This document shows positions 1-37,511 of a DNA stretch of 37,511 bases, piece after piece (the first letter of the stretch is position 1; every line of letters begins with the position of its first letter). The notes under the pieces are model-generated. The model saw only the letters and a program-made list of their open reading frames with translations. It did not search any database and had not been told where the DNA came from. Location of the stretch: positions 1-37,511 of the forward strand of contig CAKZXY010000081.1 of assembly GCA_937883945.1 (NCBI GenBank), given 5' to 3'. This stretch comes from an uncultured Clavibacter sp. Its GTDB lineage: Bacteria; Actinomycetota; Actinomycetes; Nanopelagicales; Nanopelagicaceae. Both the position numbers and the translations under genes were made by a program.

Positions 1-2405
1 TGGTTGAGCGTGCTCGTCCAGTAGTTTGGGATGTATTAGAAGAGGTAATTGCTGAGCATCCAGTGCTACTAAACCGTGCACCAACTCTGCACCGTCTTGG
101 TATTCAAGCATTTGAACCACAACTAATTGAAGGAAAAGCAATTCAGATCCACCCTCTTGTCTGTACTGCCTTTAACGCAGACTTTGATGGTGATCAGATG
201 GCGGTTCACGTTCCACTATCTGCCGAGGCTCAAGCAGAGGCTCGCATTCTGATGCTCTCCTCAAACAATATTCTCTCTCCCGCATCTGGAAGGCCGCTAA
301 CTGCGCCAACCCAAGATATGGTCCTAGGTCTTTATTTCTTAACCTCACTTCGTGAGCAGCAAGTTGGTGAGGGACGTAGCTTTACCTCAATCTCTGAAGG
401 TCTAATGGCCTATGAGCAAAATAGCCTCTCACTACAAGCCAAGATAAAGATTCGCGTCAATATCAATGGCGAGCTAGTAACAAAAGAGACAACTCTTGGA
501 AGAGCAATCTTTAATGAAGTACTTCCTGAGTCATTCCCATATGTTGATTACGATGTAACTAAGAAAGCACTTGGTTTAATCGTTGATAATTTAGCTGAAG
601 GCTATCCAAAGGTAGTTGTAGCTCAAGTACTAGATGCCTTGAAGGAACTTGGTTTCACCTGGGCAACTAGAGCTGGCGCAACGATTGGAATTGTCGATGT
701 AGTAACTCCAGGAAGAAAGCTTGAAATCCTTGAGGGCTATGAGACAAAGGCCGATAAGGTCCAATCTCAATATGAGAAGGGTCTAATTACCGATGATGAA
801 CGTCGTCAGGAGCTAATTGAGATCTGGACTCAGGCAACAAATGAAGTTGCTAAAGAGATGGAAGATAATTTCCCAAGAACAAATCCAGTCTGGATGATGG
901 TCTTCTCTGGAGCCCGTGGAAATATGATGCAGATTCGCCAGATTGCAGGTATGCGCGGACTTGTAGCAAATCCAAAGGGTGAAATTATCCCTCGTCCGAT
1001 TAAATCTAACTTCCGTGAAGGACTCTCAGTTCTTGAGTACTTCATCTCAACACATGGTGCTAGAAAAGGACTTGCAGATACTGCCCTTCGTACCGCAGAT
1101 GCTGGTTATCTAACCAGACGCCTCTGCGATGTGGCTCAAGATGTAATCATTAGAGAAGAGGATTGCGGAACTGATCGCGGTCTAACTCTAAAGATTGGAA
1201 ATATCGTTGCAGGAAAACTAACCCGCGATGATTATGTTGAGACTTCAATCTATGGCCGCACACTTGCAGATGATGTAGTGGTAGGTGGCAAGACCATCGT
1301 TACATCAGGTGCTGATCTTGGTGATCGCTTAATCAATGATCTAATTGATGCAGGCGTTAGCGAGATTAAAGTTCGCTCCATTCTTACCTGCGATAGCAAG
1401 GTTGGACAGTGCGCTAAGTGTTATGGCCGCTCAATGGCATCAGGCAAGTTAGTTGATGTGGGCGAAGCAGTGGGAATCATTGCAGCGCAATCAATTGGTG
1501 AGCCAGGAACTCAGTTAACAATGCGTACCTTCCATACTGGAGGCGCAGCAACTGCGTCAGGTGATATCACCCATGGTCTGCCTCGCGTAGTTGAGCTCTT
1601 TGAAGCGCGCACTCCAAAGGGCGTTGCTCCAATTGCAGAGACTGCCGGAGTTGTTAGCTTCCTTGAAGATGCTAAGGGTAAGAAGATAATTGTTACCCCA
1701 GAGGATGGATCAGAAGCTGTTGCTTATCCAATTACTCGCCGTCAGAAACTTCTTGTTGAAGATGGTCATAAGGTAAGCGTTGGTCAACAGATGGTTGTGG
1801 GAGCAATTGATCCTAAGCAAGTACTTAAGATCCTAGGAGCAAGATCAACTCAGACCCATCTAGTCCATGAAATTCAAGAGGTTTATCGCACCCAGGGTGT
1901 TGGTATCCACGATAAGCACATTGAAATTGTGGTTAAGCAGATGCTTCGTCGCATCACTGTCCTAGAACCAGGGGATACCGATCTACTGCCAGGTGAATTA
2001 GTTGATCACCTAAGGTTCCAATCTGCTAACCGCGAAGCGGTGCAGAAAGGTGGCAAGGCTGCAAATGGTCGCCCAGAACTTATGGGTATTACCAAGGCAT
2101 CACTTGCTACTGAATCTTGGCTATCAGCAGCCTCCTTCCAGGAGACAACTCGCGTCCTTACAGATGCAGCCCTCTCTGAAAAGAGTGATCCACTTCTTGG
2201 CCTTAAAGAGAACGTCATCATTGGAAAACTCATCCCAGCAGGAACAGGACTTGCTCGTTATCGCAACGTTCGAGTCGAACCTACTGAAGAGGCAAAGGCT
2301 GCGGTCTATGCAGCTTATGAAGAGTATGACTATGCGCCATTTGATACCACTGGATCAGGAGAGGCAGTTCGCCTTGATGATTACCAAGTTGGAGAAAATC
2401 GCTAG
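1..2405 (+). CDS. rpoC: DNA-directed RNA polymerase subunit beta' (5'-truncated by window)
   Basis: Largest subunit of RNA polymerase, carrying the catalytic Mg site. The reading frame is already open at base 3, so the gene starts before the window; the GTG at 63 is an internal Val codon. Visible landmarks are the invariant NADFDGDQ metal-binding motif (bases 174-197), the zinc-site cysteines in the [11 protein letters not shown] segment (about 1390-1425), and the trigger-loop region [20 protein letters not shown] with the following HTGG (about 1473-1545). The gene ends in TAG and is followed 15 nt later by an intrinsic terminator. In most bacteria rpoC is followed closely by rpsL; here an island of about 11.8 kb lies between. 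Identification is secure. Confidence 0.98.
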
Positions 2406-2420
2406 TTAACAGAAGGTTAA

Positions 2421-2457
2421 ATCCCCGATACTAATTAGAGTATCGGGGATTTTTGTT
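2421..2457 (+). terminator. Rho-independent terminator of rpoC
   Basis: A perfect 11-bp stem pairs 2421-2431 with 2440-2450 (ATCCCCGATAC with GTATCGGGGAT) around an 8-nt loop, followed by TTTTGTTT. This is a textbook intrinsic terminator ending the rpoBC transcript, and it separates rpoC from the ABC operon. Confidence 0.93.
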
Positions 2458-2471
2458 TACCCAATATTCGA

Positions 2472-2500
2472 TTGATTTAAAGGATTAATCTACTTAAATT
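2472..2500 (+). promoter_or_regulatory. Predicted promoter of the first ABC operon
   Basis: TTGATT (2472-2477) and TAAATT (2495-2500) are separated by 17 nt. The pair lies just downstream of the rpoC terminator and about 45 nt before the binding-protein ATG. The -35 matches the consensus well and the -10 matches 4 of 6 bases. The region is AT-rich, so other -10 candidates such as TAATAG at 2501 exist. No operator-like palindrome was seen here. Confidence 0.45.
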
Positions 2501-2544
2501 TAATAGTTGGGAACTTGACTCCTCACACCGACGTTAGGAGTCGC

Positions 2545-3672
2545 ATGAACAAGAAATCATTACGCGCTGTAGTTGGCATCGTGCTAGCACTAGCGCTATC
2601 TTCAAATTTTGTAATCGCTCAAGCAGCAACTAAGAAGCCTGCAAAAGCTCAATCTGCCGCAGATGTTGGTGGATTGAAAGAACTAATCAAACTTGCCAAA
2701 AAAGAGGGCGAGTTAAATACCATTGCTCTTCCTGATTACTGGGCAAATTATGGCAATGTAATCAAGCGCTTCTCTGAGAAGTATGGAATTAAGGTAAATT
2801 CCTATGATCCAGAGGCTAGCTCCGCTGAGGAATTAGTGGCAGTTCGCACCCTTAAGGGTCAAGATCGTATGCCAGATGTCTTGGACGTAGGTCTGCAATT
2901 TGCAGTGCAGGGCGCTCAAGAAGGACTTCTTGCTCCCTATAAAGTCATTGGCTGGAAAGATATTCCAGATGCAGCTAAAGATGCTAAGGGTCTCTGGTAT
3001 TCAGATTACGGCGGATATATCGCAATTGGCTATGACGCCAATCTAATCAAGACTCCACCAAAGTCTTTTTCAGATCTTCTAAACCCAATCTATAAGAATC
3101 AAGTGGCGCTCAATGGCGACCCTACTGCTTCCAACTCAGCATTCCTCTCAGTAATGGCAACATCCGTCGCTGCAGGTGCAGGAGTAAAAGGCGCCAATAA
3201 CATCAATTTCGCTCTTGATTACTGGAAGCAGATGAAAGCTTCCGGCAATTTCGTTCCAGTTGCAGCGACTCCGGCCACTGTGGCAGCAGGTCAAACCCCA
3301 ATACTCCTAGATTGGGATTACCTACATGCTAAGTACAAGGACCAATCAGGCAAGGTTGATTGGAAAGTCGTTGTTCCATCAGATGGTTTGCTCGGTGGGT
3401 TCTATGCACAAGCTATCGTAAAGAACTCTCCACATCCTGCCGCAGCTCGTTTGTGGCAAGAGTTCCTATATAGCGATGAAGGTCAGAACTTGTGGTTGCA
3501 GGGAGGCGCTCGTCCGATTCGCCTTGATGCAATGGTGAAAGCCAATACCCACGATAAAACTGCCTACGCGCTATTGCCAGCTACGCCAAAGAACGCAAAG
3601 CCGATCTTCCCATCCTTGCAGCAACAACTACTAGCCAAAGCTCTCCTCACTCCCGCTTGGCCAAAGTTGTAA
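2545..3672 (+). CDS. ABC transporter substrate-binding protein (family 1 type)
   Basis: Secreted solute-binding component of an ABC importer, 375 aa. I chose ATG 2545 rather than the upstream TTG at 2515 because TAGGAG lies 4 nt before it and it gives a proper Sec signal peptide: MNKK, a hydrophobic core, then a likely cleavage after AQA near residue 27. There is no lipobox cysteine. The mature part has the periplasmic-binding-protein type 2 pattern, ending in the conserved AARLWQEFLYSDEGQ stretch typical of the AfuA/FbpA/phosphonate-type group. It is first in an operon with two permeases, an ATPase and a metallophosphoesterase. The last gene hints at a phosphorus-containing ligand (inference); iron, polyamine or another organic ligand cannot be excluded. 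A stable stem-loop follows the stop codon. Confidence 0.88.
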   Translation: MNKKSLRAVVGIVLALALSSNFVIAQAATKKPAKAQSAADVGGLKELIKLAKKEGELNTIALPDYWANYGNVIKRFSEKYGIKVNSYDPEASSAEELVAVRTLKGQDRMPDVLDVGLQFAVQGAQEGLLAPYKVIGWKDIPDAAKDAKGLWYSDYGGYIAIGYDANLIKTPPKSFSDLLNPIYKNQVALNGDPTASNSAFLSVMATSVAAGAGVKGANNINFALDYWKQMKASGNFVPVAATPATVAAGQTPILLDWDYLHAKYKDQSGKVDWKVVVPSDGLLGGFYAQAIVKNSPHPAAARLWQEFLYSDEGQNLWLQGGARPIRLDAMVKANTHDKTAYALLPATPKNAKPIFPSLQQQLLAKALLTPAWPKL

Positions 3673-3692
3673 CACTGCTAGAAAACGTTTGA

Positions 3693-3729
3693 GTAGCGGA
3701 AGTTGGTTCGAGGGTCCAACTTTCGCTAC
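3693..3729 (+). promoter_or_regulatory. Strong stem-loop between binding-protein and permease genes
   Basis: GTAGCGGAAGTTGG (3693-3706) pairs with CCAACTTTCGCTAC (3716-3729): 14 bp including one G-U, with a 9-nt loop. No U-tract follows, so it does not look like an efficient intrinsic terminator. Its position suggests a 3'-end stabiliser or processing barrier that keeps binding-protein mRNA more abundant than permease mRNA (inference from known ABC operons). Confidence 0.75.
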
Positions 3730-3774
3730 ACAAATGCTCTTGCAAGTCTGCTAAACAAAATGAAGGGTTGTTAA

Positions 3775-4617
3775 ATGTTTAAAAGAGCGGGGCTAATCGG
3801 CTTAGCCCCGCTTCTTATTTATATGGCAATTTTCTTAGGATTGCCCCTAACTGCAATTTTTAGATTTTCATTTCTAAATTCAGAAAATGAGTTCACATTA
3901 GATAACTTTGCCACAATTAGTAGTGGAATCTATCGGGATGGCTTCATCTTAAGCTCGCAATTATCCTTTGTTTCAGCTGCCCTTTCGCTATTTTTCGGCT
4001 TCCTCTTTGCCTATGCCTTGGCCACCTCCAAATGGATTTATTTGAGAAAGTTGGTCTCTACAGCTTCGGGAGTGCTAGCAAATACAGGTGGAGTCCCTCT
4101 AGCCTTTATGTTTATTGCAGTCCTTGGAACCTATGGAGCCCTTACTACTTTCTTAAAGAATCTGGGGGTAGATATATATGGGGGGAGCTGGACGCTCTAT
4201 TCTTTTTCTGGCTTGTTAATTGTCTATCTCTACTTCCAAGTTCCTCTAATGGTTCTAATCTGTCTGCCAATATTGGAAAATATCAGAGTTGAGTGGCGAG
4301 ATGCAGCCTCATCACTTGGTGCAAGTAACGCTACTTATTGGCGTAAGGTTCTTATCCCAATTCTGACTCCACAGCTATTAGGTTTCTTTCTTCTTCTCTT
4401 TGCTAATTCTTTTGCTGCTTATGCCACAGCAGCAGCTCTAACTAGTGGCTCTCTTGCACTAGTGCCAGTACAGATTGCATCTTTAATCAGCTCAAATGTT
4501 CAGGTAGATGGAGCTAATACAGCGATGGCCCTTGGACTTGGCATGGTGATCTTGGTTGGAATATCAACTATTGGTTATGCCTTATTGGAGAAGAGGACTT
4601 CACAGTGGCGGCGATAA
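3775..4617 (+). CDS. ABC transporter permease, first subunit
   Basis: Integral membrane subunit of the importer, 280 aa, with about six hydrophobic segments beginning at residue 9. The EAA-type cytoplasmic loop is visible as the RDAASSLGASNATYWRKV and LIPILTPQ stretch around residues 175-200; this loop contacts the ATPase. ATG 3775 is supported by GAAGGG at 3762-3767, 7 nt upstream, and gives a positively charged N-terminus (MFKR) ahead of TM1. The gene's 3' end overlaps the next permease by 13 nt, implying coupling. Codons 4-13 form a perfect 11-bp inverted repeat, described separately. If translation began instead at Met17 (ATG 3823), that hairpin would lie in the leader, but TM1 would then be cut. 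Confidence 0.9.
   Translation: MFKRAGLIGLAPLLIYMAIFLGLPLTAIFRFSFLNSENEFTLDNFATISSGIYRDGFILSSQLSFVSAALSLFFGFLFAYALATSKWIYLRKLVSTASGVLANTGGVPLAFMFIAVLGTYGALTTFLKNLGVDIYGGSWTLYSFSGLLIVYLYFQVPLMVLICLPILENIRVEWRDAASSLGASNATYWRKVLIPILTPQLLGFFLLLFANSFAAYATAAALTSGSLALVPVQIASLISSNVQVDGANTAMALGLGMVILVGISTIGYALLEKRTSQWRR
3786..3812 (+). promoter_or_regulatory. Terminator-like hairpin inside the first codons of the permease gene
   Basis: AGCGGGGCTAA (3786-3796) and TTAGCCCCGCT (3802-3812) form a perfect 11-bp stem with seven G-C pairs around a 5-nt loop, followed by TCTTATTTAT. It spans codons 4-13 of the permease. In RNA it could pause or terminate transcription, or hinder initiating ribosomes. It is the second hairpin in 120 nt at this junction. 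Confidence 0.7.
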
Positions 4618-5387
4618 AACTAATTAGTGGCGTATTTAGAGCTGTAATAATCTTCATAGGCATCTCATTTTTTATGATTCCAGTTTTTGCAGCTTCCAAT
4701 TTTGCCTTTGAAGATGGCAAGGGTGGATATACGGCAGATCCAATAAGAAGCGCAGCTGGAAATGAAGAATTGATGCAATCTCTCTTGCTTACTCTACAGA
4801 TAGCTTTTGGCACGGTGTTATTGACGCTACTTTTGCTCATTCCAACAGTTGCGTATCTACACCTTGTCATTCCTGGGGCACGTGCATGGGTGGAATTCCT
4901 GACACTAACGCCATTAGTGATTCCGCCCATTGTGCAGGCAGTTGGATTCCTCTATTCAATGCCCACCTGGCTCAAATCAACTCCAAATTCACTAATTTTT
5001 GCCTATGTGATTCTGGCCCTGCCCTTTAGTTATAGAGCCCTTGATGCAGCTTTTGCCACCATAGATGCTCGCACTTTATATGACGCTTCTCGTTCACTGG
5101 GGGCAAGTTTTACCGCAGCGATTCGAAAAGTTTTGATTCCCAATGTTTCAACAGGAATTTATGGTGCAATCTTTTTGACAATCGCTCTGGTTCTTGGTGA
5201 ATTTGCTTACGCCTCTCTTCTTCTTTGGGACACTTTCCCTACAGAGCTAGCCGTTGCAGGGAGCTCTAATGCATCAGTAGCAGTTGCACTATCAGTTCTT
5301 AGCTTGCTTGGTGTCTGGTTAATTCTGATTGGTATAAATCTCTTTAATCGAAAGAGCAAAACATTAATAATTGCAGGAGCTAAATAG
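4605..5387 (+). CDS. ABC transporter permease, second subunit
   Basis: Second membrane subunit, 260 aa, with about six transmembrane segments. The EAA-loop signature is visible near residues 160-185 (LYDASRSLGASFTAAIRKV, then LIPN). The start is GTG 4605, inside the end of the preceding permease, with GGAGAAGAGG at 4588-4597 serving as its ribosome binding site. The 13-nt overlap points to translational coupling and equal production of the heterodimer. The stop TAG is followed at once by the Shine-Dalgarno of the ATPase gene. No sequence feature tells the substrate. Confidence 0.9.
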   Translation: MAAIKLISGVFRAVIIFIGISFFMIPVFAASNFAFEDGKGGYTADPIRSAAGNEELMQSLLLTLQIAFGTVLLTLLLLIPTVAYLHLVIPGARAWVEFLTLTPLVIPPIVQAVGFLYSMPTWLKSTPNSLIFAYVILALPFSYRALDAAFATIDARTLYDASRSLGASFTAAIRKVLIPNVSTGIYGAIFLTIALVLGEFAYASLLLWDTFPTELAVAGSSNASVAVALSVLSLLGVWLILIGINLFNRKSKTLIIAGAK

Positions 5388-5403
5388 CAATGGAGGAGAA
5401 GTA

Positions 5404-6447
5404 ATGTCACGAGTGAATCTAAAGGGAGTAAAGAAAGCCTATGGCAAAACAATCGCCCTAGAGCAGCTAGATCTTGAGCTAGAACAAGGATCACTAGTGA
5501 CTCTTCTTGGCCCCTCAGGTTGCGGGAAGACTACTGCACTTCGAATTTTAGCTGGATTAACAAAAGAGGATTCAGGTCAGGTCCTCTTTGATTCCATAGA
5601 TATTACAAATACATCTCCAGCAGATCGTGATATTGGAATGGTGTTTCAAGCCTATAGTCTATTTCCAAATATGACCGCTCGTCAGAATGTTGAATTTGGT
5701 CTACGCACCAGAAGAATAAATAAAAGTGAGATTGAATCTCGAGTAAAGAAGATCTTTGAAATCATTGAGTTAGGCAGCCACATTGATCGCTATCCCCACC
5801 AACTCTCTGGAGGCCAGCAACAGAGAGTGGCGCTGGCTCGAGCGATTGTGGTCCGCCCAAAAGTATTGCTTTTAGATGAGCCACTCTCAGCACTTGATGC
5901 TCAAGTCCGAGATCAACTCAGAGATGAAATCAAGCGAGTGCAGAGAGAATTTGGGATTACCACATTATTTGTCACCCATGATCAAGAAGAGGCGATGACG
6001 ATTTCAGATCGTGTTGGTGTGATGGATAAGGGCAGATTGCTGCAAATCGATACCCCACAAAAGGTCTATGCTCAGCCAATTAACCCAACAGTTGCAAGAT
6101 TTATTGGGATTATGAATGAGGTTCCTACCGTTGTTTCCGGAAATACTGTTGTCACGCTGGGCTCGAACTTTAACTTGGCAAAGGAATCAAGCTTTGCATC
6201 AGGAAGTAAGAATTTAAGGGCCTTGATTCGTCCTGAGGCAATTGAGATTGTTGAACCAAATTACATTGGAGTTCCCGGAAAAATCATTAGTATTTCATTT
6301 CTTGGCCCGATTGCTATGGTGCAGATTTCACTAGATCGCAATGTTGAAATTCGTGCAGTATTACCAGCAGCCATGATTGATCGCTATCAGATGGGTCAAG
6401 TAGTCCATGTCACCTCATCTGCTAAATCTCTAATTGTTGCTGATTAA
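5404..6447 (+). CDS. ABC transporter ATP-binding protein (PotA/FbpC type)
   Basis: Energising subunit of the importer, 347 aa. I chose ATG 5404 because GGAGGAG (5392-5398) lies 5 nt upstream; a frame-open TTG/ATG-like start further upstream would add residues that have no counterpart in the family. Visible motifs are Walker A GPSGCGKT (36-43), the Q-loop FQAYSLFPNMT (81-91), the signature LSGGQQQR (134-141), Walker B LLLDEP (155-160), and the switch histidine in THDQEEAM (residue 192). The C-terminal 110 residues form a TOBE-like regulatory part. It sits between the permeases and the phosphoesterase, overlapping the latter by 1 nt (TAATG). Confidence 0.95.
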   Translation: MSRVNLKGVKKAYGKTIALEQLDLELEQGSLVTLLGPSGCGKTTALRILAGLTKEDSGQVLFDSIDITNTSPADRDIGMVFQAYSLFPNMTARQNVEFGLRTRRINKSEIESRVKKIFEIIELGSHIDRYPHQLSGGQQQRVALARAIVVRPKVLLLDEPLSALDAQVRDQLRDEIKRVQREFGITTLFVTHDQEEAMTISDRVGVMDKGRLLQIDTPQKVYAQPINPTVARFIGIMNEVPTVVSGNTVVTLGSNFNLAKESSFASGSKNLRALIRPEAIEIVEPNYIGVPGKIISISFLGPIAMVQISLDRNVEIRAVLPAAMIDRYQMGQVVHVTSSAKSLIVAD

Positions 6448-8012
6448 TGTCTGTTCCATTCTTCGCGAGCGCAATAGCAAAGGGCGTTGCCAATAGCCAT
6501 GGATGGCGACATCTACTTTTAGATAGAGTAGATAATCATCTTGGACAACCATTAGGCGCCGTGAAGAAGTCCCTAATAAATTTGATTCACATTACTGATA
6601 CACACATCTGTGATGCTCAATCACCTGCCAGAGTTGAATACCTAGATCGTTATGCAGACCCACATCACCCAGCATCAAGTGTCATTGGAACCTTAATTGG
6701 AACTTATCGGGCTCACGAAATATTGACCACACAAGTACTAGAGAGCGCAGTGCAGGCAATAAATCGAATTGATTTAGCACCTATAACAAAAACAGCCATT
6801 AGCGCTGTAGTAATTACAGGAGACTTAACCGATAATGCGCAATCCAATGAATTAGATTGGCTCACTACTTTATTAGTTGGTGGAAAACTTCGAGCAGATA
6901 GTGGAGCAAAAGATAAATGGCAGGGGGTGGGAGGAGATTTTTACTCTCCGTTTTTCTGGAATCCACATGGAACACCAAAAGGCGAAAGAGATGATTTCCC
7001 TAGGGATCTATATGGCTTTCCCACAATCCCAGAGCTATTAAATGCTGTCTCTCAACCCTTTCACTCCTCAGGGCTTAAATATCCATTCCTAGCAGTACAT
7101 GGAAATCATGACGCACTTCTTCAAGGCACTGTCGCCCCAAATGAAGAGCTGCGGCAATCAGTGAAGTCAGAGGAGAAGATTTTTGAGCTACCAGATGAAG
7201 AAGCGCTAGGAGCGCTTTCTAAAGTATCGGAACAAGGACCTGCTGCTTATCCCTCTCCAATCGCTCCAAAGATTTTGAAAGTAAGCGCTGATGATTCTAG
7301 AGATTTTCTCACTCCAAGTGCATGGAACATCAATTTTTATCGTGAAGATGAAGATAATGGAATTTCAAGTGAGTATTTAGGCAGTGACATAAAGTATTGG
7401 AGAAAAGACTATGAATCAGTAACCATCCTTGCCTTAGATACAGTAAATCCATTTGGCGGTTGGCAAGGCTCAATTGATGAAGCACAATTTATTTGGCTCA
7501 AAGAGCAAGTAGAGCAAATAAAAGATCGATATATCGTAATTACTAGCCATCATCCAATTCAAGATATCTATAACGGGTACAGTCCATCGGGAAAACGTGT
7601 TTTAGGGCCCGAGATTGAGAGCTACCTAATTTCCAATCCTGCTGTCATTGCATGGATCTGTGGCCATACTCACCGTCATCGTATCGCCTACTTTGGTCCG
7701 AATAGTCAGAATGGTTTTTATCAAATCGAAACTTCATCGCTGATTGATTGGCCGCAGCAGGGGCGAATTATTGAGATTTTCATAAACGATAGAGATGAGA
7801 TCTGTATTGCCAGTACTGTCTTTAATCACCACGGCTCGATACTTCCTGACTATGAACATCTAAGGCTTGATGAGGTAAATGAACTCTCCGGTCTATCAAG
7901 AATTCTCTCGCTTAATGATTGGCAAAGGCGCGGCGGAATTTTTGCAATTGAAAATAATGAGGGAGAGCGCTCTGATCGAAATGTTATCCTTAGCTTGCCA
8001 GTACGAATCTAG
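6447..8012 (+). CDS. Calcineurin-like metallophosphoesterase (PPA1498/TIGR03767-like)
   Basis: Predicted dinuclear-metal phosphoesterase, 521 aa. The full motif set is present in order: DTH (D51, H53), GDLTDN (125-130), GNHD (219-222), SHHP (367-370) and GHTH (406-409). Long insertions separate the motifs, as in the actinobacterial PPA1498 family. Unlike the secreted members of that family, no Sec or Tat signal is visible, so it probably acts in the cytoplasm. The ATG overlaps the ATPase stop codon by 1 nt (TAATG), making it the last gene of the ABC operon. A natural reading is that it dephosphorylates or hydrolyses the imported compound; this is inference and the substrate is unknown. Confidence 0.88.
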   Translation: MSVPFFASAIAKGVANSHGWRHLLLDRVDNHLGQPLGAVKKSLINLIHITDTHICDAQSPARVEYLDRYADPHHPASSVIGTLIGTYRAHEILTTQVLESAVQAINRIDLAPITKTAISAVVITGDLTDNAQSNELDWLTTLLVGGKLRADSGAKDKWQGVGGDFYSPFFWNPHGTPKGERDDFPRDLYGFPTIPELLNAVSQPFHSSGLKYPFLAVHGNHDALLQGTVAPNEELRQSVKSEEKIFELPDEEALGALSKVSEQGPAAYPSPIAPKILKVSADDSRDFLTPSAWNINFYREDEDNGISSEYLGSDIKYWRKDYESVTILALDTVNPFGGWQGSIDEAQFIWLKEQVEQIKDRYIVITSHHPIQDIYNGYSPSGKRVLGPEIESYLISNPAVIAWICGHTHRHRIAYFGPNSQNGFYQIETSSLIDWPQQGRIIEIFINDRDEICIASTVFNHHGSILPDYEHLRLDEVNELSGLSRILSLNDWQRRGGIFAIENNEGERSDRNVILSLPVRI

Positions 8013-8110
8013 CCAGTAAAGATTGCATCAAGTGATATTTCGATCATACTAGTAGAACTTTTAGTCGGTAAGCTCTAAAAAACTTCCAAGTAATTTTTGG
8101 CTAGGATTTT
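8013..8110. other. Convergent intergenic gap without a clear terminator
   Basis: 98 nt between the converging phosphoesterase and alcohol dehydrogenase genes. I see only weak inverted repeats, such as CCAAG...TTTTTGG near 8090, and no strong stem with a U-tract on either strand. Confidence 0.5.
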
Positions 8111-9094
8111 TTATGGTTTTAGAACTATGCGGATTGGATTACCGATTTTCTTCTCAAGTGTTTCTAGCGCAAGAGCTGCTTGATCAAGTGAGAGAATTTG
8201 AGTAACTGAGTCAGATAGCTTTAATCTTCCATCCCTAACCATCTCGACAAGTTCTTCGGTGTGATGGCGCTCAGATCCATAATGTCCTAGGAGCTGGGTT
8301 CTCATATAGGTAAAAGCCATATCATTTGGAATAGTGATTGCTTCATTAGCGATTCCAATAATTACCAATCTGCCCATCTCGCCAAGTAGTGAAAGTCCCT
8401 GCTTTCTTACCGATGTAACTCCTGCAAAATCAAAGACAGCGTTTAGCCCCCTATGCCTTTTTAACTCTTCATCACTTGGGTCAAAGGCGAATTGGGCACC
8501 TACTTTCAAGGCCTTTTCTCGGGCTTCTCGGCGAGGGTCTATAGCAATTATTTTGCTGCAGCCAATAATCTTAAGGAGCTGAACTGCGTGAATTCCAAGG
8601 CCGCCGATTCCAAATACTGCAGCGCTCTCACCTGCTCGCATCTTCGCAGTTGATGAAATCGCAGCCCAAGGAGTTGATACTGCATCGGGGATGATTGCAG
8701 CTTCTTCAAATGGGAGTGAGTCAGGAATTTTAACAACTAGCGAGGCTTTAGTGATTACATATTCGGCATAACCACCATCGTAATCAAAACCTAGAGTTGT
8801 AATCTGATTTGCAACATTTCGCTGTCCAGCGATAACAATTACTCGATCTCCTACTTTGCATTCAGAGACTTCAGCACCGACTTGATCAATGGTTCCTGCC
8901 ACCTCATGGCCAATAGTTACTTCATCACCTTTTAGATAACCAGGGGAGAGAGTGCCATCAAGTAAGTGAACATCAGAGAGACAGACTCCAGCTGCGCCTA
9001 CTTTGATGCGAACCTCTCCAATTCCAGCGGTGGGAGTTGGAACTTCTTTAACTTCAAACTTTCTAGTTGAGATTGTTATCCGTCCAGCTTTCAT
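8111..9094 (-). CDS. Zinc-family (MDR) alcohol dehydrogenase
   Basis: Medium-chain dehydrogenase/reductase, 327 aa. The catalytic-zinc side is visible as C38-x-x-D41 and GHE (62-64); a third ligand may be the Asp in IPDAVST (137). The Rossmann motif GIGGLG is at 162-167, with D186 at the end of beta-2 favouring NAD over NADP. The usual four-cysteine structural-zinc lobe around residues 90-110 has no cysteines, so that zinc is absent. ATG 9094 overlaps the stop codon of the upstream kinase gene by 4 nt (ATGA), so it is the last gene of a coupled acyl-CoA dehydrogenase-kinase-ADH operon. It probably oxidises a hydroxy compound in that pathway; the substrate is unknown. Confidence 0.87.
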   Translation of the reverse strand: MKAGRITISTRKFEVKEVPTPTAGIGEVRIKVGAAGVCLSDVHLLDGTLSPGYLKGDEVTIGHEVAGTIDQVGAEVSECKVGDRVIVIAGQRNVANQITTLGFDYDGGYAEYVITKASLVVKIPDSLPFEEAAIIPDAVSTPWAAISSTAKMRAGESAAVFGIGGLGIHAVQLLKIIGCSKIIAIDPRREAREKALKVGAQFAFDPSDEELKRHRGLNAVFDFAGVTSVRKQGLSLLGEMGRLVIIGIANEAITIPNDMAFTYMRTQLLGHYGSERHHTEELVEMVRDGRLKLSDSVTQILSLDQAALALETLEKKIGNPIRIVLKP

Positions 9095-10116
9095 GAAATC
9101 AATCCTTGCGCACGATTAATCAAAATGTTAACTCCCATGCCGAATCCTTTAAAGGCAGGATTTGTGGTCTGACCTGCTTTATATCGAGCCCAGATTTGTT
9201 GGATAATCACTGTTAATCTAAATAAACCAAAGACTTCATAGAATGTGAAGTCATCACATTTTCTATCACTTAGCTCAAGGTACTTTGCAATGAATTCTTT
9301 TCGTGTCGGCATTGCCTCAAGATGGCTAGGTTGACGGCGAAGTGAGGCAAACATTGGCTCATCATCTCTATCGACCCAATAAGCAAGGGCGGAGCCTAGA
9401 TCCATAAGCGGATCACCGACTGTGGCTAGCTCCCAATCCAGCACTCCGACTAGCTTTTTCTTGCCTAGATCAAAGACCATGTTATCTATCCGCCAATCAC
9501 CGTGAATGATGCATGAACCAACATCATCTGGTTTATTAGCATCAAGCCAGGCCATTACATCTTCGCCATCATAAACATCATCAGTTAGTGCGTTTCGATA
9601 TCTTCTTGACCAACCCTCTACTTGGCGAGCTACATAGCCTTGCCCTTTATTAAGTTCTGCCAATACTGAGGCATCTACTGAGTGAAGCCTTGCAAGTCCA
9701 GAGACTAGAGAGTCAGCCATAATGGAGATATCTTCTTTTCTTAGCGTCTCAGGAACATCTCTGCGAAATATCTCGCCTTGAACTGCATCCATCACATAGA
9801 AATCAGAGCCAAGAATGCTCTGATCATCGCAGAGCACAATTACATTTGGAACTAAATCAAATACCGGCTTGAGACGAGATTGAATTAGAAATTCTCGCTT
9901 CATATCATGGGCAGAAACTGCTTTTGTTCCAACTGGGGGACGGCGAAGGACTAACTTGCGATCAGGATATTTAAGTAAGTAGGTCAGATTTGATGCGCCA
10001 GATCTAAATTGGAAAACCTCTGGTTGATCACTCTGAGCTATATATGGCGCAAGCCAGGTGTGAACTTTGCCGATATCAAATGCATCTTCATCTCTAACTG
10101 GAGTGAGATCACTCAT
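9091..10116 (-). CDS. APH-fold phosphotransferase (ACAD10/LvaA-like acyl-CoA-associated kinase)
   Basis: Aminoglycoside-phosphotransferase-fold kinase, 341 aa. Visible features are a nucleotide-loop-like [12 protein letters not shown] (38-48), LVLRRPP (55-61), the Brenner motif HGDWRIDN (205-212) and the metal-binding LDWELAT (226-232). This subgroup is found beside acyl-CoA dehydrogenases, or fused to them in ACAD10/11. In Pseudomonas putida LvaA it phosphorylates the 4-hydroxyl of 4-hydroxyacyl-CoA. Here the start overlaps the acyl-CoA dehydrogenase stop codon by 4 nt, and its own stop overlaps the ADH start by 4 nt. A drug-resistance role is unlikely. The exact substrate is inferred from context. 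Confidence 0.88.
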
Positions 10117-11324
10117 GGCAGATAGGACTTGAGCTCTAACCTTGCAATATCGCGCAGATGCACTTCATCTGGCCCATCAACAATTCTTAAAGTTCGAACT
10201 CCGGCATACATAGCTGCAAGGGGAGTATCTTGGCTAACACCTGCTCCGCCATGAGCTTGAATGGCGTTATTGATTATCTCCTCTGCCATTCTAGGAACGA
10301 CTACTTTAATAGCAGCAATTTCTTTGCGCGCAGCCTTTGCCCCTTGATTATCAATGATCCACGCTGTTTTTAAGACCAGTAGGCGAGCCTGCTCGATATC
10401 AATACGCGCCTTTGCAATCCACTCTTGAATCACTCCTTGGCGCGCTAGCTCTTTTCCAAAGGGAGATCTAGTAAGGCTGCGTTTAATCATTAACTGCAGC
10501 GCTCGCTCTGCCATACCAATGGCTCTCATGCAGTGATGGACCCGGCCCGGACCAAGGCGAGCTTGAGCAAGAGCAAACCCTTCTCCTTCTTTGCCAAGAA
10601 GATTACTTGCAGGCACTCTTACATCTGTAAATGAAACCTCGGCATGGCCATGTTGATCAACATATCCAAAGACAGTTAAGTTTCTAACTACCTTTACTCC
10701 CGCTGTATCAATTGGAACCAATATCATCGATTGTTGGTGATGATCATCTGCCTCAGGATTAGTTTTTCCCATCACAATAAGAATCTTGCATCGCTCATCC
10801 ATAGCGCCTGTGGTCCACCACTTAACGCCATTGATGATGTAATCATCACCATCTCGCTTGATGCTAGTTCTAATATTTCTTGCATCACTTGATGCAACAT
10901 CAGGCTCTGTCATAGCAAAGCCAGAACGAATCTCACCTGCTAGTAGCGGCTCAAGCCACTGCTTCCTCTGCTGCGGGCTTGCAAACATATCTAGCAGCTC
11001 CATATTTCCAGTATCAGGAGCTGCGCAATTAATTGCCTCAGGAGCAATATCGGGCGACCAACCAGTGATTTCAGCAAGAGTTGCATAATCAGTAACGCTT
11101 AATCCATGTTCCAGGTGAGGAAGAAAGAGATTCCATAACCCTTGCGCTTTAGCTTTTTGTTTTAGCTCTTCAATAATTGGTGGCAACTTATGTGGCGTTC
11201 CAGCTTTGATGAATGCTTCACGCTGGCTGTAATAAGTAGCTTCGGCTGGAAAAACCTGCTGATCCATAAAAAGTTGAAGTTTCTCCGCGTATTTGCTCGC
11301 CTTCTCAGTGGGGCTAAAGTTCAT
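10113..11324 (-). CDS. Acyl-CoA dehydrogenase (ACAD10/11, LvaC-like)
   Basis: FAD-dependent acyl-CoA dehydrogenase, 403 aa. I chose ATG 11324; an upstream in-frame start would run into the divergent SDR gene's leader. Visible are the flavin/substrate signature [13 protein letters not shown] (138-150), WWTTGA (169-174), the C-terminal AHGGAGVSQ (357-365), and DGPDEVH (383-389), where the Glu is in the catalytic-base position used by ACAD10/11-type enzymes instead of the YEGT motif of medium-chain enzymes. It is first in an operon with the kinase and ADH. No Shine-Dalgarno is seen before the ATG; a TANNNT box (TACGGT) ends 6 nt upstream, so a leaderless mRNA is possible. Confidence 0.92.
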
Positions 11325-11367
11325 GCCTATACCGTACGCATACTTGCTCGAAATTAGGAGAGGGAAA

Positions 11368-12129
11368 ATGGGTGTTCTTGATCGCTTTCGCCTTGATGGC
11401 AAGGTTGCTGTTGTTACTGGAGCTTCCTCAGGTCTTGGAGTTGCCTTTGCTAAGGCACTAGCTGAGGCCGGAGCAGATGTTGTCTTAGGAGCTCGGCGCG
11501 AGGAGAGATTGCCAGAGACTGGAAAGTTAGTAGAAGCTGCTGGGAGAAAATATGCCTATAGAAAAACAGATGTCACAAAGCCAGAGGATTGCGATGCGCT
11601 AATTGCTCTTGCTGTTGAGAAATTTGGCAAGGCAGATATTTTGGTTAATAACGCAGGGGTTGGAACTGCAGTGCCAGCAACGAGAGAAACTCCAGAGGCA
11701 TTTAGAAATGTAATTGATGTTAATTTGATGGGGGCTTATTGGATGGCTCAAGCCTTTGCTAGAGCAAATAAAGATGGCGGGGTAATAGTAAATATCTCAA
11801 GCATTCTTGGAATTAAACCTCAAGGACTTCCGCAGGCTGCCTATGCTTCAAGTAAAGCTGGGCTAATTGGATTAACTCGAGATCTAGCAGCGCAGTGGAC
11901 CGGGCGAAAGAAGATTCGCGTAAATGCACTTGCTCCAGGTTTTTTCCCATCAGAGATGAGTGATGAGCTACCAAAAGATATGGTTGAGATGGTAAAGATG
12001 TTTACTCCAGCAGGGCGCCTTGGAGAGCCAGAGGAGCTAGCAGCAACTTTAATTTGGTTAGTTAGTGATGCCTCAAGCTACGTCACTGGAATTACAGTTC
12101 CAGTTGATGGTGGCTTAGTAATGCCTTAA
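11368..12129 (+). CDS. Short-chain dehydrogenase/reductase (SDR)
   Basis: Classical SDR oxidoreductase, 253 aa. I chose ATG 11368 because AGGAGAGGG lies just upstream; the longer open frame from 11293 runs through the divergent gene. Motifs are TGASSGLG (17-24), the DVT acidic turn (68-70), NNAG (94-97), catalytic Ser in NISS (144/145), YASSK (Tyr159, Lys163) and the LAPGF turn. The Arg-rich segment after beta-2 (GARREER) suggests NADP is possible. It is divergent from the acyl-CoA dehydrogenase operon across 43 nt, so the two may share control. In the Lva system an SDR reduces the 4-keto-acyl-CoA; that role here is inference. Confidence 0.9.
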
Positions 12130-12133
12130 GTAA

Positions 12134-12835
12134 TTAACCCTTAAGCGCTGCATGGAGCGCGACTTCAACCATATCGTTAAGGGTGCGCTCTCTTGCCTCT
12201 GAATCCATTGCTTCATGGGTAAAGACATGATCTGAGATAGTCATAATTGCTAGCGCCCGGCGCCCTTTTCTAGCTGCAATTGAGTAGAGCTGGCTTGCCT
12301 CCATCTCAAGTGCTAAAACGCCATGGGCGGCAAGTTTCTTAGCTGAATCAGTCTCATCATAGAAAAAGTCCATCGATGAAACCCCTCCCACATGAACTCG
12401 CTCAAACTTCTTTGATGCTTCATAGGCAGCCATAAGTAAATGGAAATCAGCGTGCGGGGCAAAATCAAGTCCATTAGTCATTCGTCTATTGATATTGGAA
12501 TCAGTTGAGGCGCTCATTGCAAGGATTAAATCCCCGACCTTAGTCTTATCTTGAATTCCTCCAGCAGTGCCAATTCGAATCGCAACTTGAACATCATATT
12601 CATTAAATAACTCAGTGACATAGATAGAGGCGGAGGGAAGCCCCATGCCAGTTCCTTGCACTGAGATTCGCTCACCTTTATATGTTCCAGTAAAGCCAAA
12701 CATATTTCTTACCGAGTTATATTGTTTAACATTTTCTAGATAATTCTCGGCAACCCATTTAGCTCTTAATGGATCTCCAGGAAGAAGGATTCGCTCGGCG
12801 ATCTCGCCTTTTTCTGCTCCGATATGTACGCTCAT
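12134..12835 (-). CDS. deoD: Purine-nucleoside phosphorylase (DeoD type)
   Basis: Hexameric purine nucleoside phosphorylase of the NP-I family, 233 aa, which phosphorolyses (deoxy)nucleosides to base and sugar 1-phosphate. Visible are N-terminal HIGA (His4), the phosphate-loop LLPGDPLRAKW (about 17-27), RIGTAGG, the EMEASQLY segment binding the ribose, and ISDH with the catalytic Asp. Length is close to the E. coli enzyme (239 aa). It is the last gene of the minus-strand antitoxin-toxin-trhA-deoD run, 2 nt after trhA. Its stop codon is 4 nt from the convergent SDR stop, with no room for a terminator between them. Confidence 0.95.
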   Translation of the reverse strand: MSVHIGAEKGEIAERILLPGDPLRAKWVAENYLENVKQYNSVRNMFGFTGTYKGERISVQGTGMGLPSASIYVTELFNEYDVQVAIRIGTAGGIQDKTKVGDLILAMSASTDSNINRRMTNGLDFAPHADFHLLMAAYEASKKFERVHVGGVSSMDFFYDETDSAKKLAAHGVLALEMEASQLYSIAARKGRRALAIMTISDHVFTHEAMDSEARERTLNDMVEVALHAALKG

Positions 12836-12837
12836 AA

Positions 12838-13476
12838 TTATCCAACTATAACCAGAACGGCGGCAATAAAGTGTGAGATAAATGCTGCTGCGGTCATGGC
12901 GTGAAATAACTCATGGAAGCCAAACCAGTTAATGGAAAAATTTGGCCATTTAACGGCATAGATAATCGCCCCAAGTGAATAGAGAATGCCGCCGGTGGCA
13001 ACTAAGAGAAAGACAATAAGCCCGCCATTTTGATAGAAGTCAGGCAGATAGATAAGCGCCGCCCAACCAAGGGCTAAATAGATCGGCACATAGAGCCAGC
13101 GCGGAGCGCTAAGCCAGAAGACTCTAAATACTCCAGAGAGCAAAGCCCCGCCCCAGACGAGAGATAGCAGTATTACCGCTTGGCTCTTATCTAATAAGTA
13201 GATAGCAAAAGGGGTGTAGGTGCCAGCTATTAGAAAAGGAATATTGGCATGATCAATTCTGCGCCAGATTGCTTTGGCTGAAGGCCCCCAAGGCACGCGG
13301 TGATAGATAGCGCTGCAAGTAAATAGCGAGACTGCAGTAAGAGTAAATATCGTTAGAGTGATTCTTCCCCGAAGCTCAGTTGTAATTGTGATTAAAACCA
13401 GCCCAGCAACTAGTGCCAGTGGGGACATAACTAAATGAATAATGCCTCGCAGCCTTGGTCTACTTATTGCGTTCAT
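12838..13476 (-). CDS. trhA: TrhA / hemolysin III family membrane protein
   Basis: Seven-transmembrane protein of the PAQR-related TrhA/hemolysin III family, 212 aa. The conserved polar residues are present: SAIYH after TM2, the DHANIPFLIAGTYTPF block in TM3, and the C-terminal FHELFHAMTAAAFISHF with its His cluster. Bacterial relatives affect membrane fluidity and energetics; hemolytic activity is not implied by the name. ATG 13476 lies inside the 3' end of the PIN-domain gene (17-nt overlap), and deoD starts 2 nt after the stop. The overlap means it is probably co-expressed with the toxin-antitoxin pair. Confidence 0.88.
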   Translation of the reverse strand: MNAISRPRLRGIIHLVMSPLALVAGLVLITITTELRGRITLTIFTLTAVSLFTCSAIYHRVPWGPSAKAIWRRIDHANIPFLIAGTYTPFAIYLLDKSQAVILLSLVWGGALLSGVFRVFWLSAPRWLYVPIYLALGWAALIYLPDFYQNGGLIVFLLVATGGILYSLGAIIYAVKWPNFSINWFGFHELFHAMTAAAFISHFIAAVLVIVG

Positions 13477-13840
13477 AGACTGCTTTCATATTCTTATCGA
13501 AGGTAAGTAGATCACTATTTTGGTCAAGGGCTGAGGCAATAACAATTGCATCACCCAAGGTTATCTTGCTACTTGAGCAAATCTTTGCAGCGCTAATGGC
13601 AATTTCTTTACTTAACTCTACGATGGGTGAGAATGACTTTTCAATCTCTTGAAGAGTTACTGGGATACTTCCAATATCACTTTTTTCAAAGCTAACCATT
13701 AGCTCAGCTAAGACAAAAGTACTAATCGAGGCTGGGGCATTTAGCTCTTCAAGTTGACGAAGTGCTAATTTGTGGGAGATATCAATAGGATTTAGTAGCG
13801 CAATTAACCAAGAGGTATCTGCGTGGCTTTTACGTCCCAC
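13460..13840 (-). CDS. PIN-domain ribonuclease toxin (VapC-like)
   Basis: PIN-fold endoribonuclease, 126 aa, with the full acidic quartet: D8 (ADTSW), E46 (LAELM), D97 (LGDA) and D115 (LTFD). The GTG start at 13840 is preceded by AAGGAG about 10 nt upstream. It overlaps the antitoxin gene by 37 nt, the usual toxin-antitoxin arrangement, and its 3' end overlaps trhA by 17 nt. By family, it would cleave RNA when free of antitoxin. All metal-binding residues are intact, so nothing suggests decay. Confidence 0.85.
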   Translation of the reverse strand: MGRKSHADTSWLIALLNPIDISHKLALRQLEELNAPASISTFVLAELMVSFEKSDIGSIPVTLQEIEKSFSPIVELSKEIAISAAKICSSSKITLGDAIVIASALDQNSDLLTFDKNMKAVYERNK

Positions 13841-14136
13841 TCTTGGCGCTCCTTTTTATAATCAAAATTTGAGCCAAGCTCTGGCATACTTCCAGCGAGC
13901 TGCATTAAGCTCTTTTTCCAAGTTGCTTGATCACTTGGGGCAAGAATTATTCGCTCTTGTTTATCAATCATAAATTCCACTTTATCTCCAGGTTTTAAAT
14001 TCACCTCTCGAAGCACCTCCACCGGAATAGTTATCTGGTTCTTAGAACTTATCCGAGATGTAGTGGCCCGACCGCGCCGAGGGCTCTTAGCTGTGGATTT
14101 CTTGCCTGCCTTCTTAGCCTTTACTTTGCCTGCCAT
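13804..14136 (-). CDS. AbrB/MazE-type antitoxin (VapB-like) with Lys-rich N-terminal tail
   Basis: Small DNA-binding antitoxin, 110 aa. The swapped-hairpin AbrB domain is at about 28-68 (SRISSKNQITIPVEVLRE, then LKPGDKVEF). The C-terminal 40 residues likely bind the toxin. Residues 4-24 form an unusual Lys/Ala/Arg tail (KVKAKKAGKKSTAKS) like those on actinobacterial nucleoid proteins. It starts at ATG 14136 with no Shine-Dalgarno; TAGCCT, a TANNNT box, ends 6 nt before the ATG, compatible with a leaderless transcript. It overlaps the toxin gene by 37 nt. Family knowledge predicts autorepression of its own promoter, which faces the rpsL promoter. Confidence 0.85.
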   Translation of the reverse strand: MAGKVKAKKAGKKSTAKSPRRGRATTSRISSKNQITIPVEVLREVNLKPGDKVEFMIDKQERIILAPSDQATWKKSLMQLAGSMPELGSNFDYKKERQEWDVKATQIPLG

Positions 14137-14160
14137 AAGTAAAGGCTAGTGGTATTTTGC

Positions 14161-14191
14161 TCGGCGTGTTGCCCTCAAAAATCGGCGTGTT
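14161..14191. repeat. Two exact TCGGCGTGTT direct repeats, 21 bp apart
   Basis: TCGGCGTGTT occurs at 14161-14170 and 14182-14191, start-to-start 21 bp, about two helical turns. The pair lies between the antitoxin start and the rpsL promoter -35. It could bind the AbrB-type antitoxin or a regulator of the str operon. Confidence 0.6.
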
Positions 14192-14208
14192 TGGCTTACT
14201 TACCCGTT

Positions 14209-14236
14209 TTGACCTGCAGTAGATCTTTCCTATAAC
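14209..14236 (+). promoter_or_regulatory. Predicted promoter of the str (rpsL) operon
   Basis: TTGACC (14209-14214) and TATAAC (14231-14236) are spaced by 16 nt, each matching the vegetative consensus in 5 of 6 positions. The expected start of transcription is near 14243, giving an rpsL leader of about 65 nt. This is the best promoter in the window, as expected for ribosomal genes. Confidence 0.8.
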
Positions 14237-14268
14237 CTCGCGCCCTTGCGCTCAAAGCAGCGACACAC

Positions 14269-14285
14269 CCGACCGCGTGGGTCGG
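14269..14285 (+). other. Small hairpin in the rpsL leader
   Basis: CCGACC (14269-14274) pairs with GGTCGG (14280-14285) around a 5-nt loop, 23 nt before the rpsL start codon. It is short and may be coincidental or may shape the leader. Confidence 0.4.
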
Positions 14286-14308
14286 ATAAGCGAGATGGAG
14301 ATGAAGTA

Positions 14309-14683
14309 GTGCCAACAATTCAGCAGTTGGTCCGTAAGGGCCGGGTTGATAAGTCAGATAAGACAACAACTCCGGGTCTTAAAGGAAGTCCGCAACGTCG
14401 TGGCGTCTGCACACGCGTTTACACCACAACGCCAAAGAAGCCGAACTCAGCTTTAAGAAAAGTTGCACGTGTTCGTCTAACTAGCGGTATGGAAGTAACG
14501 GCATACATTCCTGGTGAAGGACATAACTTGCAAGAGCACTCCATTGTTTTAGTTCGTGGCGGTCGCGTTAAAGATCTTCCTGGTGTTCGTTACAAAGTAG
14601 TACGTGGTTCTCTTGATACTCAAGGTGTTAAAGATCGTAAACAATCTCGCTCTCGTTATGGCGCTAAGAAGGAGAAGAAGTAA
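14309..14683 (+). CDS. rpsL: 30S ribosomal protein S12
   Basis: Decoding-site protein of the small subunit, 124 aa. I chose GTG 14309 ([12 protein letters not shown]), the universal S12 N-terminus, with GGAG at 14297-14300; the longer upstream frame is leader. [12 protein letters not shown] (40-51) and [12 protein letters not shown] (84-95) are intact, with lysines at the classical streptomycin-resistance positions, so the sequence looks drug-sensitive. It is first in the str operon and its TAA overlaps the rpsG ATG by 1 nt, leaving no room for the long rpsL-rpsG intercistronic S7 target known in E. coli. Confidence 0.98.
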
Positions 14684-15153
14684 TGCCACGTAAAGGCCCT
14701 GCTGCTAAATCTCCAGTTATTGCCGATCCGGTATATAACTCTCCAGTTGTTACAGCGCTTATTAATAAGTGTTTAGTTCATGGAAAGCGCTCAACATCAG
14801 AGGCGATTGTTTATAAAGCGCTAGAGAATTGTCGCGCTAAGACTGAGGTAGATCCAGTAATTACTCTTAAGAAAGCTTTAGATAATGTAAAGCCAGCAGT
14901 TGAAGTTAGATCACGCCGAGTCGGCGGAGCTACCTATCAAGTTCCGGTTGAAGTTAAAGCAGCTCGCTCTATGACACTTGGTCTTCGTTGGTTAGTTGAT
15001 AATGCCCGTCTGCGCCGTGAAAAATCCATGGCAGAGCGGTTAGCAAATGAAATGATCGATGCCTCCAATGGCCTCGGCGCTGCAGTTAAAAAGCGTGAAG
15101 ACACCCATAAGATGGCAGAAGCTAATAAGGCTTTTGCACACTACAGGTGGTAA
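14683..15153 (+). CDS. rpsG: 30S ribosomal protein S7
   Basis: Primary 16S rRNA 3'-domain binder and assembly initiator, 156 aa, the usual actinobacterial length. MPRKGPA at the N-terminus, [15 protein letters not shown] in the middle and the C-terminal [15 protein letters not shown] are characteristic. The ATG overlaps the rpsL stop (TAATG), and fusA follows 5 nt after the stop. Confidence 0.98.
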
Positions 15154-15158
15154 TTAAT

Positions 15159-17264
15159 ATGTCGACAGCGACTGCAATTGATCTAGCCAAGGTGCGCAAC
15201 ATCGGCATCATGGCCCATATCGATGCTGGTAAAACCACCACCACAGAGCGCATCCTTTTTTACACTGGTATTAACTACAAAATCGGCGAGGTTCATGAGG
15301 GCGCAGCCACTATGGACTGGATGGAGCAGGAGCAAGAGCGAGGCATCACTATTACCTCAGCTGCTACAACTTGCGAGTGGCATGGCCACACCATCAACAT
15401 CATTGATACCCCTGGACACGTTGACTTCACAGTTGAAGTTGAGAGATCACTTCGAGTTCTAGATGGCGCAGTAACAGTTTTTGATGGCGTTGCTGGCGTT
15501 GAACCACAATCTGAGACGGTCTGGCGCCAAGCTGATAAGTACAGCGTTCCAAGAATTTGTTTTGTTAACAAACTAGATCGCACCGGTGCAAACTTTGATC
15601 GCTGCGTAGAGATGATCGGCACCCGTCTAGGAGCCACAGCTTTAGTACTTCAAGTTCCAATCGGAGTTGAAGGTGACTTTATTGGCGTTGTTGATCTAAT
15701 CGCCATGAATGCTCTTACCTGGAGAGGTGAGACCCAAAAGGGTGAAGATTATAAAATTGAAGAAATTCCTGCAGATCTAAAAGAGAAGTGCGACGCAGCT
15801 CGTTTTGCTCTTATTGAAACTCTCTCTGATGCAGATGATGCAATCATGGAGAAATACCTAGAGGGCGCAACTTTAAGTGAAGAAGAGATTATCGCTGGAA
15901 TTAGACGAGCAACTCTTGCTTATAAGTTAACTCCAGTTCTAACTGGTTCTGCCTTTAAGAATAAGGGCGTTCAACCAATGCTTGATGCCGTTACTCGCTA
16001 TCTGCCATCACCTCTTGATGTTGATGCGATTAAGGGAACCAAGATGGGCGATAAGAGCGTTGAGATTGATAGAAAGCCAGATCCTTCAGAGCCTTACTCA
16101 TCACTTGCTTTTAAGATCATGAGCGATCCACACCTTGGAAAATTAACTTTCGTAAGAATTTACTCCGGAGTTTTAGAATCAGGTACTGGAGTTCTTAACT
16201 CCACAAAAGATCGTAAAGAGCGCATCGGCAAGATCTATCGGATGCATGCCAATAAGAGAGAAGAAATTCCTCAGGCATCAGCTGGAGATATCATCGCTGT
16301 GATGGGTCTTAAGGACACCACCACCGGAGATACCCTCTGCGATATTGATAAGCCAGTGATTTTGGAGTCAATGGATTTCCCAGCTCCAGTTATCCATGTT
16401 GCTATCGAGCCAAAGACCAAGGGCGATCAAGAAAAACTTGGCGTTGCGATTCAAAGACTTGCTGAAGAAGATCCAACATTTCATGTTAGAACTGATGAAG
16501 AGACCGCGCAGACCATCATTGGTGGAATGGGCGAGCTTCACTTAGAGATTCTTGTTGATCGTATGAAGCGTGAATTTAAAGTTGAGGCAAATGTTGGTAA
16601 GCCACAAGTTGCTTATCGCGAGACTCTAAGAAAGCCAGTGCCTCGCTATGACTACACCCATAAGAAGCAGACCGGTGGATCTGGACAGTTTGCAAAGATT
16701 CAGATCGCACTTGAGCCACTTCCAGTTGGTGAAGTTGAAGGCGGATATGAATTCGTAAATAAAGTAACCGGTGGTCGCATCCCTAAGGAGTACATCCCTT
16801 CCGTTGATGATGGTTGCCAACAGGCGCTACAAAATGGCCCACTTGCTGGTTATCCATTAACTGATGTACGAGTAACTCTTCTTGATGGCGCTTATCACGA
16901 TGTTGACTCATCGGAGTTGGCCTTCAAGATTGCTGGTATCGCAGCATTTAAGGAAGCGGCAAAACTTGCCGGTCCGGTATTGCTAGAGCCATTGATGAGC
17001 GTTGAAGTCACCACTCCTGAAGATTTCATGGGTGATGTCATCGGCGATCTCAATAGCCGTCGTGGACAGATTCAATCCATGGATGAGCGAGCCGGTGCTC
17101 GCATCATAAAGGCGCTAGTTCCACTCTCGGAGATGTTCGGCTATGTCGGAGATCTGCGCAGTAGAACTCAGGGCCGTGCGAGTTACAGCATGCAATTCGA
17201 TTCCTATGCTGAAGTTCCAGCTGCGGTTTCGAAAGAAATCATCGCGAAGATTCGCGGCGAGTAA
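15159..17264 (+). CDS. fusA: Elongation factor G
   Basis: Translocation GTPase, 701 aa. I chose ATG 15159 ([14 protein letters not shown]); CAGGTGG just upstream provides the ribosome binding site. G-domain motifs are AHIDAGKTT (19-27), [10 protein letters not shown] (61-70), DTPGHVDF (83-90) and NKLD (137-140), followed by domains II-V. The only EF-G copy seen in the window, it lies between rpsG and tuf as in most bacteria. No truncation or unusual composition. Confidence 0.98.
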
Positions 17265-17301
17265 GTCAATCCAATAACGAAATAAAGAAGGAGAAACCAC
17301 A

Positions 17302-18495
17302 GTGGCAAAGGCAAAGTTCGAGCGGACAAAGCCGCACGCAAACATTGGCACCATTGGTCACATCGACCACGGTAAGACCACTCTTACTGCTGCGATTTCC
17401 AAGGTGCTGCACGACAAATACCCAACCTTAAATGAGGTAAGCGCATTCGATCAGATCGATAAAGCTCCAGAAGAGCGCGCTAGAGGTATTACCATTTCGA
17501 TTGCACATATCGAATATCAGACAGAGAAGCGTCACTACGCACACGTTGACTGTCCAGGCCATGCTGACTACATCAAGAATATGATCACTGGTGCTGCTCA
17601 GATGGATGGAGCAATTCTCGTTGTTGCTGCAACAGATGGACCAATGCCACAGACCAAGGAGCACGTTCTCCTTGCTCGCCAAGTTGGCGTTCCTTCAATC
17701 GTTGTAGCTCTTAATAAGTCTGACATGGTTGATGACGAGGACATCCTTGGTCTAGTTGAGGAAGAAGTCCGCGATCTACTAACTAAATATGAATTCCCAG
17801 GAAAAGACACTCCAATTGTTCGCATCTCAGCACTCAAGGCTCTCGAAGGAGATGCTGCATGGGGCGAGAAGATCATGGAACTTATGAATGCTGTTGATAA
17901 TTTCATTCCTCAGCCAGTACGCGAAGTTGATAAGCCATTCTTGATGCCAGTAGAAGATGTATTCACAATTACTGGTCGTGGAACTGTTGTAACTGGTCGT
18001 ATTGAGCGCGGTATCGTCAAGGTCAACGAAGAAGTTGAAATTGTTGGTATCCGTCCAGATTCACAGAAGACCACAATCACCGGAGTTGAAATGTTCCGCA
18101 AGCTTCTTGATGAAGGTCAAGCTGGCGAAAACGTTGGTCTACTTCTTCGTGGTCTAAAGCGTGAAGATGTTGAGCGTGGACAGGTTGTCTGTAAGCCTGG
18201 CAGCGTTACACCACACACTGACTTTGAGGCATCTTCTTACATCCTTTCAAAGGATGAAGGCGGACGTCACACACCATTCTTTAACAACTACCGTCCTCAG
18301 TTCTACTTCCGCACAACGGATGTAACTGGCGTAGTAACACTTCCATCAGGAACCGAAATGGTTATGCCTGGTGATAACACTGCAATGACTGTGACTCTAA
18401 TCCAGCCAGTTGCAATGGAAGAGGGTCTGCGTTTTGCTATCCGCGAAGGCGGACGCACAGTTGGCGCAGGTCGTGTAACAAAGATCGTTAAGTAA
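17302..18495 (+). CDS. tuf: Elongation factor Tu
   Basis: Aminoacyl-tRNA-delivering GTPase, 397 aa. The GTG start at 17302 has a strong AAGGAG at 17288-17293. Motifs are GHIDHGKTT (19-27), DCPGHADY, and NKSD for guanine recognition in place of the commoner NKCD/NKAD. Domains II and III are complete, ending in [14 protein letters not shown] terminator-like hairpin 15 nt after the stop separates the str operon from the S10 operon. Confidence 0.98.
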
Positions 18496-18509
18496 GTAAA
18501 GAAGTAATT

Positions 18510-18540
18510 AAGTGGGGCGCGCTAAGCGCCCCATTTAAAA
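18510..18540 (+). terminator. Terminator-like hairpin between tuf and rpsJ
   Basis: TGGGGCGC (18513-18520) pairs with GCGCCCCA (18526-18533) around GCTAA; A-T and G-T pairs can extend the stem to 18510. The tail is TTTAAAA, a short U-run, so termination may be partial. It probably lowers read-through from tuf into the S10 genes. Confidence 0.7.
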
Positions 18541-18574
18541 CAAGAAGCACTTAAGTAGAAGCGAGGGAATGAAA

Positions 18575-18883
18575 ATGGCGGGACAGAAGATCCGCATCAG
18601 GCTCAAGGCCTATGACCATGAGGTGATTGACTCTTCAGCGAAGAAAATCGTTGAAACAGTTGAGCGCACAGGGGCAACGGTCGCAGGCCCAGTTCCGCTG
18701 CCTACTGAGAAGAACACCTATTGCGTGATTCGCTCACCACATAAATACAAAGATAGCCGCGAACATTTTGAGATGCGCACCCATAAGCGCCTAATCGACA
18801 TCATCGATCCAACTCCTAAGACAGTTGATTCCTTGATGCGTCTTGATCTTCCTGCTGGCGTCGATATTGAGATTAAGCTCTAA
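18575..18883 (+). CDS. rpsJ: 30S ribosomal protein S10
   Basis: Small-subunit head protein, also NusE in antitermination complexes, 102 aa. Two ATGs are near (18569 and 18575). I chose 18575 because it gives the standard [16 protein letters not shown] start and a 7-nt spacing from GAGGG (18563-18567). The sequence is close to the Streptomyces protein throughout. First gene of the S10 block. The stretch between it and the tuf hairpin is only about 35 nt, too short for a long S10 leader of the E. coli kind. Confidence 0.97.
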
Positions 18884-18895
18884 GGGGACCTCACT

Positions 18896-19588
18896 ATGAC
18901 AACTACTCAATCAAAGGGCAGCGCCATCAAGGGAATCCTTGGGCTCAAGCTCGGTATGACTCAAGTCTTTGATGAAAATAGCCAAGCTATTCCGGTAACA
19001 GTTGTGCAGGCAGGTCCATGTGTTGTGACTGCGATCCGCACTTTGGAAAAAGATGGTTATGAAGCTGTGCAATTGGCCTTTGGCGCAATTGATCCAAGAA
19101 AAGTTTCAAAGCCAGAATCTGGTCAATTTGCTAAAGCTGGAGTTACTCCAAGAAGGTATGTTGCAGAGCTAAGAACAGCTAGCGCCTCTTCCTACACTGT
19201 GGGACAAGAAGTTAAGGCAGATATTTTCACAGCTGGTGAAATTGTTGATGCCCAAGGAACATCTCTGGGTAAGGGATCAGCTGGTGTTATGAAGCGCCAC
19301 AATTTCAGTGGTTTTGGCGATGGCCATGGTGTTGAGAGAAAGCACCGCACCTCAGGATCTATCGGTAACCGCACCACACCTGGACGCGTATTTAAAGGAA
19401 AGCGCATGATGGGTCGTATGGGCGTTGAGACCGTTACAGTTCAAAACTTAACTGTGCAAGCAGTTGATGTTGAGAAATCACTAATTCTTATCAAAGGCGC
19501 AATTCCTGGAAGAACCGGGGCGCAGGTCTTTATTCACTCAGCTTCAAAGAAGGCTCTCAGTGAAGTTATCAATAAGGCAGGTGCATAA
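18896..19588 (+). CDS. rplC: 50S ribosomal protein L3
   Basis: 23S rRNA-binding assembly initiator, 230 aa. [15 protein letters not shown] marks the N-terminus; the glycine- and basic-rich loop ([19 protein letters not shown] region) is the extension reaching toward the peptidyl transferase centre. The first 10 residues ([10 protein letters not shown]) exceed many homologues. Preceded by AGGGGACC; rplD follows 2 nt after the stop. Confidence 0.97.
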
Positions 19589-19590
19589 AG

Positions 19591-20271
19591 ATGTCATTAA
19601 CTATTGAAATTAAAGATGCAAAAGGTACAAAGGCTGGAACCTTTGATCTTCCTGCAGAAATTTTTGATGTCCAAGTAAATGTGCCACTAATTCATCAAGT
19701 AGTTACAGCTCAGCTAAATGCTGCAAGAGCTGGAACTGCTAAGACAAAGAACCGCGGTGAGGTTAGCGGTGGTGGTAAGAAGCCTTTCAAGCAGAAGGGA
19801 ACAGGAAGAGCTCGTCAGGGTTCAACTCGTTCTCCAAATCAGCGCCATGGTGGCGTTGCTCAAGGACCAGTTCCTCGTAAATACGATGAGCGCACTCCTA
19901 AGAAAATGATTAAGGCAGCACTTACTGGAGTCCTCTCAGATCGTGCAAGAAATGAGCGAATCCATATCGTTTCAACCATTGTTGAAAGCGTTAATAGCAA
20001 AGCCGCTATCGCTGCAGTTCGTCAATTCTCAGATCGACGCCGGGTACTTGTGGTTCTAGCTCATGGCGAAGAGGCCTCATGGCGCTCACTTCGCAATGAA
20101 GAAGATCTACATCTAATCCGTCAGGATCAGCTAAATGCCTACGATGTTGTAGTTGCTGATGACTTGGTATTTTCCAAGAAGGCTATTACTGACTTTGTTG
20201 CAGGTCCTAGCAAAGGAAAGAGCGTTACAGCAAGAGCCTTTGAATCAGAGTTAGAGGAGGCCTCAGCATGA
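19591..20271 (+). CDS. rplD: 50S ribosomal protein L4
   Basis: Lines the peptide exit tunnel, 226 aa. The tunnel loop with [20 protein letters not shown] and the following RQGSTRSP is intact at about 57-85, with no visible macrolide-resistance change. Its TGA overlaps the rplW ATG (ATGA). Confidence 0.97.
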
Positions 20272-20561
20272 GAGATCATCGCGAAGTTTTAATTGCTCCT
20301 GTGGTTTCAGAAAAATCATATGGAATGCTCGATGAGAATAAGTACACCTTCATCGTCGCACCAGATGCCAATAAGACTGAGATCAAGATTGCTGTTGAGA
20401 AGATTTTCAAAGTTCGTGTTCTTAAAGTCAACACAATGAACCGTGAGGGCAAGAGCAAGATCACTCGTTATGGAGTTGGAAAGCGAAGCGATACTAAGCG
20501 CGCAATTGTGCAGATTGCAGCTGGAGATCGCATCGACATCTTTGGAGGCCCTGTCTCCTAG
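20268..20561 (+). CDS. rplW: 50S ribosomal protein L23
   Basis: Exit-site protein that docks trigger factor and SRP, 97 aa. [17 protein letters not shown] at the N-terminus and [16 protein letters not shown] in the loop are typical. ATG 20268 overlaps the rplD stop by 4 nt and has GAGGAGG at 20254-20260. Confidence 0.97.
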
Positions 20562-20598
20562 CAATAGGCGATGGGATTAATAAGAAAAGGGATATGAC

Positions 20599-21432
20599 AT
20601 GGCACTTCGTAAGTTAAGACCGGTAACGCCGAGCTCTCGTGGCCAGAGCGTTTCCGACTTTGCTGAGATCACCCGATCTACTCCAGAGAAGTCACTTATT
20701 CGTCCGATTAATTCTCGCGGTGGTCGTAACGCCTCAGGCAAGATCACAACTCGTCATCAAGGTGGGGGACATAAGCGGGCATATCGCGTAATTGATTTCC
20801 TACGTAATGATAAAGATGGCGTTCCTGCTGTTATCGCACAAATTGAATACGATCCAAATCGCTCTGCCCGCATTGCACTTGTGCACTTTGCTGATGGCGA
20901 GAAGCGCTACATCATCGCACCCCTTGGCGTTGAGCAAGGAACAAAGATTGAAAATGGCCCAACTGCAGATATTAAGCCTGGCAATAACTTGCCGCTAAGA
21001 AATATTCCAGTTGGAACAATGATTCATGCCATTGAAACTCGCCCAGGTGGGGGAGCAAGAATTGCTAGGTCTGCTGGAGCATCTGTGCAGTTAGTTGCAA
21101 AAGATGGTCCATATGCCCAGCTCCGTATGCCATCTGGCGAAATCAGAAATGTTGATGTCAGATGCCGCGCAACAATCGGTGTTGTTGGTAATGCTGAGCA
21201 ATCAAATATTAACCATGGAAAAGCTGGACGTATGCGCTGGAAAGGCCGTCGTCCAACAGTTCGTGGTGTTGTTATGAACCCAGTTGATCACCCTCATGGT
21301 GGTGGAGAAGGAAAGACCTCTGGAGGTCGCCATCCTGTTTCACCTTGGGGTAAACCTGAGGCTCGTACTCGTAAGAAGAAATCTAGTGATCAGTTAATCA
21401 TCCGCCGCCGTCCAGCTAATAAGAGCCGATAA
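20599..21432 (+). CDS. rplB: 50S ribosomal protein L2
   Basis: Core large-subunit protein near the peptidyl transferase centre, 277 aa. N-terminal [15 protein letters not shown], the middle RNA-binding domain, and the conserved HPHGGGEGK loop near residue 232 are all present, with the usual basic C-terminus. The 37-nt gap from rplW contains AAAAGGGA as ribosome binding site. Confidence 0.98.
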
Positions 21433-21448
21433 GGAGCCCTGAAACCAA

Positions 21449-21736
21449 ATGCCACGTAGTTTGAAGAAGGGTCCATTTGTGGATCTACACCTGGAAAAGA
21501 AGGTGGATGAACAGAATGCGAAGAGCACCAAGACTGTTATTAAGACTTGGTCACGTCGCTCAATGATTACTCCATCAATGATTGGTCACACCATTGCAGT
21601 CCATGATGGACGCAAGCATGTTCCGGTCTATGTAACTGAGGCAATGATTGGTCACAAACTCGGTGAGTTTGCACCAACAAGAACATTTAGAGGACACGTC
21701 AGACAAGAAGATCGGACGGTGACTCGTGCCGAGTAA
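21449..21736 (+). CDS. rpsS: 30S ribosomal protein S19
   Basis: Small-subunit head protein contacting the A-site finger, 95 aa. [12 protein letters not shown] start and [14 protein letters not shown] near the end are diagnostic. AAGGAG at the end of rplB is its ribosome binding site. The 3' end overlaps the rplV GTG start by 11 nt. Confidence 0.97.
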
Positions 21737-22259
21737 TACTCCGTTAGTAGCTAGAGCATCACTTAGCTCAATTCGTGTAACACCACAGAAAGCTCGTCGC
21801 GTGGTGAATATGATCCGCGGTCAGAGAGCTGATGAGGCGTTAAGAATTGCTAAGTTCTCACCACAGATTGCAGTAAGTGAAGATCTCTACTCACTTCTTA
21901 ACTCTGCTGTGGCAAATGCTAAGCAGAAGAATCCTGCAATTAGAGATGCCTCAGAGCTCTGGGTAACAGAGGCGCTAGTTGATGAGGGCATCACAATGAA
22001 GCGCTATCGCCCGCGCGCGCAGGGCCGTGGCTATCAGATCTTGAAGCGCTCTTCACAGATTTCTGTAGTTCTATCTGATGATAAGAATTATCGAAAGCCG
22101 ACAAAAGAGCAGGCAAGAAAATTAGCAGCAGCATCTCTTGCAGCAGCTAGTGAAGTTGCTCTCGATGAAAAACCTGCAGCAGCTAAGAAGGCTCCAGTTA
22201 AAAAGGCTAGCGCCAAAAAGGCAGCAGCTAAGAAGACTACAGAGCAGGAGGCGAAGTAA
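21726..22259 (+). CDS. rplV: 50S ribosomal protein L22 with Lys/Ala-rich tail
   Basis: Exit-tunnel protein, 177 aa, against about 110-115 for the core family. The core ([21 protein letters not shown] start, [16 protein letters not shown] hairpin) occupies residues 1-120. The remainder is an acidic/alanine linker and a [17 protein letters not shown] tail; such tails occur in other actinobacterial L22 proteins. GTG 21726 lies within rpsS (11-nt overlap). Confidence 0.96.
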
Positions 22260-23102
22260 ATGGGTCAAAAAATTAACCCTCATGGCTTCCGCCTAGGAAT
22301 CACCACTGAGTACAAGTCTCGCTGGTATGCCGAGAAGCTTTATAAAGATTATGTAAAAGAAGATGTGATGATCCGTCGCATGATGGAGAAGAACATGGAG
22401 AGAGCAGGAGTATCTCGAATTGAAATCGAGCGTACTCGTGAGCGCGTCCGTATCGATCTTCATACCGCTCGTCCTGGAATTGTGATTGGACGTAGGGGAA
22501 CTGAGGCAGATCGTCTCCGTCTTGATCTTGAGAAATTAACTGGCAAGCAAGTTCAGTTAAATATCTTGGAAGTTAAGAATCCTGAAATTGATGCCCAGCT
22601 TGTTGCCCGCGGCGTTGCTGAACAATTAGCAGCTCGCGTCTCTTTCCGCCGCGCAATGCGTAAGGCAATGCAGACTGCATTTAAAGCAGGAGCAAAGGGT
22701 GTTCGTATCCAATGTGGTGGACGTCTTGGTGGGGCAGAAATGTCACGCTCTGAGTTCTATCGCGAGGGACGAGTTCCGCTTCATACCTTAAGAGCAGATA
22801 TTGATTATGGCTTTGCTGAAGCTCACACCACATTTGGTCGCTTAGGTGTAAAGGTCTGGATCTATAAGGGCGAAGTTATCGCTTCAAGAACTGAGCGCGA
22901 AGCAGCAGCTCTTGCCCAAGTTCAAGCAGCTAAGGCTGAGCGCGCACCAAAGCGTGCACCTCGCGCGCCAAAGGGCGAAGTGACAAAGACCTCCGTTGCA
23001 GAGCGAGCAAATGAAGCTGCAGCAGTTACCGAGAGCCAAGCAGCTCCCCAGGTTGATAGCGAAGTAAGCCCTGAAATTAAGAGCGAAGGAAGTGATGCGT
23101 AA
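22260..23102 (+). CDS. rpsC: 30S ribosomal protein S3
   Basis: mRNA-entry-channel protein, 280 aa. [20 protein letters not shown] start, KH motif [15 protein letters not shown] (about 73-87) and the C-terminal S3 domain are present. The last 60 residues are a low-complexity Ala/Pro/Lys to acidic extension, as in other actinobacteria. It starts directly after the rplV stop with CAGGAGG upstream; its TAA overlaps the rplP ATG. Confidence 0.97.
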
Positions 23103-23515
23103 TGTTAATTCCTCGTCGCGTTAAGCATCGCAAGCAACATCGTCCAAAGCGTTCTGGTAATGCTAAGGGTGGAACTGCGGTTGCATTCGGCGATTTTGGT
23201 CTGCAAGCAACTGAGGGTGGTTATGTAACCAACCGTCAGATTGAAGCAGCTCGTATCGCAATGACTCGTCATATTAAACGTGGTGGAAAAGTTTGGATCA
23301 ATATCTATCCAGATCGCCCACTAACAAAGAAGCCTGCTGAAACCCGTATGGGTTCTGGTAAGGGATCTCCAGAATTCTGGATCGCAAATGTGAAACCAGG
23401 AAGAGTTTTATTTGAAATATCTGGCGTAACGCTAGATGTTGCAAAGCAAGCGCTCTCTCGCGCAGCTCACAAACTCCCAGTCAAATCTCGCGTAGTAATT
23501 CGCGAGGAGGTATAG
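23102..23515 (+). CDS. rplP: 50S ribosomal protein L16
   Basis: A-site-proximal large-subunit protein, 137 aa, with [19 protein letters not shown] start and the R(M)[10 protein letters not shown] loop. The ATG overlaps the rpsC stop by 1 nt, and rpmC begins 2 nt after its stop with GGAGG in the gene end. Confidence 0.97.
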
Positions 23516-23517
23516 CG

Positions 23518-23736
23518 ATGGCAAAGATGATCACCACTGAAGAACTTAGAGCTCTAAGCACTGAAGATCTTGCAGCAAAGTTAAAGGATGCAAAGGAAGA
23601 GTTATTTAACCTTCGTTTCCAAGCTGCAACAGGTCAACTTGAGAGCCATGGGCGCCTTACAGCTGTCCGTAAAGAGATTGCCAAGATCTATACCGTTATT
23701 CGTGAACGCGAACTAGGAATTGGAGGAGCGGCATGA
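23518..23736 (+). CDS. rpmC: 50S ribosomal protein L29
   Basis: Small exit-site protein, 72 aa, with [14 protein letters not shown] as the signature helix. Its TGA overlaps the rpsQ ATG (ATGA), with GGAGG just before. Confidence 0.96.
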
Positions 23737-23993
23737 GTGAGGATAGAAAGTTTCGCAAAACTCGCGAAGGCGTAGTTGTTAGCGACAAGATGGATAAGAC
23801 AGTGGTAGTAAAGGTCGAAGACCGCGCTGCTCATGGTCTCTACTCCAAAGTTATTACCAAGAATAAGAAGTTTAAGGCTCACGATGAAGAGAACACCGCC
23901 GGTGTTGGAGATCGCGTGCGCATAATGGAAACCCGTCCACTTTCGGCAACTAAGCGTTGGCGTGTAGTGGAGATTATCGAGAAGGCTAAGTAA
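23733..23993 (+). CDS. rpsQ: 30S ribosomal protein S17
   Basis: Early-assembly 16S binder, 86 aa. [17 protein letters not shown] and [20 protein letters not shown] are characteristic. Overlaps rpmC by 4 nt; rplN follows after 2 nt. Confidence 0.97.
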
Positions 23994-23995
23994 CC

Positions 23996-24364
23996 ATGAT
24001 CCAAGCAGAGTCACGACTACGAGTCGCCGATAACACAGGAGCTAGAGAGCTTCTCTGTATTCGCGTGCTAGGTGGAACCCAACGTCGCTATGCCTCAATC
24101 GGTGATGTCATTGTCTGTTCCGTTAAGGATGCAATTCCTGGCGGACAGGTTAAGAAAGGTGAAGTCGTTAAGGCTGTCATCGTTCGAACTGTTAAAGAGA
24201 ACCGTAGAGCTGATGGTTCCTATATTAAATTTGATGAGAACGCTGCGGTAATTATCAAGGAAGATAACGAACCAAGAGGAACCCGTATTTTTGGACCTGT
24301 TGCTAGAGAACTTCGCGATAAGCGCTTTATGAAGATCATCTCACTTGCCCCGGAGGTGCTGTAA
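23996..24364 (+). CDS. rplN: 50S ribosomal protein L14
   Basis: Large-subunit interface protein, 122 aa. [20 protein letters not shown] start and [14 protein letters not shown] end match the family. The TAA overlaps the rplX ATG by 1 nt. It begins the spc-type block. Confidence 0.98.
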
Positions 24365-24678
24365 TGAGAATAAAGAAAGGTGACACAGTTCTAGTCATCG
24401 CAGGAAAAGATAAAGGTGTAACTGGCAAAGTATTAGCCGTTAATACCGTTACTGCCCGCGTAACTGTTGAAGGTGTTAACCGCGTGAAGAAGCATACAAA
24501 GGAAGATACTTCACAGCGCGGCGCTAAAGTTGGCGGAATTCTCACCATTGAAGCCCCAATTGCTTACTCCAATGTGATGTTGCTAGATGATGATAATAAG
24601 GCAACTCGTATCGCAGTTCGCAAAGATGAAGAGGGCAAGAACATTCGCATCTCAAGAAGAACCGGAGGAGATCTCTAA
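24364..24678 (+). CDS. rplX: 50S ribosomal protein L24
   Basis: Assembly-initiating large-subunit protein, 104 aa, with the KOW motif ([20 protein letters not shown]) at the N-terminus and [17 protein letters not shown] later. Coupled by TAATG to both rplN and rplE. Confidence 0.97.
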
Positions 24679-25244
24679 TGACCACTGTTTTCGCACCTCG
24701 TTTAAAAGAGGTATATAAGTCTGAAATTGCTCCTGCCCTGCAGAGCGAATTTAACTTCTCAAATAGAATGCAGATTCCAACCCTTTCCAAGATTGTGGTC
24801 AATATGGGAGTTGGCGAAGCAGCTAAGGATTCAAAGTTAATTGAAGGCGCAATTAGAGATCTTGCAGCAATTACTGGACAGCGTCCATTAGTTACTAAGG
24901 CGAGAAAATCAATTGCTAACTTCAAACTCCGTGAAGGCCAGCCAATTGGCGCCCATGTCACCCTACGTGGCGACCGGATGTGGGAGTTTATGGACCGGCT
25001 ATTAACAGTTTCGCTGCCAAGAATCCGCGATTTTCGTGGACTCTCTCCAAAGCAATTTGATGGCAAAGGAAATTACACCTTCGGTCTTACTGAGCAAGTA
25101 GTCTTCCTTGAAATTGAGCAAGACAAGCTAGATCGAGTCCGTGGAATGGATATCACCATCGTAACTTCAGCTAAGAACGATAATGAAGGTCGTGCGCTAC
25201 TTAAGGCGCTTGGTTTTCCCTTCAAAGATCAAGGGGAGAAATAA
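24678..25244 (+). CDS. rplE: 50S ribosomal protein L5
   Basis: 5S rRNA-binding protein, 188 aa. [36 protein letters not shown] and the C-terminal [20 protein letters not shown] are family marks. Ends 3 nt before the S14 gene. Confidence 0.98.
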
Positions 25245-25247
25245 ATA

Positions 25248-25433
25248 ATGGCAAAGACATCACTGAAGGTTAAGGCAGCCCGCAAACCTAAATTTAAGGT
25301 TCGTGGATACACACGTTGCCAACGTTGTGGCCGACCACATTCGGTCTATCAGAAATTCGGCATCTGCCGAGTCTGCTTCCGCGAGATGGCACACCGCGGT
25401 GAACTTCCTGGTATTACGAAAGCTTCCTGGTAA
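25248..25433 (+). CDS. rpsZ: 30S ribosomal protein S14, zinc type
   Basis: Short zinc-ribbon S14, 61 aa, with ligands C24, C27, C40 and C43. This C+ form is the standard copy in actinobacterial spc operons. An extended rpsN-type paralogue used under zinc starvation is not in this window. The 61-nt gap to rpsH contains no further gene. Confidence 0.97.
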
Positions 25434-25494
25434 CAACTATTGGAGAGGTCCCTTACATGAGGGAAACCAGCCAAAGAAAGGCGATGAGCCAACT

Positions 25495-25899
25495 ATGACA
25501 ATGACCGACCCGATCGCAGACATGCTCTCTCGTTTGCGTAACGCCAATATGGCCTACCATGAAGTGGTTTCTATGCCATCTTCATCGGTGAAGGTTCGTA
25601 TTGCCGAAATTTTGCAGAGAGAGGGATATATCGGTGGCTATAAAGTCAACGATAACCCTGAAGGTTTTGGAAAGACCTTAACTCTTGACCTTAAATATGG
25701 TTCAAATCGTGAGCGATCAATTGCTGGTCTGCGCCGCGTTTCAAAGCCAGGTCTACGCGTTTATGCCAAATCAACCGGACTTCCTAAAGTATTAGGCGGA
25801 CTTGGTGTGGCAATTATTTCAACTTCACAAGGATTACTCACTGATCGACAAGCTAACAAGAATGGCGTAGGCGGAGAAGTTCTCGCTTACGTATGGTGA
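25495..25899 (+). CDS. rpsH: 30S ribosomal protein S8
   Basis: Central-domain 16S binder, 134 aa. I chose ATG 25495 ([17 protein letters not shown]), matching the actinobacterial N-terminus; the longer open frame from 25303 lies inside rpsZ. The C-terminal [12 protein letters not shown] and GGEVLAYVW are conserved. rplF follows 5 nt after the TGA. Confidence 0.97.
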
Positions 25900-25904
25900 T
25901 TGCT

Positions 25905-26447
25905 ATGTCACGTATCGGAAAAATGCCAGTTGCCATTCCATCAGGGGTTGAGGTAAATATCTCTGGTCAATCAGTCTCTGTTAAAGGGCCTAAGGGAACT
26001 CTAAGCCATGTGCTTCCTGAGTTAATTACTCCTAAGAAAGAGGAGAGCTCAGTAGTGCTAACGCGCGCTAATGATGAGCGCGCAGCAAAGAGCCTCCATG
26101 GTCTTTCTCGCACGCTAATTTCAAATATGGTCACTGGTGTTACAACTGGTTACTCAAAGAAAATTATGATTGTTGGAGTTGGATATAAAGTAGCGGCAAA
26201 GGGCAAAGATCTAGAGTTTGCACTGGGCTACTCACACCCAATTAATTTCACAGCTCCTGCTGGAATCACCTTCACCGTTGAAACACCTACTGATCTAGTG
26301 GTTTCAGGTGTTGATAAGCAGCTAGTTGGAGAAGTTGTTGCCAAGATTCAAAAACTTCGCAAAGCCGATCCATATAAAGGCAAGGGTCTGCATCTACAAG
26401 GTGCACGTATTCGCCGCAAAGCTGGAAAGACAGGTAAGAAGGCATGA
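25905..26447 (+). CDS. rplF: 50S ribosomal protein L6
   Basis: Large-subunit protein near the factor-binding site, 180 aa. I chose ATG 25905 ([14 protein letters not shown]), the universal start, over an in-frame GTG/ATG at 25893 inside rpsH. Two L6 repeats are visible; the C-terminal [20 protein letters not shown] is diagnostic. Overlaps rplR by 4 nt. Confidence 0.97.
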
Positions 26448-26821
26448 ATATCTCTAAGAAGATTGTTAAGGGCTCTACTCAAGTTGCCCGCGCCCGTCGC
26501 CACTTTAGAGTGCGAAAGAGAGTTACCGGAACATCTGAGCGTCCACGTTTAGTTGTTACTCGCTCTGCTCGCCACTTAGTTGCGCAAATTGTTGATGATT
26601 CACGTGGCCATACTCTGGCCTCTGCCTCAACTATGGAGAAAGAGCTAAGAGCAACATCTGCAGATAAGACTAAGAAGGCAAGAAGCGTTGGCCAATTAGT
26701 TGCAGATCGCGCAAAAGCAGCTGGAGTTACCACAGTGGTCTTTGACCGTGGTGGAAATCGTTACACCGGGCGAGTAGCAGCGCTTGCCGAAGGTGCTAGA
26801 GAGAATGGGTTGGACTTCTAA
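26444..26821 (+). CDS. rplR: 50S ribosomal protein L18
   Basis: 5S rRNA-binding protein, 125 aa. [20 protein letters not shown] start and [20 protein letters not shown] end are characteristic. ATGA overlap with rplF, TAATG-type overlap with rpsE. Confidence 0.97.
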
Positions 26822-27429
26822 TGGCCGATAAAGAGGTAGTAAGTACTGAGGCAGAGAAGCCAAAGCGCGGACGCGATAAGCGCGAACGTCGCGATGATCG
26901 CCAATCTGATAAGTCTCCCTATATCGAGCGCGTGGTCTTTATCAACCGCGTAGCAAAGGTTGTCTCTGGAGGTCGTCGTTTCTCATTTACCGCACTTGTT
27001 GTTCTAGGTGATGGCAATGGAATGGTTGGTATTGGTTATGGAAAAGCAAAAGAAGTTCCACAAGCCATTGCTAAAGCTGTTGAAGAGGCGAAGAAATCAT
27101 TCTTCAAAGTTCCAAGAATTCAAGGAACTATCCCGCACCCAGTTCAGGGAGAAGATGCAGCAGGAGTAGTACTACTTCGCCCTGCAGCTCCTGGTACTGG
27201 AGTTATCGCGGGAGGTCCAGTGCGCGCAGTTCTTGAGTGCGCAGGAATTAGCGATGTGCTAACTAAATCTCTTGGATCAAATAATCCAATCAACATGGTT
27301 CATGCCACAGTAAAGGCGCTTAAGATGTTGGAAGATCCAGCAGCAATTGCTGCTCGTCGTGGTCTGCCACTAGAGCGCGTTGCTCCAGCTGCAATCATCC
27401 GTGCTATGAGCGCAACGGCAGGTGCATAA
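26821..27429 (+). CDS. rpsE: 30S ribosomal protein S5
   Basis: Decoding-fidelity protein, 202 aa. After an acidic and basic N-terminal extension of about 30 residues, the double-stranded-RNA-binding-like S5 domain ([19 protein letters not shown]) and the [13 protein letters not shown] segment follow. The loop near VVSGGRR is intact, with no spectinomycin-type change evident. Its ATG shares a base with the rplR stop. Confidence 0.97.
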
Positions 27430-27430
27430 A

Positions 27431-27613
27431 ATGCCACGTCTAAAAGTTACTCAAGTTCGTTCAAAAGTTGGCAATCCTCCTGATCAACGAAACACTCTTC
27501 GCTCACTTGGGCTTAAGAGAATCGGTGATGTTGTAGTTAAGGAAGATCGTCCAGAGATTCGCGGAATGGTTCATAGCGTTCGTCATTTGATTAAGGTTGA
27601 GGAGGTCGAATAA
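27431..27613 (+). CDS. rpmD: 50S ribosomal protein L30
   Basis: Small L30, 60 aa, [14 protein letters not shown] start. I chose ATG 27431, 1 nt after the rpsE stop, rather than the in-frame upstream GTG in rpsE. GGAGG near its end serves rplO. Confidence 0.96.
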
Positions 27614-27615
27614 GT

Positions 27616-28056
27616 ATGGTGCTTAAAGCTCATCATCTCCGTCCCGCACCTGGTGCTAAGAAAGCAAAGACCCGTAAAGGTCGAGGCGAAGGCTCCAAGG
27701 GAAAGACTGCTGGTCGTGGTGGTAAAGGAACTAGGGCTAGAAATGTAGTTCGCGCAGGTTTTGAAGGTGGAGCGATGCCTCTTGTGCAGCGCTTACCAAA
27801 ACTTCGCGGCTTTAAAAACCCTGAGACCGTTACCTATCAGGCTGTAAATGTCTCAACTATCAATGCTCTATTTCCAAAAGGTGGGCAGGTCTCCATCGAT
27901 GATCTCTATAAATTAGGCGCTGCTCGCAAGGGCCGCCCAGTTAAGGTCCTAGGAAATGGCGATATCTCCGTTAAGGTAAATGTCACAGTCCATAGCTTCT
28001 CATCATCGGCATCAGAGAAAATCTCTGCCGCTGGCGGAAGTATTAAGACTCTCTAG
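27616..28056 (+). CDS. rplO: 50S ribosomal protein L15
   Basis: Late-assembly large-subunit protein, 146 aa, with the basic glycine-rich [21 protein letters not shown] stretch near 22-42 and the [18 protein letters not shown] segment. The TAG stop lies inside a 15-bp AT-rich palindrome (28053-28067). Confidence 0.97.
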
Positions 28057-28067
28057 ATAATATCTAG
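28053..28067. repeat. Palindrome at the rplO stop / secY leader
   Basis: CTAGATA-A-TATCTAG, a perfect 7-bp inverted repeat with a one-base centre. As RNA it could form only a 5-bp stem with a 5-nt loop. It may be a weak structure or a protein site, or chance. Confidence 0.4.
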
Positions 28068-28088
28068 TTGAAATAAGAGGAGAAGATA

Positions 28089-29387
28089 ATGTTGCTATCA
28101 GTTTTTGCTAAGGCTTTTAGAACACCTGATCTGCGCCGTAAAATCTTCTTCACTCTTGGAATCATGGCCCTGTTTCGCTTTGGTTCTGTTATTCCAACTC
28201 CAGGTGTTTCCTATGGAGCAGTTCAGCGCTGCCTAGCAAATGTTGATACTGGCGGCCTATTTGGACTTATCAACCTATTTAGCGGTGGAGCTCTATTGCA
28301 GCTCTCAGTATTTGCACTCGGCATCATGCCTTACATCACTGCTTCAATTATCGTTCAGCTATTAACTGTTGTTATTCCTCGCTTTGAAACTCTAAAGAAG
28401 GAAGGCCAATCAGGAACGGCTAAGTTAACTCAATACACTCGCTATCTAACTATCGGTCTTGCAGTTATGCAGACCACAGGTTTGATTGCAGTTGCTAGAA
28501 CTCCAGGTCGTCTAATCAATGGCTGTACTGAAGCGATCATCCCTGATACTTCTTGGCAGCGCATTGTCACCATGATCTTTGTAATGACCGCTGGAACTTC
28601 GGTAATTATGTGGCTAGGTGAGTTAATTACTGATCGCGGTGTTGGTAATGGAATGTCAATCTTGATCTTCACATCAATTGCTGCGACATTTCCTGGTCAG
28701 CTCTGGTCAATTAAGCTCTCACGTGGATGGGCAACATTCCTATTTATTATGGCGGTAGGAGTCTTGATTGTGGCCGCGGTGGTCTTTGTTGAGCAATCCC
28801 AGCGGAGAATTCCAGTTCAATATGCCAAGAAGCAGGTTGGAAGACGCCAATATGGTGGAACTACAACTTATATTCCAATAAAGGTTAATCAATCAGGAGT
28901 TATCCCGGTTATCTTTGCTTCATCACTTCTCTACATACCTTCTCTGGTTGCTAACTTCACCAACTCTCAAGCACCTTGGGCGGTCTGGATTTCAACTAAC
29001 TTTGTTCAAGGTGATCACCCGATTTATATCAGCCTCTATGCGCTATTAATTATCTTCTTTGCCTATTTCTATGTAGCAATTACCTTTAACCCAGAAGAGA
29101 CTGCAGAGAATATGCGTAAGTATGGCGGCTTTATTCCAGGCATTCGTGCTGGAAAGCCAACAAGTGATTATCTTGCATATGTATTAAATAGAATTACCGC
29201 ACCTGGTTCGCTCTATCTAGCACTTGTTGCAATTATTCCAATCATTGCACTGGTTCTATTTGGCGCATCTCAGAACTTCCCATTTGGTGGAACTGCTATT
29301 TTGATCGTGGTCGGCGTTGGTCTTGATACTGCTAAGCAGATCGAGAGCCAGCTGCAGCAACGCTCTTATGAGGGGTTCTTGCGCTAA
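28089..29387 (+). CDS. secY: Preprotein translocase subunit SecY
   Basis: Pore subunit of the Sec translocon, 432 aa with ten predicted transmembrane segments. Visible are the N-terminal DLRRKIFFTLGIMALFRFG region, GIMPYITASIIVQLL in TM2, and the cytosolic-loop NPEETAENMRKYGGFIPGIR. GAGGAG lies just before the ATG. Its TAA shares a base with the adk ATG, giving the classic secY-adk-map order. Confidence 0.98.
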   Translation: MLLSVFAKAFRTPDLRRKIFFTLGIMALFRFGSVIPTPGVSYGAVQRCLANVDTGGLFGLINLFSGGALLQLSVFALGIMPYITASIIVQLLTVVIPRFETLKKEGQSGTAKLTQYTRYLTIGLAVMQTTGLIAVARTPGRLINGCTEAIIPDTSWQRIVTMIFVMTAGTSVIMWLGELITDRGVGNGMSILIFTSIAATFPGQLWSIKLSRGWATFLFIMAVGVLIVAAVVFVEQSQRRIPVQYAKKQVGRRQYGGTTTYIPIKVNQSGVIPVIFASSLLYIPSLVANFTNSQAPWAVWISTNFVQGDHPIYISLYALLIIFFAYFYVAITFNPEETAENMRKYGGFIPGIRAGKPTSDYLAYVLNRITAPGSLYLALVAIIPIIALVLFGASQNFPFGGTAILIVVGVGLDTAKQIESQLQQRSYEGFLR

Positions 29388-29947
29388 TGCGTTTAATCCT
29401 GGTTGGACCACCAGGTGCCGGTAAAGGAACTCAGGCAGTTCATCTTGCTGAGCATTATCAAATCCCACACATTTCAACTGGCGATATTTTCCGTGCCAAT
29501 TTACAAAATGGCACAGCACTTGGCCTTAAAGCAAAGTCTTATATGGATAAGGGCGAGCTAGTTCCAGATTCGCTAACCAATGAGATGGTTAAAGATCGCC
29601 TTGCAAAAGGCGATGCTAAATCTGGCTTCTTGCTAGATGGTTTTCCAAGAAATGTCTCTCAAGCAGAAGTTTTAAATGCGATGCTTGCTGAAGCTGGCGT
29701 CTTACTTAATGCCGCACTTGAACTATCTCTTGATAATGAGGAGATTGTTAAGCGCCTCTCTATTAGAGGGCGCGATGATGATAAGGAAGAGATAATTAGA
29801 AGGCGCCTTGAGGTTTATAGCGAGCAAACCGCGCCAATTATTAGCTTTTATCGAGATGCCAATCTCTTGGTCACTATTGCGGCAACTGGTGAGATTTCAG
29901 ATATTACCTCAGCTGCCATAGCGGCACTAAGCAAGAAACTGAGCTAA
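29387..29947 (+). CDS. adk: Adenylate kinase
   Basis: Cytoplasmic ATP + AMP to 2 ADP phosphotransferase, 186 aa. P-loop GPPGAGKGT (7-15), ISTGDIFR (AMP site), LLDGFPRN and the RGRDDDKEEIIRRRLEVY stretch are visible. It is the short form, with a reduced LID and no zinc-binding cysteines. Starts at TAATG with secY. Confidence 0.97.
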   Translation: MRLILVGPPGAGKGTQAVHLAEHYQIPHISTGDIFRANLQNGTALGLKAKSYMDKGELVPDSLTNEMVKDRLAKGDAKSGFLLDGFPRNVSQAEVLNAMLAEAGVLLNAALELSLDNEEIVKRLSIRGRDDDKEEIIRRRLEVYSEQTAPIISFYRDANLLVTIAATGEISDITSAAIAALSKKLS

Positions 29948-29950
29948 GTC

Positions 29951-30763
29951 ATGGCGATCCAGATAAAGACCTTGGATCAACTAAAGAGTATGCGTCAGGC
30001 AAATCTCTTAGTGCGAAGCACTCTAGAGTTAGTAAGAGCAAATATAAAAGCTGGTATTACAACGAGTGCACTGGATGCAATTGCTGAGGCAAATATCAAA
30101 CGCGGTGGAGGAACTTCAAACTTTAAGGGCTATCACGGATATCCAGCAGTAATTTGCGTTTCAGTTAATGATGAAATTGTTCATGGAATTCCAGGAGATC
30201 GCATGCTGATGCCTGGAGATATTGTCTCTGTTGATTGCGGAGCAATTATTGATGGCTGGCATGGCGATGCTGCCTTCACTGTAATTGTTGATCCAATTAA
30301 TAGCGAGCATGCCAAGATGTTGGAAGTCTGTGAAGAATCTCTATGGCATGGAATTACTGCAGGAGTAATGGGAGCAAAGATTTCTGATATTGGCCATGCC
30401 ATTGAGAAATATATTAACTCTCAAGGAGAGTATGGAATCTTGCGAGAGTATGGCGGACATGGCATTGGAAATGCGATGCATATGGAGCCGCATATCCTTA
30501 ACTTTGGAAAAGCTGGTCATCGTCCAACTATTGAAGCTGGAATGGTCTTTGCTATCGAGCCGATGATTACCCTTGGTTCTGAGAAAACTAGAGTTCTTGA
30601 AGATAATTGGACTGTTGTAACCCAAGATAAGTCATATGGCGCTCACTTTGAGAACTCTTACTGCATAGCCCCAGATGGAAAGCCATTTGTCCTCTCAGTT
30701 GAAGATGGCGGGAAAGCCCAGCTTGCCCGATTCGGCATAGAAGTTTCGCCGCTTCTTTCGTAA
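29951..30763 (+). CDS. map: Methionine aminopeptidase, type I
   Basis: Removes N-terminal Met from new proteins, 270 aa. All expected residues are present: His78 (NDEIVHGIP), metal ligands Asp95, Asp106, His170 (GHGIGNAMH), Glu203 (AIEPM) and Glu234 (FENSY). Follows adk by 3 nt. In many actinobacteria infA, rpmJ, rpsM and rpsK follow map; here an M24-fold gene follows after 9 nt and the cluster then stops. Confidence 0.97.
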   Translation: MAIQIKTLDQLKSMRQANLLVRSTLELVRANIKAGITTSALDAIAEANIKRGGGTSNFKGYHGYPAVICVSVNDEIVHGIPGDRMLMPGDIVSVDCGAIIDGWHGDAAFTVIVDPINSEHAKMLEVCEESLWHGITAGVMGAKISDIGHAIEKYINSQGEYGILREYGGHGIGNAMHMEPHILNFGKAGHRPTIEAGMVFAIEPMITLGSEKTRVLEDNWTVVTQDKSYGAHFENSYCIAPDGKPFVLSVEDGGKAQLARFGIEVSPLLS

Positions 30764-30772
30764 GTTATCCCT

Positions 30773-31846
30773 ATGAGTAGAGCCTTAGAGCAACGCGAAA
30801 AGCGAGCCAGAATCAAGGCTTTACTTGAAGCAAAGGGCCTTGAGGCTCTGGTCTTAAAGAAGGGGGCCAATGTTGCTTGGATTATTGGCGGCAGAGCCCA
30901 TATTCCAACAACTCTTGAACTAGCCTGTCTTGATGTAATTGTTTATAAGGATCGAATTGTTGTTGTTACCAACAAGATAGAGGCTCCAAGGCTTGAGGCT
31001 GAAGAGTTATCAGGTGATGAAGAGTTAATTGTCATTAATTGGTTTGAGGGCAGAGATGGACAACTGCCATCAGGGGAAAAGATAGGTATCGATGGCCCTG
31101 ATAATAATCGCATTAATTTATCAGCTGAGATTGAAGAGCTGAGAAGATCTTTAAATTCTTTTGAAGTTGAGCGGTTAAAGCAGATAGGTAGTGATGCTGC
31201 TAAATCTTTAGGTGAATCGATGTTAAAGATCTCACCAAAGATGAGTGAAGTTGGTGCAGCTGGAGTAATTGCAGAAAATCTCTGGGCACATAATTTAGAG
31301 CCAGTAGTTCTATTAGTTGCTGGAAGTGAGCGTATTGAAAGTTTTCGACATCCTCTCCCCACCACAAATCTAATTGGCTCTCTTGCCATGGGGGTAATTT
31401 GTGCTAGAAGAAAAGGTCTAATCGCTAGCGTTACTAGAATTACTTCATTTAATTCTCTTTCTAAAGAGATAGAGCAGAGATATAAAGCGCTATTAAATGT
31501 TGAAGCGGCATTCTTTAGTGGCACAGAGGTTGGAGCTACATATGGCCAAGCATTCAAATCTGGTGGGGTTGAGTATCTCAAGCAAGGATTTGCAAGAGAT
31601 GAGTGGAGTAAGCATCATCAAGGTGGTCCAACTGGATATCTGCCAAGGGATTTCCCCGCTCATGAAAAGAGCGCTCAAGTAATTGGCGTAGGTAATGCAA
31701 TTGCTTGGAACCCAAGTGCCGCCGGGATTAAGGTTGAAGACACCTTGATTACAACCCCTACTGGCTTTGAGATTATTACCTCTGATCCAAGCTGGCCTAG
31801 CGTTGAAATAGCTGGCAGAGCGCGCCCAGATATCGCTCGCCCTTGA
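30773..31846 (+). CDS. M24-fold (creatinase/aminopeptidase P-like) protein lacking canonical metal ligands
   Basis: 357-aa protein with a creatinase-like N-terminal domain (1-130) and a pita-bread-like C-terminal domain (131-340). It has FRHPLPT (191-197), KHHQGGPTGY (280-289) and AWNPSAAGIKVEDT (311-324), which mark a distinct M24 subfamily. The two Asp metal ligands expected in the VSVDCGA... DAAFT segment of Map are replaced in the corresponding stretch (GVICARRKGLIASVTR, 207-222). It therefore may be a metal-independent hydrolase like creatinase, or a non-enzymatic relative. It begins 9 nt after map and ends the translation super-cluster. The true substrate is not evident. Confidence 0.75.
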   Translation: MSRALEQREKRARIKALLEAKGLEALVLKKGANVAWIIGGRAHIPTTLELACLDVIVYKDRIVVVTNKIEAPRLEAEELSGDEELIVINWFEGRDGQLPSGEKIGIDGPDNNRINLSAEIEELRRSLNSFEVERLKQIGSDAAKSLGESMLKISPKMSEVGAAGVIAENLWAHNLEPVVLLVAGSERIESFRHPLPTTNLIGSLAMGVICARRKGLIASVTRITSFNSLSKEIEQRYKALLNVEAAFFSGTEVGATYGQAFKSGGVEYLKQGFARDEWSKHHQGGPTGYLPRDFPAHEKSAQVIGVGNAIAWNPSAAGIKVEDTLITTPTGFEIITSDPSWPSVEIAGRARPDIARP

Positions 31847-31878
31847 CCTAAACGTTATAAAAAAGAGGTAAAAAAGCG

Positions 31879-31907
31879 TTGACCGAGCTCGCCTAGGGCG
31901 CAAGACT
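31879..31907 (+). promoter_or_regulatory. Candidate promoter of the sugar cassette
   Basis: TTGACC (31879-31884) and AAGACT (31902-31907) are 17 nt apart. The -35 is good and the -10 poor (3 of 6), as for a regulated promoter. The predicted transcription start, near 31914, is about 5 nt before the palindromic operator. Confidence 0.45.
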
Positions 31908-31918
31908 CAGGCAATTGA

Positions 31919-31933
31919 AGTGGTCTGACCACT
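31919..31933. promoter_or_regulatory. Perfect GntR/FadR-type operator palindrome
   Basis: AGTGGTC-T-GACCACT, a perfect 15-bp inverted repeat. The TGGTCnGACCA core is the known recognition pattern of the FadR subfamily of GntR repressors. It lies just downstream of the predicted -10, 31 nt before the Gfo/Idh/MocA start codon, an ideal place for repression. No GntR gene is in the window. Confidence 0.72.
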
Positions 31934-31963
31934 CACAATAGGCCGGAAGGAAGTCTTATTTAG

Positions 31964-33070
31964 ATGCTCCGCTACGGAATTATCGGCATCGGCGCCATGG
32001 GCCGTGAGCATGCCGAAAACTTATCTTTCATAGAGGGCGCATCAGTTACTGCAATTAGCGATCCAGATTCTAATTCAAGAGATTTAGCTATTAAGCAGTT
32101 AGGAGAGTCAGTAAAAGTCTTTACTGATCATAGGCAGCTTCTAGATTCTGGCCTAGTTGATGTGGTAATCATCGCTACCCCTAACTTTACTCACGTTGAT
32201 ATCTTGGAAGATGTGCTTAAAACATCGCTTCATGTTTTTATTGAAAAACCGCTCTGCACCACCATTGATGATTGTCTAAAAGTCATTGAGTGGTCAAAGA
32301 ATAGAAGCGGCCTAGTTTGGATGGGCCTTGAATATCGTTATATGCCGCCAGTTGCGGAGTTAATCTCTATTGTTCATAGTGGGGGAGTTGGCCAAGTTCA
32401 ACAGGTCTCTATTAGAGAGCATCGCGAACCTTTCTATCCAAAAGTTGGTAATTGGAATCGATTCACATCTAAAACCGGCGGAACACTTGTTGAGAAGTGC
32501 TGCCATTACTTCAATCTCATGGATCACATCGCTAAGGAGCGTCCAACTCGAGTCTTTGCATCCGGTGGGCAGAGAGTTAATTTCCTCGATGAGAGCTATG
32601 AGGGAGTTAAGGCAGATATGCTCGATAGCGCTTATGTAATATTGGAGTATCCAAGTGGGAAAAGAGCGATGTTAGATCTCTGTATGTTTGCTGAAAATAC
32701 CGTTGATAAAGAACATATCTCAGTAACGGGAAGTGAAGGCAAAGTTGAATCATTTCTGCCCTCACTTGAGCTGCGTCATGGAAAGAGAAGCGCAGTTGGA
32801 AACTTTAAGCAGTGGAGCCATGATGCTTCAAAGCCAAAGGTGGAATCACGAAAAGTTTGGGATGAGAGCATCAAATACAACGGATTTCACTATGGAGCTT
32901 CATATCTTGAACACTTGAAGTTTTTTAACGCTATTAAGGGCGGAACGGGCCCAGATGTGAGCCTGGAGGATGGCCTTAGAAGCGTTGCATCCGGCCTTGC
33001 TGCGCAGTTGAGTATCGCCCAGGGGCGTCCAGTTTTAATGAGTGAAGTATTACCGGCGGGGTGGAATTAA
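31964..33070 (+). CDS. Gfo/Idh/MocA family oxidoreductase
   Basis: NAD(P)-dependent sugar or cyclitol dehydrogenase, 368 aa. The Rossmann motif GIGAMG is at 8-13, EKP (94-96) supplies the catalytic/cofactor Lys95, and the GGTLVEKCCHYFNLMD segment carries His181, in the position of the catalytic His of the inositol dehydrogenase group. AAGGAAG at 31947-31953 lies 10 nt before the ATG. It is the first gene behind the palindromic operator and its TAA overlaps the next ATG (TAATG). The likely job is oxidation of the imported sugar or cyclitol; the substrate is unknown. Confidence 0.9.
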   Translation: MLRYGIIGIGAMGREHAENLSFIEGASVTAISDPDSNSRDLAIKQLGESVKVFTDHRQLLDSGLVDVVIIATPNFTHVDILEDVLKTSLHVFIEKPLCTTIDDCLKVIEWSKNRSGLVWMGLEYRYMPPVAELISIVHSGGVGQVQQVSIREHREPFYPKVGNWNRFTSKTGGTLVEKCCHYFNLMDHIAKERPTRVFASGGQRVNFLDESYEGVKADMLDSAYVILEYPSGKRAMLDLCMFAENTVDKEHISVTGSEGKVESFLPSLELRHGKRSAVGNFKQWSHDASKPKVESRKVWDESIKYNGFHYGASYLEHLKFFNAIKGGTGPDVSLEDGLRSVASGLAAQLSIAQGRPVLMSEVLPAGWN

Positions 33071-34479
33071 TGGCTAGCTGCACTTTGATTCCTCTTGCTC
33101 GTCCAACATTTGATGTGGCAGCTGCGCAGAAGTTCTTTGATTCTGCCCGTGATCTTTTAGGTGAAATTGGAGCTACTGTAAATGGTCCAACATCACTTGT
33201 GATGACTCCAGAGGATACTGCTAGCGCTGAGGCAAATCTTAATTCTGATGAGAAGTTCTATATTCTCTTTAACGCATCTTTTGCAGATGCCTCTGCTGCT
33301 GTTTCACTTCTCTCTAAAGTTTCAGGTGATGTGCTGCTATGGTCGGTTAGAGAATTTGGTGAAGTAGGAGATCGCCTTCTTCTTAATTCTATGTGTGGTT
33401 CAAATCTTGCAGCACATGCTCTTCGAGTAAATGGCAAGAGAATTACTCATCTACACGGAAATCCTGATGAAGCACATGTTAGAGATGCCCTCTCATCAGC
33501 TCTATCTGGAAAGATGCCAAATGTTGGTCAACCTGAAAAGATTAGTGGTCAACTAGCAGATGTAGATAAGGTTAAGAATTCACTGGCTAAATTGAATGGA
33601 TTAACTATTGGCGCAATTGGTGATGCTCCAGCTGGCTTTACTCCCTGCAACTACGATGAAGAGGCGCTAAAGAAATCATTTGGCTTAAATGTTATAAATA
33701 AATCAATTCCTGAGATCTTTGCAGATATTGCAGCAGTGCCTCTTAATAAAGAGAGCGCAGAATATAAAGATGCTTGTCAGGCTCAGCCCTCCCTTAAAAA
33801 TGTTCCAGAGAAAGAGGCTCGAGTTAATGCCAGCACGAGAGTTGCTCTAGATAACTGGATAAGGGCTAATGATTTATCAGCCATTGCTATGCGCTGTTGG
33901 CCCGATTTTGCAGTTGATTTAGGGGCTTGTCCTTGTGGGGCAATGGGAAGAACAGCAACGAGTGGAACCCCTGCTGCCTGTGAGCGAGATGTCTATGGCG
34001 CGGTAACTATGCTGCTTTTGGAGGCGCTTGGCTCTGGGACAAATTACTTAGTAGATACCGTGGATTTAGAAGAGGATGAGAACATTATTCGAATCTGGCA
34101 TTGTGGTTCTGCTGCAACCACACTTGCTGTTGATCCCGATAATGCAACGCAGTTCATACACTGCAATAGAAAGCTAGGTGTGGCCGGTAACTTCCCCTTG
34201 AAGACCGGTCCGGTTGTTCTGGTAAGGCTGGATACCGATATCGATCCAGCAAATCAGAGCAAACTCCGATTAGTAATGACTAGTGGTGAATCACTATCTG
34301 CTCCTAATCGGTTCCAAGGTAATACCGCAACAGTTCGTACATCTGCGCCAGCACGGCAATTGATCAATGGGCTAATCCATAATGGATTTCCTCATCACAC
34401 AGTTGTAGCTTGGAAAGACATACGAGCAGAAGTCCGCAGGATGGCGGAATATTTGGCCATTCCGCTAACCGAGTGGTAA
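33070..34479 (+). CDS. L-fucose/L-arabinose isomerase-family protein
   Basis: Probable metal-dependent aldose-ketose isomerase, 469 aa. I chose ATG 33070, overlapping the dehydrogenase stop (TAATG). The middle and C-terminal parts match the fucose/arabinose isomerase fold: RCWPDF (275-280), ACPCGA (286-291), CERDVYGAVTMLLLEAL (304-320) with Glu305, DTVD (329-332), IWHCG (342-346) with His344, and a C-terminal HHTVVAWKD (442-450). Glu, Asp and His in this order fit the Mn-binding residues of FucI. The N-terminal 260 residues are less recognisable. The CPCG motif could be structural. Which sugar it handles cannot be told from sequence. Confidence 0.72.
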   Translation: MASCTLIPLARPTFDVAAAQKFFDSARDLLGEIGATVNGPTSLVMTPEDTASAEANLNSDEKFYILFNASFADASAAVSLLSKVSGDVLLWSVREFGEVGDRLLLNSMCGSNLAAHALRVNGKRITHLHGNPDEAHVRDALSSALSGKMPNVGQPEKISGQLADVDKVKNSLAKLNGLTIGAIGDAPAGFTPCNYDEEALKKSFGLNVINKSIPEIFADIAAVPLNKESAEYKDACQAQPSLKNVPEKEARVNASTRVALDNWIRANDLSAIAMRCWPDFAVDLGACPCGAMGRTATSGTPAACERDVYGAVTMLLLEALGSGTNYLVDTVDLEEDENIIRIWHCGSAATTLAVDPDNATQFIHCNRKLGVAGNFPLKTGPVVLVRLDTDIDPANQSKLRLVMTSGESLSAPNRFQGNTATVRTSAPARQLINGLIHNGFPHHTVVAWKDIRAEVRRMAEYLAIPLTEW

Positions 34480-34519
34480 TCAAATGATTCACCACAGACC
34501 CTCGAATAAGGAGAAATAC

Positions 34520-35959
34520 ATGAAGCATATGAATGCAAAAGCATTCAAAGCACTAATTGCGTTAGCTTTCGCAATTAGCGCGACAGTTGTGCCAATTTCC
34601 CAGAGCTTCGCCGCTGGCGAATCTTTAGGAAAGGCATGCCCAACTGAAGGTGTATCGACAGGAACGAAATCCACTTCGCTCATCTGCGTTAAGGCAGATA
34701 ATGGAAAGCAGACTTGGCAACGAGTCAAGCTAGCTTCATCAAGTGGACGTCCAGTTGCTAACCTAACTCCACCAAAAGGTGAAATTGAATTCTGGCACTA
34801 TCGCGTAGAGCTTGCTGATCAGCGCGCTCTTGTGAAGATCATTTCAGATTTCGAAGCGAAATATCCTGGCACCAAAATTAAGCAGGTAGTTCGTGACACC
34901 ACCACCTATAACGCCACTGCGCGTGTAGCAATCCTTGCTAACCCAAAGGCTGCTTTATTTGCAACTTCACGTGGATTCGTATTTAACGATTTCGCAAAGA
35001 GTGACATGATGCTAGATCTTTCAGCTCAGCGATATGTCAAGCAGAATGTAGTTGCTAAGGGTCTAGTTGCCGGTCAATATGAAGGCAAACAACTTGGAAT
35101 TCCTTATCAATATCTCTTCAATAACCCAATCGTTAATACAGACATTTGGGCAAAAGAGAAGTGGACAACTCCTAAGAATCTTTCAGGATGGGTCGCTTGG
35201 TGTAAGGATGCCAAGGCAAAGGGATATGTCCCTCTAGCTTGGCCAGGAGCAACTCGTGGACAGGCAGCGCAGATTTCAAACTCTGCATTGATGAACTCCG
35301 CAGGAAGCTACGCAGAACTTGAGAAGAATCTTGCTGATCTAAACTCAGGCAAGATTGATCTGACTTCAACCTGGTTTAAAGGTGTTGCAGATATCTATGT
35401 CAAGCTACGTGATGCTGGCTGCTTCCCACCAAATGCAACAGGTGTAACTGAAGCTGCCGCATATAACCTCTTTGCAACTGGCAAGTCACCAATTCTTCCA
35501 ATTGGAACATTTGCTATGGGTTCTATCAAGGGCCTAAACCCAGCACTCAATGGAAAGATGGAACTACTTTCCATGATTCTTACTGATGGCAAAGTTGTCG
35601 CTGAAGGTATTATGAACAATACCTACACCTTCAGTGTTAACAAGAACTCAAATACTCGCGATCAGAAGATTGCTAATGCATTCTTGTCATATCTATTAAC
35701 TGGCAAGGTTGCTGAACTCTATGCAAATGAGACTCTGCAGCACGTCAACGTTCTTGATGTTGAATACAAAGACGTTAACTTGCTAAATACCGTCTCATTC
35801 CAGGCAAAGAACACGATGTTGGCACCACGCTTCTTGCTCCTTAACGGCGCAGTGAGCGATCTGACTCAAGATGCCCTCATCCAAATCGTCGGTGGCAAGA
35901 GCCCTGATGATGTTCTGCCTGACTTCTCAAGGCAGATCAAGCAGAAACTAGCGGGCTGA
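34520..35959 (+). CDS. Carbohydrate ABC transporter substrate-binding protein with N-terminal Cys-pair module
   Basis: Secreted family-1 (MalE/UgpB-like) binding protein, 479 aa. ATG 34520 is fixed by AAGGAG at 34508-34513. A Sec signal peptide (MKHMNAKAFK plus hydrophobic core) ends near SFA-AGE (30-33). There is no lipobox. Residues 35-70 carry a small module with C40, C56 and W66 (GKAC...LIC...W) ahead of the ligand-binding part, which starts at about 78 (KGEIEFWHY). Such a disulfide-capable module could anchor the protein at the cell surface (inference). It is followed by a strong stem-loop and two permease genes, and preceded by sugar-metabolism enzymes. Confidence 0.9.
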   Translation: MKHMNAKAFKALIALAFAISATVVPISQSFAAGESLGKACPTEGVSTGTKSTSLICVKADNGKQTWQRVKLASSSGRPVANLTPPKGEIEFWHYRVELADQRALVKIISDFEAKYPGTKIKQVVRDTTTYNATARVAILANPKAALFATSRGFVFNDFAKSDMMLDLSAQRYVKQNVVAKGLVAGQYEGKQLGIPYQYLFNNPIVNTDIWAKEKWTTPKNLSGWVAWCKDAKAKGYVPLAWPGATRGQAAQISNSALMNSAGSYAELEKNLADLNSGKIDLTSTWFKGVADIYVKLRDAGCFPPNATGVTEAAAYNLFATGKSPILPIGTFAMGSIKGLNPALNGKMELLSMILTDGKVVAEGIMNNTYTFSVNKNSNTRDQKIANAFLSYLLTGKVAELYANETLQHVNVLDVEYKDVNLLNTVSFQAKNTMLAPRFLLLNGAVSDLTQDALIQIVGGKSPDDVLPDFSRQIKQKLAG

Positions 35960-35981
35960 TTAGCTCAATAGCTAACTCCGG

Positions 35982-36010
35982 GACCGCTCTGACTAAAGGT
36001 CAGAGCGGTC
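35982..36010 (+). promoter_or_regulatory. Strong stem-loop between binding-protein and permease genes (second operon)
   Basis: GACCGCTCTGAC (35982-35993) and GTCAGAGCGGTC (35999-36010) form a perfect 12-bp stem with a 5-nt loop (TAAAG). No U-tract follows (TTCGGGCTGC). It starts 22 nt after the binding-protein stop codon, placed like the hairpins in the first ABC operon. Confidence 0.78.
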
Positions 36011-36060
36011 TTCGGGCTGCTCCAAAGAAGCGTAAGAGAGATGCTGGTATCTATTATTTA

Positions 36061-36903
36061 ATGGGCCTTCCAGCCGCCCTTATTTTCTCGATTTTTTACT
36101 TCATACCATTTCTTGCCAACCTGCGTTACTCCCTGACTAAATGGGATCGCATTACAGAACCAGAATTTGTTGGTCTGCGAAACTTTGTAAATTTGTTAAC
36201 TAATGATGACCTTTTCTATAAGGTACTTGGAAATAATCTCCGCTTTACTTTCTTAGTTGTATTGTTTCAAACGCTATTTTCTTTAATCTTTGCTCTCTTT
36301 CTAGTTAAAAACAGTAGAGTAAATGTGGCGCTTCGCACTCTCTTTTTCTTTCCCACGATCCTCTCCTCGATCTCAGTAGGAATGATCTGGCTATTTATGT
36401 ATGATCCAAATTTTGGCGCGGTAAATCTCTTCTTTACACGTATTGGCCTTGAGCAATTTGCTCTCAATTGGCTAGGCAGTGAGAGCTCTGCGCTCTATTC
36501 CATTGCTTTTACCCAAGTCTGGTTTCATACCGGGCAGATGATGGTTATCTATATCGCAGGTCTGCAGCAGATTCCTCAAGAACTCTATGAAGCAGCCGAG
36601 ATGGATGGCGCCTCTAGATGGCAGCAATTCCGCAATGTCACCTGGCCCATGTCAATCCCAACAACCATTGTGGTGATGGCTTACACCACAATTCAGAGTT
36701 TTAGAGCTTTTGATTTGATCTTTGCCATGACTCAAGGTGGTCCAAATAGCTCTTCTAATATATTTGCGGTTTTGATTTATCAGACTCTCTTTAATGAGCT
36801 TCGAATTGGATATGCCGCTGCGCAATCAATTTTCTTCATCTTGCTTCTGGTTTTTGTCACGGTCCTACAGCGTAAATTCCTCAATAGTCGGTATGAGAAA
36901 TAG
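36061..36903 (+). CDS. Carbohydrate ABC transporter permease, MalF/UgpA-like (start uncertain)
   Basis: First membrane subunit of the sugar importer, at least 280 aa, with six hydrophobic segments and the EAA loop ELYEAAEMDGASRWQQFRNVTWP near residues 177-199. ATG 36061 is the first standard start in frame, but it lies right at TM1 and has no good ribosome binding site. The same frame is open upstream back into the binding-protein gene and encodes KKRKRDAGIYYL just before Met36061, exactly the cationic N-terminus expected for this family. The real start may therefore be a non-standard codon upstream, near the stem-loop. Followed 7 nt later by the second permease. Confidence 0.85.
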   Translation: MGLPAALIFSIFYFIPFLANLRYSLTKWDRITEPEFVGLRNFVNLLTNDDLFYKVLGNNLRFTFLVVLFQTLFSLIFALFLVKNSRVNVALRTLFFFPTILSSISVGMIWLFMYDPNFGAVNLFFTRIGLEQFALNWLGSESSALYSIAFTQVWFHTGQMMVIYIAGLQQIPQELYEAAEMDGASRWQQFRNVTWPMSIPTTIVVMAYTTIQSFRAFDLIFAMTQGGPNSSSNIFAVLIYQTLFNELRIGYAAAQSIFFILLLVFVTVLQRKFLNSRYEK

Positions 36904-36910
36904 GTGAGCC

Positions 36911-37511
36911 ATGATCTATCGAATTAGTCGCATCGCCTCCTTAACACTATTTGCTTTATTGATAATTATCCCAAGCACTATCGTGGTCTTTGGATCATCT
37001 AAGAGTGATGCTGAGGTCTATAACAAACCACTAGCTCTACCAGAGCGGTGGAATCTAGATAACTTCCGCTTTCTCTTTGAGATTAGCAATGTAGGTAGAA
37101 CCTTTATCAATAGCGTGATAGTCACTGGATTCTCTGTAACTCTAACCCTAATTCTTTCCAGCCTATGCGCCTTTGCCATCTCAAGGATGATCACAGTTAC
37201 AGGAAAAGTGCTCTTCTCTCTCTTTGCTATTGGGCTAGCAATTCCAGGACAAGTAAATCTTGTACCTATCTATCTGCTCTTCCTTGATTTAGGATTATCA
37301 AATAAACTCTCTGGACTGGTTCTAATAAATATTGTTACAACTCTTCCAATCTCAGTATTTATCCTCACTGCATTCTTCCGCGAATTGCCTAAAGAGATGT
37401 TTGAGGTTTCAGAAGTTGATGGCGCCACACCTTGGCGGGTTTATCGCTCGATTGCACTACCGCTATCTAGGCCAGCACTTGGCGCAACCGCTATCTTTCT
37501 ATTTGTAATTA
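36911..37511 (+). CDS. Carbohydrate ABC transporter permease, MalG/UgpE-like (3'-truncated by window)
   Basis: The frame from ATG 36911 is open to the window edge (200 codons). It begins MIYRISRIASLTLFALLIIIP, one transmembrane helix, then the extracytoplasmic NKPLALPERWNLDNFRFLF typical of MalG-type permeases, further helices, and the EAA loop EVSEVDGATPWRVYRSIALP near residues 163-182. TAGGTGAG at the end of the first permease gene acts as ribosome binding site. It forms the heterodimer with the preceding permease. The remaining C-terminus and any ATPase gene lie beyond the window. Confidence 0.9.
   Translation, partial: MIYRISRIASLTLFALLIIIPSTIVVFGSSKSDAEVYNKPLALPERWNLDNFRFLFEISNVGRTFINSVIVTGFSVTLTLILSSLCAFAISRMITVTGKVLFSLFAIGLAIPGQVNLVPIYLLFLDLGLSNKLSGLVLINIVTTLPISVFILTAFFRELPKEMFEVSEVDGATPWRVYRSIALPLSRPALGATAIFLFVI

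Follow-up and report, generated by a model that had tools for sequence, protein, structure and literature searches.

A predicted hairpin within the first codons of a permease gene and its counterparts at binding protein-permease junctions of Actinomycetota

Introduction

Binding proteins are generally required in excess of their translocators and, to our knowledge, the elements known to arrange this excess are intergenic. In Ruminiclostridium cellulolyticum, intergenic stem-loops located 3' of the substrate-binding protein (SBP) genes, whose GC stems are long and whose U tracts are poor, terminate part of the transcription, and the SBP-to-translocator ratio is constant (PMC9045158). In E. coli, the structure located between malE and malF protects and stabilises malE mRNA (PMC5927463). 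We describe here an SBP-permease junction in the window, i.e. the whole stretch of 37,511 nucleotides of DNA that was analysed, where a hairpin is embedded in the translated start of the permease gene.

Results

The operon consists, on the + strand, of an SBP_bac_6 substrate-binding protein gene (2545-3672), which is found 5' of both hairpins described below, a first permease gene (BPD_transp_1, 3775-4617, with ATG 3775 as start), a second permease gene (4605-5387), an ATPase gene extending to 6447 and a gene for a TIGR03767-type metallophosphoesterase. As for the transported substrate, the 2-aminoethylphosphonate, polyamine, sulfate and thiamine models all score below their own cut-offs. In terms of placement, a stem-loop stands between the SBP gene (2545-3672) and the translocator genes, the first of which is the permease 3775-4617.

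An earlier, sequence-only reading had described an 11-bp perfect inverted repeat with a 5-nt loop in codons 4-13 of this permease, followed by a tail, and its sequence and coordinates are correct. Indeed, the coding hairpin (3786-3812, + strand) reads AGCGGGGCTAA-TCGGC-TTAGCCCCGCT and is followed by the U-rich tail TCTTATTTAT (3813-3822, + strand), within the ORF 3775-4617, the first stem base being located 11 nt past the ATG. G3785 and T3813 add one wobble pair to the stem, which has 7 GC among its 11 perfect pairs, so that a long GC-rich stem precedes a low-U tract; the U tract is interrupted. The RNA of 3770-3830 folds at -23.8 kcal/mol (z -4.0), a stability reached by 0 of 200 shuffles, and among 20,000 synonymous versions of codons 1-18 only 10 fold equally well, a p-value which by itself would not be remarkable across the 812 genes of the scan described below. 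The stem is built on rare codons (GCG, GGG and CCG represent 0.12, 0.11 and 0.10 of their families) and is also translated, into ordinary TM1 residues of the permease.

The alternative start at Met17 (3823) that had been suggested, which would make the hairpin an ordinary leader terminator, is scarcely credible. Its ATG does follow immediately 3' of the U-rich tail, but the TM1 residues G9 and P12, located 5' of Met17, are invariant across nine homologues while Met17 itself varies, and an SD-like GAAGGG (3762-3767, + strand, retained in the nearest relative L032) is found ahead of 3775 and none ahead of 3823.

A second hairpin, stronger and better conserved than the coding one and overlooked in the sequence-only reading, occupies the noncoding space between the SBP and permease genes (3686-3736, + strand). 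In this structure CGTTTG / GTAGCGGAAGTTGG pairs with CCAACTTTCGCTAC / CAAATG, giving 20 pairs with one A.A mismatch at about -32 kcal/mol, without a U tail. The stretch is nearly identical in the window and L032, the sole stem change converting a G-U pair into an A-U pair. In L033-L037, hairpins of differing sequence are found in the same place; hence the position is conserved across L032-L037 while the sequence changes, and the alignment of the divergent upstream hairpins is too poor for counting pairs. The loop (window 3707-3715, and the same-genus loci L036 and L037) keeps TTCGAGGGT or TTTGAGGGT while the stem sequence varies. Being intercistronic and at the 3' end of the SBP gene, as at malE, the hairpin 3686-3736 is an established kind of SBP/permease element.

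The coding hairpin was then set against the genome, of which 0.98 Mb of the 1.18-Mb draft was scanned (contigs other than C122-C125, without the stretches past 20 kb). The number of perfect stems of at least 11 bp inside ORFs is ordinary (2 observed against 1.35 in synonymous shuffles), and by start-folding energy alone the permease 3775 ranks only 7th of 812 genes. What is unusual is the position at a gene start rather than the stem count: 2 such stems are found in the first 45 nt of ORFs where 0.067 are expected. Likewise, two terminator-like sites, defined as a stem of at least 8 plus a U-rich tail, lie within the first 60 nt of the 812 CDS, against 0.16 expected from gene bodies, the 617 kb of which contain 2; synonymous shuffles give a mean of 0.34 at gene starts and reach 2 in 3 out of 100 cases. 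A consensus terminator scan yielded 7 sites with 8.0 expected and therefore has no discriminating power. A perfect stem without a U tail was also seen at the start of a topoisomerase-like gene (L189).

In L032 (92% identical; permease DNA 81% identical) the coding hairpin is kept. Codons 6-12 are unchanged, a seven-codon run with one other equivalent in the permease gene, and codons 13-15 are each altered synonymously; the tail of this version is poorer and there is a bulge of two bases. The hairpin is absent from L033-L037, whose permeases are 65-78% identical, so carriers of this exact hairpin are two species only, and a family-wide DNA search returned no further copy at any permease start. 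Given its presence in L032, its absence from L033-L037 and the lack of another start copy, this individual hairpin is young in evolutionary terms. The expectation that homologues would keep the stem is borne out in L032 and fails past the two species, where the stem is absent.

DNA matches in G010 and G023:C50 lie within a phosphomannomutase-like gene, as inferred from its sequence, and are unrelated. L259 (G079:C41:7007-7063) contains a noncoding hairpin, flanked by a + strand gene and a rhodopsin-like gene convergent with it, which matches window 3763-3821 at 80% identity; the window hairpin is therefore similar to what is probably a genuine terminator in this family. In L036 (1423-1489) and L037 (2992-3058), the permease SD and start codon are enclosed in a long stem, AGGCAACGATGAAGC...GCTTTCATCGTTGCTT, of about -30 kcal/mol, which from its sequence appears to be a translational-block arrangement replacing the codon 4-13 hairpin.

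We next examined homologues of the permease as a class. Outside the small clade to which the window belongs, the hairpin of the SBP-permease junction sits 3' of a permease start codon in most of them. Starts were called mechanically, as the first in-frame ATG, GTG or TTG past the SBP stop, and for this reason the hairpin may be noncoding in part of the loci, particularly GC-rich ones; the safe loci are those with one possible start only. In L121 and L124-L126, the SBP stop is followed by an AAAGGAA-type SD-like spacer, an ATG, GAGGGAGGCGCG...CGCGCCTTCCTC and then GCTTCTTTTA or similar, with no second start codon between that ATG and TM1. Three pairs of this stem are changed on both sides, including a series A-U, G-U, G-C, a result matched by 5 of 500 shuffles. 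Over 86 non-redundant loci, of which six belong to the clade of the window, the first 36 codons have a mean z of -2.77 against synonymous shuffles of their own gene (43% at -3 or below), compared to -0.18 (0.4% at -3 or below) for 258 interior control windows. Furthermore, among 37 loci the SBP-permease gap can be read through in the permease frame in 26, compared to 5 and 11 in the two remaining frames, a control which supports embedded hairpins in a suggestive rather than decisive manner. Several of the embedded stems carry U-rich tails on their 3' side.

A similar arrangement is found in other operons, where the distance from the ATG to the beginning of the stem varies, with a median of 27 nt. 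The genome's strongest gene-start fold (L233:1879-1930, G000:C98) belongs to another permease, separated from an SBP-like gene by a 14-nt gap. This sugar-type permease, identified by position, PF00528 match and sequence, is unrelated to the one of the window. Its stem, in the first 14 codons and encoding RRRR, is kept in all 10 full-length loci (L314-L323). In L333 (G002) the gene falls into two separate matches, but its hairpin DNA is likewise intact. The spacer 5' of the hairpin has diverged while 11 of 11 pairs are intact on seven distinct sequences; two pairs are changed on both sides, as matched by 41 of 500 shuffles.

The window itself contains a second SBP-permease junction with a hairpin (35982-36010, + strand), the SBP gene ending at 35959. 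For orthologues of the permease near 36013 (L330, L332 and L338), an ATG is followed by GCTGGCGC...GCGCCAGC or ACTGGCGCC...GGCGCCAGT within the first 13 codons. In the window (35960-36061), no stop codon interrupts the permease frame between the SBP stop and the end of the hairpin, and the first ATG, GTG or TTG is found only at 36061, inside TM1, a junction which L331 and L334 resemble; translation may begin at an unusual codon, such as an ATT that overlaps with the stop of the SBP gene (TGATT).

Beyond transport, truA, which comes immediately after rplQ, has CCCACTCTC...GAGAGTGGG and a T-rich tail just past its start in 43 of 49 loci from two genera by a strict pattern (L245:7665-7712, G000:C110; L264-L282 and L284-L313). 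This hairpin of 9 to 12 bp, located inside the first codons, has one fully compensated pair and looks, from its sequence, like the terminator of the ribosomal-protein operon written into the next gene. At all such sites, a gene that would be expected to be highly expressed precedes one that is presumably needed less.

Discussion

What is observed is the hairpin with its place, how rarely such structures occur at gene starts, and that the class is conserved and shows covariation. For the coding hairpin of the window, we favour, with a probability of about 0.52, a step-down element inside the permease's first codons, acting as a leaky terminator and/or an mRNA 3' stabiliser. We infer termination, trimming and an effect on the SBP-to-permease ratio for the window's hairpins as follows. 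RNA polymerase leaving the SBP gene would transcribe the coding hairpin and its U-rich tail, and a fraction of the polymerases would be released past 3813 by leaky intrinsic termination. The ends made there or further 3' would be trimmed back to the coding hairpin or to the hairpin 3686-3736, which, being stable, would shield the SBP message. Binding protein would thereby be kept in an approximately constant excess over the permeases and the ATPase. The place and tail of the hairpin, the enrichment at gene starts, the rare codons, the run of codons unchanged in L032, the other junctions, the z-scores of permease starts, the similar noncoding hairpin of G079 and the clostridial and malE precedents are all consistent with this reading. 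The restriction of the hairpin to two species, the second run of seven unchanged codons in the gene, the interrupted U tract, the poorer tail and the bulge in L032 and the possibility that the noncoding hairpin suffices by itself argue against it.

The last point leads to an explanation that we consider rather unlikely, in which the coding hairpin arose by chance from the choice of codons and the ratio is set by the hairpin 3686-3736 alone. Indeed, the number of perfect stems of at least 11 bp in ORFs matches synonymous shuffles (2 against 1.35), the permease is just 7th of 812 by start folding, the coding hairpin is missing from L033-L037, and the hairpin whose position is conserved is the upstream one. 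Chance, however, fits poorly with the start position, the U tail and the recurrence as a class, and with the retention of the hairpin in L032. A translational effect, in which the stem hinders 30S loading or early elongation and so gives less permease, and via that affects message stability, without any termination, is a live rival since the stem begins 11 nt past the ATG; we nevertheless regard it as quite improbable. The stem folds at about -23 kcal/mol, the expected initiation footprint overlaps it, and L036 and L037, without the codon hairpin, place SD and ATG in the stem of about -30 kcal/mol, which could be another route to the same end. A purely translational role would, on the other hand, leave the U-rich tails of several embedded stems without a part to play, and stems elsewhere start at a median of 27 nt from the ATG, beyond the usual footprint.

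With regard to the step-down reading, the proposal that coding sequence sets the SBP-to-permease ratio holds up at the level of the class, through the other junctions, most homologues and the compensatory changes, while this particular copy is unproven and absent in L033-L037. As a class, coding sequence doubling as a ratio element appears well supported in its structure and evolution, as distinct from function. Regulated attenuation, which had also been suggested, finds no support: no competing antiterminator fold was seen in 3660-3840, an Rfam search gave no match to a known RNA family, and the clostridial ratio is constant (PMC9045158).

More broadly, it is possible, and we put it forward tentatively, that in Actinomycetota the SBP-to-permease ratio is widely set by hairpins in the permease's translated first codons, the stem sequence turning over while the fold stays and the N-terminal peptide being shaped by RNA; the window would then combine an older noncoding hairpin with a newly arisen coding one. 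Should such elements frequently be coding in actinobacteria, a search of intergenic regions would overlook them, start codons would be prone to annotation too far downstream, and RNA, instead of protein function, would account for the variable N-terminal extensions of these permeases. The coding hairpin would be a compact dual-code element.

A literature search for SBP hairpins inside coding sequence, which covered few subscription papers, yielded only the clostridial paper. The element kind is already known, and what appears to be new is its location within translated codons. The clostridial internal terminators (Wu et al. 2022, PMC9045158) are likewise single stem-loops after an SBP gene, with a long GC-rich stem and a poor U tract that pairs with upstream A residues, and the gene pair and expected effect are alike. 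They occupy, however, intergenic regions longer than 50 bp and were tested by Northern blot and reporters, whereas the one of the window is predicted and lies in permease codons. The stem 3786-3812 is not intergenic, while the separate hairpin 3686-3736 is; being within codons 4-13, the former is therefore a variant and not a member of the clostridial class. The differential decay of the malE-malF operon (Dar and Sorek 2018, PMC5927463) also involves a stable RNA structure at an SBP-permease boundary, to which the tail-less hairpin 3686-3736 fits, but the E. coli structure is intergenic, protective after processing and non-terminating, whereas the coding hairpin has a U tail. Premature RNA 3' ends within 5' UTRs and coding sequences, some of the latter made by intrinsic termination, have been reported in E. 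coli as well (Adams et al. 2021, PMC7815308); those ORF-internal ends are mostly attributed to processing or Rho and concern individual genes, whereas the hairpin described here recurs at one functional junction type. By analogy, the window would thus contain a pair in which the coding hairpin has the clostridial profile and the hairpin 3686-3736 that of malE.
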